From NCBI RefSeq assembly GCF_000243095.1, contig NZ_AHJE01000003.1, positions 124,001-188,000 on the forward strand: a stretch of 64,000 bases of DNA. Direction: 5' to 3'. Positions 1-64,000 of this stretch are shown here, one piece after another (position 1 is the stretch's first letter; each line of letters begins with the position of its first letter). Under the pieces are notes generated by a model. That model saw only the letters and a program-made list of their open reading frames with translations. It searched no databases and was not told where the DNA came from. The stretch comes from Cupriavidus basilensis OR16 (lineage in GTDB: Bacteria; Pseudomonadota; Gammaproteobacteria; Burkholderiales; Burkholderiaceae). Position numbers and translations under genes: made by a program.

Positions 1-438
1 GGCAGCTTCAAGAAGGCAACGATTGCGGGGAGCTATGCTTTCGGCCCGGCAAAGATCATGGGCGGCTACCGCTGGGGCCAGAACAAGGACCAGAATGGCA
101 GCCTGCTTGAACGCGACGACCTCTACTGGGTCGGCGCCAACTACCAGGTAACGCCGGCGCTTGGCTTGACGCTTGAATACAACTATGACCACGTCAAGCG
201 CTTTTTCGCGAACGCGTCGACCCCGAACCCGTGGCAAGTTGCTTTCATCGCCGACTACGCCCTCTCCAAGCGGACGGATGTCTACCTGACAACGGCATAT
301 GCAAAGAACGCGGGCCTGGGACTGGATTCCGCGATGATCGGCTACGCGAACAGCCTTTCCCTTGGCAACAGCTACACGCTTGCCAGTGGCCAAAGCAATA
401 TGCTCGGCGTGGCCGCAGGTATTCGGCACAAGTTCTAA
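1..438 (+). CDS. Gram-negative trimeric porin, 3' end only (window edge)
   Basis: The frame is open from base 1 and ends at the TAA at 436-438, giving the last 145 residues of an outer-membrane porin. The residues alternate as beta strands and turns (for example 'LYWVGANYQVTPALGLTLEY' and 'WQVAFIADYALSKRTDVYLT'), and the protein ends in 'GIRHKF'. A C-terminal Phe is the usual recognition signal for BamA-dependent assembly. The 'SKRTDVYLTTAYAKN' strand matches the last strands of the two complete porins at 22984 and 24462, so this is the same family of general-diffusion porins for small anionic or aromatic solutes. The substrate cannot be read from the fragment. The start and signal peptide lie outside the window. 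Confidence 0.9.
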   Translation, partial: GSFKKATIAGSYAFGPAKIMGGYRWGQNKDQNGSLLERDDLYWVGANYQVTPALGLTLEYNYDHVKRFFANASTPNPWQVAFIADYALSKRTDVYLTTAYAKNAGLGLDSAMIGYANSLSLGNSYTLASGQSNMLGVAAGIRHKF

Positions 439-651
439 GAGCGTGTCTGAACCTTTGCTGTAGTAGTGGGGTGGGCGGCATCGGCGGCCTGCTGCCCAAG
501 CCCACCTGGCGCACAGCGATCAGGCCATTTCGTCATGTGCGGATTAAGGCCGCTCGATTTCGAAAGCGCTTGGTGCGAATTACGGTTTAGCCCCAGTTGC
601 CAGGCGGAGTGCAAAACGGCCGCAGGAAGAAGAGCAGCCCTCACGCCGCCA

Positions 652-1746
652 CTACCGGCGTTCGCTTCCATAGGATGCAGTGCGCAGCGCTAGCCGGAAC
701 GCGTGCGGCGTCTGCCCACGCCAGCGCCGGAACGCATTGATAAAGCTGGTCGCCTCGGCGTAACCCAGGCGCGCGGCAATCTGATCGATGGACTGATGCG
801 GGCCGCTAAGGAACGCCTCAGCCAGCGTCTGCCGCACTTCATCGCGGAGTTCCGCATACGTCGTGCCTTCATCCTGCAACCGTCGCCGCAGGGTTCGAGC
901 GGTCATGAACAGGCTGCCGGCCGCTGCCGTCATGTCCGGCATTTCGGCGCAGCGGGCCGCCAGCAGGTCGCGCACCCGGGCGGCCAGCCCGATGCGGGCG
1001 CGCCGGGCATCCAGCAACTTGCGGCATTGATCGCGCGCGGCGGACTGCGCCAGCGCATTGGCCTGGGGCAGGCGCTCGGCCAGCAGCTTGCTGTCCAGCA
1101 GGATGGCGTTGTGCGGCATGCCAAACGCGGGTTCAACCCCGAAGACGCGCCGATAGGGCTCGGTACTGTCCGGCCTGGCCAAGCGCAGGTGCACGGCCTC
1201 CTGGATCGGTGCCGCGACGAACAGATCTCGTACCACGGTAAGGAAGGCGGTCATGTCGCGTTCGACGTTGAACTGGCGCAACCCCTCCGGGATGTCTTCA
1301 TCATCCAAGACAAGCCGCGTTTGCTGCCCTGATTCTTCGACTCGGAACGTGGTAAAGGCGAAGGTCAGGTCGAAATATTGGAGCGCCACGTCGAGCGCGG
1401 CGCGCAGCGTCTGGTTGCTGAAAATCGCCAGACCGAGCACGCCAAAGGCGGTGAAGTGATAGCACTGGCCAACCTCGATGCCAAGCGCGGGTGGATCACC
1501 CAGCCGGTCCAGCATGTTGCGGATCAAGCGGAGTTCCTGCTCGCCGCGCACCAGCAGGTCGGGGTCCATCAACTGGGCTTCGGTAATACCGGTGCCGGCC
1601 AGGACAGCGGGCAGGGTCAGGCCGTGGGCGACCGAAAAGTCAGCCATCAGGCACATGCTGGTGACGTTACGCTCAACACTCCATCTCGGCATGGTGGGGG
1701 ATCTGCTTTCCATCTGGTGTCCCCATTTTTTGTCCGCCTTTGTCAT
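652..1746 (-). CDS. AraC-family transcriptional regulator with N-terminal Arabinose_bd-type domain
   Basis: This is a 364-residue cytoplasmic regulator. Residues of roughly 30-220 resemble the AraC 'arabinose-binding-like' sensor domain (PF12625 type, found in OruR/ArgR-like regulators). The last 100 residues form the double helix-turn-helix, with 'MTARTLRRRLQDEGTTYAELRDE' and 'IDQIAARLGYAEATSFINAFRRW' as the two recognisable HTH segments. The start may be later than 1746: Met codons at residues 12 and 31 are alternatives, and the first lies beyond the start of the divergent monooxygenase leader. The gene diverges from the monooxygenase/esterase pair at 1815. Regulators of this class commonly control adjacent monooxygenase-hydrolase operons, so it is the likely activator of that pair (inference). 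The effector is unknown. Confidence 0.85.
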   Translation of the reverse strand: MTKADKKWGHQMESRSPTMPRWSVERNVTSMCLMADFSVAHGLTLPAVLAGTGITEAQLMDPDLLVRGEQELRLIRNMLDRLGDPPALGIEVGQCYHFTAFGVLGLAIFSNQTLRAALDVALQYFDLTFAFTTFRVEESGQQTRLVLDDEDIPEGLRQFNVERDMTAFLTVVRDLFVAAPIQEAVHLRLARPDSTEPYRRVFGVEPAFGMPHNAILLDSKLLAERLPQANALAQSAARDQCRKLLDARRARIGLAARVRDLLAARCAEMPDMTAAAGSLFMTARTLRRRLQDEGTTYAELRDEVRQTLAEAFLSGPHQSIDQIAARLGYAEATSFINAFRRWRGQTPHAFRLALRTASYGSERR

Positions 1747-1814
1747 TACCGGGCTGCTTGCCCGCGCTTACCCTTCGCCTACTGAAAACAAAATCGATAC
1801 GGGCAGGAGCCACT

Positions 1815-3360
1815 ATGGCCACGTCACAGAAGCAAGGCCTTGATTCGGCCAAGAGCGAGACGGCAAGCGCAACCACGACCATGATCGCCATCATCGGCTC
1901 CGGCTTTGGCGGCCTGGGCATGGCGATCCAGCTCAAGCTGGCAGGCTTCGACGCGTTCACGATCCTCGAGAAGGCGGACGGCGTCGGCGGTACCTGGCGC
2001 GACAATCACTATCCTGGCGCGGCTTGCGACGTGCAGTCGCATCTTTACTCCTATTCCTTCGCGCCGAAGGCTGACTGGTCGCGCAAGTTTGGTCGCCAGC
2101 CCGAGATCCTGTCCTACATGCAGGGCTGCGTGAAACAATATGGCCTGGCGCCGCACTTGCAGTTCGGCACGGAAGTCACCTCGGCCTCCTTCGATAAAGA
2201 TGCTGGCCACTGGGTCATCACGTCCAGCGACGGCGCCGTGCTCCATGCGCGCGTGCTCGTGACCGCCTGCGGCCAACTCAACCGGCCGGCCGTGCCCGCA
2301 GTGCCGGGCATCGACGCATTCCAGGGCAAGGTGTTTCACTCGGCGCGCTGGGACCACGGCTATGACCTGGCAGGCAAATCCGTCGCGGTGATCGGCACCG
2401 GCGCCAGCGCGATCCAGTTCGTGCCGCAGATCGTTCCCAAGGTGAAGGCGCTGAAACTGTTCCAGCGTTCCGCCGCGTGGGTCGTGCCGAAGCCGGACCG
2501 GCCGTTCACCGCGCTGGAGCAATGGCTGTTCAGGCACGTGCCGGTGGCCGACCGTCTGTACCGCGCAATGATCTACTGGAAGAACGAGAGCCGCGCGCTG
2601 GGCTTCACGCGCTTTGGCTGGCTGCTGGAATTGGTGGCGCTGCAAGCGCGCCGGGCGGCGAAGCGCCACGTCAGGAATCCTGAGAAACGGCGCAAGCTCA
2701 TTCCCGAATACAAGATCGGCTGCAAGCGCGTGCTGATTTCCAACGATTGGTACCAGGCCGTGGACCAGGATCACGTGGACCTGGTCACACAGGGCATCGA
2801 CCGCGTGGAGGCTGGCGCGATACTTACCCGCGACGGGCAGCGCCACCCGGTGGACGCGATCATCTACGGCACCGGCTTCCAGGCCACCGACTTTCTGGCG
2901 CCGATGCGCGTGACCGGGCTTGATGGCATCGACCTCAACCAGGCTTGGCGCGACGGGGCGGAGGCCTACAAGGGCATCAGCGTTTCCGGTTTCCCGAACC
3001 TGTTCATGCTCTACGGCCCCAACACCAACCTGGCGCACAGCTCGATCGTCTTCATGCTGGAGTCGCAGGTGCGCTATGTCATGCAGTGCATAGGCAGCCT
3101 GCAGGCGCCCGGCCTGCACTTCATGAACGTCAAGGCCACGCGCCAGAAGACATTCTCCGACAGGGTGCAAAGCCGACAGGGTGCAAAGACAGCTCAAGAA
3201 CAGCGTCTGGGAAGCCGGTTGCACCTCCTGGTACAAGACCAGCACAGGCAAGAACACCATCAACTGGCCAGGCTTCACGTTCACCTATCGCAGGATGGCC
3301 AGCAAGCTGGACCTGAAGGATTACGAGCTGCACCCCGCGCCCGGTCGTCCGGCAGCCTGA
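1815..3360 (+). pseudogene. Flavin-binding Baeyer-Villiger-type monooxygenase, frameshifted by a 16-bp tandem duplication
   Basis: ATG 1815 has AGGAG nine bases upstream. Visible motifs are the FAD-binding 'GSGFGGLGMA' near residue 20, the 'GGTWRDNHYPGAACDV' region typical of Baeyer-Villiger monooxygenases, a second Rossmann motif 'GTGASAIQF', and 'GTGFQATDFL' near residue 380. At 3157-3188 a 16-base unit is perfectly duplicated. Deleting one copy restores a frame that ends at TGA 3358-3360 and gives 509 residues, the normal family length, with a typical tail ('NSVWEAGCTSWYKTSTGKNT'). As it stands, the frame runs on into the downstream esterase and makes an 860-residue artefactual fusion ORF. 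The intact enzyme would insert oxygen next to a ketone using NADPH and FAD, making an ester for the neighbouring hydrolase. Confidence 0.85.
3157..3188. repeat. Exact tandem duplication of a 16-bp unit inside the monooxygenase gene
   Basis: The unit CCGACAGGGTGCAAAG occurs at 3157-3172 and again immediately at 3173-3188. Sixteen is not a multiple of three, so the copy shifts the reading frame. The sequence reads as the expected monooxygenase C-terminus only when one copy is removed. Confidence 0.97.
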
Positions 3361-3374
3361 GCGCGGGGCCAATC

Positions 3375-4322
3375 ATGATGAAGACCTTGCTTTCCTGGAT
3401 TGTGCGCGGGTGCGTCAAGCCAGTGCTCTCGCCCGGCTTCTCGGCGCAAGCCCAGCGGCGCTGGGGCACTTTTGTCGGCCTGTTCCTGCTCGGCGCGCGG
3501 GGCACCACGCCGGATCCGGCGCGAGATCGCGGGCGTGCCGGCCGCGCTGGTTTTCCCGGAACGCAGCGGCCGGCGCGCACCGTGCTGTACCTGCACGGTG
3601 GCGGCTATGTGATGGGCGGGGAGGGCAGCCACGGCAAGCTCGCCGCGCACCTCGCCAAAGCTGCGGTGGCGCAGGTATGGTTGCCGGCCTACCGCTTGGC
3701 GCCGGAACACGCGGCGCCAGCCGCGCTCCACGATGCGCTGGCCGCCTACGCGGCCCTGCTGGAGCAGGGCCACGATCCGTCGCAGATCTCGCTGGCCGGG
3801 GATTCCGCGGGTGGCGGTTTGGCACTGGCCACCGCCGTGGCCATCCGCGACAGCGGCCTGCCGCTGCCGGCCTCGCTGGTGTTGCTGTCGCCCTGGGTGG
3901 ACCTGAGCCTGGCTGGCACCAGCCTGCAGACCCATAGCCTGCGGGATTGCCTGGTGCACCCGCAATGGCTGCAAGCCTGCGCCACGGCGTATTGCGGCAC
4001 CAGGCTCGCGGCCGATCCGGGTTGCTCGCCCTTGTTCGCCGACCTGCACGGCCTGCCGCCAATGCTGATCCAGGTGGGTTCGGAAGAAGTCCTCTTGTCG
4101 GATGCCGAGCGCCTGGCCGGGGCCGCCACGGCCGCCGGCGTAGCTGTGCAGTTCCAGCAGTTCGATGGCCTCTGGCATGTCTTCCAACTGCACGCTGGTG
4201 TGCTGCGGGAGTCCGATACCGCCGTGGCGCAGATTGGTCATTTCATCGGGCAGACCACCGGGAACAGGGCTGCAGTGGCGCAGCAGGGGACCAGGCACGA
4301 GCAACGCCGACAACACGCATGA
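3375..4322 (+). CDS. Alpha/beta-hydrolase, hormone-sensitive-lipase (family IV) esterase
   Basis: This is a 315-residue esterase starting at the double ATG (3375/3378), 14 bases after the ancestral monooxygenase stop. The oxyanion-hole motif 'YLHGGGY', the nucleophile motif 'GDSAGGG' (catalytic Ser), an Asp in the 'GSEEVLLSDAERL' segment and the final 'DGLWHVF' His complete the HSL-family catalytic triad. It probably hydrolyses the ester or lactone made by the upstream monooxygenase. Between about 3500 and 3575 the frame-0 residues look non-native, while the +1 frame reads 'RREIAGVPAALVFPERSG', a normal esterase stretch. A compensating pair of small indels therefore seems to have scrambled about 25 residues between the N-terminal cap and the HGGG motif, so activity is uncertain. 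Confidence 0.75.
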   Translation: MMKTLLSWIVRGCVKPVLSPGFSAQAQRRWGTFVGLFLLGARGTTPDPARDRGRAGRAGFPGTQRPARTVLYLHGGGYVMGGEGSHGKLAAHLAKAAVAQVWLPAYRLAPEHAAPAALHDALAAYAALLEQGHDPSQISLAGDSAGGGLALATAVAIRDSGLPLPASLVLLSPWVDLSLAGTSLQTHSLRDCLVHPQWLQACATAYCGTRLAADPGCSPLFADLHGLPPMLIQVGSEEVLLSDAERLAGAATAAGVAVQFQQFDGLWHVFQLHAGVLRESDTAVAQIGHFIGQTTGNRAAVAQQGTRHEQRRQHA

Positions 4323-4423
4323 TGTGGACTACTAGCTGATCGCCGCGTCAGGCTTCGGGGGTAGCGTGGCTGCACATCGCCCGAGCGAGAAGGACTATCG
4401 CGTGCAGGTCGTCGAGTTGGGGA
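4321..4423 (+). pseudogene. N-terminal scrap of a GMC/cholesterol-oxidase-type FAD oxidoreductase
   Basis: In the frame starting at 4321 the sequence translates to VDY, a stop codon, then 'LIAASGFGGSVAAHRPSEK' and 'DYRVQVVELG'. This is the ADP-binding beta-alpha-beta fold found at the very start of GMC-type or cholesterol-oxidase-like flavoproteins (normally 'GSGFGGSVAAHRLSEKGYRV'). A TAG interrupts it, the first Gly of GSGFGG is changed, and nothing recognisable follows, so only about 30 codons of a lost gene remain. A flavin oxidoreductase, monooxygenase and esterase together are common in sterol or alicyclic catabolic islands, so it was probably a former third member of the operon. Confidence 0.6.
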
Positions 4424-4598
4424 CCGTTGCATGGCAAGCATCAGCACCTCCCTGCACAGATGGCGATCGATTTACTGTCGATTGCTGCGCTTGCCAGGAG
4501 TATGAGGCGCCACCGCGGCATGGATCAATTGCCTGGCACGGTTGAGAGGGGGCGAGGGAAGCCAATGGCCACGCCTTCCAGGAGCTGGGCGGGTAGAT

Positions 4599-4844
4599 TT
4601 ACATCTGGACTGTCAGCGTACCTACGGGATACGCAGCCGTTCCGGATGTGTGTAGACGACCAGGCGCCAGCATGACCGCATGGGAGATGCCGTTGTACTC
4701 GAGCGCGACCGGCAATTCCTCGGCCAAACGGTCTTCCTCGGCCGTCACAGTGCCGTGACGCCAGCGTCTGACTGCGAATGAGCGCTGCGTCGGCACATCT
4801 TCAATGCCTGCGCCGCTGTCTTCCCCTGGCACGTCGCGCCTCAT
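4599..4844 (-). pseudogene. fdhD: fdhD remnant (formate dehydrogenase sulfurtransferase, N-terminal part)
   Basis: The 81-residue reverse-strand ORF carries the FdhD N-terminal hallmark 'EELPVALEYNGISHAVMLA', then loses similarity at 'PGRLHTSG' and stops. FdhD proteins are about 260-300 residues and transfer sulfur from IscS to the molybdenum cofactor of formate dehydrogenases. The catalytic Cys loop and the rest of the protein are missing, so this is a truncated relic. Its position just upstream of the YdeP-type molybdoenzyme at 5377 matches an arrangement common in Burkholderiales, where fdhD sits beside that enzyme. The gene was therefore probably lost by deletion here, and maturation would need another fdhD copy elsewhere. 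Confidence 0.7.
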
Positions 4845-5376
4845 CGGTACTCCGCTGGTGGCCTCAATGCGATTTCATCCCGGCCGCGGCCATGGACAGC
4901 CTGATCAACACCACGACTAGTCGCCATGGTAGCGACGCCCTCAGCCCCGAATGCGACTATCCATAACAGCTGGGTCCAGCGTTTTCGTCGCCTGGAGAGT
5001 CCATCGAGCATCATGTTCCTCGCAAGTGCGGATCTCGTCTAGTGCTGATAGCCTTCGCCGATCTTGACCTCGAGCTTGACCTTGACCTTGAACAGCAGCG
5101 AGCACGTTGAACCATTTTTGTACGCAGATAAGGTTTCGCTATGCGGGTGTACGCCAAACAAGAGTAGGCGTCACGAATTACATGTCTTGGATGACGGATA
5201 TTGAAAACAGAAAACGTGCGTGAGGTTTCAGTCATGTGTTTGACGCCGGCACTATTTGTAACTGGCACTTGCCGAGCAGGAAGCCGAGGCTATTGTTAGG
5301 AAAGCTCGCCTAGCGGCGACGCTGAGGCAACAACTACCCTGGGCAGTCTGAGGCGAAACCGCTTCATGGAGCGATC
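4845..5376. other. Intergenic stretch without a recognisable gene
   Basis: No convincing coding sequence was found between the fdhD scrap and the molybdoenzyme. At 5066-5092 there is a run of CTTGACC-like hexamer/heptamer repeats that reads as 'FKVKVKLEVK' on the reverse strand, possibly the tail of another lost gene. The promoter of the downstream gene should lie within the AT-richer part, 5100-5300, but I cannot assign hexamers with confidence. Confidence 0.5.
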
Positions 5377-7656
5377 ATGGCTACGCGACGGGAAGTGCCC
5401 GGCATCAGGCCGTACGACGGACCGGCTGGCGGCTGGGGGGCGCTTCGTGCGACGACCCAGGCGATCCGCCTGCAAATGGAAACGGTCAAGGCGCCACTCA
5501 CACTGATGCGGACCAACCAGCCCGACGGGTTCGATTGCCCCGGTTGCGCGTGGCCCGACAAGGAGCACAAGTCGACGTTCCAGTTCTGCGAGAACGGTGC
5601 CAAGGCCGTGACGTGGGAGGCCACGACGAAACGGGTGCGGCCGGAATTTTTCGCGAGCAACACGGTGTCGTCGCTGCTGCAGCGATCCGATTTCGAGCTG
5701 GAGGATCTGGGCCGCCTGACCCATCCGCTTGCGTATGATCGGGCCACCGACACATTCCGTGCGGTCGAATGGGCCGAAGCGTTTGCCCGGATCGGCGAAA
5801 TCCTGCAGGTATTGTCGCCCGGCCAGGTAGAGTTCTACACGTCCGGCAGGGCCTCGAACGAGGCTGCCTACCTGTTCCAGCTGTTCGCACGAGAGTATGG
5901 GACGAACAATTTCCCGGATTGTTCTAACATGTGCCACGAAGCAACCAGCGTTGGCTTGCCACAGTCGATCGGTATCGGCAAGGGCACCGTGTCATTGGAA
6001 GATTTTGACAGCTGTGAGCTGATTATCTCCATCGGCCACAATCCCGGGACCAATCACCCTCGAATGATGGGAACGCTCCATGAAGCGGCCCGGCGGAATG
6101 TCCCGATAGTGGTATTCAATCCACTCAAGGAGCGTGCGCTCGAGCGGTTTGCGGATCCCCAGAACTGGTTGGAGATGGCAACGTACGGATCGACCAGGAT
6201 TGCGTCAACCTATTATCAGGTAGACGCTGGCGGCGACGCCGCCGCGCTCAAGGGCATCATGAAGGCGCTCCTGGATATGGACGCTCAAAATGGGGATGTC
6301 CTGGATCGCGATTTTATCGCGGTGCATACGGAAGGATTCGACGCATTTGCCGCCGACCTGGCGGCGACCTCGTGGGAGGATATCGAGAAGGCGAGCGGAC
6401 TGACCCGCGCGGATCTCGAGCAAGTCGCAGACCTTTATGCAAAGTCGAATGCCACGATCGTCACCTATGGCATGGGTGTGACACAGCATTGCAAGGGCAC
6501 AGCCAATGTCCGCCTGATTGCTGATCTGCTGTTCCTGCGTGGAAATTTTGGCAAGCCCGGTGCGGGCATTTGCCCATTGCGCGGCCATTCCAACGTGCAG
6601 GGCAATCGCACCGTCGGCATTACCGAGAAGCCGTCGGCCGATTTCCTCCAGCGCATCGAAAACACCATTGGCTTCAAGCCGCCCGCCGGGCACGGACACG
6701 ATGCCGTGAAGGCGATGCAGGCGATGATTGATGGCTCGTCCAAGGCATTGATCTGCCTGGGCGGTAACTTCGCAGTCGCGCTGCCCGATTCCGGGCAATC
6801 CTTCCCCGCGATGGCGAAGCTCGATCTGAGCGTGCACATCGGCACCAAGCTGAATCGCTCGCACCTGCTGGTGGCCAAGGAGACGTACGTGCTGCCGTGC
6901 CTGGGCCGCACGGAGCTTGACGTGCAGGCCGGCGGGCCACAATCGGTGACGGTCGAGGACTCGATGTCCATGGTCCATGCATCGGCCGGCAAGCTCACGC
7001 CGGCCTCTGAATTCTTGCGTTCCGAGCCGTCGATCGTCGCGGGAATGGCTACCGCGACCTTGCCTAACAGCAAGGTGCCATGGTCGGACCTGGTTGCCGA
7101 GTATGACAAGATCCGCGACCTGATTGAAAAGACGGTGCCGGGATTCGAGGATTTCAATGCGCGCATCCGCGTCCCTGGCGGATTCCGCCTGCCACTTCCA
7201 CCGACCGAACGCAAGTGGACTACGCCATCGGGCAAGGCGGTTTTCTCCGTATATGGCGGCGTGAAGGAAGACGCCGACGTCCTGGGCGGCGACAATGTTT
7301 TGCGTCTCATGACGATCCGCAGTCACGATCAGTACAACACCACCATCTATGCACTGGATGACCGCTATCGAGGCGTATTCGGTCGACGCGATGTGCTATT
7401 CATGCACGAAGCCGACATGGCGGCGCGAGGCTTGGAACATGGGGACCTGGTGGATATCGAGACCATCGTGACTGGCAGACAGCTAAGTCTTAAAAGGATC
7501 ACTGCCATCGCCTATGCAAACATTGCACGGGGTTCTGTGGCGGCGTATTACCCCGAAGCGAACGTGCTAGTGCCCCTGGACTACATTGACAAGGAAAGCG
7601 GTACGCCTTCGTACAAGTCTATTCCTGTCCGTGTGGTGCATTCGGAAGTGACATAG
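5377..7656 (+). CDS. FdhF/YdeP-type molybdopterin oxidoreductase
   Basis: This is an intact 759-residue protein starting at ATG 5377, with GGAG about six bases upstream. The N-terminal 'FDCPGCAWPD' holds the CxxC pair typical of the YdeP branch of the molybdopterin oxidoreductase family, which carries a reduced [4Fe-4S] site compared with true formate dehydrogenases. The 'CSNMCHEATSVGL' segment (near residue 190) supplies the metal-ligand region and the C-terminal third is the molydop-binding domain. Family members (TIGR01701-like) have been linked to acid resistance and formate-related metabolism, but the physiological substrate is unsettled. No signal peptide is seen, so it is cytoplasmic. 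It appears monocistronic, and the fdhD fragment upstream suggests a former maturation partner. Confidence 0.88.
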   Translation: MATRREVPGIRPYDGPAGGWGALRATTQAIRLQMETVKAPLTLMRTNQPDGFDCPGCAWPDKEHKSTFQFCENGAKAVTWEATTKRVRPEFFASNTVSSLLQRSDFELEDLGRLTHPLAYDRATDTFRAVEWAEAFARIGEILQVLSPGQVEFYTSGRASNEAAYLFQLFAREYGTNNFPDCSNMCHEATSVGLPQSIGIGKGTVSLEDFDSCELIISIGHNPGTNHPRMMGTLHEAARRNVPIVVFNPLKERALERFADPQNWLEMATYGSTRIASTYYQVDAGGDAAALKGIMKALLDMDAQNGDVLDRDFIAVHTEGFDAFAADLAATSWEDIEKASGLTRADLEQVADLYAKSNATIVTYGMGVTQHCKGTANVRLIADLLFLRGNFGKPGAGICPLRGHSNVQGNRTVGITEKPSADFLQRIENTIGFKPPAGHGHDAVKAMQAMIDGSSKALICLGGNFAVALPDSGQSFPAMAKLDLSVHIGTKLNRSHLLVAKETYVLPCLGRTELDVQAGGPQSVTVEDSMSMVHASAGKLTPASEFLRSEPSIVAGMATATLPNSKVPWSDLVAEYDKIRDLIEKTVPGFEDFNARIRVPGGFRLPLPPTERKWTTPSGKAVFSVYGGVKEDADVLGGDNVLRLMTIRSHDQYNTTIYALDDRYRGVFGRRDVLFMHEADMAARGLEHGDLVDIETIVTGRQLSLKRITAIAYANIARGSVAAYYPEANVLVPLDYIDKESGTPSYKSIPVRVVHSEVT

Positions 7657-7751
7657 CCCTAGGGGCCGGCATGACTTGGCTTGGGGGCAACCGCCTCGAA
7701 TGATATCGATCCAGCGAGCGCTCGGGCGGGCAAGGCAGGGGTAATACCGGA

Positions 7752-9180
7752 ACCACCAGGTCACGTTCGCCGACGACGCCTTCGTGGCCGCCGCGGAGAT
7801 GTCGGACCGCTACATCACGTCGCGCTTCCTGCCGGACAAGGCCATCGACCTGATCGACCAGGCTGCGGCCCGTGTGCGCATCAGCTCGACCTCGCGTCCT
7901 GCGGACATCCAGGAACTGGAGGCCGAAATCGCCCAGCTCAAGCGCGAGCAGGACTATGCCTCGTCGCGCAAGCGCTTTGACGAGGCCAAGGCCTTCGAGG
8001 ACCGCATCAAGGGCAAGCAGAAGCGGCTAGACGAGCTGACCGAGGCCTGGCAGCGCAAGACAGGGTCGGAAACGCTGGAAGTGACGGTCGCGGCCATCGC
8101 CGAAGTGCTGTCGCGCCCGACCGGCATCCCGGTGACCGACCTCACCCAGGAAGAACGCCAGAAGCTGCTGAAGATGGAGGAGCGGCTGCGCGAGCGTGTG
8201 GTGGGGCAGGAGGATGCGGTAGTCGCGGTCAGCGACGCGGTGCGCCTGTCGCGAGCGGGGCTGGGGCAGGCCAACCGCCCGATCGCGACCTTCCTTTTCC
8301 TCGGGCCGACCGGCGTAGGCAAGACCGAGCTGGCCAAGGCGCTGGCGGAAACCGTCGTCGGCGACGAGCAGGCCATCATCCGCATCGACATGTCCGAGTA
8401 CATGGAGCGCCATGCGGTGGCACGGCTGATTGGCGCGCCACCGGGCTATGTTGGCTACGACGAGGGCGGGCAGCTGACCGAGCGCGTGCGGCGCAAGCCC
8501 TACAGCGTAATCCTGCTGGATGAGATCGAGAAGGCCCACCCCGACGTGAACAACGTGCTGCTGCAGGTGTTCGACGACGGCCGGCTGACCGACGGCAAGG
8601 GCCGCGTGGTGGATTTCAGCAATAGTGTCATCATCGCCACCAGCAACCTGGGCGCGCCCATCATCATGGAGAACCTGGAGAAGCCCGGGCGTCGCGGATG
8701 ACCGAGAAGGACTTGCGGGAGGCGCTGATGAAGGTGCTGAAGGGGCACTTCCGACCCGAGTTCCTCAACCGTATCGACGACATCATCGTGTTCCATGCGC
8801 TTTCGCGCGAGAATATCCGCGCTATCGTGCAGATCCAGTTGGACCGAGTGGTACGCACTGCCGCCGCGCAGGACATCACTGTGAAGCTCGACGATGCGCT
8901 GGTCGAGCACTTGGTGGAGGTGGGCTACCAGCCGGAGTTCGGCGCGCGCGAGCTGCGGCGCCAGATTCGTCAGGCCGTCGAGACCAGGCTGGCCAAGGAG
9001 ATACTGGGCGACAAGCTGAAATCCGGCGACAGCGTCGAGCTGGGCTATGACAAAGAGAACGGCGATGTAGTCATCACGAAGGCAGAGGCGCCGCGCAAAG
9101 CCAAGGCGGGCAAGGTGGTTGCCAAAGGCCCTGCGTCCACAGCAGCAACCAGCACGGTCCCCGCCGGAGATGCCAGCTAA
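7752..9180 (+). pseudogene. ClpK/ClpG-like AAA+ disaggregase, 5'-truncated and frameshifted
   Basis: Homology begins abruptly near 7752 ('[20 protein letters not shown]'), inside the first AAA+ domain, so the N-terminal domain and first Walker A are gone. The rest runs through a short coiled-coil middle domain, the second Walker A '[10 protein letters not shown]', Walker B '[10 protein letters not shown]' and a sensor region. It then breaks at about 8690, where the frame changes from '[10 protein letters not shown]' to '[20 protein letters not shown]'. The final frame ends in an Ala/Lys-rich tail. The short middle domain and the '[20 protein letters not shown]' context resemble ClpK/ClpG heat-resistance disaggregases of transmissible stress-tolerance islands rather than housekeeping ClpB (inference). 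Two separate losses make it a relic. Confidence 0.8.
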
Positions 9181-9640
9181 TGACCATCTGGTAAATCGTA
9201 TTATCGCCTTCGCCTATTCGCTAAAGCATGAGCTGCGCAACACGGATCCGACGCAGGATCTCGTGCGCCTTCTCGGGGAGGACGGTATGCGGAGGCTGCG
9301 TGCCAAGTGCTACGGGCCCACGGCAATTCTTGACGAGATACGCTATCACCTCGCACAGTTGCAGATGTGCGAGCTGGTCTCGGAAACCAAGCTCTGGATG
9401 CTCGATGTACAGATTAATGAGCTGGGGAAAACCGTTGGTGGCTGTGAGCGCATCGCATCCACACCGATTCCGTTTGCGTATGGGGTCTTGCTTCACCGTA
9501 CCGTATACGCGTACTGCGTGATGCTCCCCTTCGGTCTTGTCGATTCGACGGAGCTGTTTACCCCGATCATCTGCGTCTTCGTCGCCCACACCTTGATCGC
9601 GCTGGAAGCGATTGCCGACGAGATTTCCGAGCCTTTCAGT
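9170..9640 (+). pseudogene. Bestrophin-family (YneE) anion channel, internal fragment
   Basis: The frame from ATG 9170 reads through the middle of a bestrophin-like channel: an amphipathic linker, then 'GGCERIASTPIPFAYGVLLHRTVY' and 'LPFGLVDSTELFTPIICVFVAHTLIALEAIADEISEPF'. The 'GCERI..TPIPF' signature lines the channel neck in this family. The N-terminal transmembrane helices and the C-terminal tail after 'SEPF' are missing. From about 9640 the frame becomes the antisense of the encapsulin fragment. The ORF continues to 9787 but that part is not native. A deletion has therefore joined this fragment tail-to-tail with the encapsulin remnant. It overlaps the ClpK remnant's stop by a few bases. 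Confidence 0.7.
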
Positions 9641-9699
9641 ATGGCCCGAGCGCTCGCTGCTCGAGCTTTGCAATCGCGAGCTGCCGGAGCCAAAGCTAC

Positions 9700-10230
9700 C
9701 GGACCATCGGTATCAGTTGACGTAGTGCCAATGCCTACGCCCGCGAGCCGCAATTCTTCTAGCGCATCGCTGAGCACGTCGGGATAGTCGTTGATGTCGT
9801 CGGGCAATGCGAATGTCTGGTTCGACGAGCCCTCGCGAATCCCGACGATCCCCGCGGCCGCATAGCCGTCGAAGATGGCACGATCCTCGGCAAACGCGAG
9901 CTGACTGGCCGCTTCCTTGGCAGGCTGCCAGTCAGAGTCGCGAGCACCGAATTCGACGCTGTCGATTGCATCGCGCTTGAGTTCGAAAGGCACAGTCAAC
10001 TGCACCAGCGCCCTGACGTCGCGCAGTTTGGCGAAGACGCCCTGCTGCTGCGCGGTGATGTCGCTCAGGTGTCCGGTGCCCACGCCGGCGAGTTCGGGGC
10101 CTCCCGGGCCGATGACGTCCACCACGCGCTGGCCGGCGACCGAGCGCTTGAAGGTGCGCGCTACTTCCTCTTCCATTTGTAGCCAGGCGGCGCTGGAAAC
10201 CGGCGCGAGTTCACGATGCAGGCTATTCAT
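9700..10230 (-). pseudogene. Family 1 encapsulin shell protein, C-terminally truncated
   Basis: From ATG 10230 the protein begins 'MNSLHRELAPVSSAAWLQME' and continues with 'ARTFKRSVAGQRVVDVIGPG', both characteristic of family 1 encapsulin shell proteins (HK97 fold). Recognisable sequence continues to about residue 175 ('DALEELRLAGVGIG'). The remaining 90 or so residues, including the C-terminal A-domain and E-loop partners expected in a roughly 265-residue shell, are replaced by antisense bestrophin sequence, and the frame stays open to 9493. Its start overlaps the end of the DyP peroxidase gene by eight bases, the usual cargo-then-shell operon arrangement. A shell lacking its last third is unlikely to assemble. 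Confidence 0.8.
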
Positions 10231-11197
10231 GCTGGCGGACAACCGCAGCGGGGGCGCTGCGGTCCGCGAGTGCTTCGAGCAGGTCGGCCGACGGGACAAA
10301 GAAGAGGCTGCCAGTGACTGCCCGGCTGAAGTCGAGCAGCCGGTCGTAGTTACCGGGTGGCCGTCCGACGAACATGTTCTCGAGCATCTGTTCGATCGGT
10401 GCGGGCGAACGGGCGTAACCGATAAAGTAGGTGCCGAACTCGCCCGCGCCGGGACGGCCAAACGGCATGTTGTCGCGCAGGATTTTCACTTCTTGCCCGT
10501 TCTCGTCGAGCGTAGTCAGGGAACTGTGCGACGACGACGGTTTGACATCGGCGTCTAGTTCAATGTCGGACAGCTTCTTGCGCCCGATGATGAGTTCCTG
10601 CTTTTCGACGGGAAGCGCGTTCCATCCGGCCATGTCGTGCAGGTACTTTTGCACGATGACGTAACTGCTGCCGGCGAACTCTGCATCTTCGTCACCGATC
10701 GCCGTGAAGTCGACTGCTTCGCGTCCGGTCGGATTCTCTGTGCCATCGACAAAGCCAATCATCGCGCGCATGTCGAAGTTTTGAAATCCATGCACCTCGT
10801 CGACAACCCGGATCGCGTCGCCGAGCTTGCCAAGTAGTTGGGTGGCAAGCTCGAAGCAGAGGTCCATCGAGTCGGCACGGATATGCAAGAGGAGGTCACC
10901 TGGCGTTGCGACGGCGACGCGCTCGCCGGAGCCGTACTCCCGGAACGGATGGAGTGCCGCGGGACGTGGCCCGCCGAACAGCCGGTCCCATGCACTGGAA
11001 CCGAAGCCGCAGACGCAGGACAGCTTGCCAGACGGCACGCGATGACCAACCGCACGGACTACCGGGGCCACGTCGGCACACCATGCTCGGACGATGTCGG
11101 CGTGGCCGTCGCCATTGGCGAGTGTCGCCACGATGAATATCGCGCTGCGTGTGACGGGGCTGGAAAAAGCTTGGGGTTCGGGGCGATATTCAGGCAT
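10223..11197 (-). CDS. DyP-type haem peroxidase (encapsulin cargo type)
   Basis: This is a 324-residue protein starting at ATG 11197. It is a dye-decolourising peroxidase: the signature 'GFVDGTENP' supplies the distal Asp and lies near residue 150, the proximal His is expected in the 'SSSHSSL' region, and 'FGTYFIGYARSP' is the conserved C-terminal haem-pocket strand. DyP enzymes use H2O2 to oxidise bulky phenolics and dyes and are a standard cargo of family 1 encapsulins. The shell gene follows with an eight-base overlap. The C-terminus ('SAPAAVVRQHE') does not show the usual Gly-Ser-Leu-x-Ile/Leu-like encapsulation peptide, so targeting is uncertain. With the shell gene truncated, this enzyme probably works free in the cytoplasm. 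Confidence 0.9.
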   Translation of the reverse strand: MPEYRPEPQAFSSPVTRSAIFIVATLANGDGHADIVRAWCADVAPVVRAVGHRVPSGKLSCVCGFGSSAWDRLFGGPRPAALHPFREYGSGERVAVATPGDLLLHIRADSMDLCFELATQLLGKLGDAIRVVDEVHGFQNFDMRAMIGFVDGTENPTGREAVDFTAIGDEDAEFAGSSYVIVQKYLHDMAGWNALPVEKQELIIGRKKLSDIELDADVKPSSSHSSLTTLDENGQEVKILRDNMPFGRPGAGEFGTYFIGYARSPAPIEQMLENMFVGRPPGNYDRLLDFSRAVTGSLFFVPSADLLEALADRSAPAAVVRQHE

Positions 11198-11554
11198 TGG
11201 ATCTTGTATGTCGTATATATCGATACGGTATGCGGGCAAAGGAAGGTATTCCTCGCATGAGAGTACACGAGTTGCGCGCAATCGAGCAGGTGAAGTTGCG
11301 CGCCGGCATTGCGGCGTGCGCAGAGTGTGTCGGCGAGAGAAGAGCAATGCGCAAGCAATGCGGCTTCCCCGAGTTGTTTAAGAACCGTACATCTAGGGAG
11401 AGGAGGGCGCTGCCCACGTCGTTGCCAACCGGCCGAATTGTGCCAAAAGCAACACATTTTGAGGCATACCCGAAGCCTGTCGCTTTTCAAGCCAACAGAT
11501 GAACGACGGACGCCCTTGTGGCCAAGGTCAAGTGTTTCGCTTTGCCTTGCCTTT

Positions 11555-11568
11555 TGCAATCGATTGCA
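11555..11568. promoter_or_regulatory. LacI-type operator (aldehyde dehydrogenase promoter, upstream copy)
   Basis: Perfect palindrome TGCAATCGATTGCA. It is one of eleven such sites in the window and lies 126 bases before the ALDH start. Confidence 0.85.
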
Positions 11569-11653
11569 TTAAATTGAAGGTGGGCAGCGGTAGCACAGTG
11601 TCCCCATCACGGGAACTTCTTGGTATCGCTGGAGATCCCGTTCCGCGTAAAAA

Positions 11654-11667
11654 TGCAATCGATTGTA
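11654..11667. promoter_or_regulatory. LacI-type operator overlapping the ALDH ribosome-binding region
   Basis: TGCAATCGATTGTA, one mismatch to the palindrome. It abuts the AAGGAG Shine-Dalgarno sequence at 11667-11672 and lies 99 bases from the upstream copy, a geometry compatible with repressor looping. Confidence 0.85.
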
Positions 11668-11680
11668 AGGAGTGCGCCAC

Positions 11681-13144
11681 ATGGCTGAAACTACGCAAGA
11701 CAGATCGAACCTGAATCGTCCTTACTGGGGGGCCATTCTTGGCGGCAACGTCGTCGAGGCTGGCGCTGACCAGGAGTTCTTCATCGTCGAGGAAGCGGCG
11801 ACTGCAAAGTCACTGGGCCGCGTGGTGTCGGCGGACGAAGCGCTCGTAGGTCGCGTGGTCGCGGATTCGCGACAAGCGTACGAAGATGACTGGCGCCAGC
11901 GTTCGCCGCGAGAGCGCGCGCAGTTGTTGCATCAGGTTGCAGCGAAAATCCGCGAGCACGCTGACGAGCTTGCCGAACTCGAGGCACGCGAAGTTGGGAA
12001 GCCAAAGCGCGATGCACTTCGCTTTGATGTGTCCTATTGCCATGCCTGTTTCGACTATTTCGCAGGCCTGGCCGATACGCTCCATGGCGAAATCCTTGAC
12101 CAGGGCGCGATCGAAGCGCGCGTACTATTTGAACCGTATGGCGTGGTCGCAGCCATCCTTCCGTTCAATTGGCCACCGATTCACTTTGCGAAGAAGTCTG
12201 CACCGGCACTGGCTGCGGGAAACACTGTCGTCGTGAAGCCGGGTGAACAGGCGCCACTCACCGTGATGCGACTGGTCGAGCTGGCCAATCAAGTGCTGCC
12301 CCCGGGCGTGCTGAACGTCGTTCCAGGCATCAAGGCCGGGCCCGCTCTGGCGTCACATCCGAAAGTGGAGCGCATCAGCTTTACAGGTGCAACCGCAACG
12401 GGCCGCCGCGTGCTGCAGAGCGCGGCGGAGAACATCACTTACGCGACTATGGAGCTTGGTGGCAAGAATGCGCTCCTCATTCTGGAGGATGCGGACATGG
12501 AGGTGGCCCTGAATGTCGCGCTCGAGGGCATGTTCTACAACCAGGGCGAAGCGTGCACGTCGACGGCACGCATTCTCGTCCACGAATCCCGATATGCGGA
12601 GTTCGAGACCAGGTTTGCCCGTGCCACCGAGAAACTCGTTGTCGGTAACGGACTGGATCCGAGCACAGACATCGGTCCAATGGTCGACGGTAAGCAGCGC
12701 GATCGTGTGATGGGGTATATCGATATTGCCCTGCGCGAAGGCGCAAGGCTCGTCACGCAAGGTACGTTGCCGACAGATTCACAGTACGAGCACGGCTACT
12801 GGGTTCCGCCCACCGTGCTTGGCGATATCGTGCCGACGATGACAGTCGCCCAGGAAGAGATCTTTGGGCCTGTTGCATGCCTGATGCGCTTCAAGACAGA
12901 GGATGAAGCCATCGACATTGCAAATGGCACGGCCTATGGGCTGACTGCCGCGATTGTTACGACAGACGAGGATCGTGCATGGAAGCTCGCGCGTCGACTC
13001 GAAGCCGGCATGATCTTCGTGAACAACTACATGCGCAGGGCTTTCCTTGGATCGCCATTTGGCGGCGTGAAGGGAAGCGGGTATGGTCGTGAAAACGCTA
13101 CCGAAACGCTCAAGGAGTTCGTGCGCCTGCAGGCTGATGACTGA
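11681..13144 (+). CDS. NAD(P)-dependent aldehyde dehydrogenase
   Basis: This is a 487-residue ALDH-superfamily enzyme oxidising an aldehyde to a carboxylate. ATG 11681 follows AAGGAG with about eight bases of spacing; an in-frame GTG at 11672 is less likely. Visible motifs are the cofactor loop 'PFNWPP' and 'AGNTVVVKPGEQAPL', the Gly motif 'SFTGATATGRRVL', the general base Glu in 'MELGGKN' and the nucleophile Cys in 'NQGEACTSTARI'. The sequence is closest in style to benzaldehyde/vanillin or salicylaldehyde-like dehydrogenases, but the substrate is not decided by sequence. It is the first gene of a forward operon with an amidohydrolase and a DoxX-like protein. Two LacI-type operators precede it, one at the ribosome-binding site, indicating repression until an inducer appears. 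Confidence 0.92.
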   Translation: MAETTQDRSNLNRPYWGAILGGNVVEAGADQEFFIVEEAATAKSLGRVVSADEALVGRVVADSRQAYEDDWRQRSPRERAQLLHQVAAKIREHADELAELEAREVGKPKRDALRFDVSYCHACFDYFAGLADTLHGEILDQGAIEARVLFEPYGVVAAILPFNWPPIHFAKKSAPALAAGNTVVVKPGEQAPLTVMRLVELANQVLPPGVLNVVPGIKAGPALASHPKVERISFTGATATGRRVLQSAAENITYATMELGGKNALLILEDADMEVALNVALEGMFYNQGEACTSTARILVHESRYAEFETRFARATEKLVVGNGLDPSTDIGPMVDGKQRDRVMGYIDIALREGARLVTQGTLPTDSQYEHGYWVPPTVLGDIVPTMTVAQEEIFGPVACLMRFKTEDEAIDIANGTAYGLTAAIVTTDEDRAWKLARRLEAGMIFVNNYMRRAFLGSPFGGVKGSGYGRENATETLKEFVRLQADD

Positions 13145-13220
13145 TGATTGCGATGCCGGGGTCGTTCCTGGAGACAAACGCGACACCGGTGTCCGGACCA
13201 ATACACCACGGAATACACCA

Positions 13221-14666
13221 ATGAAGAAGAGTCTTATTCAGAATGGGTACGTCGTCACTGTTAACGGAAGGCGCGAAGTCTTCGAGCGTGGCGCGGTCGC
13301 GATCGAAGGCAAGCGCATAACTGGCGTCTACGCAAAAGAACATACGCCGACCGGCGAGTTTGACGAGATCATCGATGCCAGCGGCTGCCTGGTCATTCCC
13401 GGCCTCATCAATCTGCATCAGCATCCGTGGTATTCGATGTTTAAAGGAATCGCGGATGGACTACTGCTCGAGGACTGGATCAGCGACCTGGTCTTTCCGC
13501 TCGTCCGACATCTGTCGGAGGACGCGATGCGGCTCAGTGGCTACCAATGCGCCATCGAGATGCTTGCCACTGGCACTACGACTTCATTCAACCACTCCGT
13601 ATCGGTAAGCAACGACGCGATCGTGAAAGCGAGCGTCGAATCCCAGGCCGAAGTCGGTATCCGTCAGTTCTTTGGCAAGGAACTGCGATGCCGCAACAGC
13701 CGGTTCCTCGACCATCCGCTTTCGTTGGATGAGTCATTGGCTGCTGCTGAAGAAGATATCCGTCGCTGGGATGGCAAACAGGATGGCCTGATCCGCATGG
13801 GCATGGTCATCGAGGCCAATGCCCATTGGACTTCATCTGGCATGAGCACGGAGGACCTTATCATTCGGGGCACGGAACTGGCGCGCAAACTGAATGTTCG
13901 CATCAGCAGCCACATCGCGGCAGGTACGTTTTCGACGGAAAAGGGGTTCCTGAAGCATCTGCGTGAAACCGGTCGTACGGACGTGCGCTACCTCATGCAA
14001 CTTGGTGTCCTGGACGAGCAATGGATGTTGATCCATGGCATCCACTGCACTGAGCTGGATCTCGAACACATGGCGCATGTTGGGGCCGGCCTCGTGTACA
14101 CGCCCACCAGCGAAGCCATGCGCGGTGGCGGCATTGCGCCCGCGGCAAATGCGCTGCGGGCGGGGGTGGCGACGGCTCTTGGCACCGATGGTGCCATGGT
14201 CGATTACACGAACGACATGCTTGAGCAGGTTAAGGCATGCGTGCTTTTTCAACACCAGCGTCATCTGAACCCGACACGCATGCCGTTCGAGCACGCATTG
14301 GAAATGGCAACCATCAACGGCGCACGTATCCTCGGCGTCGCCGACGAACTGGGCTCACTCGAGGCGGGAAAGCTGGCGGATATCGCGGTCTTCGACATGC
14401 GCGGTCCTCACGTCGGCTCACTTCAACGCCCCCTATCCGCGTTTCTCGGAGCCGGTAAAGGAACGGATGCCAAGTATGTCGTGGTCAATGGCGATATCGT
14501 CTATCGCGAAGGGGAGTTCACGAAGTTCAGCGAGCGCAAGGAAGTGCTGCGCAATGTTGAACGGCTCGCAGCGGAGATCATCACGAAGGCCGGGCTCGCA
14601 TCCAGGCTGGATGTGACCTGGTTGGAGAAGAGTCCTCCTCTTTCTTTTCCGCGTGCATCGGCCTGA
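13221..14666 (+). CDS. Amidohydrolase of the TrzN/AtzA/SsnA type (deaminase or dehalogenase-like)
   Basis: This is a 481-residue cytoplasmic metal-dependent hydrolase; ATG 13221 is chosen because upstream in-frame codons lie inside the ALDH gene. The metal ligands are visible: 'NLHQHPW' (HxH), 'SSHIAAG' (third His), 'IHGIHCTE' (fourth His) and 'ALGTDGAM' (Asp). The C-terminal composite domain 'GSLEAGKLADIAVFDM' is typical of subtype III amidohydrolases, which deaminate or dechlorinate N-heterocycles (guanine, s-triazines, 8-oxoguanine) or hydrolyse cyclic imides. Its co-transcription with an aldehyde dehydrogenase suggests that it processes a nitrogenous ring or side-chain intermediate. The exact substrate is unknown. 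The gap to the ALDH stop is 76 bases, and the next gene starts 32 bases later. Confidence 0.88.
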   Translation: MKKSLIQNGYVVTVNGRREVFERGAVAIEGKRITGVYAKEHTPTGEFDEIIDASGCLVIPGLINLHQHPWYSMFKGIADGLLLEDWISDLVFPLVRHLSEDAMRLSGYQCAIEMLATGTTTSFNHSVSVSNDAIVKASVESQAEVGIRQFFGKELRCRNSRFLDHPLSLDESLAAAEEDIRRWDGKQDGLIRMGMVIEANAHWTSSGMSTEDLIIRGTELARKLNVRISSHIAAGTFSTEKGFLKHLRETGRTDVRYLMQLGVLDEQWMLIHGIHCTELDLEHMAHVGAGLVYTPTSEAMRGGGIAPAANALRAGVATALGTDGAMVDYTNDMLEQVKACVLFQHQRHLNPTRMPFEHALEMATINGARILGVADELGSLEAGKLADIAVFDMRGPHVGSLQRPLSAFLGAGKGTDAKYVVVNGDIVYREGEFTKFSERKEVLRNVERLAAEIITKAGLASRLDVTWLEKSPPLSFPRASA

Positions 14667-14698
14667 CCGGACGCCGCAATTTCAACGATTTCAGTGTC

Positions 14699-15019
14699 AT
14701 GGCATACGCGAAATACATCCTCGCCTTCGCTTTCCTCTCGGCAGCGGTCGTCAACCTGGCAGGTCCAAAGGCCATCCGCGCGGAGTTCGCAAAATGGGGC
14801 TACCCGGATTGGATCAGAGTGGCAGTTTCGGCCGGCGAACTCGGTGGAGCGATTCTTATTTGCTTCAACGGAGCAGAGAGGATAGGGGCATCGATTCTGC
14901 TGGTCGTCACGCTGGGAATTTTGATGTCGTTCACCAGATCGAAGGAGTGGATGCGGATGCAGTATCCATTCGTGTTGTTCCTTCTTCTGGCGGCCGTTCT
15001 CCGGCAACCCCACGCTTGA
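14699..15019 (+). CDS. DoxX-like small integral membrane protein
   Basis: This is a 106-residue protein with four predicted transmembrane segments: about residues 5-22 ('ILAFAFLSAAVVNLAG'), 40-57, 62-80 and 88-103. The first helix and the 'G.KAIRAEFAKWGYPDW' loop match DoxX/SURF4-like proteins. Such proteins are thought to associate with membrane oxidoreductases or redox enzymes, but no firm activity is assigned to this short type. It is the third gene of the LacI-operator-controlled operon, 32 bases behind the amidohydrolase. Its role there is unknown; a membrane partner of the dehydrogenase is one possibility (inference). Confidence 0.8.
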   Translation: MAYAKYILAFAFLSAAVVNLAGPKAIRAEFAKWGYPDWIRVAVSAGELGGAILICFNGAERIGASILLVVTLGILMSFTRSKEWMRMQYPFVLFLLLAAVLRQPHA

Positions 15020-15090
15020 TGGCTTCGAGCGTCAAGGTGATGGCGAGCTCGCCGTGAAGATGTCGTCCGCGGTAAACCCTCGTTATCTTA

Positions 15091-15104
15091 TGCAATCGAT
15101 TGCA
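15091..15104. promoter_or_regulatory. LacI-type operator before the MFS transporter
   Basis: Perfect TGCAATCGATTGCA, 73 bases upstream of the transporter ATG at 15177. Confidence 0.85.
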
Positions 15105-15176
15105 TGAAAAATTTCATCATCCGCTTCTTGATGAAGATGTTCTTGCTAGAAACCTCCGTTGCGACAGGAATTTGTG

Positions 15177-16550
15177 ATGCTCTTCCGCCCCATTAACGTC
15201 AGAACTTTGATCAACGAACGACCGATGTCGCGGTTCCAGATCCGGACACTGGTTCTGTGTTTTCTCGTCCTGGTGACAGACGGATATGACACGGTCGTTC
15301 TCGGATTTATCGGCCCCTCGCTAAAGTCCCACTTTGGAGCAAGTCCGGCGCAACTCGCCCCTGTGTTTGGCGCCGGATTCTTTGGTTTGGCGGTGGGGTC
15401 ATTTTTGTTCGGGCCTTTGGCCGACCGCTTAAGAAAGACGGTGCTGATGACGACTGTCGTCATGTTTGGGCTTCTGAGCTTGGTATCGGCGTGGGCGCCT
15501 TCGCTTGAAATGCTGATTTTCCTTCGGTTCCTCACCGGATTGGGACTCGGCGGTGCGATGCCCAACGCCTACACACTGGCCGTGGAGTATTGCCCCGATC
15601 GTTTGCGATCTACGCTCGTAGCGCCGCTAGGCTGCGGAATCTCGGCGGGTGGCGTGCTAGGCGGCTTGATTGCGCCGCATATGATCAGCGCCTTTGGCTG
15701 GCAGTCCATGCTGGTACTCGGCGGCGCATTGCCGATGCTCGTTGCCCTCGTCCTTTGGCGGGGGTTACCCGAGTCGGTGCGTTACCTGGTTGCGAAAGGC
15801 CGCCAGGACGAGGCTCATGCGATTGTCAAACATATCGACCCGGCCGTTCCGAGGGAAAGGGCACTCGTTCTTGACGAGGATGCCGCCAAGGGATTTCCGG
15901 TTTCCCAACTGCTACACCCGAACCTTCGGGGCGGAACGCTGCTCCTGTGGGTCACGGCATTCATGGCATTGCTCGTTGTCTACTTTCTGGGTAACTGGTT
16001 GACCATGCTCGTTCAGGAGGCCGGTGTGCCGTTCAGCCAGGCGTCGCGGATGACCGCGCTCTACCTGACAGGTAATGCGCTCGGCGCGGTCCTGTTGGGC
16101 TTCCTGATGGACCGGATGAATCCGCAGTATGTCGTGGCATGCGCGTTCCTGTGCGCCGCCATTAGCCTTGCTTCGCTTGGCCATCTGGCAGACGTGCCGG
16201 CACTTGCCGTAGTCGCGCTGCTGATCACGGGCGTTGGCACCGGTGGTGCCATGACCGGCACCAGTATCCTGTCGGCAGGCTTTTATCCCACCGTTTCGCG
16301 CGCCACCGGCGTGGCGTGGACCCTGGGCATGGGGCGCGTGGGCTCAATTGTGGGTTCGATGGTGGGCGGCGCAATGCTGGCGGCCCACTGGGCGCCAACC
16401 GTGATGTTTCTGGTCGTCGCGGTGCCAATTGCGGTCGCGTCAATCAGCGTGTATAGCCTGGCGATCTTTCGCCGTCGCCATGCGGAACGGCCAATGCCGC
16501 CATCGGCGCGAGAAGGCGCTTCAGGTCGCGAGTCGGCATCCGAGGCATGA
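15177..16550 (+). CDS. MFS transporter, aromatic acid:H+ symporter (AAHS) type
   Basis: This is a 457-residue inner-membrane carrier with the twelve-helix MFS layout. ATG 15177 has AGGAA six bases upstream. Helix 1 carries the AAHS hallmark 'DGYDTVVLGFIGPSL', the 2-3 loop 'GPLADRLRKTVL' is the MFS signature, and 'RFLTGLGLGGAMPNAYTLAVEY' matches the fourth-helix region of PcaK/BenK-type symporters. These import aromatic acids (4-hydroxybenzoate, benzoate, gentisate and similar) with protons. The LacI-type operator 73 bases upstream places uptake under the same control as the neighbouring catabolic genes. The C-terminus is hydrophilic ('ARPMPPSAREGASGRE'-like) and ends just before debris of another MFS gene. 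Confidence 0.92.
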   Translation: MLFRPINVRTLINERPMSRFQIRTLVLCFLVLVTDGYDTVVLGFIGPSLKSHFGASPAQLAPVFGAGFFGLAVGSFLFGPLADRLRKTVLMTTVVMFGLLSLVSAWAPSLEMLIFLRFLTGLGLGGAMPNAYTLAVEYCPDRLRSTLVAPLGCGISAGGVLGGLIAPHMISAFGWQSMLVLGGALPMLVALVLWRGLPESVRYLVAKGRQDEAHAIVKHIDPAVPRERALVLDEDAAKGFPVSQLLHPNLRGGTLLLWVTAFMALLVVYFLGNWLTMLVQEAGVPFSQASRMTALYLTGNALGAVLLGFLMDRMNPQYVVACAFLCAAISLASLGHLADVPALAVVALLITGVGTGGAMTGTSILSAGFYPTVSRATGVAWTLGMGRVGSIVGSMVGGAMLAAHWAPTVMFLVVAVPIAVASISVYSLAIFRRRHAERPMPPSAREGASGRESASEA

Positions 16551-16599
16551 ATCCCTGTTTCGTTCGCGGCGCGGCGGGCCGGGGCGTCGATGGCTGGGT

Positions 16600-16757
16600 T
16601 CGGCGCCGAGCTTTGCACTGGTGCTGAACATTGGCGCCATCGGTGGTGGCTGGCTCGCGGACTGTCTGCATATCAAGCCAGTGCTGGTCGTGATGTTTCT
16701 CGTCGCCGCGGTGTCCATCGGACTGCTCGGCACCGGCAAACCGACCTGGGCCTCCTT
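16600..16757 (+). pseudogene. Two-helix fragment of a second MFS transporter
   Basis: Within the frame 16429-17007 the stretch 'FALVLNIGAIGGGWLADCLH' followed by 'IKPVLVVMFLVAAVSIGLLG' reads as transmembrane helices 7-8 of an MFS carrier, with the central 'GGWLADCLHIKPVL' loop. Similarity stops at 'GTGKPTW' near 16757, exactly where the convergent LysR gene ends. No start or further helices exist, so this is the scar of a deleted transporter gene. It implies that a rearrangement joined the AAHS transporter and the LysR operon. Confidence 0.6.
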
Positions 16758-17659
16758 CAGCCGTGCAGCATCTCGCAGCGCGCGGCCAGACAGTCGCGGA
16801 ATGCCTCGGCGCTGGGAGACAGCGAACGGCCTGCCCGGACGATCAGCTCGATCTGGCGATGCACCACGGGCTTGTACAAGGGGCGGAAGAGCACGCGGCT
16901 GGATCCCAGCAGCATGCCGACGTAGGCTGGCACTACGGCGATGCCCAGGCCCGCCTGGGCCAGGCCCACGGCGGTGCCGAGATACTCGACTTCGAAGCGT
17001 GGATTGACCTGCACGCCGGCCTGGTGCAGGTACTGGTCGATCAGCGTACGGATGCCGGTCGAGTGTGACATGGCGATGAGCGGCTGGCCCTGGAGGTCCG
17101 ACCACGTGAGGTCGCGCCGGCGCGTGGCTAGCGGCCAGGTGCTGGGCACCATCACGCCGAGCGGGTGGCGCAGCAGGGGGATGCGATCGAACTGCGGATC
17201 GGCTTGCGGAAAGACGCCGAAGCCAAAATCCACATCACCGCTGAGTACCCGGTGCCCGATCTGCTCGGCCGGCAGGTCCGCAACACGCACCGTGACAGCA
17301 GGGTAAGTCTCGAGGAACTCCGCGATGCTGTCTGGCAGCAGTGTCGATGCCAGCAGGGGGGTGGTGGCAACTGTAATGCGTCCGCGCCGCTTGTGCACCA
17401 GCTCACGTGTGTCCGCCACCGACTGCTCGACGTCGGCAACGATGCGGGTCGCACTGATCAAGAACTCATTGCCGGCGTCGGTCAATGCAAACCGTCGCGT
17501 GGAGCGGTCAATCAATTGCAGTCCGAGTTGCGATTCCAGCTCACGTATTTGCAGGCTCGTGGCCGACTGCGTCAGATGGAGCTTGGGCGCCGCGGCGGTG
17601 AAGCCACCGCTGCGCGCCACCTCCACAAAGGCCCGCATTTGTCGCAGTGTGACGTTCAT
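16757..17659 (-). CDS. LysR-type transcriptional regulator (divergent from the exported-enzyme operon)
   Basis: This is a 300-residue LTTR. The N-terminal winged HTH is 'MNVTLRQMRAFVEVARSGGF' followed by 'AAPKLHLTQSATSLQIRELE'. The rest is the two-lobed effector domain, with conserved 'GRITVATTPLLASTLLPDSI' at its start. It is transcribed away from the operon starting at 17865, with 205 bases between the two starts, the classic arrangement for an LTTR that activates its neighbour and represses itself. The AT-rich box at 17751-17811 in this gap recurs before the porin at 22984, so the regulator probably controls both units. The effector is unknown; such regulators in catabolic loci usually bind the substrate or a pathway intermediate. 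Confidence 0.9.
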   Translation of the reverse strand: MNVTLRQMRAFVEVARSGGFTAAAPKLHLTQSATSLQIRELESQLGLQLIDRSTRRFALTDAGNEFLISATRIVADVEQSVADTRELVHKRRGRITVATTPLLASTLLPDSIAEFLETYPAVTVRVADLPAEQIGHRVLSGDVDFGFGVFPQADPQFDRIPLLRHPLGVMVPSTWPLATRRRDLTWSDLQGQPLIAMSHSTGIRTLIDQYLHQAGVQVNPRFEVEYLGTAVGLAQAGLGIAVVPAYVGMLLGSSRVLFRPLYKPVVHRQIELIVRAGRSLSPSAEAFRDCLAARCEMLHG

Positions 17660-17750
17660 TTGCTGGTCTCATCAATCATAACCATAGATAAGGAATGGAG
17701 CATATCCAAACCGCGCTCGTCTGTGTTCGCAAGTTGTGCGATTGATACGA

Positions 17751-17811
17751 GTATTTTTTATGAATACATAAAATTTAATCGCTTGTTGAATGATTATGGA
17801 TGGGCTGTAAT
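17751..17811. promoter_or_regulatory. Duplicated promoter/LysR-box region, copy 1
   Basis: The AT-rich element contains TTATGAATACATAA (imperfect dyad of T-N11-A type) followed by AAATTTAATCGCTTG and a GGGCTG block. It aligns over about 60 bases with 22846-22906. It sits in the divergent gap between the LysR gene and the operon at 17865. Confidence 0.65.
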
Positions 17812-17864
17812 GGCGCCATGACTAAAGGGGCGGCGTACGCAGCGCACGCCGCAAACCACGCCTG

Positions 17865-18512
17865 ATGGAGACCATGAACATGCAACGCAATCCACGTTGC
17901 CGGCTAGCCGGCATCGTCATCGCCGCCGCGGTATGCCTTGCGGCAGGTGGCATCAGTATCACAGCGCATGCCCAGAGCAGCGCCCAGTCGAATCAGGCCG
18001 CGCAGGTCGACGAGCTACTCAGCAAGCAAGCCATCACCGAACTGATCTACAAGTATCCGCGCGCGCTCGACCGGCTCGACCGGGAGATGCTGTTGTCCCT
18101 CGCTCATCCCGAAGCGCGCATGCAGTTCGGCAAGCAGGTCTTCCCTTCGTGGTCGGCCTACGTTAACTGGTTGATCAAGGCGCACACCGACATGGCTGGC
18201 AACAATCATCGGATCACCAACATCCTCATCGAGGTGCATGGTGACAAGGCCGTCAGCGAATCGACCGGGACGGCCACGCTGCTGGTGAAACAGCAGGGCC
18301 GCGAGGACCAGTTTGAAGAACGCTGGATGCACTCGCGCTACCTCGACGCCTGGTCGCGGCGCAATGGCAAGTGGGCGCTCGATAGCCGCCAGACGGTATC
18401 GGACTACCGGCGCATCAGCTACGTGCCGGCGGAAGAGGTCCGGAAACACTATGAAGTCGCGCCGCGCACCGGCAAGGCCGATCCCTCTTACGCGCTGTTC
18501 GGCGACAAGTAG
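17865..18512 (+). CDS. Exported SnoaL/NTF2-like protein
   Basis: This is a 215-residue protein with a Sec-type signal ('LAGIVIAAAVCLAAGGISIT', cleavage probably after 'AHA') and a mature SnoaL-like (NTF2-fold) domain. The signature 'QAITELIYKYPRALDRLDRE' at the start of the fold is typical of SnoaL_4 proteins such as bile-acid dehydratase-like and ring-hydroxylating-dioxygenase beta-like enzymes. Members act as small dehydratases, isomerases or cyclases, and the exported location is unusual. ATG 17865 or 17874 could be the start; the second has GGAG closer to the optimum spacing. It leads a five-gene forward operon (to 22542) of which three products carry export signals besides the solute receptor. 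Confidence 0.8.
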   Translation: METMNMQRNPRCRLAGIVIAAAVCLAAGGISITAHAQSSAQSNQAAQVDELLSKQAITELIYKYPRALDRLDREMLLSLAHPEARMQFGKQVFPSWSAYVNWLIKAHTDMAGNNHRITNILIEVHGDKAVSESTGTATLLVKQQGREDQFEERWMHSRYLDAWSRRNGKWALDSRQTVSDYRRISYVPAEEVRKHYEVAPRTGKADPSYALFGDK

Positions 18513-18539
18513 GGCTGCGCAAACTCAGGGACTGAAACC

Positions 18540-19586
18540 GTGACCTTGCATACTTCTTGTCATCACGACGCTTGCCATGGCCGGCGCCACTTTATCGGCT
18601 CGCTCGGTGCGCTGGCAGCTTCCGCGCTGCTGCCCGGCGCGGCAGGTGCCGCGCAGGCTGCGGTTGGCCCAGGCAGTGGCCGCATCGATTTCCACCATCA
18701 CTACTTTTCGCCGGCCTGGGTCAGGCTCGTGGAATCCAAGCATCGCATCAAGCCGGTGCTGGGCTTCGACCAGTTCAAAATCTGGACGATTGCCCAGGAT
18801 CTGGAAGCCATGGACCGGGGCAATGTCGAAAAGGCCTTTCTGTCCGTGACGCAACCCGGCGTCTGGTTCGGCGACGCGGCGGAAACCCGTACCGCCGCGC
18901 GAGAGCTGAACGAGTTCGCCGCTAGGATGAAGTCGGATCACCGAGGCCGCTACGGCCAGTTCGCCGTGCTGCCGCTGCCGGACGTCGATGCCACGCTGAG
19001 GGAGATCGAGTATGCCTTCGATACCCTGGGGGCGGACGGCGTGGGCCTGCTCTCGAGCTATGACGACAAATGGCTCGGCGACAAATCCTTCGCGCCAGTC
19101 TGGGCCGAGCTGAACCGCCGCAAGGCGGTGGTCTATATCCACGCCACCGCGCCGGGCTGTTGCTCGTGGGACTTCCAGCCGGGCATTCTGCCGACCTTCA
19201 TCGAGCTGGGTTCGGACCTGGCGCGCGCCATGGTCAGCATGGTCCAGGGCGGGACGGCGAAGGCGACGCCTGCTATCAGGTACATCTGGTCTCACGGCGG
19301 CGGCAGCATATGGGCCCAACGTTTCCTGGTCGGCGAAAGCACTGCTTCGCTGGCCCGTGAGGCACCTGCGGACTCGCGGCTGTACCAGTTCCGCCGCTTC
19401 TTCTATGACACGGCCGCCGCGGCGGATGCGATCCATATGGGCATTCTCAAGCTGGTGGTGCCACCGACCCAGATCGTGTTTGGCTCGGACTTTCCGTGGG
19501 TGGAGCCCGTGAAGATTGCCGCCGGCCTGGAGTCATCGGGGCTTACGCCGCAGGACCTGCAGGCGGTCTATCGCGATAACGCCTAA
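18540..19586 (+). CDS. Tat-exported amidohydrolase-2 (ACMSD-like TIM-barrel) family protein
   Basis: This is a 348-residue protein starting at GTG 18540, 28 bases behind the SnoaL gene. Residues 15-40 ('GRRHFIGSLGALAASALLPG') form a twin-arginine signal. The mature part is an amidohydrolase_2 TIM barrel: the metal-binding 'DFHHHYFSP' (HxH), the 'VYIHATAPG' strand-5 His, 'WSHGGGSI' and the terminal Asp in 'IVFGSDFPWVEP'. Relatives include 2-amino-3-carboxymuconate-6-semialdehyde decarboxylase, gamma-resorcylate decarboxylase and 6-methylsalicylate decarboxylase, which are non-oxidative decarboxylases or hydrolases of ring compounds. The Tat signal implies a folded, metal-loaded enzyme acting in the periplasm before substrate capture by the receptor encoded next. 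The substrate is unknown. Confidence 0.85.
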   Translation: MTLHTSCHHDACHGRRHFIGSLGALAASALLPGAAGAAQAAVGPGSGRIDFHHHYFSPAWVRLVESKHRIKPVLGFDQFKIWTIAQDLEAMDRGNVEKAFLSVTQPGVWFGDAAETRTAARELNEFAARMKSDHRGRYGQFAVLPLPDVDATLREIEYAFDTLGADGVGLLSSYDDKWLGDKSFAPVWAELNRRKAVVYIHATAPGCCSWDFQPGILPTFIELGSDLARAMVSMVQGGTAKATPAIRYIWSHGGGSIWAQRFLVGESTASLAREAPADSRLYQFRRFFYDTAAAADAIHMGILKLVVPPTQIVFGSDFPWVEPVKIAAGLESSGLTPQDLQAVYRDNA

Positions 19587-19670
19587 CGCCTTCACGGTGA
19601 TGCCGGGACTGCGGGAACAGCTCGCCGCGGCGGCGGGCGGCAGATAACTTGACCAGTCGGAGAATGATCA

Positions 19671-20645
19671 ATGAGTTCGAAGTACCTCAAGCGGCTGGCA
19701 GCGGCACTGTGCGTACTGCCAGTCTTCGCAGGCGCACAGTCCTTCCCGACGCAGAATATCCGGATCGTGGTGCCGTTCGCACCGGGTGGCGGCATCGACG
19801 CCATGGCGCGCGTGCTGGCGGAGCGGCTGCAGCAGAAGTGGGGCAAGCCCGTGATCGTGGAGAACAAGCCGGGCGCCTCCACGATCATCGGCACGGTGGC
19901 AGTCACCAAGGCACAGGCAGACGGGCATACCTTGCTGCTGACCAGCGAAGCGACTGTCACCAGCAATCCCTTTCTGTTCGACAAGCTTCCCTACGACCCG
20001 ACGCGTGAGCTGGTACCAATTTCGGAACTGGTGAGCCTGCCACAGATGGTCGTCGCCAATCCGTCGGTATCGTCGTCGAGCCTGAAAGAGCTGGTGACAC
20101 TGGCGCGTGCCAGACCGGACAGTCTCAGCTATGCCACCTATGGCTCCGGCAGCCTGCCACATCTGCTGTTCGAAGGAATCAATGCCCGCTACGGCGTTAG
20201 GATGACGCAGATTCCATACAAAGGCATCACCCCTGCCGTGACCGCCGTGTTGAGCGGCGAAGTCCAGCTAACCCTGGCGGGCGTGCCCTCGGCACTAGGC
20301 CACATTCGCGCGGGCAAGCTCAAGGCTCTGGCCATTGCACGTCGCGAGCGCCTGCCAGAACTGCCGCAGGTGCCGACGCTGGCCGAAGCTGGCTTTGGCG
20401 ACATCGACCCGCATGAGTCGTGGTTCGGACTGTTCGTGACCGGTGGAACGCCCGCGCCGATCGTACAGAAGATCGCCAGGGATGTTGCCGCCGTAGCGGC
20501 CGATCCGGACTTCCGGGAGCGCTATGTCACAGCGCGTGGGTTCGACGCGGTGTTCTCCACGCCCGATGCGTTTTCCCGGTTCATCCAGGCCGATCGCAGC
20601 CAGAAGCAAAGGCTGATCCGACTCACCGGAGCGAAGGCTGAATAG
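19671..20645 (+). CDS. Bug/TctC-type periplasmic tricarboxylate-transport receptor
   Basis: This is a 324-residue solute-binding protein with an N-terminal signal ('LAAALCVLPVFAGAQS'). The mature start 'FPTQNIRIVVPFAPGGGIDAM' is the defining Bug motif, followed by 'GKPVIVENKPGASTIIGT' and 'RPDSLSYATYGSGSLPHLLFE'. Bug proteins bind carboxylated or amidic solutes through two water-mediated beta-strand contacts and are massively expanded in Bordetella and Cupriavidus, usually without an adjacent TctAB permease, as here. Its placement between a periplasmic amidohydrolase and a cytoplasmic one suggests that it captures the product of the first for import and use by the second (inference). Confidence 0.93.
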   Translation: MSSKYLKRLAAALCVLPVFAGAQSFPTQNIRIVVPFAPGGGIDAMARVLAERLQQKWGKPVIVENKPGASTIIGTVAVTKAQADGHTLLLTSEATVTSNPFLFDKLPYDPTRELVPISELVSLPQMVVANPSVSSSSLKELVTLARARPDSLSYATYGSGSLPHLLFEGINARYGVRMTQIPYKGITPAVTAVLSGEVQLTLAGVPSALGHIRAGKLKALAIARRERLPELPQVPTLAEAGFGDIDPHESWFGLFVTGGTPAPIVQKIARDVAAVAADPDFRERYVTARGFDAVFSTPDAFSRFIQADRSQKQRLIRLTGAKAE

Positions 20646-20682
20646 CATCCATCCACATCAGCGCAGCGTGTCGGAGGCATCG

Positions 20683-21996
20683 ATGTTGCAGAACAAGAAC
20701 AGCGGCAAGGCAGGGAAGGAACGGGCACTGCCCGATGGTACGGAGTTCGTGATTCGCGACGGCCATGTGCTCACCATGGATCCATCGCTCGGCGACTTGC
20801 CGAATGCCGACGTGCATGTCGTCGACGGGGAGATTGTCGCTGTGGGTGCGGGCCTGCACAGAAGGGGCATGGCCGAAATCGACGCGCGCGGCATGATCGT
20901 CATGCCTGGCCTCGTCGACACGCACTGGCATCTCTGGAACAGCGCATTGCGCGCGCTCGTGCGTGGCGACGATCCGGAGCGTGGATACTTTCCCGTGACA
21001 CTGAAGGTGGGACCACTCTTCTCTGCGGAGGATTCGTACCGGTCGGTCCGGCTTGGGTTGACCGAGGGGATTGCATCGGGCATCACCACGGTGAACAACT
21101 GGTCGCACAACACCCGCAGTCCGGAACATGCGGACGCGGAATTGCTGGCCATGCACGAAATGGGCATCCGGGGCCGGTTCTCCTACGGTTGGGGGCAGGA
21201 ACTCCCGCTCGACCAGATGATGGACCTCGGCGACCTGGCGCGCGTGCAGCAGCACGGCATGCCGGACTCCACCCTGCTGACGCTGGGCGCGGCAGTGCGC
21301 ACGCCGGTCGCCAACCCGCGAGGCGCCGTGCCAATCGCGCTGGTCAAGGCCGAGATGAGCGCCATCCGGGCGATGGGACTGCCCATCACCATGCACGCGC
21401 GTCCTGGCGTGGTGTCGGTACTCGCCGAGCATGACCTGCTGGGACCGGATCTGCAACTTGTTCATCCACAGGGAATCTCGCCCGAAGAAGGCAGGCTGCT
21501 CGCCGCCGCCGGTACGACATTCTCGTGCTCGCCTGTGATCGAGATGCACTATGCCCAGGCGACCCGTGGCGAGATCCAGTTCCAGGAACTGGTCGATTAC
21601 CGTGTACAGCAAAGCCTCTCCGTGGACAGCTCGGCGGCGTCGGCCAACGCCGACTACTTCAGTTGCATTCGCGCATTGCTGTGGTCGCACAAGCAGCGCT
21701 TCGGTATCAGCGTTCCGTTGACGCCGCGCCGGCTGCTCGAACTGGCCACCATCGACGGTGCACGCGACCTCGGTCTCGACGACCGGATTGGTTCGATCAC
21801 TGCGGGCAAGCGCGCCGACATCATCATGGTGCGCACCGCCGATGCCAACATGGCACCCGTCATCGACCCGATGTACGCGATCGTGTACTCGGCGCAGCCG
21901 TCCAACATCGATACGGTGATGGTCGATGGCAAGGTACTGCTGTGTCATGGCTGTCACTGCCGGCGCGCCTGGGCCCAGGCATGCGGACTGACCTGA
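20683..21996 (+). CDS. Amidohydrolase (ATZ/TRZ or imidazolonepropionase-like), cytoplasmic
   Basis: This is a 437-residue enzyme. ATG 20683 has GGAGG at 20673-20677, so it is preferred over the GTG at 20668. Metal-binding residues are 'DTHWHLW' (HxH), 'TMHARPG', 'LVHPQGIS' and 'LSVDSSAAS' (Asp). The C-terminal 'GSITAGKRADIIMVRTADAN' is the small beta-domain closing motif of cytosine-deaminase-like amidohydrolases. The long helical insert 'RGYFPVTLKVGPLFSAEDSY' resembles the amidohydrolases often found with Bug receptors. No signal peptide is present. It lies 37 bases after the receptor gene in the same operon and is followed 51 bases later by the exported RidA gene. The substrate is not determinable. 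Confidence 0.87.
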   Translation: MLQNKNSGKAGKERALPDGTEFVIRDGHVLTMDPSLGDLPNADVHVVDGEIVAVGAGLHRRGMAEIDARGMIVMPGLVDTHWHLWNSALRALVRGDDPERGYFPVTLKVGPLFSAEDSYRSVRLGLTEGIASGITTVNNWSHNTRSPEHADAELLAMHEMGIRGRFSYGWGQELPLDQMMDLGDLARVQQHGMPDSTLLTLGAAVRTPVANPRGAVPIALVKAEMSAIRAMGLPITMHARPGVVSVLAEHDLLGPDLQLVHPQGISPEEGRLLAAAGTTFSCSPVIEMHYAQATRGEIQFQELVDYRVQQSLSVDSSAASANADYFSCIRALLWSHKQRFGISVPLTPRRLLELATIDGARDLGLDDRIGSITAGKRADIIMVRTADANMAPVIDPMYAIVYSAQPSNIDTVMVDGKVLLCHGCHCRRAWAQACGLT

Positions 21997-22047
21997 TTCA
22001 AGACCGGCGAGGCTATGGCGCCGCGCCAATAACGGAGGAAATAATCG

Positions 22048-22542
22048 ATGAGAAAGAGTCTGACGACGCTTGTCGCAGCGCTGCTTGTTGCCAGCACTCT
22101 GACGGGTACCGCGCGGGCGGCGGAATACATGGAGCAAGGCGAGCGCACCAAAGGGCGCACCTATTCGCCCGCGGTGGTGACCGAAGGAGGACGCATCGTC
22201 TGGCTGGCGGGGGAGACCACGACCACGGACCTCACTGGCAAGGATATCAAAGGCGATTTCGAAGCCCAGACGCGTACCGTGTTCGCGCTGATCGATCAGA
22301 CGCTCAAGCGTGCCGGCGGCAGCCTCAAGGACATCGTGAGCATGACAGCCTATTTGACGGACGCACGCAATGGCGCCACCTTCTCCAAGGTACGCAGCGA
22401 GATGTTCCCGGACAGGAACTTCCCGGCCAGTGCACAGATCACGGTATCGAACCTGGCAGTGCCGGGGATGCAGATCGAAATTCAGGCGATTGCAGTGATC
22501 GGCGACAAGTGCTCCAGGCAGACCCCTTGTCTGCCCCGCTGA
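22048..22542 (+). CDS. RidA (YjgF/UK114) family protein with signal peptide
   Basis: This is a 164-residue RidA-fold protein starting at ATG 22048 after an excellent Shine-Dalgarno (GGAGGAA). Residues 1-24 ('LTTLVAALLVASTLTGTARA') form a Sec signal, which is unusual for RidA because imine/enamine hydrolysis is normally cytosolic. The core 'RTYSPAVVTEGGRIVWLAGE' and 'FPASAQITVSNLAVPGMQIE' match the family. The catalytic-type Arg of canonical RidA ('R' in the 'xxxxRxxV' strand) is not evident: 'FPASAQITVSNLAVP' has Gln where Arg is usual, so it may be a Rid2-7-like paralogue with another activity. It closes the LysR-linked operon. Compare the cytosolic copy at 28469, which shares the 'TYSPAVVT' and 'FPASAxITV' segments. 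Confidence 0.85.
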   Translation: MRKSLTTLVAALLVASTLTGTARAAEYMEQGERTKGRTYSPAVVTEGGRIVWLAGETTTTDLTGKDIKGDFEAQTRTVFALIDQTLKRAGGSLKDIVSMTAYLTDARNGATFSKVRSEMFPDRNFPASAQITVSNLAVPGMQIEIQAIAVIGDKCSRQTPCLPR

Positions 22543-22845
22543 CTGGCTGTCAGCACTCTCCACCGCCCCGGTTTGGTAGCACCAGGCACTAAACCGCGGG
22601 AGGCCACCTATCCGTGCCCCGGGGTTATGGGCAGGTGGCCCGCGGCCTTGGCTTCGGATGCATGGATTCGCTCCATGTATCCGCTGCACGTATCCGCCCA
22701 CATGGCGCGTTACGCCGCGTCCGCCTGATGCATTCCCTCTCCTGGATTCGAAAACGGATATGGCTACGGCCGTAGCCGCTGAACTGCATCCGTGTGCCGT
22801 TTCGCCGCATTGGCGCACCTGAAAACCCATGACAACTTGGTGCTA
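22543..22845. other. Intergenic leader before porin 1
   Basis: This is a 300-base stretch with no credible gene, carrying several short GC-rich inverted repeats after the RidA stop (for example around 22575-22625). The regulatory box described separately begins at 22846. Confidence 0.5.
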
Positions 22846-22906
22846 GTTTTTCTTCTGAATTCATTAAATTTGATCGCTTGCTCAATGATGGCGGTTGGGC
22901 TGAAAT
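22846..22906. promoter_or_regulatory. Duplicated promoter/LysR-box region, copy 2 (porin promoter)
   Basis: It contains TTCTGAATTCATTAAATTTG, then GATCGCTTGCTCAATGATGG and TTGGGCTGAAAT, and aligns over about 60 bases with 17751-17811 with most positions identical. It lies 78 bases before the porin start and is the probable second target of the LysR regulator encoded at 16757. Confidence 0.65.
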
Positions 22907-22983
22907 TCCCGGCACCGGAGCCGTTAGCGAAGCTCGCGGTGTTGCACAGAAAACCACAGAAACTGCATGAAGGAGATTGGAAC

Positions 22984-24093
22984 ATGATGGGACGGGAAGA
23001 ATGGGGAGCGTTGAAGTTGGTGAGGCTGGTCGCTGCGGCGGTTGCGTTGCTGCCAGTCCTGGCTACGGCACAGTCGGTGACGCTGTATGGCGTCATCGAT
23101 ACCGGCATGGAGTATGTCAATAACGTTGGTTCCGCGAAGAACGGTGTCGCCCGCCTGATGGGCAATACCGGCACGGTTCCCTCACGCTGGGGCCTGCGTG
23201 GGACGGAAGACCTTGGTGGCGGGCTGAAGAGCATCTTTGTACTGGAGTCCGGCTTCTTTCCGGATTCCGGAAGCTCCAGCATGGGCGGGCGACTGTTCGG
23301 GCGGCAGGCGTTCGTGGGCCTGAACGGCGCGTGGGGCCAGGTGGCATTTGGCCGCCAGGTGACGATGCTCTACTGGTCCTATCTGGATTCCGACATTCTC
23401 GGCGCGAACATATTTGGCTCGTCGAGCTTGGACAGCTACATGACGTTCGGCCGCGCGGACAATGCGGTGTCGTACAAGGGGACGTTTAATGGCCTGACGG
23501 TCGGCGCGACCTATAGCTTCGGCCGCGATACCGTGAACGCGGGGCCGAGCCCCGCCGGTACGAATTGTGCGGGGGAAAATCCGGCCGACTCGCGTACGTG
23601 CCGCGAGTGGTCGGCGCTGCTCCAGTATCAGACGGCCTGGTGGGGCGTTGCCGCTGCGTACGACGAGAACCGCGGCGGTCCGGGGGCCTTTGGCGGTTTG
23701 GTCAGAAGTAACATGACCGACAAGCGTGCGACAGCCACCGCCTATGCAATCTTCGACAAGGCCAAGGTCGGCGCCGGCGTCATCTGGCGCAATAACGACG
23801 GCAGCAGCACCCCTCGCAGCGATCTCTGGTACGTGGGCGCTGCCTACGACATCACACCCGCATTCACGCTTGCGGGTCAGGCCTACCTACTGCGTTTCCA
23901 CGACACCAGCAACAAGGCGTGGCTATTCGCGCTGCGCGCCAGCTATGCCTTCACGAAGCGCACGCTTGTCTACGCGACGACGGGCTACATCAATAACCGC
24001 GGTCAGTCGGCGATAGCGGTCGATGGCGCGACGCCGCCGCCGCCCGGCGTATCGCAGCTCGGCGGCATGCTCGGCATCAAGCATGTTTTCTGA
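22984..24093 (+). CDS. Trimeric outer-membrane porin 1
   Basis: This is a 369-residue porin. ATG 22984 has AAGGAGA at 22969-22975; the upstream in-frame ATG at 22792 precedes the promoter box and is rejected. The signal peptide ends 'LPVLATA', followed by the canonical mature start 'QSVTLYGVIDTGMEYVN'. The L3 constriction-loop region and 'GSRWGLRG'-like 'PSRWGLRGTEDLGGGLKSIF' strand are present, and the protein ends in Phe ('GIKHVF'), as required for outer-membrane insertion. It shares most of its sequence with porin 2 at 24462 and is evidently a tandem duplicate. Its promoter carries the same 60-base element as the exported-enzyme operon, so it probably feeds substrate to those periplasmic enzymes. 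Confidence 0.95.
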   Translation: MMGREEWGALKLVRLVAAAVALLPVLATAQSVTLYGVIDTGMEYVNNVGSAKNGVARLMGNTGTVPSRWGLRGTEDLGGGLKSIFVLESGFFPDSGSSSMGGRLFGRQAFVGLNGAWGQVAFGRQVTMLYWSYLDSDILGANIFGSSSLDSYMTFGRADNAVSYKGTFNGLTVGATYSFGRDTVNAGPSPAGTNCAGENPADSRTCREWSALLQYQTAWWGVAAAYDENRGGPGAFGGLVRSNMTDKRATATAYAIFDKAKVGAGVIWRNNDGSSTPRSDLWYVGAAYDITPAFTLAGQAYLLRFHDTSNKAWLFALRASYAFTKRTLVYATTGYINNRGQSAIAVDGATPPPPGVSQLGGMLGIKHVF

Positions 24094-24217
24094 GACATAG
24101 CAAACCGGCGACGTGGAGGGGGAGTCAGCGCGACAAGACAGCCTCGCCTCGCCCTCCGGACCGTACATGGTCCCGAGGGCCAGACAGCGCCATCTCCATT
24201 GACATGTGAGGTATCAG

Positions 24218-24340
24218 ATGAAATTGAGTCCCTCTTCCCGCCGGCGTACCGCTCCTGGCATCCAGGGCATTGCCGCTGCCATGGCGATCTGCGCCCTGGC
24301 AACCGCCCCGAGTGCTCCGACTGTTGCTCTCAGACGATAG
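24218..24340 (+). pseudogene. Signal-peptide remnant, probably of a Bug-type receptor
   Basis: A 40-codon frame starts at ATG 24218 with GAGG nine bases upstream. It reads as a twin-basic, hydrophobic leader ('RRTAPGIQGIAAAMAICALA') followed by 'TAPSAPTVALRR' and a TAG. The leader looks like the export signal of a Burkholderiales solute receptor, but no mature domain follows, so the rest of the gene appears lost. A functional small peptide cannot be excluded. It lies just upstream of the two LacI-type operators. Confidence 0.4.
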
Positions 24341-24355
24341 GGTAGATCCCGATCA

Positions 24356-24369
24356 TGCAATCGATTGCA
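24356..24369. promoter_or_regulatory. LacI-type operator, porin 2 (first of tandem pair)
   Basis: Perfect TGCAATCGATTGCA, 92 bases upstream of the porin ATG. Confidence 0.85.
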
Positions 24370-24376
24370 AAGGCCA

Positions 24377-24390
24377 TGCAATCGTTTGTA
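24377..24390. promoter_or_regulatory. LacI-type operator, porin 2 (second of tandem pair)
   Basis: TGCAATCGTTTGTA, two mismatches to the palindrome. Its centre is exactly 21 bases, two helical turns, from the first copy, so two dimers would bind the same face of the DNA. Confidence 0.8.
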
Positions 24391-24461
24391 GAATGAAATC
24401 TCCCATGACAAGGAAGGAGAGCCATGCAGCCGGTGGAGCGGCATGGCAGAGGAGAAATCAA

Positions 24462-25550
24462 ATGAAAACTTGCAAGTGGGTAGCCGCCGCGCTGGCGACG
24501 GTCCCGGCCATTGCCGCTGCACAGTCGGTCACGCTGTACGGCCTGATCGACGCGGGTGTGGAGTATGTCAATCATGTCGGCGCGGCCGGCCACGGCGTCG
24601 CGCGCATGCCGAATCTGACTGGCACCGTACCTTCGCGCTGGGGCCTGCGCGGCGTGGAGGATCTCGGCGGCGGACTCAAGAGTGTATTCGTGCTCGAATC
24701 CGGTTTCGCACCGGACTCAGGTACTTCGGGGCAAGGTGGCCGATTGTTCGGACGCCAGGCATTCGTAGGGCTTAGCGATGAGCGTTGGGGGCAACTGACC
24801 TTTGGGCGGCAATTTACGATGCAGTTCTGGTCGACCCTAGACTCCGATATCCTGACGTCAAACATCTATGGCGGAAACGCCCTGGATAGCTTTCGGGCCA
24901 ATCCCCGAGCCGACAACGCTATCGGGTACAAGGGAAAGTTCGGCGGGGTGACGATCGGCGGCACCTATAGCCTGGGTCGTGACACAGTCAATGCGCCCGC
25001 CGGGGCCAATTGCGCTGGTGAGAATCCGGCCGACAAGTCCGCGTGCCGTGATTGGTCGGCGATGCTGGCGTATGACGCGAACACTTGGGGCGTTTCCACG
25101 GCATATGAATCGATGCGTGGCGGCGCGGGCGCCACTGGCGGCTTGACCAGCAGCAGCCGGAAGGACGATCGCTGGATCTTTGGTGTTTATATGGCGATGT
25201 CCAATATGAAAATCGGTGTTGGGGGTACGCTTCGCAATAATGAAGGCAGCGCCACGCCGCATAGCCAGCTCTACTACGGTGGGCTTTCCTACGACATCAC
25301 GCCTGCATTCAACCTGGCCGGCGAGGTGTATTTCCTGCGCTACAACAACAGTCCGAACAAGGCCTGGCTTGAGGCGATTCGCGGAACCTACTCGTTCTCC
25401 AAACGCACTGCGGTGTATCTGACCGCCGGCTTTATCGACAATCGAGGCAATCTCGCGTTGTCGGTCAGCAGTGGTGATACAAGCAGTGCTGCGCCGAAGC
25501 CGGGAGGCAACCAGCTTGGCGCGATGATGGGCATAAAACACGCATTCTGA
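24462..25550 (+). CDS. Trimeric outer-membrane porin 2
   Basis: This is a 362-residue porin starting at ATG 24462 with GAGGAG upstream. The signal 'VAAALATVPAIAAA' precedes 'QSVTLYGLIDAGVEYVN'. The repeated strands 'PSRWGLRGVEDLGGGLKSVF' and 'GRLFGRQAFVGL' and the terminal 'GIKHAF' show close paralogy with porin 1. The main divergence lies in the loops and near the C-terminus ('SGDTSSAAPKPGGNQLGAMM'). Unlike porin 1, it is preceded by two LacI-type operators instead of the LysR box, so the two duplicates were assigned to different regulators. The likely role is diffusion of the substrate of the LacI-controlled pathway across the outer membrane. Confidence 0.95.
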   Translation: MKTCKWVAAALATVPAIAAAQSVTLYGLIDAGVEYVNHVGAAGHGVARMPNLTGTVPSRWGLRGVEDLGGGLKSVFVLESGFAPDSGTSGQGGRLFGRQAFVGLSDERWGQLTFGRQFTMQFWSTLDSDILTSNIYGGNALDSFRANPRADNAIGYKGKFGGVTIGGTYSLGRDTVNAPAGANCAGENPADKSACRDWSAMLAYDANTWGVSTAYESMRGGAGATGGLTSSSRKDDRWIFGVYMAMSNMKIGVGGTLRNNEGSATPHSQLYYGGLSYDITPAFNLAGEVYFLRYNNSPNKAWLEAIRGTYSFSKRTAVYLTAGFIDNRGNLALSVSSGDTSSAAPKPGGNQLGAMMGIKHAF

Positions 25551-25559
25551 CGCGCAGGT

Positions 25560-25593
25560 TTCCCCGCTTCCAAGACACTGTCGGAGCGGGGAG
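25560..25593. terminator. Hairpin after porin 2
   Basis: TCCCCGCT-TCC pairs with GGA-GCGGGGA around an 11-base loop. There is no long T-run, so it is a weak terminator candidate between the convergent porin and gamma-carbonic-anhydrase genes. Confidence 0.45.
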
Positions 25594-25649
25594 ACCTGGA
25601 TGCAACAAGGATTGGCCGTGTTCGCGTCAATCAGCTTGCTTGCGCGCCG

Positions 25650-26273
25650 TTAGAACGTCATGACGGCAAACTGATTATCCAAGTACCGCCTGGCGAGTTC
25701 GACATAGCGTACGGCGGTTGCATTCAGGCCCTGCCTTTCCTCGTCTGTAAGTGGTCGGAGGAGACGAGCAGGATTTCCCGCCCACAACTCTCCAGAACCG
25801 ACCACCTTGCGCGGAGACAGTACCGCGCCCGCGGCAAGCATGCCTCCTGACTGGACGATGGCACCATCCAGGACGCGCGCGCCGAAGCCGACGAAGGCGT
25901 TGTCTTCAAGCGTACAAGCATGCAGGATCGCCCCGTGGCCGACAGTGACGTCATCGCCAACAATGCATGGCAGTCCGTTGGTGGTGCCATGGATGATCGT
26001 GCCGTCCTGAATATTGGTCCGATGGCCAATGGAGATGCGCTGCACATCCCCACGCAGGACGCAGTTGAACCAGATGGACGACTGAGTCCCGATGGTCACG
26101 TCCCCGATGATTTGCGTCCCCTGGGCAATAAAGGCGCTTAGATCGATGACAGGCAGGAGAGGCGAGGGGGGCTGTAGGGTATTCAACTTGTCGGCTCCGA
26201 GCGTTAGCGCGCTTGCGCGCAGATGCCCGCAGAAAAAGAGCGGGCGTTGAAAGTCCGCTGATGAGCAGGGCAT
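25650..26273 (-). CDS. Gamma-carbonic-anhydrase-like (hexapeptide-repeat) protein
   Basis: This is a left-handed beta-helix protein with repeating hexapeptides ('FIAQGTQIIGDVTIGTQSSI', 'TNIQDGTIIHGTTNG', 'VTVGHGAILHACTLEDN'). The gamma-CA/PaaY metal His residues are visible in 'IIHGTT' and 'VGHGAILHAC', and the C-terminal helix 'YVELARRYLD' closes the trimer. PaaY-type homologues in aromatic catabolism operons act as thioesterase-like or carbonic-anhydrase-like accessory enzymes; the role here is open. The true start is uncertain. The hexapeptide domain begins near 'LLPVIDLSAF', and the Met at 26273 is the nearest ATG, though a TTG closer to the domain is possible. It is downstream of the dioxygenase gene on the same strand, separated by only about 40 bases. 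Confidence 0.82.
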   Translation of the reverse strand: MPCSSADFQRPLFFCGHLRASALTLGADKLNTLQPPSPLLPVIDLSAFIAQGTQIIGDVTIGTQSSIWFNCVLRGDVQRISIGHRTNIQDGTIIHGTTNGLPCIVGDDVTVGHGAILHACTLEDNAFVGFGARVLDGAIVQSGGMLAAGAVLSPRKVVGSGELWAGNPARLLRPLTDEERQGLNATAVRYVELARRYLDNQFAVMTF

Positions 26274-26314
26274 CAATCCCCGGATTGAGTCTGTGCCCTG
26301 CTGCGTGCGGTTGC

Positions 26315-27229
26315 CTATTTGATCGGCGGTACTGGGCGTGTCGGAGTGCCTTGCGCGAGCAGGAATTCGCAATGCAGGGTGTAGTACGGCGCCTGCTGTC
26401 CGGGGCGAGGGCCGGACCTTGCCTCATGCCGGTCGAACTTGCCGATTAGGTCTCGCGTGACACCGAATGTGACATCCGAGTCCAGGTACTCGGCATCATC
26501 GGCAAAGATCTGCGAGATCAGCGTGTCGTGACCTTCCGCGAAAACGACGAAATGCAGGTGTGCCGGGCGATATGGGTGGCGACGCTGGATACGCAGGAGG
26601 TCTCCGACGGGGCCATGCGTGGGTACCGGGTAACCGGCTGGCCTCAGGCTTCGGAAGTGGAAGTCGCCGTTCGCATCCGTAAAGAAATGGCCCCTCAGGT
26701 TCATCTCCGGTTGGTCCGGATCCTGATTCTCATAGAGGCCGATAGGCGAGGCCTGCCACACGTCCACCCTCGCGCCCTGGATCGGCTCACGGCGTATATT
26801 GAGAACTCGTCCGCTGACAAAGATCGGTGTTGCCGTCGTATCTTCCTGGACGATCGATGCGCCGAGTTCATAGTGCGGTGAGCCGTCACGGAAGAAGGGG
26901 CCAAGCAACGCTCCGCCAGTGCGATCTTCGCGCATGGAGTTGTTCAGCACCTTGACCAGCGTGGAGTAGCCAAGCACATCCGCCAGGAGCACGACCTCGT
27001 TATGGGAGTCGGTGCACGTCAGACCCACCCTTCGCAGGAAATCCAGCCCCTGTTCATATTCATCGTCGCTCAGCTTTACCTGATTCAGGAATGCATGGCC
27101 ATGCTCGACCAGTGCATTCAGGATCTCCTTGAGACGCGGATTTTCGGTCCTGCTCATTGCGGCAAGCACGACGTCCGTTACCGACGCGGCATCGCTGACA
27201 ATGCTGCCTTGCTGCACAGATTTCGTCAT
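26315..27229 (-). CDS. Intradiol ring-cleavage dioxygenase (hydroxyquinol/catechol 1,2-dioxygenase type)
   Basis: This is a 304-residue cytoplasmic non-haem Fe(III) dioxygenase; ATG 27229 has GGAGAAA upstream, while the longer open frame beyond it is not coding. The N-terminal helical dimerisation domain ('NPRLKEILNALVEHGHAFLN') leads to the catalytic beta-sandwich. Iron ligands are the Tyr in 'GLYENQDP', the Tyr in 'AGYPVPTHGP' and the two His of 'RPAHLHFVV'. The 'GPFFRDGSP' segment matches hydroxyquinol 1,2-dioxygenases more than catechol enzymes (family knowledge). It would open a di- or trihydroxybenzene between the hydroxyls to a cis,cis-muconate or maleylacetate. Divergent from the receptor-like gene at 27437, it has a LacI-type operator 12 bases before its start. 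Confidence 0.92.
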   Translation of the reverse strand: MTKSVQQGSIVSDAASVTDVVLAAMSRTENPRLKEILNALVEHGHAFLNQVKLSDDEYEQGLDFLRRVGLTCTDSHNEVVLLADVLGYSTLVKVLNNSMREDRTGGALLGPFFRDGSPHYELGASIVQEDTTATPIFVSGRVLNIRREPIQGARVDVWQASPIGLYENQDPDQPEMNLRGHFFTDANGDFHFRSLRPAGYPVPTHGPVGDLLRIQRRHPYRPAHLHFVVFAEGHDTLISQIFADDAEYLDSDVTFGVTRDLIGKFDRHEARSGPRPGQQAPYYTLHCEFLLAQGTPTRPVPPIK

Positions 27230-27241
27230 TACGTTTCTCCT

Positions 27242-27255
27242 TGCAATCGTTTGCA
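27242..27255. promoter_or_regulatory. LacI-type operator at the dioxygenase start
   Basis: TGCAATCGTTTGCA, one mismatch. It lies 12 bases upstream of the dioxygenase ATG on the reverse strand, where a bound repressor would block initiation. Confidence 0.85.
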
Positions 27256-27402
27256 TGCTAGCTTCAAAAGAGGCGATTGTCAAAGTCAATGTTGAAGGCT
27301 GGGATGCGTGCATATCGAATGCCGCGGCGCCCATAATCCTCAAGCGCAAAACGGTAATCCGCAGCAGCGCGCCTTGACTCCGATGGAGTCGTGGAACTAT
27401 TA

Positions 27403-27416
27403 TGCAATCGATTGCG
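27403..27416. promoter_or_regulatory. LacI-type operator before the NMT1-like gene
   Basis: TGCAATCGATTGCG, one mismatch. It lies 20 bases before ATG 27437 and 161 bases from the dioxygenase operator across the divergent promoter region. Confidence 0.85.
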
Positions 27417-27436
27417 TCAATTTTTGAGGAGTTCAC

Positions 27437-28372
27437 ATGAACAGGATAACCGTCCTCGGTTTCGAAGGCGCCTTCAACCTTCCGATCTGGGTAGGGCACC
27501 GGCAACGGCACTTCGAGAAGCACGGGTTGGAAGTCAGCCTGGAGTACGTCAAGGGATCGGTCGACATGGTCAACCGCCTGACATCGGGCACGGCACAAAT
27601 CGCCTTGACGAGCGTGGACAACGTTCTGGCGTATCGGAGCGGACAGGGCGAAACGGCAAACGGCAGCGCGCCAGACCTCGTGGCATTCATGGGAGGCGAT
27701 CATGGATTTCTGTCGTTGATGTCGCGGCCAGAGATCACCGCGGTTTCGCAACTGCGAGGCAAGACGCTTTCGGTAGACGCGCTGACTACCGGCTTTGCGT
27801 TTCTGCTGCGGGAAATCCTTGCCGCGAACCGCATTGCGTTGACCGATGTGGCATTCGATGCAGCGGGCGGCACAGGCAACCGGTATCGTGCGCTGGTCGC
27901 CGGCAAGCACGACGGGACATTGGTGCGCACCCCCTTCGAGCGGCTGGCGGAAGGCCAAGGATGCAATGTCCTCGTGAGCGGCAAGTCGCTATTCGCGGAC
28001 TACCTGGGAACGGTGGGTGCGGTCCTGCAGTCTTGGGCATGCCGAAATCGGGCGCAACTGGTGGGATTCTTACTGGCGTATCGGGAGGCGTTGAATTGGA
28101 TCTTCGACGCGAGTAACGGCAATGCGATCGTCGAAATCCTGCGGACAGAGTTCGCCCAGCTCACGCGCGACGACGCGCGCGCCGTGCTCGATGACCTGGT
28201 GGACCCGGCACATGGACTGATCCGAGATATGGAAATTCCGGACGCAGGTCTGGCTCTGGTCTCGCGTATTCGCGACAGCCACGCATTGGTGCCGACTAAT
28301 GGGCCATTTGTTGATTGTGTGGACCGGCAATACCTTCGACTGGCACAGCAAGCAGCCGGCTGGTCACGCTAG
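27437..28372 (+). CDS. NMT1/SsuA-like substrate-binding protein without signal peptide
   Basis: This is a 311-residue protein of the periplasmic-binding-protein type II fold (NMT1/THI5, ABC receptor for nitrate, taurine or thiamine precursors). Its start 'MNRITVLGFEGAFNLPIWVG' goes straight into the first beta strand; 'HFEKHGLEVSLEYVKGSVDM' and 'LTSGTAQIALTSVDNVLAY' follow the family pattern. There is no signal peptide and no ABC permease or ATPase gene nearby. This makes a cytoplasmic role plausible: ligand sensing, or an enzyme-like function as in 4,5-dihydroxyphthalate decarboxylase, which shares this fold. GAGG at 27427 supports ATG 27437. It is controlled by a LacI-type operator 20 bases upstream, facing the dioxygenase. 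Confidence 0.8.
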   Translation: MNRITVLGFEGAFNLPIWVGHRQRHFEKHGLEVSLEYVKGSVDMVNRLTSGTAQIALTSVDNVLAYRSGQGETANGSAPDLVAFMGGDHGFLSLMSRPEITAVSQLRGKTLSVDALTTGFAFLLREILAANRIALTDVAFDAAGGTGNRYRALVAGKHDGTLVRTPFERLAEGQGCNVLVSGKSLFADYLGTVGAVLQSWACRNRAQLVGFLLAYREALNWIFDASNGNAIVEILRTEFAQLTRDDARAVLDDLVDPAHGLIRDMEIPDAGLALVSRIRDSHALVPTNGPFVDCVDRQYLRLAQQAAGWSR

Positions 28373-28397
28373 CCGGCGGGGTACCGCCAAAGCAATA

Positions 28398-28427
28398 CGG
28401 GCGAAGATGCATTGGCATCCTCGCCCG
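28398..28427. terminator. Bidirectional hairpin between convergent genes
   Basis: CGGGCGAAGATGC and GCATCCTCGCCCG pair into a near-perfect 12-bp stem with an ATTG loop, placed between the NMT1-like and RidA genes, which end towards each other. Confidence 0.75.
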
Positions 28428-28468
28428 GTGACGTGGCGACCGCGCTATGCGCGGATTTACTCAGCCGT

Positions 28469-28879
28469 TCAGTCGACGACGGCAATGGCCTGTACTTCAA
28501 CCAGCATTTCCGGTTTGGCCAGGCCAGTGACGGTGATCAGCGCACTAGCAGGAAAATTGTCGCCGAACACGTCTTTGCGGATCTTGGTGAACTGATCGCC
28601 ATAGCGCCCGTCGGTGATCGATACAGTCATCGTGACAATGTCCGCGAGCGTTCCCCCCGCCTCTTCGAGGGTTTTGGAGATCCGACGAATGACCTCACGC
28701 GCTTGTCCGTCGAAGTTTCCGGCAAGGGAATTACCCTGTCCGTCCTCGACCACGGTTTGGCCTGCCAACCATACGATGGTGCCGCCTCGCGTGATGACTG
28801 CGGGTGAGTACGCTCGCTGTTGCGCGGCATCGCGCTTGATATAGCGCCGGACATGCTTCTGTTGCTGCTCATTTGCCAT
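28469..28879 (-). CDS. RidA (YjgF/UK114) family enamine/imine deaminase, cytosolic
   Basis: This is a 136-residue RidA-family protein. 'QRAYSPAVITRGGTIVWLAG' opens the fold, and 'FPASALITVTGLAKPEMLVE' is the strand where canonical RidA carries its catalytic Arg; here the position is Ile/Thr-flanked, so the deaminase activity of true RidA is doubtful. It resembles the aminomuconate/aminoacrylate-related Rid subgroups that occur in aromatic and N-heterocycle catabolic operons. It is about 45% similar by eye to the exported paralogue at 22048. It is transcribed on the reverse strand downstream of LacI regulator 1, with its own LacI-type operator at 28934, 55 bases upstream of the start. Confidence 0.87.
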   Translation of the reverse strand: MANEQQQKHVRRYIKRDAAQQRAYSPAVITRGGTIVWLAGQTVVEDGQGNSLAGNFDGQAREVIRRISKTLEEAGGTLADIVTMTVSITDGRYGDQFTKIRKDVFGDNFPASALITVTGLAKPEMLVEVQAIAVVD

Positions 28880-28933
28880 GTGAAACCTCGCTTTTGCTGA
28901 GTGGGTGTAAATCGAATATCAGTAAGTGTCATG

Positions 28934-28947
28934 CACAATCGATTGCG
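28934..28947. promoter_or_regulatory. LacI-type operator before the cytosolic ridA gene
   Basis: CACAATCGATTGCG around the same TCGA centre, with the outer bases degenerate. It lies between the RidA start (28879) and the end of LacI regulator 1. Confidence 0.75.
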
Positions 28948-28978
28948 GGTCGATGTAAGCAGATCAAGTTGCCAAAGC

Positions 28979-30052
28979 TCAAGTTCGGACTGACTGAATG
29001 GTTTTGCCGTGCCGGGGAGAGGCGAGGTGGGTTGGTTGTGCCGTCGAGCCACGAACGACCAACTTCGGCACCAGTTTCGCCGTCACCGCTTTGCCATGCG
29101 GCGATTCGATTTGCCGGAGCAGCAGGGCTGTTGCCTGTTCGCCCATGTCACGCATGGCCATTCGGATCGTGGTAAGCGGCGGGACGAGTGCGTCGACGAA
29201 AGGCATGTCATTGTGTCCGGCCACAGAGACATCTTCCGGGCAGCGTATGCCAGTGGCACGCAAGTAGTCATAGCAGCCCATCGCAACTAGATCGTTGCCG
29301 GCCGCGATGGCGGTAAGCCCCGGGAGGGCTTCGAACAACCGGGCACAGGCTTCGTGGCCGGCCTGGCGGGAATAGCTGGCTGCCTCGACGACGCGCCAGG
29401 CGTCTCGCCGCAGCCGATGGCGCCGCACAGCGTGCTCGAAGCCCTCGCGCCGCAAATGCCCGGTGGACAAGACTTCCGGGCCAGCGATATGGCCAATGCG
29501 TCGATGGCCGAGCGCCACCAGGTGGTCCACTGTCATGCGCATGGCGAGTAAGTTGTCGTTGACCACGCAGGATGCACGGCCGGTGTCTTCCCCCCGGTTG
29601 ACTAGGACCACCGGGACATGCTGGGCGAGGCAGTAATCGAGTAGCGGGTCGTCTCGCTCGGCAGTCGCCAGGAGCAAACCTTCCACCTGGCGCGCGACAA
29701 TCTGGTCTATCACGAAGCGCTGGCGGCTCTTGTCGGTACCCGCATTGATGACGATCGGGACATAGCCGTGTTGAGCCAGCATCGCCTCGATTCCGGCCAG
29801 GATGGGCGGAAACACTGGGTTTGCTAGGTCGGGCAGTACAACGCCGACCAGGCCAGAGCGCTGCGTACGCAAGCCCGCGGCAATGCGGTTGGGGCGGAAA
29901 CCCCATGCGTGCGCCACCTCCAGGACGCGTGCCACGACGTCCCGCGCCACAAGGTGCCGCGTGGCCGGATTCATCACGCGGGAAACGGTGGAATAGTGGA
30001 CGTCGATCTCGACGGCGAGGTCTTTAAGCGTGACACGCTTGCGCTCGGACAT
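28979..30052 (-). CDS. LacI-family transcriptional regulator 1
   Basis: This is a 357-residue repressor. The N-terminal HTH is 'VTLKDLAVEIDVHYSTVSRV' and the hinge helix follows at about residue 50 ('NRIAAGLRTQRSGLVGVVLP'). The remainder is a type I periplasmic-binding-like effector domain, ending in 'DMPFVDALVPPLTTIRMAMRD'. The HTH is strongly similar to that of LacI regulator 2 (33565), including 'VHxSTVSRxxNPATR', so both may read the same operator class, TGCAATCGATTGCA. No copy of that operator was found in front of this gene. The effector domain residues differ from regulator 2, suggesting a different inducer. Its position in the middle of the operator-rich block makes it a prime candidate for the regulon repressor. 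Confidence 0.92.
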   Translation of the reverse strand: MSERKRVTLKDLAVEIDVHYSTVSRVMNPATRHLVARDVVARVLEVAHAWGFRPNRIAAGLRTQRSGLVGVVLPDLANPVFPPILAGIEAMLAQHGYVPIVINAGTDKSRQRFVIDQIVARQVEGLLLATAERDDPLLDYCLAQHVPVVLVNRGEDTGRASCVVNDNLLAMRMTVDHLVALGHRRIGHIAGPEVLSTGHLRREGFEHAVRRHRLRRDAWRVVEAASYSRQAGHEACARLFEALPGLTAIAAGNDLVAMGCYDYLRATGIRCPEDVSVAGHNDMPFVDALVPPLTTIRMAMRDMGEQATALLLRQIESPHGKAVTAKLVPKLVVRGSTAQPTHLASPRHGKTIQSVRT

Positions 30053-30340
30053 GGAGAAGCTTGCCGTGGCGTGGTGTTTAGCTTACTGCCCGCTTGTCGC
30101 GGCAGACTGCCGCACCACAGGCGCCAGCTTGCTGATACCACGAATCGAACGCGTAGCCGGGCAAGCCGTCCGCGCGGCCCGCGGCAAAAGTACGCAAGGG
30201 CGGGTATTTCGGATCATTGGTGTCCTCCTCACTGCGGATACTTCAGAAGTCAAGTTGCGAATCAGCCTGCGGATCTCTGCCCGCGATTTCAGTGGCATTG
30301 CCAGGGCCACGCAAGATGCGTGCGCAGCCCGGCTCGAAGC

Positions 30341-30682
30341 TCAAAGCTTCTGGTACGGCATAGCCAGTAACAGCAGGGCCGGTCTGTTATGCGGATTCGA
30401 CACCTGGCGCGCCTCGTTGGGTGCCAGCCGAACGGAGTCGAACTGGTCAAGCTGCACGGATTCTTCCGGTGTGTGGATGCAGACCCGGCCTTCGAGCACC
30501 ACGTAATGTTTTTCCACCGGCGAAGCATCCATGGACGTCTGTCCACCTGGCAGCAGGACGGAGACGCCCAGCCACAGTGCCTCGGACAGCCCTGCCTCGT
30601 GCCCCTGCAGACGCAGGCAATGCATGCCATGGTGATTTGGCGGAAAGTACACCGGTGCTTCGTTAAAACGTGTGGTGTTCAT
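30341..30682 (-). CDS. Small cupin-domain protein
   Basis: This is a 113-residue single-domain cupin. The conserved barrel motifs are 'LLPGGQTSMDASPVEKHYVV' and 'PNEARQVSNPHNRPALLLL'; the metal-binding His/Glu set of motif 1 is only partly kept (one His, one Glu), so a non-catalytic sugar- or metal-binding role is possible. Its start overlaps the last bases of the upstream oxidoreductase gene (ATGA-type, 30679-30682), showing translational coupling. It is the final gene of the reverse operon SDR - BKACE - oxidoreductase - cupin that starts under the tandem LacI operators at 33279. Its function in the pathway is unknown. The 288 bases from 30053 to 30340 hold no recognised gene. Confidence 0.8.
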   Translation of the reverse strand: MNTTRFNEAPVYFPPNHHGMHCLRLQGHEAGLSEALWLGVSVLLPGGQTSMDASPVEKHYVVLEGRVCIHTPEESVQLDQFDSVRLAPNEARQVSNPHNRPALLLLAMPYQKL

Positions 30683-31668
30683 GGCTTGAGCACCACACGC
30701 TCGGTCGCGCCCTGCAGCACCGCCCGATAGGCCTGGTCGGCCCGCTCGAGGCTGTAGGTGTAGGCCGGCAGTACGGAGAAGGGCTGAAGCTTGCCCTGGG
30801 CGAACATCGGAGCCAATGCATCGAGAATGCGCGCGCAGGCGGCACTGTCAAGCGCCAGTGTATCGACGCCGACGTAAGTGTGCTGGCCACGGTAGAACGC
30901 GAAAATGTCGAAGGGCATCGCCTTCTCGATGGTCGAGATGAAGATTTGCTTGGCACCAATGGCCATGGCCTGATTGGCCTGCTCGAAATACGGGCTACCT
31001 ACGGTGTTGTAGACGATGTCGGCACCGTGGCCAGCCGTTTCGTCGCGTACCACGGCGGCAATGGCTTCGCTGCTGGCGTCAATCATGCGCACGGGGCCAT
31101 TGGCGTGGCCCCGGTAGGCCTCGGCCGTGCGTTCAACGGCGAGAGCGCGGGCGCCTAGGGCAGTGGCAATCTGAATCGTGGCCTGGCCGACTTTGCCGTT
31201 GCCGCCGCAGACCAGCACGACGTCGCCGGCCGAAGGCATGCCAGCGCGACGCAGGCCCTCATAAGCGGTGATGAAAGGTACGCCAACGGCGCCTGCTTCC
31301 AGCAGCGACAGGGCCGCGGGCTTGGCCCGCACTGATTGTGCTTCGATGGTTAGATATCGGCCGTGAGTGCCGTCGCGGCGAATACCTAGTTCGCCGCCGC
31401 TACCCCAGACCTCCAGGCCGACCATGTCGCTCGGGCCGTCCACGACGATCCCGGCATAGTCACGGCCCGGCGTGCGCGGCCACACCGCATGCGGCATCAG
31501 ACCCAGGGTTGCCTTGACGTCGCTCGGATTCACGCCGGCGCTCACCACTTCGATCACGCACTGGCCGGTGCCGGCAGTGGGGCGGGCCACGCCTGCCAGT
31601 TGCAGGCGAAGGGAGTCGATGTCCGAGGCTTTCTCGGTGATGCGGATAGTGTTCACGTTGTCTCTCAT
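30679..31668 (-). CDS. Quinone-oxidoreductase/zeta-crystallin-type MDR dehydrogenase
   Basis: This is a 329-residue medium-chain dehydrogenase/reductase without the structural-zinc Cys cluster, so it is of the quinone oxidoreductase type. The GroES-like N-terminal domain has 'VIEVVSAGVNPSDVKATLGL' and 'RTPGRDYAGIVVDGPS'; the Rossmann domain shows 'VLVCGGNGKVGQATIQIATA', where the usual AxxGxxG is 'GGNGKVG'. Such enzymes reduce quinones, enones or acryloyl derivatives with NADPH. In this operon (after a beta-keto acid cleavage enzyme) it could reduce an unsaturated ring-cleavage product (inference). It overlaps the downstream cupin gene by four bases and lies 36 bases behind the BKACE gene. 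Confidence 0.9.
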   Translation of the reverse strand: MRDNVNTIRITEKASDIDSLRLQLAGVARPTAGTGQCVIEVVSAGVNPSDVKATLGLMPHAVWPRTPGRDYAGIVVDGPSDMVGLEVWGSGGELGIRRDGTHGRYLTIEAQSVRAKPAALSLLEAGAVGVPFITAYEGLRRAGMPSAGDVVLVCGGNGKVGQATIQIATALGARALAVERTAEAYRGHANGPVRMIDASSEAIAAVVRDETAGHGADIVYNTVGSPYFEQANQAMAIGAKQIFISTIEKAMPFDIFAFYRGQHTYVGVDTLALDSAACARILDALAPMFAQGKLQPFSVLPAYTYSLERADQAYRAVLQGATERVVLKP

Positions 31669-31704
31669 TGTCTGATTGGGTTGCGATGCGTTGAGTGGAT
31701 CGGT

Positions 31705-32589
31705 TCAGGCTTCGCGCAGGCCGAGCGCGCGTCGCGCTTCGGCGGCAGAGGCGATTTCTCCGCCAAGCGAGCGCACGATATCGACGGCTTTGGTGACCAG
31801 CGCTGCGTTATTCGGCGCAAGCACGCCTTTGTCGAGATAGATATTGTCTTCAAGTCCCACCCGGACATGGCCGCCGGCCAGCCATGCCTGAGCCACGACG
31901 GGAAATTCCGCGCGGCCGATGCCGAAGGCCGACCAGTGGGCGCCGGCAGGCAGCATATTGCGCGCGTAGAAGATGGTTTCCGGCGTGGGCGCGAAGCCGT
32001 ACTTGACGCCGAGGACGAAGGTCCAAAGGCCGGGGCCGTCCAGTACGCCCTCGCGGATGAAGTCGAGTGCCATGTTGAGGTCTCCGGAATCGAAGATCTC
32101 AAGCTCGGGCATGACGCCGGCAGCACGAATCACTGCGGCCATCTTGCGAACATTGCCCGGCGTATTCATCACCACGTCGGCGCCCGAGTTCATGGTGTTC
32201 AGGTCGAGGGAACACACGTCCGGACGTAGTGCCGAGATGTGTTCGACGCGCTTCAGCGGATGCAGCAGGGTCGTTCCCGATGCCGCAACACGGGGTTCAT
32301 CCTCGCGCGGCACGAAGCGGCCGCCCGGGCCCGTCGTCAGGTTAATGATGAGCGTGCGGTTGCGCTGGCGGATGCGGTCGATGACGTCAGCGTAATAGTC
32401 AAGCGACATCGAGGGGCGACCGGTCTCGGGGTCGCGTACGTGGATATGTGCGGCAGCAGCGCCGGCTTCGGCCGCTTCCAGCGCGGCGTTGGCGATCTGC
32501 TCCGGGGTGACTGGCAGCGCGGGATGCTGCCCGGGGGTGACGATATTGCCGGTGACGGCGCAGGTAATGATGGTCTTGCGTGCGTGCAT
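31705..32589 (-). CDS. Beta-keto acid cleavage enzyme (BKACE, DUF849)
   Basis: This is a 294-residue Zn-dependent TIM-barrel enzyme. It begins 'KTIITCAVTGNIVTPGQHPA', has the metal-binding 'AAAHIHVRDPETGRPS' (two His of the HxH motif) and the later 'NTMNSGADVVMNTPGN' and 'VGLEDNIYLDKGVLAPNNA' segments (the Glu of VGLEDN is conserved). BKACE enzymes, typified by lysine-fermentation Kce, split a beta-keto acid with acetyl-CoA into acetoacetate and a new acyl-CoA. Substrate classes differ by pocket residues that I cannot assign here. Together with the intradiol dioxygenase this suggests a route in which a beta-ketoadipate-like product is cleaved by BKACE rather than by CoA transfer and thiolysis. 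It is a member of the operator-controlled reverse operon. Confidence 0.93.
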   Translation of the reverse strand: MHARKTIITCAVTGNIVTPGQHPALPVTPEQIANAALEAAEAGAAAAHIHVRDPETGRPSMSLDYYADVIDRIRQRNRTLIINLTTGPGGRFVPREDEPRVAASGTTLLHPLKRVEHISALRPDVCSLDLNTMNSGADVVMNTPGNVRKMAAVIRAAGVMPELEIFDSGDLNMALDFIREGVLDGPGLWTFVLGVKYGFAPTPETIFYARNMLPAGAHWSAFGIGRAEFPVVAQAWLAGGHVRVGLEDNIYLDKGVLAPNNAALVTKAVDIVRSLGGEIASAAEARRALGLREA

Positions 32590-32607
32590 GGTCGGTGAGG
32601 GGAAGTA

Positions 32608-33243
32608 TTACGATTCAGCCTTCGCGGTGCGCTCATTGAAGTCGCTGCTACGCCCGGGGACGAAGCCGGTATCCACGACGCCCGGGGAGACGTTGAGGAC
32701 ACGGATCTGGGGCGCCAGCGCCCGCCCGAGCGAGACCGCCATGACATCCAGCCCGGCCTTGGCCGCGCAGTACGCCACGTTGCTGCCCTGGCCGGTGCGC
32801 CCGGCAATGGAGCCGACATTCACCACGAGCCCGTCGCCGTGTGCGCGCAGATGTGGCGCGAAGGCGCGGATGGCGGCAAACTGGCCGCGCCAGTTGACGG
32901 CGAACAAGTCGTCAATCAACTCGTCGCTTAGCGCTTCGAGGTCCGCGTGCGGAATGGAACGCGTAAAGCCGGCCGCGTTCACAAGGATGTCCACGCGACC
33001 GTAGTGGTGTTGGACGTCATCAGCAAGCACGCGCAGCGACGCGCTGTCGCCGATCTCGGCAACCGCCGCGAGATGATTGCCGGCCGGCAGTGCGGCGGCC
33101 GAATGCGATGCCGTGTCGGCATCGCGGCCAGTCAGCACTACGCTCGCACCAAGGCTGGCAAGTGCTTTGCCGGCAGCAAGGCCAATCCCGCCTGTGCCGC
33201 CAAGGATGACGGCGACCTTGCCAGATAAGGAGTGCATTGTCAT
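32608..33243 (-). CDS. Short-chain dehydrogenase/reductase, C-terminally short
   Basis: This is a 211-residue SDR. The cofactor motif 'GGTGGIGLAAGKALASLGAS' (TGxxxGIG), 'LVNAAG' and the catalytic 'VNVGSIAG...YCAAK' set (Ser, Tyr, Lys) are intact. A classical SDR has about 250 residues. Here the protein stops after 'RSSDFNERTAKAES', where family members continue with about 40 residues for the substrate loop and dimer helix ('GxPEDVA...VTGQ'). The end is therefore likely truncated and activity is doubtful. It is the first gene of the reverse operon, 18 bases before the BKACE gene, and stands directly behind the tandem LacI operators at 33279-33305. Confidence 0.82.
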   Translation of the reverse strand: MTMHSLSGKVAVILGGTGGIGLAAGKALASLGASVVLTGRDADTASHSAAALPAGNHLAAVAEIGDSASLRVLADDVQHHYGRVDILVNAAGFTRSIPHADLEALSDELIDDLFAVNWRGQFAAIRAFAPHLRAHGDGLVVNVGSIAGRTGQGSNVAYCAAKAGLDVMAVSLGRALAPQIRVLNVSPGVVDTGFVPGRSSDFNERTAKAES

Positions 33244-33278
33244 AGGAAGCGTGGAGTAAGGTTAGCTGCTCAATCTAA

Positions 33279-33292
33279 TGCAATCGATTGCA
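33279..33292. promoter_or_regulatory. LacI-type operator, SDR-BKACE operon (copy 1)
   Basis: Perfect TGCAATCGATTGCA, 35 bases upstream of the SDR start. Confidence 0.87.
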
Positions 33293-33305
33293 GCAATCGA
33301 TTGCA
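33292..33305. promoter_or_regulatory. LacI-type operator, SDR-BKACE operon (copy 2)
   Basis: AGCAATCGATTGCA, sharing one base with copy 1 and centred 13 bases away. The two cannot easily hold two dimers on the same helix face at once. Confidence 0.85.
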
Positions 33306-33564
33306 TTATGAACGGCGCAGTGAGACAGTCAAGAGATTTTTTGACTTCAGGGCGCTTCCAGATGGATTGGCTTCGGCGAAATGCAGAAGCGACGCCGGCG
33401 AGCGCGTGCATTTCCCGGCGCGGGGGAGCGATGCGCCGTTCTGTCAGCCGGACGTTGGGGAGCGTTGAAGCGGGCTGGCGGCAGCGTTTTGTCGCGATTC
33501 GCCTGACCAGCTGGATTCAGGGATGGCGCCTGGTCAGGCTTGCCGGGGGAGGGGCAATCTCGGG

Positions 33565-34587
33565 TCAGCGCTTGCGAGGCGGCGCGGTCGAGCCTCTGAC
33601 GATGAGTTTCGGGGGCAGCACCACGTTACGTACCGGTTGGTCCCGAACGTCAATGGCCTGTTGAAGAAGATCGGCCACTTGGCGCCCCATTTCCTGATGG
33701 CTGATACGAATGGTCGTCAGAGGGGGGGCGACCATGTCGACCAGCGGCATATCGTTGTGCCCGACCACCGACAAGTCACGTGGACATTGCAACCCGTGTT
33801 CGCGCAACGCGTCGTATACGCCGAGCGCAATCAAGTCGTTGGCAGCGACGATCGCTGACACTTCCGCGTTCTGACTCAACAACCGGCTCGCAGCTTCCCT
33901 GCCATGTTCCCGCGTATAGGCGGCGGCCACCTCGCAAGGAGCCCCCTTGCTATCGAGGCCATGTGATGCGAGTGCCTGCAAGAAGCCTTTGCGTCTGAGG
34001 AAACCGGTTGAATGATCGGGGGGGCCGCCGATATGGCCGATCTTCACATGCCCCAGTTCGATGAGATGGTCAACGGCCAACTGGGCGCCGAGCATCTCGT
34101 CCGAAACGACAGCCGACAATCTCGCATTGTCTTCCGTTCGGTTTACCAGCACCGTGGGCACGCCTTTTTCGATACAAAACGATACCAGCGGATCGTGACG
34201 TGTCACCGTGGCGAGTATGAGCCCGTCAACGCGCCGCGCGATGAGGCCATGTACAAATTCAAGTTGGGCTTCGCTCTGCGTGCCTATGTAAGCGACGATC
34301 GCGAAGTAGCCGTGCGCGGCAAGACGTTCGGTTGCTCCGGCAAGGATTGGGGTGAACACGCTCGTCGCGGCCTGGGGGATCAGGATGCCGATCAGTTTCG
34401 AACGTCCGGTTCGCAAACTTGCCGCTACGGGATCCAGTCGGTATCCGAGCTTGCTGGCGGCTTTCATGACTCTTGCCACGGCTTCGGGCAAGACGATCGA
34501 ACGTGTTGCGGGATTCAGGGCGCGCGAAACCGTTGACACATGGACGCCAGCGAGTTCGGCGACCTGTTTCATGGTGACTGGCCGCAA
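33565..34587 (-). CDS. LacI-family transcriptional regulator 2
   Basis: This is a 340-residue repressor with N-terminal HTH 'VTMKQVAELAGVHVSTVSRA', hinge 'DPVAASLRTGRSKLIGILIP' and a sugar-binding-like effector domain ending 'NDMPLVDMVAPPLTTIRISH'. The effector domain resembles regulators of aromatic and organic-acid catabolism in Burkholderiales rather than sugar repressors, in line with its context. The gene lies upstream of, and in the same orientation as, the SDR-BKACE operon and has its own TGCAATCGGTTGCA operator at 34625, 37 bases before its start, indicating autoregulation. With regulator 1 it is one of two candidates for control of the eleven-operator regulon. Confidence 0.93.
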   Translation of the reverse strand: MRPVTMKQVAELAGVHVSTVSRALNPATRSIVLPEAVARVMKAASKLGYRLDPVAASLRTGRSKLIGILIPQAATSVFTPILAGATERLAAHGYFAIVAYIGTQSEAQLEFVHGLIARRVDGLILATVTRHDPLVSFCIEKGVPTVLVNRTEDNARLSAVVSDEMLGAQLAVDHLIELGHVKIGHIGGPPDHSTGFLRRKGFLQALASHGLDSKGAPCEVAAAYTREHGREAASRLLSQNAEVSAIVAANDLIALGVYDALREHGLQCPRDLSVVGHNDMPLVDMVAPPLTTIRISHQEMGRQVADLLQQAIDVRDQPVRNVVLPPKLIVRGSTAPPRKR

Positions 34588-34624
34588 CCCTTATGGCAGC
34601 GAGCGGTCCTCTTCAGTTGTATTT

Positions 34625-34638
34625 TGCAATCGGTTGCA
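34625..34638. promoter_or_regulatory. LacI-type operator before LacI regulator 2 (autoregulation)
   Basis: TGCAATCGGTTGCA, one mismatch to the palindrome, 37 bases upstream of the regulator start. Confidence 0.85.
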
Positions 34639-34910
34639 TCGGATTGCGTGAAGCTGCGGGTAGTGGCTGGTTCGCAGCGGGATTGCGGGCGCCATTTGCT
34701 GGCAACTGGCACGCAAGGCAAAGATCGTCTTCGCAAACGGCTGATCGCCCGAGCGCCGACATCAAGAATCAAGAGTAAACGCTGCCGTACTGCGTCGTAG
34801 TTAACTATTGTTCGTTGTTGATGTACGTAGTTTTGGTTTGACGGTTTCCATGCTGCCCGTTGCGGCGATGCGCTAACGCATCCGTCCTGGCGAGGAACCG
34901 CAGGTACCAT

Positions 34911-34997
34911 GTCAAACCGGCGCGGATCTCTTCCGCGCGGCAAAACCGGCCGATGCGTCGCTCCGAGGAGCGCAGCGCCTTTTGGCCGGTTTTTTTA
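34911..34997 (+). promoter_or_regulatory. Structured leader with terminator-like hairpin before the EamA gene
   Basis: A GCGCGGA/TCCGCGC hairpin (about 34920-34938) is followed by AAAACCGGCC (34942-34951) pairing with GGCCGGTTTT (34984-34993) around an inner CGCTCC/GGAGCG stem, and then a T-run (34990-34996). It looks like an intrinsic terminator or attenuator in the leader of the transporter gene. A riboswitch class was not recognised. Confidence 0.5.
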
Positions 34998-35061
34998 TGG
35001 GCGCAGGTTCCGCCGCTCACCCTTGTGAGATTGGCTCACAAGCCTTGCGAGTCATTTTCCT

Positions 35062-36020
35062 TTGGCTGGCACACCGGATCGCGCTATCTTGGAGGCCCCC
35101 GTGCTTCCTCCTGGTCTGCCCGTGCTCACCGCCTCACCCCGCTTGCTGCTCTGCCTGCTGATCACTTACTTGGTCTGGGGCACGACTTATCTCGCCATCC
35201 GTTTCACGCTGGAGAGCTTTGCGCCGTTCCTGATGATGGGCTCGCGCTTTCTTTGCGCGGGCCTGTTGCTGGCACTGTGGCTGCGCTATCGCGGCGCCGC
35301 CATGCCGACGTTGCGCCAGTTGCGCAATTGCGGGGTGCTGGCTGGTTTCCTGCTGGTCGGCGGGATGGGGCTGACAGCGGTGGCGGAGCAGACCATCTCG
35401 TCCGGGGCGACCACCGTGATGATCGGCGCGATGCCGATTTTTGGCTTGTTTTTGGCTTGTTCTGGGGAATTTGCTTTGGCGCGCGGCCGCGCTGGTACGA
35501 GGTGCTGGCCATTGCGCTGGGCAGCGCCGGCATCCTGGTGCTGACCGGCGGCGCGGAGTTTCGCGCGAGTGCCACGGGCGTCATGGCTTTGCTGGTGGCC
35601 ATCGGCAGCTGGTCATTCGGCTCGCAGCTGGCCCGGCGCCTGGATTTGCCGCAGGGCGCGGTGGCGTTTGCCGCCGAGATGCTGCTCGGCGGGGCGATCT
35701 TGCTGGTCTTGTCCTTTGCGTTTGGCGAGCCCTGGCCGCGCACGGTCAGCAGCCAGGCGTGGTGGGCATGGGTCTACCTGGTGGTGGCTGGGTCGCTGGT
35801 GGCGTTTTCCGCCTATATGTACCTGGTGGCAAACGTTTCGCCGACGGTTTCCTCAAGCTATGTCTATGTGAACCCGCCGGTGGCGCTGGCGGTGGGCGCG
35901 TGGCTGGGCAGCGAGCAGATCGCGCCGCAGACGTTGGGTGCGGTGGCGTTGATCCTGGGGGCGCTGGCGGTGCTAAGCCTGGGTACGTGGCGCGGGGCGC
36001 GGGCGGTTACGGCGGCCTGA
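35062..36020 (+). pseudogene. EamA/DMT-family (RhtA-like) exporter, frameshifted by an 11-bp tandem duplication
   Basis: The first part (from about 35062) encodes EamA helices 1-4 ('LLLCLLITYLVWGTTYLAIR', 'TISSGATTVMIGAMPIFGLF'). The second part, in another frame, encodes helices 5-10 ('RWYEVLAIALGSAGILVLTG' to 'ALAVGAWLGSEQIAPQTLGA'). An 11-base unit is perfectly duplicated at 35438-35459; removing one copy gives one continuous frame of about 315 residues ('MPIFGLFWGICFGARPRW'), the normal size of ten-helix drug/metabolite exporters. Such carriers export amino acids or small metabolites. The exact start is uncertain. The gene ends three bases before the convergent GntR stop. Confidence 0.85.
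35438..35459. repeat. Exact tandem duplication of an 11-bp unit inside the EamA gene
   Basis: TTTTTGGCTTG occurs at 35438-35448 and 35449-35459 with no gap. Eleven is not a multiple of three, so the second copy breaks the frame. Confidence 0.97.
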
Positions 36021-36023
36021 AGC

Positions 36024-36713
36024 TCAGGACTCGGACTGTTCCTCGATCCACATCGATAGCCGCGCCTTGTATGCCTGCTGGATGTGCCGGCGCGTGATCT
36101 GCTCGGCTAGCGCGGCGTCGCGTTGCTCCAGGGCTTCCACCAGTGCGATGTGCTCTTCGTAGGAGACCCGGGCGCGCCCCGGCAGCGCCAGCGTGGTGCG
36201 GCCCAGCAGCGCCATGGACTCGTGCAGCGAGCGCAAGGTCTTGAGCAGGTAGCGGTTGTGCGCGCAGCGGTGCAGCGTTTCGTGGAAGAGCCGGTTGTTG
36301 GCGGCGAGCTTGTCGGGCTGTTCGGCGATGGCGAGGTCGCGCTGGACGATGTCGCGCAGCAGCGAGATTTCCACATCGGTGGCGTGACGCGCGGCGAGCG
36401 CGGCGGCGGTGCCTTCCAGCACTTCGCGCATGACATAGAGTTCGCTCACCATGCTGGCGTCGAGCTGGGTCACCATCATGCCCCGGTTGGGCTCGTTGAC
36501 AACCAGACCTTCGGATTCCAGCCGCGATAGCGCCTCGCGCACCGGCGTGCGCGACAGCCCCAGCGAGGCGGCTAGTTCTACTTCGCGCAGGCGGGTGCCG
36601 GAGGGGAGTTGCCCTGCCTGGATCGCGTTGCGCAAGTGCTGGTAGGCACGCTCGGCACGGGGCAGAGCGTCGGGGCCGGTGCCGGCCGCGCCGGCTGGAT
36701 CTGCGGAAATCAT
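36024..36713 (-). CDS. GntR-family regulator, FadR/FCD subfamily (1)
   Basis: This is a 229-residue regulator. The N-terminal winged helix is 'LPSGTRLREVELAASLGLSR' followed by 'TPVREALSRLESEGLV'. The all-helical FCD domain starts near residue 90 ('LYVMREVLEGTAAALAARHA') and carries metal-ligand His residues ('FHETLHRCAHN', 'HIALVEAL'). FCD regulators respond to carboxylic acids (lactate, glycolate, oxalate-related acids, fatty acyl-CoA). It lies between the broken EamA and opgD genes and can be one of the two regulators of the oxalate operators described below, though the other (39882) has such an operator in its own promoter and is the better candidate. Confidence 0.9.
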   Translation of the reverse strand: MISADPAGAAGTGPDALPRAERAYQHLRNAIQAGQLPSGTRLREVELAASLGLSRTPVREALSRLESEGLVVNEPNRGMMVTQLDASMVSELYVMREVLEGTAAALAARHATDVEISLLRDIVQRDLAIAEQPDKLAANNRLFHETLHRCAHNRYLLKTLRSLHESMALLGRTTLALPGRARVSYEEHIALVEALEQRDAALAEQITRRHIQQAYKARLSMWIEEQSES

Positions 36714-36883
36714 TGGGCGGGTGGGATCCCGTTGTAGTTGTTCGTTGTTGCGCGTTGTAGTGCGTTGAGCTGCGTCGCCATGATACCCGCTCCGGGCCCG
36801 GCTACATCACGCCGGCGCTATGTCGGTCACCGGCCGGCAGGTTGCCATCCATGTGATGCTTGCGGCCAGCCGGGGCCCTCGTT

Positions 36884-38436
36884 CTAAGCGGCCGAACCGG
36901 TCGGTGAGTTGAACGGGTGGTACTGGTAGAGCCACGTTTCCGATAGCGGCTTGCCATCGAGGCGCAGGAACAGCCGCAGGTCGACCGGATCCTTGCCGTC
37001 CACCGTGAGGTCGAACTGCGCGCGCCAGTGCCCGGCCACGCCATTGGGCACGGGTTCGGTAAACACATAGGAGAAGGTCCCGCGCGAGCTGGTCAGCACG
37101 GCTTCCGGCCTGGTGCCGGCTGGCAGCTTCTCCAATGGACCGCCCTTGAATTCCACCATGAACTTGCGCACGCCTTGCGGCCGCGGCTGTCCGGGTTGCC
37201 CGCCGTTGCCCAGCCGGGTGGCGATGCAGCGCGCCAGCGGGGTCGGATAAGGCTCGTCGGCCAGCCAGTGCAGCCGGTAGCGCAGGCGGAAATCGCTGCC
37301 GGCCTTGGCAGGTGCCTTGGGCACCCACATGGCAACGATGTTGTCGTGGATCTCGTCATCGGTGGGAATCTCGATGAGCTGCACCGCACCTGCGCCCCAG
37401 CCGTCGCGCGGTTCCACCCACAGGCTGGGCCGCCGTTCATAGTGCACGCCGTCCTGGTAGTGATCGAAGTTGCGGTCGCGCTGCAGCAGGCCGAAGCCGC
37501 GCGGGCTGTCATCGCCAAAGCTGGATGCCGTGGTGCGCGGCGGGTTGTTGAGCGGGCGCCAGATATGCTCGCCGGCCCCGTTCCAGATCGCCAGGCCGTC
37601 GGAATCGTGCACCTCGGGGCGCCAGTCCACGGCGTAGCCCTTGCTGGCTTCCGCGAACCAGCACATCGATGTGAGCGGCGTGAGCCCCAGGCGTGCCACA
37701 TCCTTGCGCAGGAACAGGGCGCAGTCGATATCCATCAGCACGCCTTTGCCACGCTGCATGACAAAGCGGTACGCGCCGGCCACGCTAGGGCCGTCGAGCA
37801 GGGCGTAGACCGTAACGGCGTCGGCATTGCTGCTGCTGTTGCCGGTGGGTGTCTCGAAGTAGAAATGCGTGAAGTTCGGAAACTCCTCCGGGCGGCCCGC
37901 CTCGGCTACGTCGATGGCAATGCCGCGCGCGGACAAACCGTACTGGTAAAGCTCGCCGATGGCGCGGAAATATGAGGCGCCCAGGAACGCCGCCCAATCG
38001 TTCTTCTTCCATTCCTGTCGGCCGGCATCTCGAAGTACGCGCCGTCGTACACGATCTCGCGTGCCGCCGGGGCGCCTTTGGCGCTGTCGATGACATGCAT
38101 GCGCACCGGCTGGCGGAAGAAGTTGCCCAGGTGGAAGAAGGTCACAGGAAACTGCCCAGGCCCGTCGACGAATAGTGCCTCATCGGCCTTGAAGCTGATC
38201 TTGCCGTGGGCTTCGTAGTCGATCTTGGCCAGGACCTCGGCGGGCGCCGTGGCGGGAGGCGCATAGGGTCTGCCCGCCAGGGTGCGGGCGCGTTCGATCA
38301 GGGCGTCGAAGCTGAAGGGACGGGCGTCGCCCAGCTTGATTTTGCCGGCTGCCAGCACGGTGGGGGTGATGCCTAGGGCCGCCAGGGCGGCGGAGGCGGT
38401 GGTGCAAACGAGCAGGGTGCGGCGATTCATCATCAA
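36884..38436 (-). pseudogene. opgD: Periplasmic glucan biosynthesis protein OpgD/MdoD type, frameshifted
   Basis: The gene runs from 38436 in one frame (Tat-like leader 'MMMNRRTLLVCTTASAALAA', then 'PFSFDALIERARTLAGRPYA') to about 38017, and continues in another frame to 36884 ('VQLIEIPTDDEIHDNIVAMW', 'YLYQYHPF'-like end). The break lies at 'EMPAD', where restoring one C gives 'QEWKKNDWAAFLGASYF', the usual sequence, and a single 517-residue protein. OpgD/OpgG proteins shape osmoregulated periplasmic glucans; the twin-arginine leader is the OpgD type. A 1-nt deletion disables it as written. It diverges from the panE-like gene and is functionally unrelated to the oxalate genes around it. Confidence 0.85.
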
Positions 38437-38629
38437 GGGGAGGGGCGCCTTGGCGCGATGGCGCTCAGTGGGCAGATCTTAAAAAGACGCGGCCGGGCAC
38501 GGAAAGTTCGTAGAAGGATAAGCGGTGGTGCCGAAACAGGGCTTCTGCGGCCTCGGGGCACTGGATAGGGCATGCCGTCAGTGTAGGCGGGCTGCAGATT
38601 GAGGTTGTGTCCGGCTTTTGTGGGATATA

Positions 38630-38645
38630 GTATGTGATATATCAA
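38630..38645. promoter_or_regulatory. Oxalate-regulon operator A (panE-like gene)
   Basis: GTATGTGATATATCAA, reverse complement of the consensus TTGATATATCACATAC, 33 bases before ATG 38679. Confidence 0.85.
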
Positions 38646-38678
38646 TGGGTACCCATAAAACCATCGGGAGACGACATC

Positions 38679-39652
38679 ATGAAACTATGTATCTATGGCG
38701 CCGGCGCCATTGGCGGCTATCTCGGCGTCCAGCTGGCACTGGCGGGCGCCGAGGTCAGCCTGATCGCGCGCGGTCCCCACCTCGCCGCCATGCGCGCCAA
38801 CGGCCTGCGGCTGCTGAGCGAGGGCGAGGAGAGGGTGGCCAAGGTCAATTGCACGGACGACCCGGCCACTGGGGCCGCAGGACTACGTCTTTATCACCCT
38901 GAAAGCGCATTCCGTGCCGGGCGTGGTGGACCTGATGCAGCCCTTGCTTGGGCAGAAGACGGCGGTGGTGACGGGTGTCAACGGCATTCCTTACTGGTAC
39001 TTCCACCAGCACGGCGGCTCGCTCGCGGGCACCACGCTGGAGAGCGTCGACCCGGGCGGGCGCCAGTGGCGTGGCCTGGGGGCCCGAGCGGGCGATCGGC
39101 TGCGTGCTCTATCCCGCCGCGGAGATCGTCGAGCCCGGCGTGATCCGCCACGTTTATGGCAAGAAATTCCCGCTGGGCGAGCCCGACGGAAGCAAGTCGG
39201 CGCGCGTGAGTCACCTGAGCGAAATGATGGTGGCCGGCGGCCTCGAGGCACCCATCCGGGACAATATCCGCGACGAGATCTGGCTCAAGCTGTGGGGCAA
39301 CCTGTGCTTCAACCCGATCAGCGCACTCACGCACGCCACGCTGGATGTCATCACCGCCGACCCGGCCACGCGCGGGCTGTCGCGCGCGATGATGCTGGAG
39401 GCGCAGGCAATTGCGGAGCGTTTTGGCGTGCGCTTCCGCGTGGATGTGGAGCGCCGCATCGACGGCGCCGGCGCGGTTGGCGCGCACAAGACTTCCATGC
39501 TGCAAGACCTCGAGGCTGGGCGGGCCATGGAGATCGACCCTTTGCTAACGGTCGTGCAGGAAATGGGGCGCCTGGTGGAGCAGCCCACGCCGATGGTGGA
39601 TGCGGTGCTGGGCCTGATCAAGCAGCGTGAACGGATGGCGCAGGCGGCTTGA
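38679..39652 (+). pseudogene. PanE/ApbA-type 2-ketopantoate-reductase homologue with two frameshifts (candidate oxalyl-CoA reductase)
   Basis: The coding signal starts at 'MKLCIYGAGAIGGYLGVQLA' (Rossmann GxGxxG) and ends with 'AVLGLIKQRERMAQAA', but passes through three frames. It shifts at about 38870 ('PATGAAG' to 'PQDYVFITLKAHSVPG') and again at the G5 run 39078-39082 ('GLGARAG' to 'GPERAIGCVLYP'). Correcting both gives about 323 residues, typical of the family, with the conserved 'WLKLWGNLCFNPISALTHAT' helix. In Methylobacterium extorquens a PanE2 homologue reduces oxalyl-CoA to glyoxylate during oxalate assimilation. The oxalate operator and the CoA-transferase locus make that role likelier here than pantothenate synthesis (inference). 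Confidence 0.82.
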
Positions 39653-39712
39653 GTGCGAATGCCGGGCCGCCCAGGACGAAATGGGTGCGCCGGTCCGTTA
39701 CGGCGGTGCACC

Positions 39713-39728
39713 ATGTGATATACCATAT
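39713..39728. promoter_or_regulatory. Oxalate-regulon operator B (gntR 2 promoter)
   Basis: ATGTGATATACCATAT, the weakest copy of the motif, 150 bases before the GntR start. It suggests autoregulation. Confidence 0.65.
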
Positions 39729-39881
39729 ACGCAGAACCGCTACACTTGGCAGCCGATTTATATCAATTGTGCATTTTCCTATGCATTCAGCTCATGCAAC
39801 GGCTGCTTTTGGTAAGCTAAGCGGGAAGCCGCAGGCGACTGTTCCGTCCGCCGCGGCGCTGGTTTCAACAAGAGCCCATTC

Positions 39882-40601
39882 ATGTCTGCGCAAACCCAAT
39901 CCGCGGTCCAGCCTGCTGGACTGACCCTGTCCCTCCAACCCATCAACGCGGGCGCCAGCCTGCGCGACCAAGCCTACGCCATGCTGCGCCAGGCCATTGC
40001 CGACGCCGACATCTATCAGTCGACGGAAGAAATCCGGCTGGACGAGCGGGTCCTGAGCGAGGCGCTGGGCGTGAGCCGCACGCCCATCCGCGAGGCCATG
40101 ACGCTGCTGGAGCAGGAGGGCTTCCTGCGCACGGTACCGCGCCGCGGCATCTATATCATGCGCAAGACCAAGCGCGAGATCGTCGAGATGATCCAGGTGT
40201 GGGCCGCGCTGGAGAGCATGGCGGCGCGCCTCGCTACCCTGAACGCCAGCGACCAGGAGATCGCGCAGCTGCGCCATATGTTCGACAGCTTCCGCGATGC
40301 CACGCCGGCCGAGCATATCGAGGAATACTCCGACGCGAACATCGCCTTCCACCAGGCGATCGTGCAGTTGTCGAAGTCGCAGGTCATCATGGATTCGATC
40401 AAGAACATCTTTATCCATGTACGCGCGATCCGGAAGATGACGATCTCGCAGAGCGATCGCGCATCGCGTTCCATTGTCGATCACCTGCGCATCATCGAGG
40501 CGCTGGAAAAGCGCGATACCGAACTGGCCGAGAAGCTGGTGCGCCAGCATTCGCTGGATCTGGCTGACTATGTCGAGAAGAACTGCGACTTCCTGGATTG
40601 A
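39882..40601 (+). CDS. GntR-family regulator, FCD subfamily (2), likely oxalate-regulon regulator
   Basis: This is a 239-residue regulator. The winged HTH is '[20 protein letters not shown]' followed by '[20 protein letters not shown]'; the FCD domain begins near residue 95 ('[20 protein letters not shown]') with His ligands in '[10 protein letters not shown]' and '[11 protein letters not shown]'. It is intact, unlike most neighbours. It is placed between the panE-like gene and the sucCD paralogues and carries a copy of the TTGATATATCACATAC operator in its own promoter, so it is the best candidate for the regulator that recognises all six operator copies. FCD proteins bind small carboxylates; oxalate, formate or glyoxylate are the plausible effectors. 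Confidence 0.92.
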
Positions 40602-40637
40602 GGGCTGAGACTTGAGGCGCCTGCCTCTGGCAGTCAG

Positions 40638-40662
40638 GAACGGCGGACATTGTCCGCCGTTC
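40638..40662. terminator. Perfect 12-bp inverted repeat after gntR 2
   Basis: GAACGGCGGACA and TGTCCGCCGTTC are separated by a single T and followed by TCTCTTT. It would stop transcription from both sides, being also at the truncated end of the sucD-like gene. Confidence 0.85.
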
Positions 40663-40689
40663 TCTTTCGCCATCAGGCGCGCCAGCATG

Positions 40690-41439
40690 TCCCATGCGCC
40701 GTCCCGGCGGGGCGGTGGTGCCGGCAATAAAGCCCACCACGGGTTTGACGCGCCCGCTGCCTCGCGCATCCTGCAGGAACCGCGCGGCTTCTTCTTCGGC
40801 AGAGCCGCCGATCTCGCCGATCATGATGATGCCTTCGGTGTCGTCGTCGGCCAGGAACATCTCAAGGCAATCGATAAAGTTGGTGCCGTTGACCGGGTCG
40901 CCGCCGATGCCGATGCAGGTGCTCTGGCCGAGCCCGGCGGCCGTGGTTTGCGCCACCGCTTCATAAGTCAGCGTGCCGGAACGGGACACCACGCCGATCT
41001 TGCCCGGGCGATGGATATGGCCTGGCATGATACCGATCTTGCATTGTCCCGGCGTGATCACGCCCGGGCAATTTGGCCCGACCAGACGGCTGCCCGAACC
41101 GGATAGCGCGCGCTTGACCCGCACCATGTCGATCACCGGGATGCCTTCGGTAATGCACACGATCAGGCCGATGCCCGCGTCCACGGCTTCCAGGATGGCG
41201 TCGGCCGCGAAGGGCGGGGGCACGTAGATGACCGAGGCGTCGGCGCCCGTGCGCTCCACCGCGGCGGCTACGGTGTCGAACACCGGGAGCCCGAGACGTG
41301 TCTCGCCGCCCTTGCCGGGGGTGACGCCGCCGACCATGCGCGTGCCGTAGGCCAGCGCCTGTTCAGAGTGGAAGGTGCCTTGCGCGCCGGTGAAGCCCTG
41401 GCAGATCACCTTGGTGTCTTGATGGATCAGTACGGCCAT
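40690..41439 (-). pseudogene. Succinyl-CoA-synthetase alpha-like subunit (SucD paralogue), 3'-truncated
   Basis: From ATG 41439 ('[20 protein letters not shown]') the protein follows SucD: the CoA-binding 'GGVTPGKGG', '[20 protein letters not shown]' and the second domain '[20 protein letters not shown]'. The active-site His loop should come in 'RMGHAGAIISGG', but after 'RRMGHAGA' the sequence becomes unrelated and the frame runs through the terminator to 40492, overlapping gntR 2. About 45 residues are lost, including the glycine-rich loop after the phospho-His. SucCD paralogues beside oxalate genes could make succinyl-CoA to prime the CoA-transferase, or activate oxalate or malate directly (MtkAB-like). 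Confidence 0.85.
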
Positions 41440-41440
41440 G

Positions 41441-42671
41441 TCATTTCTCTCCCATATCGCCGTTCTTGCCAGCTTGCACGCGGGCTTGAACGGCCTTGAC
41501 CACTTTCTGCGCGGCGTCGGCAAGGTGATCGGCCGACAGGATCGGCAATCCGGAGTCGCGCAGGATGGCCTTGCCTAGTGCCACGTTGGTGCCTTCCAGC
41601 CGGACCACCAGCGGGACCGTCAGGTCGATCTCGCGCGCGGCGGCCACCACGCCTTCGGCGATCACGTCGCAGCGCATGATGCCGCCAAAGATATTGACCA
41701 GGATGCCCTTGACCTTGGGGTCGTCGAGGATCAGGCGGAAGGCCGCCGTCACGCGTTCCTTGGTGGCGCCGCCACCCACGTCAAGGAAGTTAGCCGGCTC
41801 CCCGCCGTAGAGCTTGATGATGTCCATGGTGGCCATGGCCAAGCCGGCGCCGTTGACCATGCAGCCGATGCTGCCGTCGAGCTTGACGTAGTTCAGCCCA
41901 TGGCGGGCCGCCGCGGATTCGGCGGGATCTTCCTCGGCTTCGTCGCGCAAGGCTTCGATGTCCGGATGGCGGTACAGCGCGTTGTCGTCGAAGTTGAACT
42001 TGGCGTCGAGCGCGATCACGTCGCCGGCGCGTGTCACCACCAGCGGGTTGATTTCGACCACCGACGCGTCCAGCTCGGTAAAGGCGCGGTAAGCCGAGAG
42101 GATAAAGCGCGAAGCCGCGCCGACCTGCTTGCCGCTCAGGCCCAGCCCGAAGGCGAGGCGGCGCGCGTGGAAGGGCTGGATGCCGCTGGCCGGGTCGATC
42201 GCGACCTTCAGGATCTTCTCCGGCGTGCGGGCCGCGACTTCCTCGATTTCCATGCCGCCTTCGGTGGAGGCCATCAGCGTGATGCGGGAGGTGGCGCGGT
42301 CGATCAGCATGCCCAGGTAAAGCTCGCGGGCAATTTCGCAGCCTTCCTCGACATATAGGCGGCGCACTTCGCGGCCGGCTTCCCCGGTCTGTTTGGTGAC
42401 TAGCACTTTGCCGAGCATCTGTTCGGCCTGCGTACGCACGGCATCGACTGACTTGGCCACGCGTACGCCCCCCTTGCCGTCCGGTTCGCCGGCAAAGCGG
42501 CCAGCGCCGCGGCCGCCGGCATGGATCTGGGACTTCACCACCCAGATCGATCCGCCGATCTTGCGTGCCGCGCTGGCGGCTTCCTCCGGGGTAAAACGCG
42601 ACGGCCCCGCGCGGTACGGCCACGTCGAAGCGCCTGAGCAGTTCCTTGGCCTGATATTCGTGAATGTTCAC
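41441..42671 (-). pseudogene. Succinyl-CoA-synthetase/malate-CoA-ligase beta-like subunit (SucC paralogue), frameshifted
   Basis: ATG 42671 starts '[20 protein letters not shown]', the SucC/MtkA N-terminal hallmark. After 'RGAVAF' an extra base in an A4 run (T4 on the coding strand, 42593-42596) throws the frame; removing it restores '[20 protein letters not shown]' and '[20 protein letters not shown]', and the rest to 41441 is clean (409 residues). The ATP-grasp residues '[10 protein letters not shown]' and the terminal '[17 protein letters not shown]' nucleotide-binding region are present. It is one base from the sucD-like start, so they are co-transcribed. The '[13 protein letters not shown]' loop resembles MtkA rather than housekeeping SucC, suggesting a specialised acid substrate (inference). 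Confidence 0.85.
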
Positions 42672-42750
42672 AAGTCTCCTCGCTCTCGGTGATGCGCGTG
42701 CCGGCGAGCCGCGAAACCGGATGGTCCGGCAGAACGCGCTGTGAAATATG

Positions 42751-42766
42751 GTATGTAATATATCAA
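42751..42766. promoter_or_regulatory. Oxalate-regulon operator C (sucCD paralogues)
   Basis: GTATGTAATATATCAA, reverse complement of TTGATATATTACATAC, 80 bases upstream of the sucC-like start on the reverse strand. Confidence 0.85.
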
Positions 42767-42948
42767 AGATAAACAAGCGATTTTTCCCCAAGGAGGAGGA
42801 CAAGGGCGCAGCGCCGGTCAGCCGTGCGCAAACGGAATGAATCGGCGCGCATTCAGCAATTGCGCTTATTTATCCTCCATTTATCGGTGATTTGCTGCAT
42901 CGCATCGTTGAAACATCATGGCCAGCATCCAAATTTCCTTGAGCTTCG

Positions 42949-42964
42949 TTGATATATCACATAC
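42949..42964. promoter_or_regulatory. Oxalate-regulon operator D (fusion gene)
   Basis: TTGATATATCACATAC followed by CGTAT, 170 bases before ATG 43134. It lies in the divergent region with operator C, about 200 bases away. Confidence 0.88.
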
Positions 42965-43133
42965 CGTATGTCATCAAGATCCTTCGAAAAGGATCGATGG
43001 CATCGCCGGGCAGGTGACATGCAGGGTAGGCACCGGCCAGGCAGCAAAGCAGCAAAGGGCGAAAGGGTGTCGTGACGACGGGCCAGGTCCGCGTCACAGC
43101 CTGTCGCAACCCAGTCAACGAGGAGACCAAGAC

Positions 43134-45656
43134 ATGTCTGCAGTCGCACCCACGCGGCCTGAATCCACCACGGCCGAAGACACCCTGAAGCAGAAGACCC
43201 GCGATGCCGGCGTGATTTCCGGCGGCCACCTGGTGGCGCGGGCCCTGAAGAACGAAGGCGTCGACACCATCTTCACGCTCTGTGGCGGCCATATCATCGA
43301 TATTTACGACGGCTGTGTGGACGAGGGCATCCGCATCATCGATGTGCGCCACGAGCAGGTTGCCGCGCATGCGGCGGACGGCTACGCGCGCCAGACCGGC
43401 AAGCTGGGCTGCGTGGTGACCACCGCCGGCCCGGGCTGCACCAACGCCGTGACCGGCGTGGCGACGGCCTTCCGCTCGGAAAGCCCGATCATCCATATCG
43501 GCGGACAGGGCGCGCTGTCCCAGCACAAGATGGGCTCGCTGCAGGACTTGCCGCACGTCGACATGATGTCGCCCATCACCAAGTTTGCGGCCACCATCCC
43601 CAGCACCGAGCGCGTGGCGGACATGATCGCGATGGCGGCGCGCGAGTGCTTCAATGGCGCGCCCGGCCCGTCGTACCTGGAAATCCCGCGCGACGTGCTT
43701 GACCGCGAAGTCGACGTGGCGCGCGCGGTGATTCCGCGCCCCGGCCACTATCGCGCTTCCACCAAATCGATTGGCGATCCGAAGGATATCGAGCGTCTGG
43801 CCGACATCCTGGTGAATGCTGAGCGCCCCGCGATTCTCTACGGCCAGCAGGTCTGGACCGCGCGCGGGCACGAGGAAGCCGTCGCGCTGCTCAAGGGCCT
43901 GGACATCCCCGGCTATTTCAACGGCGCCAGCCGCGGGCTGCTGCCGCCGGGCGATCCGCACCACTTCGACCGAACCCGCACGCAAGCCTTCGCCAATGCC
44001 GACGTACTGATCATCGTGGGCACGCCGTTCGACTTCCGCATGGGCTACGGCAAGCGCATCAGCAAGGAGCTGACGCTGGTGCAGATCGACATGGATTACC
44101 GCACGGTCGGCAAGAACCGCGAGATCGACCTTGGCCTGGTGGGCGACCCCGGCGCCATCCTCGGTGCCGTGCTGCAGGCCGCCAGCGGCCGCATCAAGCA
44201 CGACAAGCGCCAGGCGCGGCAGAAGTGGATGGGCCAGTTGACCGAGGCCGAGGCCGTGGCCGCCGAAAAGCTGATGCCGCTGTTGCGCTCGGAGAACACG
44301 CCGATCCATCCGTATCGCGTGGCGTATGAACTGAATGAGTTCCTGGCGGACAACACGGTCTACATTGGCGACGGCGGCGACGTAGTGACCATTTCCGCGC
44401 AGGCGGTGCGTCCGCGCCGTCCCGGCCAGTGGATGGACCCGGGCGCGCTGGGCTCGCTGGGCGTCGGCACCGGCTTTGCCATCGCCGCCGGCCTGGCCAA
44501 CCCGAACAAGGAAATCGCCGACGTGATCAAGGTGGAGTTGCCGGGGCGCGGCGACATCACGCGCAGCCAGCTGCGCGATGTGCCCAACGCCGACAGCTTG
44601 TATTTCACCATGCTGAACTCCAACAAGCGCAGCCTCACGCTCAACATGAAGACGCCGGAGGGCAAGGCGCTGCTGGAAGACCTGGTGCAGCGCTGCGACG
44701 TGCTGGTGGAGAACTTCGGCCCCGGCGTGCTGGACCGCGCCGGTTTCGACTGGGACCGCCTGCAGACGCTGAACCCGCGGTTGATCTATGCGTCGATCAA
44801 GGGCTTCGGCCCGGGCCCTTTCGCGGACTGCAAGGCCTATGAGAACGTGGCCCAGTGCATGGGCGGCTCGGCCAGCACCACCGGCACGGCGGATGGCGCG
44901 CCCACCGTCACCGGCGCGCAGATCGGCGACTCCGGCACGGGCATCCACTGCGTGGTGGGCATCCTGGCGGCACTGCTGCAACGCGAGCATTCCGGGCGTG
45001 GCCAGCGGGTGGAAGTGGCGATGCAGGACGCCGTGCTCAACCTGTGCCGGGTCAAGCTGCGCGACCAGCAGCGCCTGGCCGCCGGGCCGATGCGCGAGTA
45101 CCCCAACCAGGAGTTCGACGACTTCGTGCCGCGCGCGGGCAATGCATCTGGCGGCGGCCAGCCCGGCGCGGCGCTGCGCTGCGCGCCCGGCGGCGCCAAC
45201 GATTACGTCTACGTGATCGTGCAGCCGCAAGGCTGGGAGCCGCTGATGCGCTTGTGCGGCAGGGAGGAGCTGATTACCCATCCGCAGTTCGCCTCGCCGG
45301 AGGCCCGCCTCAAATGCCTGGAAGAGTGTTTCTCCATCATCGAGAAATGGACGCGCACGCGCACCAAGTTCGAAGTCATGGATGCCCTCAACGAGGTCGA
45401 TGTGCCGTGCGGGCCGATCCTGTCGATGAAGGACCTGATCGAGGACAAGTCACTGTACGAGCGCGGCTACCTGGTGGAGCTGGATCACCCGGAGCGCGGC
45501 CAGTACGTGCAACTCGGCTGCCCGATTACCTTGTCGGCATCGCCGGTGGAGGTCGAGCGCTCGCCGTTGCTGGGCGAGCATACCGGGGAGATCCTCGACT
45601 GGCTGGGCCGCACGCCCTCGCAGATCGAAGCCTTGCGCGCCGCCGGGGCAGTCTGA
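43134..45656 (+). CDS. In-frame fusion of a ThDP-dependent lyase (oxalyl-CoA decarboxylase/acetolactate-synthase superfamily) with formyl-CoA:oxalate CoA-transferase
   Basis: The frame is one 840-residue ORF (ATG 43134 with AGGAGA upstream). Residues 1 to about 461 are a ThDP enzyme: PYR domain with catalytic Glu in '[16 protein letters not shown]', the middle domain, and the start of the PP domain ending at '[18 protein letters not shown]'. Exactly where 'GDGS...NN' should bind ThDP-Mg, the sequence switches to '[20 protein letters not shown]', which is residue 30 or so of formyl-CoA:oxalate CoA-transferase (Frc). The Frc part keeps the catalytic Asp ('[20 protein letters not shown]') and the GGGQPG loop, but lacks the first about 35 residues with the Gln that helps form the active site. 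Both halves are thus incomplete. Most likely an in-frame deletion merged oxc-like and frc genes; a functional chimera is improbable but not excluded. Confidence 0.9.
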
Positions 45657-45675
45657 TGCCCTGAACGTGCACGAG

Positions 45676-45700
45676 GCACTTCAAGCACTTCAAGCACTTC
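45676..45700. repeat. 9-bp tandem repeat, 2.8 copies
   Basis: GCACTTCAA is repeated at 45676 and 45685 and then partially. It lies in the short gap after the fusion gene. Confidence 0.9.
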
Positions 45701-45723
45701 CCGCAGTGAGTTTGCAAGCCGCC

Positions 45724-45749
45724 CGCCCTCGCGCTTTCGCGCGAGGGCG
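45724..45749. terminator. 11-bp perfect hairpin between the fusion gene and the acyl-CoA synthetase gene
   Basis: CGCCCTCGCGC - TTTC - GCGCGAGGGCG. No T-run follows, so it is either a weak terminator or an mRNA-processing/stability element within the operon. Confidence 0.5.
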
Positions 45750-45796
45750 AGGACCGGCTCATCCCTACGCAATCCATGAACAGATGGAGACCTGAC

Positions 45797-47927
45797 ATGG
45801 CACACAACAAGGACGCGGTGAGGAAGATCCTCGCCGCCGTGAAGGAAGAAGGCCGCAATGCGCTGACTGCGCCCGAAGGCAAGCTGGTGTGCGATGCCTA
45901 CGGCATCGCGGTGCCGGGCGAGGGCGTGGCCCGGACGCCGACCGGCGCTGTCGAGCTGGCTGACAAGATGGGATATCCGGTAGTGCTCAAGATCGTCTCG
46001 CCCGACATCCTGCACAAGACCGAGGCCGGCGGCGTGCTGGTAGGCCTGAACAGCGCTGCGGATGTGGAGCGCGGCTACCTGACCATCGTCGGGAATGCGA
46101 AGAAGTACGACCCCAACGCCAATATCGTCGGCGTTCAGGTGCAGCAGATGATCACCGGCGGGCAGGAGGTCATCATTGGTGCCGTCACCGATCCGTCCTT
46201 CGGCAAGCTGGTGGCCTTCGGCCTGGGCGGCGTGCTGGTCGAAGTGCTCAAGGACATTACCTTCCGCATGGCCCCGGCCAAGCCAGGACGATGCGCTGTC
46301 GATGCTCGACGGCATTGCCGCCGCCGAAGTGCTCAAGGGCGTGCGCGGCGCCGATCCGGCCAATCGCGAGGCGCTGGCCGGCATGATCCAGCGCGTGTCG
46401 GAACTGGTGAGCGATTTCCCGGAGATCTCGGAGCTTGACCTTAACCCGGTATTCGCCAGCAAGGACGGCGCCATTGCTGCCGACGTGCGCATCGTGGTGG
46501 ACTTCGCGCCGCAGCCGGAGCGCTACCGCCCCAGCCAGGAAGACATCGTCAGGCAGATGAACCGCATCATGCGACCCGATTCGGTGGCCGTGATCGGCGC
46601 CTCAAACGAGGATGGCAAGATCGGCAACTCGGTGATGAAGAACCTGATCAACGGCGGCTACCAGGGCAAGATCTACCCGATCCATCCCAAGGGCGGCGAG
46701 ATCATGGGCATGACCGCGTACAGGAGCGTGCTCGACGTACCGGGCGAGGTGGATGTGGCGGTGTTCGCCATTCCCGCCAAGCTGGTGGCCGGGGCGCTGG
46801 AAGAGGTGGGCAAGAAGCAGATTCCAGGCGCGGTGCTGATTCCCTCGGGGTTTGCCGAGACCGGCAACGTGCAAGGGCAGGAAGAGATCGTCGCCATCGC
46901 ACGCAAGCACGATATCCGCTTGATGGGGCCGAATATCTACGGCTTCTATTACACGCCCAAGAACCTGTGCGCGACCTTCTGCACGCCGTACGACGTCAAG
47001 GGCAAGGCGGCGCTGTCGTCGCAGTCCGGCGGCATCGGCATGGCCATCATCGGCTTCTCGCGCTCGGCCAGGATGGGCGTGTCGGCCATTGTCGGGCTGG
47101 GCAACAAGTCCGACATCGATGAGGACGATCTGCTCACCTTCTTCGAGCAGGACGACAACACCGAGATCATCGCCCAGCACTGCGAGGACCTGAAGGACGG
47201 CCGCGCCTTTGCCGAAGCGGCGAAGCGGGTCTCGAAGAAAAAGCCGGTGGTCGTGCTCAAGGCCGGGCGCACCAGCATGGGCGCGCGCGCCGCCAGTTCG
47301 CACACGGGCGCGCTGGCCGGCAACGACAAGATCTACGAGGACGTGTTCAAGCAGTGCGGCGTGATCCGCGCCCGCTCGCTGCGCGACCTGCTGGAGTTCG
47401 CACGCGGCATTCCCAAGCTGCCGACGCCCAAGGGCGAGAACGTGGTGATCATCACGGGCGCCGGCGGCTCGGGCGTGTTGTTGTCGGATGCGTGCGTGGA
47501 CAACAACCTGTCGCTGATGACCATGCCGGACGACCTGGATGCGGCTTTCCGCAAGTTCATTCCGCCTTTTGGCGCGGCGGGCAATCCGGTCGACATCACC
47601 GGCGGCGAGCCGCCCGCCACGTACAAGAACACCTTGCGCCTGGGCATGGAGGACCCGCGCATCCACGCCATCATCCTGGGCTATTGGCACACCATCATCA
47701 CGCCACCGATGGTGTTCGCCAAGCTGGTGGTGGAGGTGAAGGAGGAAATGGCCGCGCGCGGCATCGAGAAGCCGATCGTGGCCTCGCTGGCGGGTGACGT
47801 GCAGGTGGAGGAGGCTGCCGAGTACCTGTACGAACACGGCGTGCCGTCCTACGCGTACTCGACCGAGATCCCGGTCGCGGTGCTGGGCGCCAAGTACAAG
47901 TGGGCTCGCGGCGCCGGCAAGATCTGA
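45797..47927 (+). pseudogene. ADP-forming acyl-CoA synthetase (AcdAB-type fused), frameshifted by one base
   Basis: From ATG 45797 the ATP-grasp (beta) domain comes first ('MGYPVVLKIVSPDILHKTEA', 'GVQVQQMITGGQEVIIGAVT'). At about 46280 one extra A turns 'RMAPASQDDALSML' into 'RMAPAKPGRCAV' and the original frame ends at 46438. Correcting it gives a 709-residue protein whose second part is the CoA-binding/succinyl-CoA-ligase-like alpha domain ('PDSVAVIGASNEDGKIGNSV', 'SSHTGALAGNDKIYEDVFKQ', the His of SSHTGALAG being the phospho-His). Such enzymes convert a carboxylate, CoA and ATP to acyl-CoA and ADP. In this context oxalate, formate or a related acid is a plausible substrate (inference). Translation is preceded by an AT-rich 45-base leader. 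Confidence 0.85.
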
Positions 47928-48005
47928 GGGCAAGGCCCGGCATTTCGACAATGCGGCACAAGGGTGGGCGCGGACAGCATGCCGCGCCCGCCGGAGGAGT
48001 TGACT

Positions 48006-48779
48006 GTGCAAATGTGGATTCGCTTCCAGAGCGGGGACGGGGAGATCGGCTTTGGCCGTATCGAGGGGGATCATGTCATCGAGTACGACGGCCCCGGCTA
48101 CGCGCGGCCGGAACCCACCGGTGCAACTGTGCCGCGCGAGGGGCTGCGCCTGCTGAGCCCGTGCGAGCCGGGCAAGATCGTGGCGCTGTGGAACAACTTC
48201 CATGCGCTGGCGCGCAAGCTGGAAAAGCCGGTGCCGGCGCATCCGTTATTCCTGATCAAGCCGGCGAGTTCGCTGGCCGGCCCCGGCGACGCCATCCTGC
48301 GGCCCCGCAGCTACAGCGGCAAGATCGTCTACGAGGGCGAACTGGGCATCGTGATAGGGCGCCGCTGCCGCAACGTGGCCCCGGGAGAGGCGGCGGACCA
48401 TATCTTCGGCTACACCGTGGTCAACGACGTGACGGCCGGCGAATTGATCGCCGAAGACCCGAATTTCCCGCAGTGGTGCCGTGCCAAGGGCTTCGACACC
48501 TTCGGCTGCCTGGGCCCCGTGATCGTCACGGAGTTCGACTGGCGCGGCGCCAGCGTGGTGACGCGGCTCGACGGGGCACAGCGGCAGAACTATCCGCTCT
48601 CCGACCTGATCTTCTCGCCAGAGCAGCAGGTGAGCCTGATCTCGCAGGATCTCACGCTGATGCCTGGCGATGTGATCGCCTGCGGCACATCGGTCGGTGT
48701 CGGCTCGATGAAGGATGGCGCCGTGGTGGAGGTCACGATCGAGGGCATCGGATCGCTGGTCAACCACATGCGCGGATAG
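48006..48779 (+). CDS. Fumarylacetoacetate-hydrolase (FAH) superfamily protein
   Basis: This is a 257-residue enzyme; GTG 48006 with GGAGGAG at 47993-47999 is preferred over the ATG at 47964, which lies before the ribosome-binding site. The FAH-C fold shows the metal-binding set: Glu pair in 'YEGELGIVIGRRC', Asp in 'VVNDVTAGELIAE', and 'GRPRSYSGKIV'-like strand before it ('LRPRSYSGKIVYEG'). Members hydrolyse or decarboxylate beta-diketo or oxo acids: fumarylpyruvate, oxaloacetate, 2-hydroxyhepta-2,4-diene-1,7-dioate. Oxaloacetate decarboxylase or oxalate-linked 2-oxo acid cleavage would fit the neighbourhood, but the specific reaction is not decided by sequence. It is 78 bases behind the acyl-CoA synthetase and ends at a strong bidirectional terminator. 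Confidence 0.87.
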   Translation: MQMWIRFQSGDGEIGFGRIEGDHVIEYDGPGYARPEPTGATVPREGLRLLSPCEPGKIVALWNNFHALARKLEKPVPAHPLFLIKPASSLAGPGDAILRPRSYSGKIVYEGELGIVIGRRCRNVAPGEAADHIFGYTVVNDVTAGELIAEDPNFPQWCRAKGFDTFGCLGPVIVTEFDWRGASVVTRLDGAQRQNYPLSDLIFSPEQQVSLISQDLTLMPGDVIACGTSVGVGSMKDGAVVEVTIEGIGSLVNHMRG

Positions 48780-48811
48780 TCGATAGTCCGGGCGCTGGCA
48801 TCCAGCAAAGG

Positions 48812-48851
48812 AAAAGGGCAGGCGCCGGCTCACGCCGGTGCTTGCCCTTTT
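48812..48851. terminator. Strong bidirectional terminator
   Basis: AAAAGGGCA...GCCGGC pairs with GCCGGT...TGCCCTTTT, giving an A-tract on one side and a T-tract on the other. It lies between the convergent FAH and cupin genes. Confidence 0.9.
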
Positions 48852-48856
48852 GCGCG

Positions 48857-49426
48857 TCAAAGCGGCAGCGTCATCAGCAGGGTAAGGGCGGAAGCATCGC
48901 GCAGGCCAAGCCGCGCCATCACGCGGCGCAGGGCAGCCGTGGCGGTACCGCAGGCCTCGCCGGCGCGGTTGGTGAAGTTCAGGCGTGCCAGCACACGGGT
49001 GGCAAAGCGCAGCGTGACAGGCACCTGCTTGCGGCAGAACGCTACCTTGCGCACATAGCCATCGACCTCCCAGAGCCAGGTCGTGTTGGCAGGGAAATAG
49101 CCGATGTCGCCGGCCCGCAGCACGTGCACGCGCCCGGTTGCGCTGGTGACCCTGACCTGGCCTTCCAGGATCAGCACGGTCTCCTCCCAGCCGTAGTACC
49201 ACTCGAACGCGCCGCCGGTGCATTCCCAAACATTGGTGGACGCCAGGCCGTCGATCGCGCGGGAGTGCTGCGCGGCCCGCGATTGGGGAGCCCCCGTGCG
49301 AATCCAGGTGGGTTCGATCGGGCAGTTCTGCATCGGCAGGTCACCGGTGTTGGCGAATGCCCCTTCGCGCTGCTGCGCGATTGTGCCGGCCGGCGCGCCG
49401 GCGCCGGACATTGTCTGTGACCCCAT
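48857..49426 (-). CDS. Cupin (DUF861-like) domain protein
   Basis: This is a 189-residue protein. Residues about 65-125 form a cupin barrel of the ethanolamine-utilisation/DUF861 type: 'ECTGGAFEWYYGWEETVLIL' (motif 1, with the Glu pair but few His) and 'LRAGDIGYFPANTTWLWEVD' (motif 2). The N-terminal leader is low in hydrophobicity, so the protein is cytoplasmic. The last 60 residues ('RLNFTNRAGEACGTATAALR') are a helical tail not typical of the family. Proteins of this type bind small carboxylates or sugars; the role here is unknown. The gene is monocistronic, facing the FAH gene across the terminator. Confidence 0.75.
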   Translation of the reverse strand: MGSQTMSGAGAPAGTIAQQREGAFANTGDLPMQNCPIEPTWIRTGAPQSRAAQHSRAIDGLASTNVWECTGGAFEWYYGWEETVLILEGQVRVTSATGRVHVLRAGDIGYFPANTTWLWEVDGYVRKVAFCRKQVPVTLRFATRVLARLNFTNRAGEACGTATAALRRVMARLGLRDASALTLLMTLPL

Positions 49427-49555
49427 GTCTGCCTCCTTGTCCTTGATTGGTAGGCAGACATTAGCGAGCCTGGCGTCGCGCCAATGTGCGGTGGCGCACT
49501 CTCGGCGCGATCTTGGTGCATGGCGCAGGCTTGCCGGAGAGAGAGGCGCAGGTGC

Positions 49556-49867
49556 TCAGTTGGCCTGATGCGCCATCGCACGCAGGTAGTCGGCCTTCTT
49601 GTCGAGGATCAGGCGGCTGAGGAAGTCGGCGTCGTAGGCATTGAGCAGGTGCGCGTGGTACTGCTCGATATAGCGCGCGATGCGGCTGTGCTCGCATTCG
49701 ATGCCGCACAGCCAGGCATACATTTCGCTGTCCCAGCGAAAGCGCAGGCCGAGCTCGGCGAAGGCGGCGTTATAGGCCGCGAGTTGCGATTCGTCGACCC
49801 TGCGTGGTGCGCTGGCAGCGGTGTCGGCATGGGAACTGGCGCGGGTTGCGAACTGGACCTGGTTCAT
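49556..49867 (-). CDS. Conserved-looking hypothetical protein, 103 residues
   Basis: It starts at ATG 49867 with GGAG eight bases upstream on the coding strand. The sequence 'MNQVQFATRASSHADTAASA' is followed by an aromatic-rich helical part ('FRWDSEMYAWLCGIECEHSR', 'YIEQYHAHLLNAYDADFLSR') and a Lys/Ala tail. Two Cys and several His are present, without a recognised motif; no signal peptide or membrane segment is seen. I do not recognise a family. It lies between the cupin and the LysR gene, in the same orientation as both; its link to oxalate metabolism is positional only. Confidence 0.65.
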   Translation of the reverse strand: MNQVQFATRASSHADTAASAPRRVDESQLAAYNAAFAELGLRFRWDSEMYAWLCGIECEHSRIARYIEQYHAHLLNAYDADFLSRLILDKKADYLRAMAHQAN

Positions 49868-49966
49868 GATCGGACTCCTCGGGCTCTCAGTGAAAGGTGG
49901 GCCTGAGACGAGGATAGGTTTGCCGATCAATTAACGATAATTAAAGTTTAGCTGAATAACCATAAG

Positions 49967-50908
49967 CTATCGTTTATGTTTTATCAGCTTGTCCACGCCG
50001 GTGATACGCTGGATCAGGGTGGCGCCTTCTTCCATCAGGAAATGCTTGAAGGCCAGCGCCACCGGCGGCAGGCGCTTGTTCTTGCGATGCACCACGTACC
50101 AGTTGAGCATCACCGGGAAGCCCTCGATATCCAGCACGGCGAGATTGCCGGTCTGCAGTTCCAGCCCGACGGTGTGAGCCGACAGGAAGGCGATGCCCAT
50201 GTTGGCGATCACGGCCTGCTTGATGGTCTCGGTGCTCTTGATCTCCATGGCAATGCGCAGGTTGGACAGGCGCCCGGCAAAGCCTTCCTGCATCGAGTTC
50301 CAGGTGTCGGAGCCTTTTTCTCGCGCGACGAAGGCTTCGTCGGCCAGCGCCGCCAGCGGAATGTTGCGCTCGCCGACCAGCCGGTGGTTGGGCGCGGCAA
50401 CGATGACGTAAGGGTGGGGCGCGAAGGATTCGCTGATGGTATCCATGCCTTCCGGGGGGCGCACCATCACCGCCAGGTCGGTCAGGTTGCCCGCAAGCTG
50501 GTGCAGCAGTTCCTCGCGATTGTGCACTGCCAGATTGAGCGTCACGCCGTCATGGCGCTGCATGAACTCTGCCAGCAGCCGCGGGAAAAAGTAATCGCCG
50601 GCGCTGATCACGGCCACATTGAGCCGTCCGCCGGAGATGCCCTTGAGCTGCGACATGGCGTCTTCCGCTTCGCGGAATTGCTGCATGATGCTGCGGCTGT
50701 AATGCAGCATCTCGATGCCGGCCGGGGTGAGGTAGATCTTCTTGCCCAACTGCTCGAACAGCGGCAGGCCAACGTGGCCCTCGAGCTGGCGCACCTGCGT
50801 CGAGACGGCGGGCTGGGTCAGGTGTAGCTCTTCAGCCGCGCGGGAAAAGCTCAGGTGCCGGGCGACCGTCTCGAAAACCTTCAACTGGCGCAGCGTGGCG
50901 TTCTTCAT
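49967..50908 (-). CDS. LysR-type transcriptional regulator (CbbR/CfxR-like style), divergent from OFA transporter 1
   Basis: This is a 313-residue LTTR. HTH 'MKNATLRQLKVFETVARHLS' and 'FSRAAEELHLTQPAVSTQVR' look like the CbbR group. The effector domain starts 'GGRLNVAVISAGDYFFPRLL', which is again like CbbR (Calvin-cycle activators responding to NADPH or phosphoenolpyruvate), but no cbb genes are in the window. It shares a 211-base divergent gap with the OFA-type transporter at 51120; the palindrome ATGATCAT with flanking AT runs near 50943 could be its operator. The probable role is control of the transporter. The name CbbR is not assigned because the target is unproven. Confidence 0.88.
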   Translation of the reverse strand: MKNATLRQLKVFETVARHLSFSRAAEELHLTQPAVSTQVRQLEGHVGLPLFEQLGKKIYLTPAGIEMLHYSRSIMQQFREAEDAMSQLKGISGGRLNVAVISAGDYFFPRLLAEFMQRHDGVTLNLAVHNREELLHQLAGNLTDLAVMVRPPEGMDTISESFAPHPYVIVAAPNHRLVGERNIPLAALADEAFVAREKGSDTWNSMQEGFAGRLSNLRIAMEIKSTETIKQAVIANMGIAFLSAHTVGLELQTGNLAVLDIEGFPVMLNWYVVHRKNKRLPPVALAFKHFLMEEGATLIQRITGVDKLIKHKR

Positions 50909-51119
50909 GCACTCGTCCGTCCCATGTATAAAGGATCGTAAATGATCATAATAAAAAACTTTATGCTGTGCCGAACTTAGTTTGAACTAGCATCAGTCCA
51001 CGGATGCACGTGCCGCAATGTCAGGCGCGCTCAATCAAGTAGTGACCAAGGGCTCCCCTTCCAGAGAAGCCTACCCGTCGCGCCACAGAGCGCGACACGC
51101 ACTATGCAGGAGACACGAC

Positions 51120-52460
51120 ATGGCGCACGACAATTCGGCGGCAATAGCCGCAAGCCGTTTGGGCTGGCTTCACAACCGCTGGTTCCAGCTGGCGATCGGT
51201 GTGGTCTGCATGGGGCTGGTAGCCAATCTCCAGTACGGCTGGACATTATTCGTGACCCCGATGAACGCCAAGCATCACTGGGGCGAGTCGGCCATCCAGG
51301 TAGCCTTTTCCATTTTCATCGTGACCGAGACGTGGCTGGTGCCGCTTGAAGGTTGGCTGGTCGACAAGATCGGGCCACGCCCGGTGGTGGCATGTGGCGC
51401 GGTGTGCGCGGGGCTGGCCTGGGTCATCAATGCGTATGCGACCAGCCTGCCACAGCTGTACCTGGCGGCGGTGATCGCCGGCATCGGCGCCGGCGGCGTG
51501 TATGGCACTTGTGTAGGCAATGCGCTCAAGTGGTTTCCGGACAAGCGCGGCCTGGCCGCCGGGCTGACCGCCGCCGGGTTTGGCGCGGGCTCGGCGCTGA
51601 CCGTGATTCCCATTGCCAACATGATCCAGCGCTCGGGCTACGAGATGGCCTTCATCACTTTCGGCATCCTGCAAGGCGTCAGCATCCTGCTGATGGCCTT
51701 GCTGCTGGTCAAGCCGCGCCCGCCTGTGGGCGCCGTGGCGGCCAAGGCGGTGCTGACCAATCCGATCGAGTTCACGCCGGGGCGGATGGTGAAGACGCCA
51801 GTTTTCTGGGTCATCTACGCCTCGTTCGTGGCGGTTGCGGCCGGCGGCATCATGGCCACCGCGCAGTTGGGTCCGATTGCACGGGATTTCGGCTTCGCGT
51901 CGATGCCAGTGACGATGCTGGGGTTCACGCTGCCGCTGCTCACCATGACGCTGTCGATCGACAACCTGTGCAATGGCCTTACGCGGCCGCTGTGCGGGTT
52001 TATCTCGGACCGCATCGGCCGGGAGAACACCATGTTCTTTATCTTCATCGGCGAGGGGCTGTCGCTGCTCGGGCTGATGGCGTTCGGGCATAACCCGTAT
52101 CTGTTCATGACGTTCGCGGCGCTGACGTTCCTGTTCTGGGGCGAGATTTTCTCGATCTTTCCCGCGCTGTGCGCCGATACCTTCGGCAGCAAGTTTGCCG
52201 CGGCCAATGCCGGCACGTTGTATACGGCCAAGGGCACGGCGGCGATGCTGGTGCCGCTGGCTTCGATCCTGTCGGCGCGTGGCGGGTGGGATGCCGTCTT
52301 TACGGTGGCTGCGACCGTGACCATCGCGGCAGGTTTGTCGGCCAAGTTCGTGCTGGCGCCGATGCGAAGGCGGTTTATCACGGGGCACGCTGAGTCCCTG
52401 GCGCCCGCGACCGATCACGCGGCGTATCTGGCGGGGCTCTCTCCCCGCAAAAGCGATTGA
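51120..52460 (+). CDS. MFS transporter, oxalate/formate antiporter (OFA) family, copy 1
   Basis: This is a 446-residue carrier with twelve predicted helices. The start at ATG 51120 is supported by AGGAGA at 51108-51113. The OFA signature 'GLVANLQYGWTLFVTPMNAK' (helix 1 and following loop, compare OxlT) and 'FIVTETWLVPLEGWLVDKIG' (helix 2) are present; 'GTCVGNALKWFPDKRGLAAG' is the conserved helix 4-5 loop. OxlT exchanges oxalate for formate in Oxalobacter; others move aromatic or other acids. The pair with copy 2 (54485), which is about two-thirds identical by eye, suggests recent duplication with regulatory divergence: this copy is next to LysR, copy 2 behind an oxalate operator. Confidence 0.93.
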   Translation: MAHDNSAAIAASRLGWLHNRWFQLAIGVVCMGLVANLQYGWTLFVTPMNAKHHWGESAIQVAFSIFIVTETWLVPLEGWLVDKIGPRPVVACGAVCAGLAWVINAYATSLPQLYLAAVIAGIGAGGVYGTCVGNALKWFPDKRGLAAGLTAAGFGAGSALTVIPIANMIQRSGYEMAFITFGILQGVSILLMALLLVKPRPPVGAVAAKAVLTNPIEFTPGRMVKTPVFWVIYASFVAVAAGGIMATAQLGPIARDFGFASMPVTMLGFTLPLLTMTLSIDNLCNGLTRPLCGFISDRIGRENTMFFIFIGEGLSLLGLMAFGHNPYLFMTFAALTFLFWGEIFSIFPALCADTFGSKFAAANAGTLYTAKGTAAMLVPLASILSARGGWDAVFTVAATVTIAAGLSAKFVLAPMRRRFITGHAESLAPATDHAAYLAGLSPRKSD

Positions 52461-52578
52461 ATCACCAGCCGGGCCCGGACTCGCGTGACGCGATTCCGGG
52501 CCCGATGTCTATCACGATGCGCAGCGCGGGGCGTGGCAAAGCGGTTCTCCGCGCCGAATGCATACAGAAGGGGTGATC

Positions 52579-53490
52579 ATGAATATCTCGCTTCCGCAGC
52601 TCAAGGCCTTCGCGGCCGTTGCACGACAGAGGAGCTTTACCCGCGCCGCGGCCGAGCTCGGGCTGACGCAATCGGCCATCAGCCGCAGCGTGCGCGAACT
52701 GGAAGACGAGATCGACCAGCGGCTGTTTGACCGCACCACGCGCCAGGTCGAGCTCACCGATGCGGGCGAGCACCTGTCGCAGCGCATCTGCCACCTGATC
52801 GAGGAGGTCGAGCAGACGCTGCGCGAGAGCCACGGTGCCGCCAGGCCGTGCCAGGGCGCGGTGCAGATCGCGTCCGACCCGGTGCTGTCGTCGATCTCGC
52901 TGCCGGGCTGGCTCGCGGGTTGCCGCACGGCCTGGCCGGGCATCGGCATCAGCCTGAAAGACCGCTCGCATGAGTCCGTGCTGCAGTGCGTGCGCAGCGG
53001 CGAGGTGGACTTCGGCATCGCCACGAACCCGCAAGCCGGGGACGATCTCTACTGCGAGGCCCTGTGCGCCGATCCATTCCATGCCGTGCTGCCGGCGCAG
53101 CATCCGCTGGCAGCGCGCGAGACGGTAGGGTGGGGCGACCTCAACGATGCCAGAGTGCTGATGCTGGATCAGCACTCTGGCGTCCAGCCTGCCGTGGAGC
53201 AGGCCTTTGGCGTGTATCACGTGCGCACCGGCTCGCTGCAGGTGCTTGGCCACTTTGCCTCGATCTTCGGCATGGTGGCGCTGGGGCTGGGTATCGGCAT
53301 CGTGCCGTCGCGCGCACAGGCGGCTGGGCTGAGCCCTGCGGCCGTCATGCGTCCATTACGGCCGCAGGTTACGTCCACGATCATGCTGGTGCGGCGCAAG
53401 AGCCGTTCCCTCAAACCTAACGCAGCCGCGATCTGGGATGCGCTACGGGGCATGGAGGTTGAGCAGACGTCGCTGGCGCGTGTGAGCTAG
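52579..53490 (+). CDS. LysR-type transcriptional regulator
   Basis: This is a 303-residue LTTR; ATG 52579 has AAGGGG at 52568-52573, so the earlier ATG 52558 is not used. HTH: 'MNISLPQLKAFAAVARQRSF' then 'RAAAELGLTQSAISRSVREL'. The effector domain starts 'GAVQIASDPVLSSISLPGWL' and includes 'LGLGIGIVPSRAQAAGLSPA'. The type is close to DgdR/CynR-like regulators of organic-acid genes. It stands downstream of the first OFA transporter on the same strand, and its own target is unknown. Possible targets are the OFA genes on either side; its stop lies only about 40 bases before the oxalate-regulon operator E. Confidence 0.88.
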   Translation: MNISLPQLKAFAAVARQRSFTRAAAELGLTQSAISRSVRELEDEIDQRLFDRTTRQVELTDAGEHLSQRICHLIEEVEQTLRESHGAARPCQGAVQIASDPVLSSISLPGWLAGCRTAWPGIGISLKDRSHESVLQCVRSGEVDFGIATNPQAGDDLYCEALCADPFHAVLPAQHPLAARETVGWGDLNDARVLMLDQHSGVQPAVEQAFGVYHVRTGSLQVLGHFASIFGMVALGLGIGIVPSRAQAAGLSPAAVMRPLRPQVTSTIMLVRRKSRSLKPNAAAIWDALRGMEVEQTSLARVS

Positions 53491-53529
53491 CCTGGCGCCG
53501 CTGTGCGTTGCGCAGGCCTCGGAATCTTA

Positions 53530-53545
53530 TTGATATATTACATAC
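53530..53545. promoter_or_regulatory. Oxalate-regulon operator E (small membrane protein)
   Basis: TTGATATATTACATAC, six bases upstream of the -35 element of the promoter described next. Confidence 0.85.
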
Positions 53546-53551
53546 AGGATA

Positions 53552-53580
53552 TTTACACATAGTGCGGCGCAGCATATAAT
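53552..53580 (+). promoter_or_regulatory. Near-consensus sigma-70 promoter
   Basis: TTTACA at 53552-53557, a 17-base spacer, and TATAAT at 53575-53580. It sits directly downstream of operator E, with ATG 53618 about 30 bases behind the predicted start of transcription. Confidence 0.8.
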
Positions 53581-53617
53581 GAAAACTCCTACTCACCATC
53601 CTTACCGGAGTTTTCTG

Positions 53618-53839
53618 ATGGACAGCGCTCTTCTTCTCGGTCTCGCCCTTGGTCTGATTGCCCTCGGCGTTGGCGTTACGTTCCTGATTGCCACCCGCGT
53701 GCCGACCCCTGTGCTGGTCCGTGCCCAGGAGCATGGCCGCTTTGCCGGCCTTGGCTCGTCGCAGGAAACCGCCGGCATTGGCCGCGCTAGCCCGGCTTCC
53801 CGCGGCGTCCGCGCGGAACCCCAACTGGCTCGCGCCTGA
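53618..53839 (+). CDS. Small single-pass membrane protein of the oxalate regulon
   Basis: This is a 73-residue protein starting at ATG 53618 with CCGGAG seven bases upstream; the earlier ATG at 53579 lies on the -10 box and cannot be the start. Residues 2-22 ('DSALLLGLALGLIALGVGVT') form one transmembrane helix, followed by a basic, Ala/Arg-rich tail ('TPVLVRAQEHGRFAGLGSSQ'). I know no family for it. It is preceded by a copy of the oxalate-regulon operator and by a strong promoter, so it should be co-expressed with panE, sucCD, the fusion gene and transporter 2. A small subunit or modulator of the transporter or another membrane complex is one possibility (inference). Confidence 0.7.
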   Translation: MDSALLLGLALGLIALGVGVTFLIATRVPTPVLVRAQEHGRFAGLGSSQETAGIGRASPASRGVRAEPQLARA

Positions 53840-54484
53840 TGCTCGCGTGTTGCGATTGGCGGGCCGCCCGGCTGCCAATCGCTGCCGCCATGCGAGGGTA
53901 GGGGCCTAACCCTGCCCAATCCGTGTGGTTTGGTTGCTGAGCTTGCTTGCACAAAGCCATCCCGGGCACTTTTTTCCCGTTCCGCGGCGCGCATGCCGCC
54001 CTGCACGACCCCTCCGCTCTTCTGTCCTGAAGGGCAAGACATTCAGTACATTGACCTGCCGGCCTGCCTGACTTTATCTAGGGACTTTCCCGGAGATCGT
54101 CCGCGAGGCGCTAAGCCCTCCAACTTCCCGCCACCCGGATCTACATCTCCACAGCCGCCTGTTTACGCGCGCCATTGATGAGGCGGACCGCCCTAAGTCA
54201 TTGATCCTTCAGCAGGCCGGCTTGCGCTGCCCGCCCGCTTTGATGCGCGTGACGCACGAGTCATCTCCATGCCGCTTTCCGGCACATTGCCACCGCCGTT
54301 TCCAGGCAGTTTCAGGGTCCGCCAGGTGGGCTAAAAGCGCCTTGACTATATTGATATATCACATACTGTATAGCACTGAAACGACCGCAGTATCTGGGAT
54401 GCAGCACAAGCAGTGCCGTCCCAAAAGAGGTGTCCGAAGACGCCCTTTCCACATAAGGCGGCCCCGCCCGCCATAGGAGACACC
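53840..54484. other. 645-base intergenic region before OFA transporter 2
   Basis: No gene is recognised. It carries operator F (54351-54366) and a possible -35 (TTGACT, 54342-54347), and several CG-rich repeats downstream of the small protein gene. Confidence 0.6.
54351..54366. promoter_or_regulatory. Oxalate-regulon operator F (OFA transporter 2)
   Basis: TTGATATATCACATAC followed by TGTAT; it lies just downstream of the TTGACT hexamer at 54342-54347, so a bound regulator would overlap RNA polymerase. Confidence 0.87.
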
Positions 54485-55801
54485 ATGGAACATCAGCAAA
54501 ACGCGCCCGAGTCACGCTTTGCCTCCCCCTGGGTTCAGCTCGTCTTTGGCGTGATCTGCATGGCGATGATCGCCAACATGCAATACGGCTGGACGTTGTT
54601 CGTCAACCCGATCGACGACAAGTACCACTGGGGCCGCACGGCGATCCAGGTGGCATTCACCATCTTCGTCGTGACCGAGACCTGGCTGGTGCCGATCGAG
54701 GGCTACCTCGTGGACAAGTACGGCCCGCGTCCCGTGGTGGTGGGTGGCGGCCTGCTGTGCGCGATTGCCTGGGCCTTGAACTCCGTGGCCGCGTCGCTGC
54801 CGATGCTCTACTTCGCGGCAGCGGTAGGCGGGGTAGGCGCGGGCGCGGTGTACGGCACCTGCGTGGGCAATGCGTTGAAGTGGTTCCCCAACCGGCGCGG
54901 GCTGGCCGCAGGCATCACCGCCGCTGGCTTTGGCGCAGGCTCGGCGCTGACCGTGGTGCCGATTGCCAACATGATCAAGAGCAGCGGCTACGAGGCCACG
55001 TTCCTGTGGTTCGGCCTGGGCCAGGGCCTGATCGTCTTCTTCCTGGGCATGGCGCTCTATCCGCCTTCGGCCAAGGTGCTCAACCAGGTCACGTCCGCAG
55101 TCAAGACCGCTGCCTACAACGCCTCGCCGCGCCAGGTGCTGTCCTCGCCGATCTTCTGGGTGATGTACGCGATGTTCGTGATGATGGCGGCCGGCGGCCT
55201 GATGGCTACCGCCCAGCTGGGCCCGATCGCCAAGGATTTCGGCCTCGATGGCGTGCCGGTTTCGCTGCTCGGCCTGACGTTGCCCGCGCTGACCTTCGCC
55301 CTCACCATCGACCGCGTGCTCAATGGGCTGACGCGCCCATTCTTTGGCTGGATCTCGGACAACATCGGTCGTGAGAACACCATGTTCCTGGCCTTTGCGG
55401 TCGAGGCGGTGGGCATTCTGCTGCTGGCAAAATATGGTCAGGATCCCATTGCTTTCGTGGTGCTGACCGGTGTCGTGTTCTTCGCCTGGGGGGAAATCTA
55501 CAGCCTGTTTCCGGCCACCTGCGGCGATACCTTCGGGCCCAAGTTTGCTGCCACAAATGCCGGCCTGTTGTACACCGCCAAGGGCACAGCCGCGCTGCTG
55601 GTGCCATTCTCCAGCGTCATCACTGCCGCCACCGGCGACTGGCACGCAGTCTTCATGCTTGCCTCGGGCATGGCTGCGCTGTCCGCCTTCCTGGCCTTGT
55701 TCGTGCTCAAGCCAATGCGCGAAGCCCACGCCAAGAAGTATGTGCATGCCAGTACCACGCCGCCGATGGGATATCGCGCGGTGCCGGAGGACCTGACCTG
55801 A
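54485..55801 (+). CDS. MFS transporter, oxalate/formate antiporter (OFA) family, copy 2
   Basis: This is a 438-residue twelve-helix carrier; ATG 54485 has AGGAGA upstream. The first helix 'IANMQYGWTLFVNPIDDKYH', the 'FVVTETWLVPIEGYLVDKYG' helix and 'GTCVGNALKWFPNRRGLAAG' match OxlT-type proteins and the first copy at 51120. Operator F in its promoter puts it under the same control as the CoA-transferase and sucCD genes, so it is the likelier oxalate/formate exchanger for the pathway. Exchange of oxalate2- against formate- would also generate a proton motive force when oxalyl-CoA is decarboxylated (known for Oxalobacter). Confidence 0.94.
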   Translation: MEHQQNAPESRFASPWVQLVFGVICMAMIANMQYGWTLFVNPIDDKYHWGRTAIQVAFTIFVVTETWLVPIEGYLVDKYGPRPVVVGGGLLCAIAWALNSVAASLPMLYFAAAVGGVGAGAVYGTCVGNALKWFPNRRGLAAGITAAGFGAGSALTVVPIANMIKSSGYEATFLWFGLGQGLIVFFLGMALYPPSAKVLNQVTSAVKTAAYNASPRQVLSSPIFWVMYAMFVMMAAGGLMATAQLGPIAKDFGLDGVPVSLLGLTLPALTFALTIDRVLNGLTRPFFGWISDNIGRENTMFLAFAVEAVGILLLAKYGQDPIAFVVLTGVVFFAWGEIYSLFPATCGDTFGPKFAATNAGLLYTAKGTAALLVPFSSVITAATGDWHAVFMLASGMAALSAFLALFVLKPMREAHAKKYVHASTTPPMGYRAVPEDLT

Positions 55802-56039
55802 GGGGTTTGCCGGCGCGGATCGGCGCGTCCAATGCGTCGCGGGAATAGGGATATGATCGAAGGCAAAGCCCATCCCCCGGCGCCAGCAATTTTCAGCAAT
55901 TTTCAGCAATCGCCAGCAACCACCGGCGGGACCGCGGGCGAGGCAAGACAAAACAAAAAGACAAGAGCGGCGGGCAAGCATGTAAGGCGCTTGCCCCGTT
56001 GCCATTCGGCACCCATACGAGACAGCTTTCGAGATTGCC

Positions 56040-57749
56040 ATGAACCAGGTCGTCATTCCCATCGCGGTCCAGGATATCGGCAAGGCGCGCAAGCGCCGGC
56101 AGCCAAAGGGGCGGCAGCCCGACCCGGCAGCCCTGGCCGAAGTCCGGGCCCTGCTGGGCGACGCGCCGCGCCGGCGCGACCTGCTGATCGAGCACTTGCA
56201 TGCCATCAACGACCACTATGGCCAGTTGGCGATCCCGCACCTGGTGGCGTTGGCGCAGGAGATGGGGTTGTCGATGGCGGAGGTCTATGAGGTCGCCACT
56301 TTCTATCATCATTTCGATGTGGTGCACGAGGATGCGAATGGCGTGATCGCGCGGCCGCCCGGCGTGACGGTGCGCGTGTGCGAAGGCATCGCCTGCGAGC
56401 TCGGCGGGGCGCGCGACCTGCTCGCCCGGCTTGCGGCCCTGCTGGGTAGCGAAGTCGGCGTGGTGGCAGCGCCTTGCATCGGCCGGTGCGAGCGTGCGCC
56501 CGCCGCGCTGGTCGGGCAGAACCCGGTGGATTTTGCGAGCGCGCAAACCATTGCGGATACGGTGGCATCGGGTGCCGTGCGCCATGCGCCCGAAGCTCAC
56601 CTGGGCTATGACGACTATCGCGCGCAAGGGGGCTATCGCTTGCTGCGCGCGCTGGCCTCGGGTGAGCGTGATTCGGCATCCTTGCTGCGCACGATGGAGG
56701 ATTCCGGCTTGCGCGGGCTGGGTGGCGCGGGCTTTCCCGCTGGGCGCAAATGGCGGATCGTGATGGCCGAGCCGGCCCCGCGCCTGATGGCGGTCAACCT
56801 GGATGAGGGCGAGCCCGGCACCTTCAAGGATCGTGTCTACCTGGAGCGCGATCCGCATCGCTTCCTCGAAGGCATGCTGATTGCCGCCGCGGTGACCCAG
56901 GTCAGCGCGATCTACATCTACCTGCGCGATGAATACGCAGGCTGCCGCGCCGTGCTTGGCGAAGCGCTGCGCCGCCTGCATGCCGATCCACCGATCCCGG
57001 TGCTGCCGGAGATCCAGTTGCGGCGCGGCGCTGGCGCGTACATTTGCGGCGAAGAGTCCGCCATGATCGAATCGATTGAAGGCAAGCGCGGCATGCCCAG
57101 GCTGCGCCCGCCCTATGTGGCGCAGGTCGGCTTGTTCGGCCGGCCCACGCTGGAGCACAACTTCGAGACCCTTTACTGGGTCCGCGAGATCCTTGAAAAA
57201 GGCGCGGGCTGGTTTGCCGCACAGGGACGCCATGGCCGCCACGGGCTGCGCTCGTTTTCGGTGTCGGGGCGCGTGAAGCTGCCCGGCGTGCATGTGGCGC
57301 CGGCGGGGATCACCGTGAGTGAGCTGATCGCAGAATACTGCGGCGGCATGCAAGACGGCCATCGCTTCTATGGCTACCTGCCGGGCGGCGCGTCGGGAGG
57401 CATCCTGCCGGCGTCCATGGGCGATATTCCGCTGGACTTCGATACGTTGCAGCCCTACGGCTGCTTTATCGGCTCGGCCGCCATCGTGGTGTTTTCGGAG
57501 CAGGACAGTGCGGTGGCTGTGGCGCGCAACCTGATGCATTTCTTCAAGCATGAATCCTGTGGGCAGTGCACGCCATGCCGTGTGGGCACGGCCAAGGCGC
57601 TGGACGTGATCGCGCAGCCGACATGGGACCTTGCCGCGCTGGCGGACTTGTCGGCGGTGATGCGGGATGCGTCGATCTGCGGGCTGGGGCAGGCCGCGCC
57701 CAATCCGGTGGATTGCGTGATCAAGTATTTTCCCCAGGAACTGGCCTGA
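56040..57749 (+). CDS. fdwB: NAD-dependent formate dehydrogenase beta subunit (NuoE-NuoF fusion, Fdh1B/FdwB type)
   Basis: This is a 569-residue soluble flavoprotein, intact. Residues 1-175 are NuoE-like (a thioredoxin-fold [2Fe-2S] domain: 'YEVATFYHHFDVV', 'VCEGIACELGG', 'APCIGRCERAP' with the four Cys). The rest is NuoF-like: FMN/NADH-binding 'GLRGLGGAGFPAGRKWRIVM', 'NLDEGEPGTFKDRVYLERDP', 'RRGAGAYICGEESAMIESIE' and the N3 [4Fe-4S] ligands 'ESCGQCTPCRVGTAKAL'. This fusion is the hallmark of Fdh1/Fdw-type enzymes of Methylobacterium and Cupriavidus and differs from the split FdsG/FdsB. It passes electrons from the alpha subunit (57764) to NAD+. ATG 56040 follows a 238-base leader behind OFA transporter 2. 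Confidence 0.93.
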   Translation: MNQVVIPIAVQDIGKARKRRQPKGRQPDPAALAEVRALLGDAPRRRDLLIEHLHAINDHYGQLAIPHLVALAQEMGLSMAEVYEVATFYHHFDVVHEDANGVIARPPGVTVRVCEGIACELGGARDLLARLAALLGSEVGVVAAPCIGRCERAPAALVGQNPVDFASAQTIADTVASGAVRHAPEAHLGYDDYRAQGGYRLLRALASGERDSASLLRTMEDSGLRGLGGAGFPAGRKWRIVMAEPAPRLMAVNLDEGEPGTFKDRVYLERDPHRFLEGMLIAAAVTQVSAIYIYLRDEYAGCRAVLGEALRRLHADPPIPVLPEIQLRRGAGAYICGEESAMIESIEGKRGMPRLRPPYVAQVGLFGRPTLEHNFETLYWVREILEKGAGWFAAQGRHGRHGLRSFSVSGRVKLPGVHVAPAGITVSELIAEYCGGMQDGHRFYGYLPGGASGGILPASMGDIPLDFDTLQPYGCFIGSAAIVVFSEQDSAVAVARNLMHFFKHESCGQCTPCRVGTAKALDVIAQPTWDLAALADLSAVMRDASICGLGQAAPNPVDCVIKYFPQELA

Positions 57750-57763
57750 GCCGCGAGGACGAC

Positions 57764-60123
57764 ATGAATGCGCTGACCCGCGCCGAGCGCGCGCAAGTGG
57801 ACGCCTCCTCGGATACCACGGTGACGTTCCGCCTGAATGGCAGGGACGTGCGCGCCGGGCCGGGCGAGAGCTTGCTCAAGGTGGCGCAGCGCGAGGGCTT
57901 CGATATCCCGCACCTGTGCTACAAGGACGGCCTGGACACCGCCGGCAATTGCCGCGCCTGCATGGTGGAGATCAAGGGCGAGCGCGTGCTGGCGCCGTCG
58001 TGCTGCCGTTACCCAATGCAGGGCATGGAGGTGCAGACCGCCTCCGAGCGCGCGGTGCGCTCGCAGCGCATGGTGCTGGAGTTGCTGCAGTCCGATATGC
58101 CCGAGGCGCATTACACGCGTAACAATGAGCTGGACCAAGGGTGGGTTGCCAGCTCACCTACAACGTCAAGGACAACCGCATCCTCTTTGTCGAAGGGCGT
58201 TTTGGGCCGGCCAACCAGAAACGCCTGTGCGTGAAGGGGCGCTATGGCTTCGATTACGCCCAGCATCCGCATCGGCTCACGGTGCCGCTGGTGCGGCGCG
58301 ATGGCGCGCCTAAACGCGGCGATTTCGTGATGGATCCCGCGCGCGTGATGGACGTGTTCCGCGAAGCCAGTTGGGAAGAGGCCCTCGCGCTTGCGGGCGC
58401 CAGCCTGTCGGCCATCCGCGACAGGCACGGCAAGCGCGCGCTGGCCGGCTTTGGCTCCGCCAAGGGAAGCAACGAAGAGGCCTACCTGTTTCAAAAGCTC
58501 GTACGCACCGGCTTCGGCAGCAACAACGTGGACCATTGCACGCGGCTTTGCCACGCGTCGTCGGTGGCGGCACTGCTCGAAGGCATCGGCTCGGGTGCGG
58601 TTTCCAACCCGGTGATGGATGTGGCGCGCGCGCAGGTGGTGATCGTGATCGGCGCCAATCCCACCGTCAATCATCCAGTGGCGGCGAGCTGGATCAAGAA
58701 CGCCGTAAGCAATGGCACCAAGCTGATCCTGGCCGATCCGCGCCGCTCCGACCTGGCGCGCTTCGCCCATCGCTTCCTGCAGTTCGAGCCCGATACCGAT
58801 GTGGCGCTGCTCAACGCCATGATGCATGTGATCGTGGCCGAAGGACTGGTCGATCAGGATTTCATCGCCAGCCGCACCATCGGCTACGAGGAACTGGAGC
58901 GCAACGTGGCGGCCTACAGCCCGGAGCTGATGGCGCCGGTCTGCGGCATCGATGCGGAAACCATCCGCTATGTGGCGCGCCTGTATGCCAGCTCCAAAGC
59001 GTCGATGATCCTCTGGGGCATGGGGATTTCCCAACATATCCACGGCACCGACAATGCCCGCTGCCTGATCGCCCTGGCGCTGATGACGGGGCAGATCGGC
59101 CGGCCTGGCACGGGGCTGCATCCGCTGCGCGGCCAGAACAACGTGCAGGGCGCTTCCGATGCCGGCCTGATCCCGATGATGTATCCGGACTACCGCCGCG
59201 TCGACGATCCCGAGGCCATCGCGCGCTTCGAGTCGTTGTGGGGCATGCCGCTGGACCGCCAGCCGGGACTGACCGTGGTCGAAGTGATGCAGGCCATCGA
59301 GCGGGGCGAAGTGCGCGGGATGTACATCATGGGCGAGAACCCGGCCATGTCGGACCCTGACGCCCAGCATGCGCGCGAGGCGCTGGCGGCGCTGGACCAC
59401 CTTGTCGTGCAGGATATCTTCCTGACGGAGACGGCCTACCTGGCCGACGTGGTGCTGCCGGCTTCGGCGTTCCCGGAGAAGACGGGCACCTTTACCAACA
59501 CGGACCGCACGGTGCAGCTTGGCCGCCAGGCGATCGATCCGCCCGGGCAGGCACGCCAGGACCTGTGGATCATCCAGCAGATGGCGGCCAGGCTGGGGCT
59601 GGACTGGTCGTACGCAAGCGTGGCCGACGTGTTCGACGAGATGCGCCATGCCATGCCAAGCATCGGCGGCATTACCTGGGAGCGCTTGCAACGGGAGGAC
59701 GCGGTGACCTATCCCTGCCGCGCCGAAGGCGACCCGGGCGAGCCGGTGATCTTTACGGATGGGTTTCCGACCGCCTCGGGCCGGGCCCGTTTTGTTCCGG
59801 CCGACATCATTCCCGCGGCCGAGCGGCCCGACCAGGATTATCCCGTTGTGCTTATCACCGGCCGGCAGCTCGAGCACTGGCATACCGGCAGCATGACCCG
59901 GCGTGCGGGCGTGCTGGATGCGATCGAGCCGGAGCCGGTGGCGCTGGTGCATCCACTCGACCTGGCTGCCATCGGCGCTCAGCCGGGCGATGTGGTGACG
60001 CTGGCATCGCGCCGGGGCCAGGTCTCGCTGTTTGCGCGGGCCGACGATGGCACGCCGCGCGGCGCGGTGTTCGTGCCATTCTGTTACTACGAGGCCGCCA
60101 TCAACAAGCTGACGCGCAGCTGA
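57764..60123 (+). pseudogene. fdwA: Formate dehydrogenase alpha subunit (Fdh1A/FdwA type) with internal out-of-frame deletion
   Basis: From ATG 57764 the [2Fe-2S] domain is present ('GFDIPHLCYKDGLDTAGNCR', 'CMVEIKGERVLAPSCCRYPM'). After 'YTRNNELDQ' the expected His-Cys3 and two ferredoxin-like [4Fe-4S] segments (about 120 residues in relatives) are missing. The frame changes at about 58140, where 'VGCQLTYNVKDNRILFVEGR' resumes in the molybdopterin part. The catalytic 'NNVDHCTRLCHASSVAALLE' (metal-ligand Cys), 'GPGTGLHPLRGQNNVQGASD'-like loop and the C-terminal MopB domain are complete to 60123. Without the deleted clusters electrons cannot reach the beta subunit. It catalyses formate to CO2 when intact; W or Mo at the bis-MGD site cannot be told from sequence. 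Confidence 0.87.
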
Positions 60124-60144
60124 TTGACTTGATGGAGCCCCGCA

Positions 60145-61161
60145 ATGAAAGCCGTTGGCCTGACCCGTTACCTGCCGATCGACGACCCGCAATCCCTGGT
60201 CGATGTCGAGATCGCCACCCCCGTGCCAGAGGGCCGAGACCTCCTGGTCAAGGTGGCGGCGATTTCGGTCAATCCTGTGGATGCCAAGGTGCGCGCGCCC
60301 AAGGACAAGGTCGAGCCTGCCGTGCGCGTGCTGGGGTGGGATGCGGCGGGCACGGTGGCCGCAGTGGGCCCGGATGTCACGCTGTTCAAGGTGGGCGATC
60401 CGGTTTTCTATGCCGGCAGCATTACCCGGCCGGGCGCCAATAGCGAGTTTCACCTGGTGGATGAGCGCATCGTTGGCCATAAGCCCGCAGCGCTCGATTT
60501 TGCTCGCGCCGCCGCACTGCCATTGACGGCCATTACCGCCTGGGAAGCCCTGTTCGATCGCCTGGGCGTCTCGCCGCAGGGCGAGCACGCCGGGCGTTCC
60601 GTGCTGGTCATCGGCGGGGCGGGGGGCGTGGGTTCCATCGGCATCCAGCTGGCCAAGACGCTGGCTGGGCTCACGGTCATCGCCACCGCGTCACGGCCCG
60701 AATCGGCTGCGTGGTGCCGCAAGCTGGGCGCCGACCATACCATCGATCACCGCAGCGACATGCCGGCCCAGTTGCGCAAGCTCGGGTTTGCCGAAGTCGA
60801 CTACATCCTGTGCTTTAACGACACGGACCGCCACTTTGCTGCCATGGCGACCGTGATTGCACCGCAAGGCAAGATCTGCTCGATCGTGGAGAACAGCAGC
60901 CCGCTGGCCGTGGGTGACCTGAAGAGCAAGAGCGCCACCTTTGTGTGGGAGTTCATGTTCACCCGTTCGATGTTCGGCACGCCGGACATGATCGAGCAGT
61001 ATCTCCTGCTGAACGAAGTGGCACGCCTGGTCGATGCCGGCCGGCTGCAGACCACGCTTGGGGAGAACCTCGGGCGGATCGACGCGGCCAACCTGCGCCG
61101 CGCCCATGCCATGCTGGAAAGCGGGCAGACCATCGGCAAGCTGGTGCTGGAAGGGTTCTGA
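60145..61161 (+). CDS. Zinc-type alcohol dehydrogenase-like/quinone oxidoreductase (MDR) protein
   Basis: This is a 338-residue MDR enzyme starting 21 bases after the formate dehydrogenase stop. GroES domain: 'VKVAAISVNPVDAKVRAPKD', 'VLGWDAAGTVAAVGPDVTLF'. Rossmann domain: 'SVLVIGGAGGVGSIGIQLAK' (GxGGVG). The zinc-site Cys/His of true alcohol dehydrogenases are absent, and 'GSITRPGANSEFHLVDERIV' is typical of TIGR02817-like 'zinc-binding ADH family' proteins which are NADPH:quinone reductases. The link with formate metabolism is only positional. The end is followed by a strong hairpin. Confidence 0.9.
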   Translation: MKAVGLTRYLPIDDPQSLVDVEIATPVPEGRDLLVKVAAISVNPVDAKVRAPKDKVEPAVRVLGWDAAGTVAAVGPDVTLFKVGDPVFYAGSITRPGANSEFHLVDERIVGHKPAALDFARAAALPLTAITAWEALFDRLGVSPQGEHAGRSVLVIGGAGGVGSIGIQLAKTLAGLTVIATASRPESAAWCRKLGADHTIDHRSDMPAQLRKLGFAEVDYILCFNDTDRHFAAMATVIAPQGKICSIVENSSPLAVGDLKSKSATFVWEFMFTRSMFGTPDMIEQYLLLNEVARLVDAGRLQTTLGENLGRIDAANLRRAHAMLESGQTIGKLVLEGF

Positions 61162-61261
61162 GGTTTCCCTGGACGGGGAGAATGGCGGGAGAGGTGAAGG
61201 CCCGCCTCTTTTCCCCCGTCAATCGGCAATTAACCGCCAGGACCAAGCCCCAACCGCCACC

Positions 61262-61291
61262 AGCGGTTTTGTGGCGCACCACAAAACCGCT
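61262..61291. terminator. Perfect 13-bp hairpin between convergent genes
   Basis: AGCGGTTTTGTGG - CGCA - CCACAAAACCGCT. It lies between the MDR gene and the alpha/beta hydrolase gene. Confidence 0.85.
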
Positions 61292-61316
61292 AAAGCAAAC
61301 AGGGTTCAGGAGTGAT

Positions 61317-62303
61317 TCAGGCATGGGCCTCGGCTTGCATCCCGCGGGTTGGCTCGGCAACGCCAGGCACGCGCGCGGCGCCGCCGACGAATGCCACCGC
61401 GCGCGCGACGACTTGTGCATCGTGCAATACACGGCGGTGGCCGAGTCCGTCCGTGGTCATCAGTTGCGCGCCAGGCCAGGCGCCGGCAATGGCTGCGCCA
61501 TTCTCCCAGCCCACTTCCTTGTCCTGCCGGTCGTGGATCACCAGTGTGGGCGGTACCGGGCGGGCGTGGCCAATTGCCGGGACGTTGAAGGCTGACCACG
61601 GCATGCCCAGCCAGCGCTCGCTGTTGCGCTGCATGCGAGCCAGCACGCCCGGGCCAATGCCGAGACGCCAGGCCAGTGCCGCGGCGGCATTGTGCATGTC
61701 GGCTGGCGGGCCGATCATCACGGCAGCCTGCAAGTGCAAACCTTCGCGCACGGCCAGCGCCAGTGCGGCGCTACCGAGCGAATGCGCGATCACCGCGTGG
61801 ATCGGGCCGGCGTGCCAAGCCGTGGCCAACAGCGCGCGCGACATTTCCACAACGGAACTCTGGCTCCTGCCGCGCGCACCCGCGTCGGAGCCGCCGTGCG
61901 AGAGCGCGTCAAAGGCAACGACGCGCATGCCGGCCGCCAGCAGTGGCGCAACCAGCGGCTGCCATTGGGCGGCATGGCCACCCCAGCCGTGGGCCAGCAA
62001 GACGGTCGGCCCACTGTTGCCCCATCGATAGACGCGTACGCGCCGGCTCGCTCCCTGGCCAGTCACGAGCGCCCAGTCCGCGCGCGCGCGGTCAAGCAGT
62101 TCGCGGCCAGCGCCATCCGGGCCGGTGCCGCGGGGCGGACGGAACCACGCTTGTTCCAGCGCGCGTGCCGCGCCGGCGGGATAGAGCAGGTCGGCCAATT
62201 GCCAGCCAAGGCGGACCCAAGCCATTGGCACTCTGGATGGCGGTGCGGCCTGGCGGGCTTTGGTGGATGAGTAAATCGCTTGCGTCACGGCGGGCACCTC
62301 CAA
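61317..62303 (-). CDS. Alpha/beta-fold hydrolase
   Basis: This is a 328-residue protein. The core shows 'TVLLAHGWGGHAAQWQPLVA' (HGWGG oxyanion region), 'HAVIAHSLGSAALALAVREG' (nucleophile Ser in AHSLGS), an Asp in 'LVIHDRQDKEVGWE' and a C-terminal His in 'TTDGLGHRRVLHDAQ'. The first 90 residues form a long N-terminal arm with a Pro/Arg-rich segment and no signal peptide. An esterase, lipase or epoxide-hydrolase-like reaction is possible; the substrate is unknown. The TetR regulator encoded just upstream and an operator at 62366 indicate repression and induction by a small hydrophobic ligand. The start Met at 62303 is the first of the frame. Confidence 0.85.
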   Translation of the reverse strand: MEVPAVTQAIYSSTKARQAAPPSRVPMAWVRLGWQLADLLYPAGAARALEQAWFRPPRGTGPDGAGRELLDRARADWALVTGQGASRRVRVYRWGNSGPTVLLAHGWGGHAAQWQPLVAPLLAAGMRVVAFDALSHGGSDAGARGRSQSSVVEMSRALLATAWHAGPIHAVIAHSLGSAALALAVREGLHLQAAVMIGPPADMHNAAAALAWRLGIGPGVLARMQRNSERWLGMPWSAFNVPAIGHARPVPPTLVIHDRQDKEVGWENGAAIAGAWPGAQLMTTDGLGHRRVLHDAQVVARAVAFVGGAARVPGVAEPTRGMQAEAHA

Positions 62304-62365
62304 CGAAGACTCTTAACATCCCGGGCCGGGTTGTTTGGGGCAGGGGAGCTGCCCCACTAGTAAGA

Positions 62366-62377
62366 CCGACCAGTCGT
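62366..62377. promoter_or_regulatory. TetR-type operator before the hydrolase gene
   Basis: CCGACCAGTCGT, ten of twelve matches to the palindrome at 63102, and the flanking GCTATT is shared. It is 63 bases upstream of the hydrolase start. Confidence 0.7.
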
Positions 62378-62478
62378 GCTATTTATGATTTCAAAAAAAG
62401 ACGACGTCCAGTCGTCCCGAAATTCGTGCCGGTTGGTCGCGCGGGAGGTGTCTCGCCCAAGCGCCTCCCGGCCCTTTG

Positions 62479-63087
62479 CTACTTGTGCGCCGGCTGCGCA
62501 AGCTCGGCGCGGCGGAGCAGCGCTTCGAATGCCCGGCGGGCCATGATCTCGGTGTCTTCACGGCCCAGCAGCTTGAAAGACTGTTGAAAGGACATGCCGA
62601 TGCCCACCATCTCGAAAGCGAACTGCCGCGCGTCTTGTGCCGGCGAAAGATCGCCTTCCTCGATCGCATCGGTCACGGCTCTGGCGATGAGGCTATGCCA
62701 GTCTTTCAGCGATTGCACCACCTGATCCCTGATCGTACCGGGGCGGTCGCGGTATTCCTGGCCTAGCGCCATGAACAGGCAGCGGCCTTTATTGACAGGT
62801 CCGCCGAGCCAGAGCATGTAGCCTTCAAAGAGGGCTTGCACCCGGCGCGTGCCACGCGGCAGGCGCATGGCCGGCCTGATGACGATGTCCGAAAAGCGCT
62901 CCAGGGCGAGCGCCAAAACAGCCTGCTGCAAGGCCTCTTTGGACTTGAAATGCGCGTAGAGCCCACTCTTGGACATGCTGGTGTCGGCGGCCAATGTGGC
63001 GAGCGACAATTGCTCGAACCCGACCTGGGCGGCGGTGTCCAGGGCTTGCTCGATGATGGCTGCGCGGGTAAGTTGTCCTTTCTGCAT
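62479..63087 (-). CDS. TetR-family transcriptional regulator
   Basis: This is a 202-residue regulator, HTH 'MQKGQLTRAAIIEQALDTAA' and 'LATLAADTSMSKSGLYAHFK', which is a canonical TetR/AcrR DNA-binding domain. The C-terminal part with 'VNKGRCLFMALGQEYRDRPG' is a TetR_C_16/33-like ligand-binding dimerisation domain. The gene is preceded by a perfect 12-bp palindrome ACGACCGGTCGT (63102-63113), 15 bases before the start, indicating autoregulation, and a close copy lies before the downstream hydrolase. The pair forms a self-contained induction module. The ligand is unknown. Confidence 0.92.
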   Translation of the reverse strand: MQKGQLTRAAIIEQALDTAAQVGFEQLSLATLAADTSMSKSGLYAHFKSKEALQQAVLALALERFSDIVIRPAMRLPRGTRRVQALFEGYMLWLGGPVNKGRCLFMALGQEYRDRPGTIRDQVVQSLKDWHSLIARAVTDAIEEGDLSPAQDARQFAFEMVGIGMSFQQSFKLLGREDTEIMARRAFEALLRRAELAQPAHK

Positions 63088-63101
63088 GTTGTAAGAATAG
63101 C

Positions 63102-63113
63102 ACGACCGGTCGT
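63102..63113. promoter_or_regulatory. TetR-type operator, autoregulatory
   Basis: Perfect palindrome ACGACCGGTCGT directly upstream of the tetR start. Confidence 0.85.
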
Positions 63114-63352
63114 ATTGTCAATCTCGCGCTTGTGCGTCCTCGTCAACCTAATTCACCGCCGCCCGTTATGTCACCACGGAGGCAGATAATTGTGCTGTAT
63201 CGGACCTATTGACAGGCTAGGATTAGCCTGCGTAGGGTACCAACAAGAAATCTGCACAAAGTGTTGCCCTGATTACATACGGAACGCTTTGCGTGCTCTA
63301 TACTCGAATGCACGTCCGCGCACTTTTTTTTCACTGGTGACTGGAGACCGAC

Positions 63353-63745
63353 ATGAACAGTACAGCCGTGCCTAGAGGCGCTAGCGAACCGTTCCGGCAA
63401 CTGCGGGCGTTGCGCCGAGCGCGAAAGCTCAAGCAGGAAGACGTCGCCCGTAAGGCCGGGATCTCCCGGGAAGCTTACTTGCGGGCAGAATCGGGTCAGG
63501 CCGACCCCCGCATGTCGACTTTCCTAGCGGCTTGCGAGGCGCTTGGCCTGGAAGTGGTGCTGGCACCCCAGCATCTTGCTGCCGACGTCAATGCGTTTAT
63601 TGCCAGCCGCAATGGCGGCGTCACGGCCGCTTCCATGGCCGGGCAGGCGCCTGCTGCAACGCCTTCCGCCGCAAGCCCCGCGCCGGCCAACCCGGTCAGC
63701 ACAGGCTTCGCGTCGAGCCCGGGCGAAGGTCACAAGCCAGCCTGA
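63353..63745 (+). CDS. XRE-type helix-turn-helix protein
   Basis: This is a 130-residue protein. Residues 13-68 are a Cro/C1-type HTH ('FRQLRALRRARKLKQEDVAR', 'KAGISREAYLRAESGQADPR', 'MSTFLAACEALGLEVVLAP'). The remainder is a low-complexity Ala/Pro tail ('GQAPAATPSAASPAPANPVS'), without a ligand domain. Small HTH proteins of this form act as local repressors or as antitoxins (HipB-like), but no toxin gene is adjacent. An AT-rich promoter and TTTTTTTT run lie upstream at 63320-63332. GGAG at 63343-63346, seven bases before ATG 63353, supports this start. Confidence 0.85.
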   Translation: MNSTAVPRGASEPFRQLRALRRARKLKQEDVARKAGISREAYLRAESGQADPRMSTFLAACEALGLEVVLAPQHLAADVNAFIASRNGGVTAASMAGQAPAATPSAASPAPANPVSTGFASSPGEGHKPA

Positions 63746-64000
63746 GCACTCGCGCTGGTTCCGGCCGGGTCTGCGGCCGGATTGGCGCGCGCTTGTCATG
63801 CCAGCAGCGGGTACGCCCCCACGTGCCTGCTGCTGGAGATTTGCCTGTTTTACATGGGATGGCCAGATACCGCGCTTGGCGGCATCTGCCTTTCCTTGAC
63901 GGCCTCGGTTCCCCCGCCGAGGCCGCTTCCCTGCTGTTGCCTGTCGCAGTGGCTTGCCGCTTTTTCCCCTGTTTCCATTGTTTGCCCGGCATGGCTCGGG
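63746..64000. other. Right window edge, no gene recognised
   Basis: This is 255 bases without a convincing ORF. A GGCCTCGG/CCGAGGCC hairpin near 63901-63924 may be a terminator for the XRE gene. Confidence 0.5.

Follow-up and report, generated by a model that had tools for sequence, protein, structure and literature searches.

A clean 483-nt absence underlies the in-frame lyase–formyl-CoA transferase chimera of the Cupriavidus basilensis OR16 draft genome and is very probably an assembly artefact

The window analysed here, 64,000 nt of one contig of the Cupriavidus basilensis OR16 draft assembly, contains at 43134–45656 (plus strand) a frame of 840 codons that is open without interruption, as a sequence-only reading of the window had stated. 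The mechanical open reading frame starts upstream, at ATG 42918, and comprises 912 amino acids. The matches of relatives begin at residue 1 of the 43134 start, in a search whose query itself began at 43134. Pfam profiles divide the 840-residue frame into two halves. TPP_enzyme_N (residues 29–138) and TPP_enzyme_M (219–345) are followed by a match to TPP_enzyme_C at 413–463, which covers only the first 51 of 151 profile positions, and by CoA_transf_3 at 462–817, from profile position 27 through to the profile end. Residues 462–840 belong to formyl-CoA transferase (Frc) by NCBIfam TIGR03253 (567.9 bits, cut-off 504.2). This match enters at profile position 30, and the N-terminus is thus incomplete. 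For residues 1–461, no NCBIfam model exceeded its cut-off among the best 25 of 51 matches. The parts of the frame are:

43134..44516, plus strand: 5′ part (461 codons) of a gene for a thiamine diphosphate (ThDP)-dependent lyase, with the N-terminal and middle domains retained and the cofactor-binding C-terminal part gone.
44516..44517, plus strand: junction of lyase and frc; 483 nt of L013 and G040 (485 nt of G006) are absent, with 0 nt of microhomology.
44517..45656, plus strand: frc (formyl-CoA transferase) without its first 30 codons, as defined by profile matches and by the intact gene of a relative (L013:6777-8003).

The nearest related locus, L013, belongs to 'Burkholderiaceae bacterium 16' (contig JYOD01000016.1) and is probably the same record as contig C67 of genome G040. 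The search for separate genes in relatives, which the sequence-only reading had proposed, found two complete and adjacent genes in L013. The lyase gene (584 aa, L013:5001-6752) and frc (ATG at 6777, to 8003 plus stop) are neighbours in the same reading frame. Alignment to relatives sharpened the switch from lyase to Frc, previously placed at about 44508–44525, to 44516|44517. Relative to L013, the absent 483 nt consist of 123 lyase codons, the stop codon, a 21-nt spacer and 30 Frc codons. The proposal of a simple loss between two adjacent genes is borne out at the nucleotide level against L013 and G006. Identities of the flanks at the junction are 95% to L013/G040 and 90–92% to G006, and microhomology at the join against L013 is 0/0 nt. 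The contig that contains the junction is 243,430 nt long.

The GDG...NN motif is the ThDP-Mg motif of the C-terminal domain in ThDP-dependent lyases. In L013, the site is present as GDGSFGM...GNN within the lyase codons that are absent from the window frame. The claim that the lyase part lacks its ThDP-Mg site thus holds, and by this motif the window frame does not qualify as a ThDP lyase. The start of Frc is also gone, as had been noticed, with a loss of 30 residues and not of about 35. The absent stretch includes HVQAGP and the residue aligned to Q17 of the PDB Frc sequence, which we take to be the active-site (catalytic) glutamine. Compared with the characterised Frc (TIGR03253; PDB 1p5h and 2vjk; YfdW of Escherichia coli, 1pt5), residues 462–840 agree well enough to pass the family cut-off, but the first 30 residues with the Q17-aligned position are missing.

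The kept parts look conserved. Against L013, the lyase part differs by 49 synonymous nucleotides and 12 non-synonymous codons and the frc part by 21 and 3, respectively. Against G006, the synonymous and non-synonymous counts are 87/12 for the lyase and 78/17 for frc. Since most changes are synonymous, the sequences give no sign of long decay.

The intact neighbourhood comprises the lyase gene, frc, an acetate–CoA ligase-like gene, divergent sucCD-like genes, two OxlT-type antiporter genes and a formate dehydrogenase alpha gene. Together they form an oxalate-type locus. The acetate–CoA ligase-like gene scored 476.6 bits against TIGR02717, short of the cut-off of 567.15, and the formate dehydrogenase alpha gene scored 713.3 bits against TIGR01591 (cut-off 666.25). 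The two oxalate/formate antiporter genes close by (window 51018–52460 and 54413–55801) exceeded the TIGR04259 cut-off of 335 with 647.2 and 629.3 bits. Each of them has about 68% DNA identity to the other's counterpart in G040.

The lyase half had been regarded as oxalyl-CoA decarboxylase (Oxc, gene oxc). This name is unsupported at present: the intact lyase of L013, the only relative scored, reached 222.9 bits against Oxc TIGR03254, far below the cut-off of 739.4. It also stayed below the cut-off of the NCBIfam 2-hydroxyacyl-CoA lyase (356.6 bits, cut-off 600), although its best match among solved structures is a 2-hydroxyacyl-CoA lyase (PDB 7pt1–7pt4, 274 bits), presumably the Actinomycetospora enzyme. 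The fragment in the window further differs from that enzyme by the missing ThDP site. Among seven genomes of the genus searched, Oxc exceeded the cut-off in G040 and G018, and only matches below the cut-off were obtained in G006, G016, G004 and G010. The OR16 genome had no Oxc match at E 1e-60. A Skermanella plasmid carries a true oxc, followed by frc, acetate–CoA ligase, sucC and sucD. The lyase shares with Oxc the position beside frc, but only 27% identity with the Skermanella Oxc. The lyase beside frc could be a substitute oxalyl-CoA decarboxylase, or else a 2-hydroxyacyl-CoA lyase. That it takes the place of Oxc is offered as a lead rather than a result.

Further genes of the neighbourhood are broken in the window:

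42593, minus strand: 1-nt insertion breaking a sucC-like gene (succinate/malate–CoA ligase beta), private in comparison with G040 and G006.
46280, plus strand: 1-nt insertion breaking the downstream acetate–CoA ligase-like gene, private in comparison with G040 and G006.
58137..58145, plus strand: clean internal loss of 343 nt in the formate dehydrogenase alpha gene, which has 945 aa in G006.
60114..60121, plus strand: the formate dehydrogenase alpha gene has also lost 238–245 nt at its 3′ end, by comparison with relatives.

Neither G040 nor G006 shares any of the three large losses in the window (483, 343 and about 240 nt). Where the sucD-like gene ends, near 40670, about 141 nt of G006 have no counterpart in the window; this absence fell outside the rule for clean absences and was not counted. 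The panE/apbA gene (2-dehydropantoate 2-reductase, 38618–39649) has a 2-nt loss at 38868 and a 1-nt gain at 39078, neither of which occurs in G040 or G006. Like the lyase–frc join, the breaks in panE, sucC, the acetate–CoA ligase-like gene and the formate dehydrogenase alpha gene favour an error of the assembly. Window positions 40679–47371 are about 95% identical to G040 with flanks at 80–90%, and identity to G006 is about 89–93% throughout. From these identities, a recombination of the block of sucCD, lyase, frc and ligase genes is possible. The acetate–CoA ligase-like gene of G040 has a clean 541-nt absence of its own (at about 68411 of the joined stretch; window 47371) and also a 1-nt frame break (window 46057).

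A fused gene was sought in relatives. In the best 80 of 578 confirmed related loci (L013–L092), lyase and frc are at most 1 kb apart in 70. In three loci the best frc match is about 2 kb away, and in seven the lyase stands alone in the available sequence, which allows no judgement. One frame through lyase and frc was found in none of the 73 loci with both genes. Open frames of about 1000–1100 aa in several relatives were considered as natural fusions and rejected, as a stop separates the genes. The genus survey covered 60 genomes including OR16, with E values up to 1e-100 and up to 16 scored candidates in each. A single match over residues 1–840 occurred in OR16 only and in none of the 59 others, 13 of which gave a match to the lyase half by itself. 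A plasmid search of 22 records revealed no fused locus close by; the matches had 71–86% identity, except one 34-nt match at 100%. No description of a lyase–Frc fusion was seen in passages of PMC7176365, PMC7486775 and PMC12927642.

Essential genes served as a control of the assembly. A cell cannot live without the RNA polymerase beta subunit (rpoB) or alanyl-tRNA synthetase (alaS), and polC/dnaE and ileS are essential as well. The rpoB gene in the OR16 assembly, the only one found (contig C320, 8616–12410), was matched in two pieces. It has a clean loss of 297 nt at 11886|11887 with 0/0 microhomology, and a TAG stop is formed at the join. The flanks are 96.3% and 97.6% identical to G006, and rpoB is whole in G006, G040 and G004. 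This break and the lyase–frc join are identical in form. In alaS (within contig C375, 159779–162332), the single match over the cut-off in the assembly, a 7-nt tandem duplication shifts the frame and so splits the gene across two frames; this is a gain and not a loss. The polC/dnaE and ileS genes are intact; a second, DnaE-like gene on contig C377 is split. Of the four essential families, OR16 thus has two broken, against none of 12 in G006, G040 and G004 together. The breaks in rpoB and alaS are assembly errors, because a living cell could not carry them. Clean losses in this assembly therefore cannot be accepted as biology at face value.

The OR16 assembly has 8.55 Mb in 416 contigs, with a completeness of 99.44% and a contamination of 5.1%. 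The frequency of clean absences was determined in ten pairs of syntenic stretches outside the window, which had been picked by shared CoA-transferase genes or adjacency; the reference was G006, a relative assembled in two contigs. Over 150,116 aligned nt, clean segments of at least 30 nt were absent 23 times in OR16 and twice in G006. In the window, the counts were 4 and 0 in 27,533 nt against G006 and 3 and 1 in 27,242 nt against G040. The control comparisons yielded 1 and 0 in 37,291 nt (G040 against G006) and 0 and 0 in 15,773 nt (G004 against G006). The BLAST pieces overlap by 0–3 nt in 12 of the 23 clean absences. All 23 were scored, unpolarised, against G006 as the one relative. Length differences are multiples of three in 14 of 23 cases (7.7 expected), with 11 of 15 below 150 nt and 3 of 8 above. 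This excess suggests that natural in-frame variation probably accounts for some of the absences, mainly short ones.

Counts of broken open reading frames at the protein level did not separate the genomes (11 of 103 in OR16 and 12 of 110 in the reverse test; within the window, 5 of 20 and 3 of 15), partly because a loss in OR16 creates fused frames, which make the relative's genes seem broken. The direction of loss was decided at the DNA level and not from these counts. A decay limited to the oxalate locus was rejected: clean absences turn up across the contigs sampled, and one lies in rpoB.

At the lyase–frc locus, 483 nt are cleanly absent, none of the relatives examined shows this absence, and errors of this class recur in other parts of the assembly, even in an essential gene. 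That the 483-nt absence is itself such an error is most likely. The organism would then have two complete adjacent genes, for a ThDP lyase and for Frc, like its relatives. The draft assembly would have lost a stretch of about 483 nt and joined the flanks with the gap unmarked. By chance, in one of three cases, such a join would be in frame and create the 840-residue open frame. Draft assemblies can hold false chimeric or frame-broken genes. The OR16 locus resembles these by clean losses and frame breaks that relatives do not share, and the same class of defect affects essential single-copy genes of the same assembly (rpoB, alaS). We consider it highly probable that the chimera is an artefact of this kind. 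The sequence-only reading had named two outcomes that would contradict a deletion in the strain. One of them, a collapse in the assembly, is now the best explanation, as inferred from the comparisons above. The other, a fusion conserved in many species, was not seen in the 73 loci with both genes.

The absence may instead be a real and very recent 483-nt deletion in the strain, with the in-frame product as an inactive remnant; this is unlikely. A single event would be enough, the junction is clean and in frame within its long contig, and the absent piece was found on no other contig of the assembly. A search for it retrieved two 54-nt flanks and four weak matches with 70–80% identity. A misplacement of the piece on another contig was thus rejected, and there is no direct sign that the 483 nt were ever sequenced. 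The 541-nt absence of G040 demonstrates that losses, real or apparent, in the vicinity of this locus are not unique to OR16, and half of the four essential genes, polC/dnaE and ileS, are intact in OR16. However, the only rpoB of the same assembly has a clean loss with a stop, which is impossible in life, and clean absences are about tenfold more common than in G006 (23 versus 2). The complete lack of microhomology at the join and the mostly synonymous changes in the kept parts also speak against a real deletion. If the loss is real, the 840-aa product, devoid of the ThDP diphosphate/Mg site and of the first 30 Frc residues with the presumed active-site glutamine, would very probably be inactive.

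Very improbable is the retained chimera that the sequence-only reading had suggested for testing: a real deletion whose product works, as a bifunctional protein or a scaffold, and is kept by selection. Such a protein would combine the body of a ThDP lyase without cofactor site with a trimmed Frc, and a new role as scaffold or in CoA transfer is very hard to credit. The 840 codons without a stop are compatible with it. The odds of one in three for staying in frame, which had been cited in its support, are what chance provides and no evidence of retention. The ThDP site and the first 30 Frc residues with the Q17 equivalent are gone, and no fusion exists among the 73 loci with both genes (from the best 80 of 578). 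Clean losses of this same kind in rpoB and across the sampled stretches, and every other argument for an assembly error, count here too.

An ancient lyase–Frc fusion family with the window frame as one member might have been expected from the short distance of the genes in 70 of 80 loci and from their common frame in L013, but it is refuted within the sets searched by the same 0 of 73 loci and by the genus survey with its single full-length match in OR16 itself, and its probability is negligible.

These comparisons keep a false fusion from being adopted as a natural bifunctional enzyme. They also imply that the OR16 assembly, despite its good completeness score, is unfit for claims on truncated, fused or frame-broken genes of this organism.
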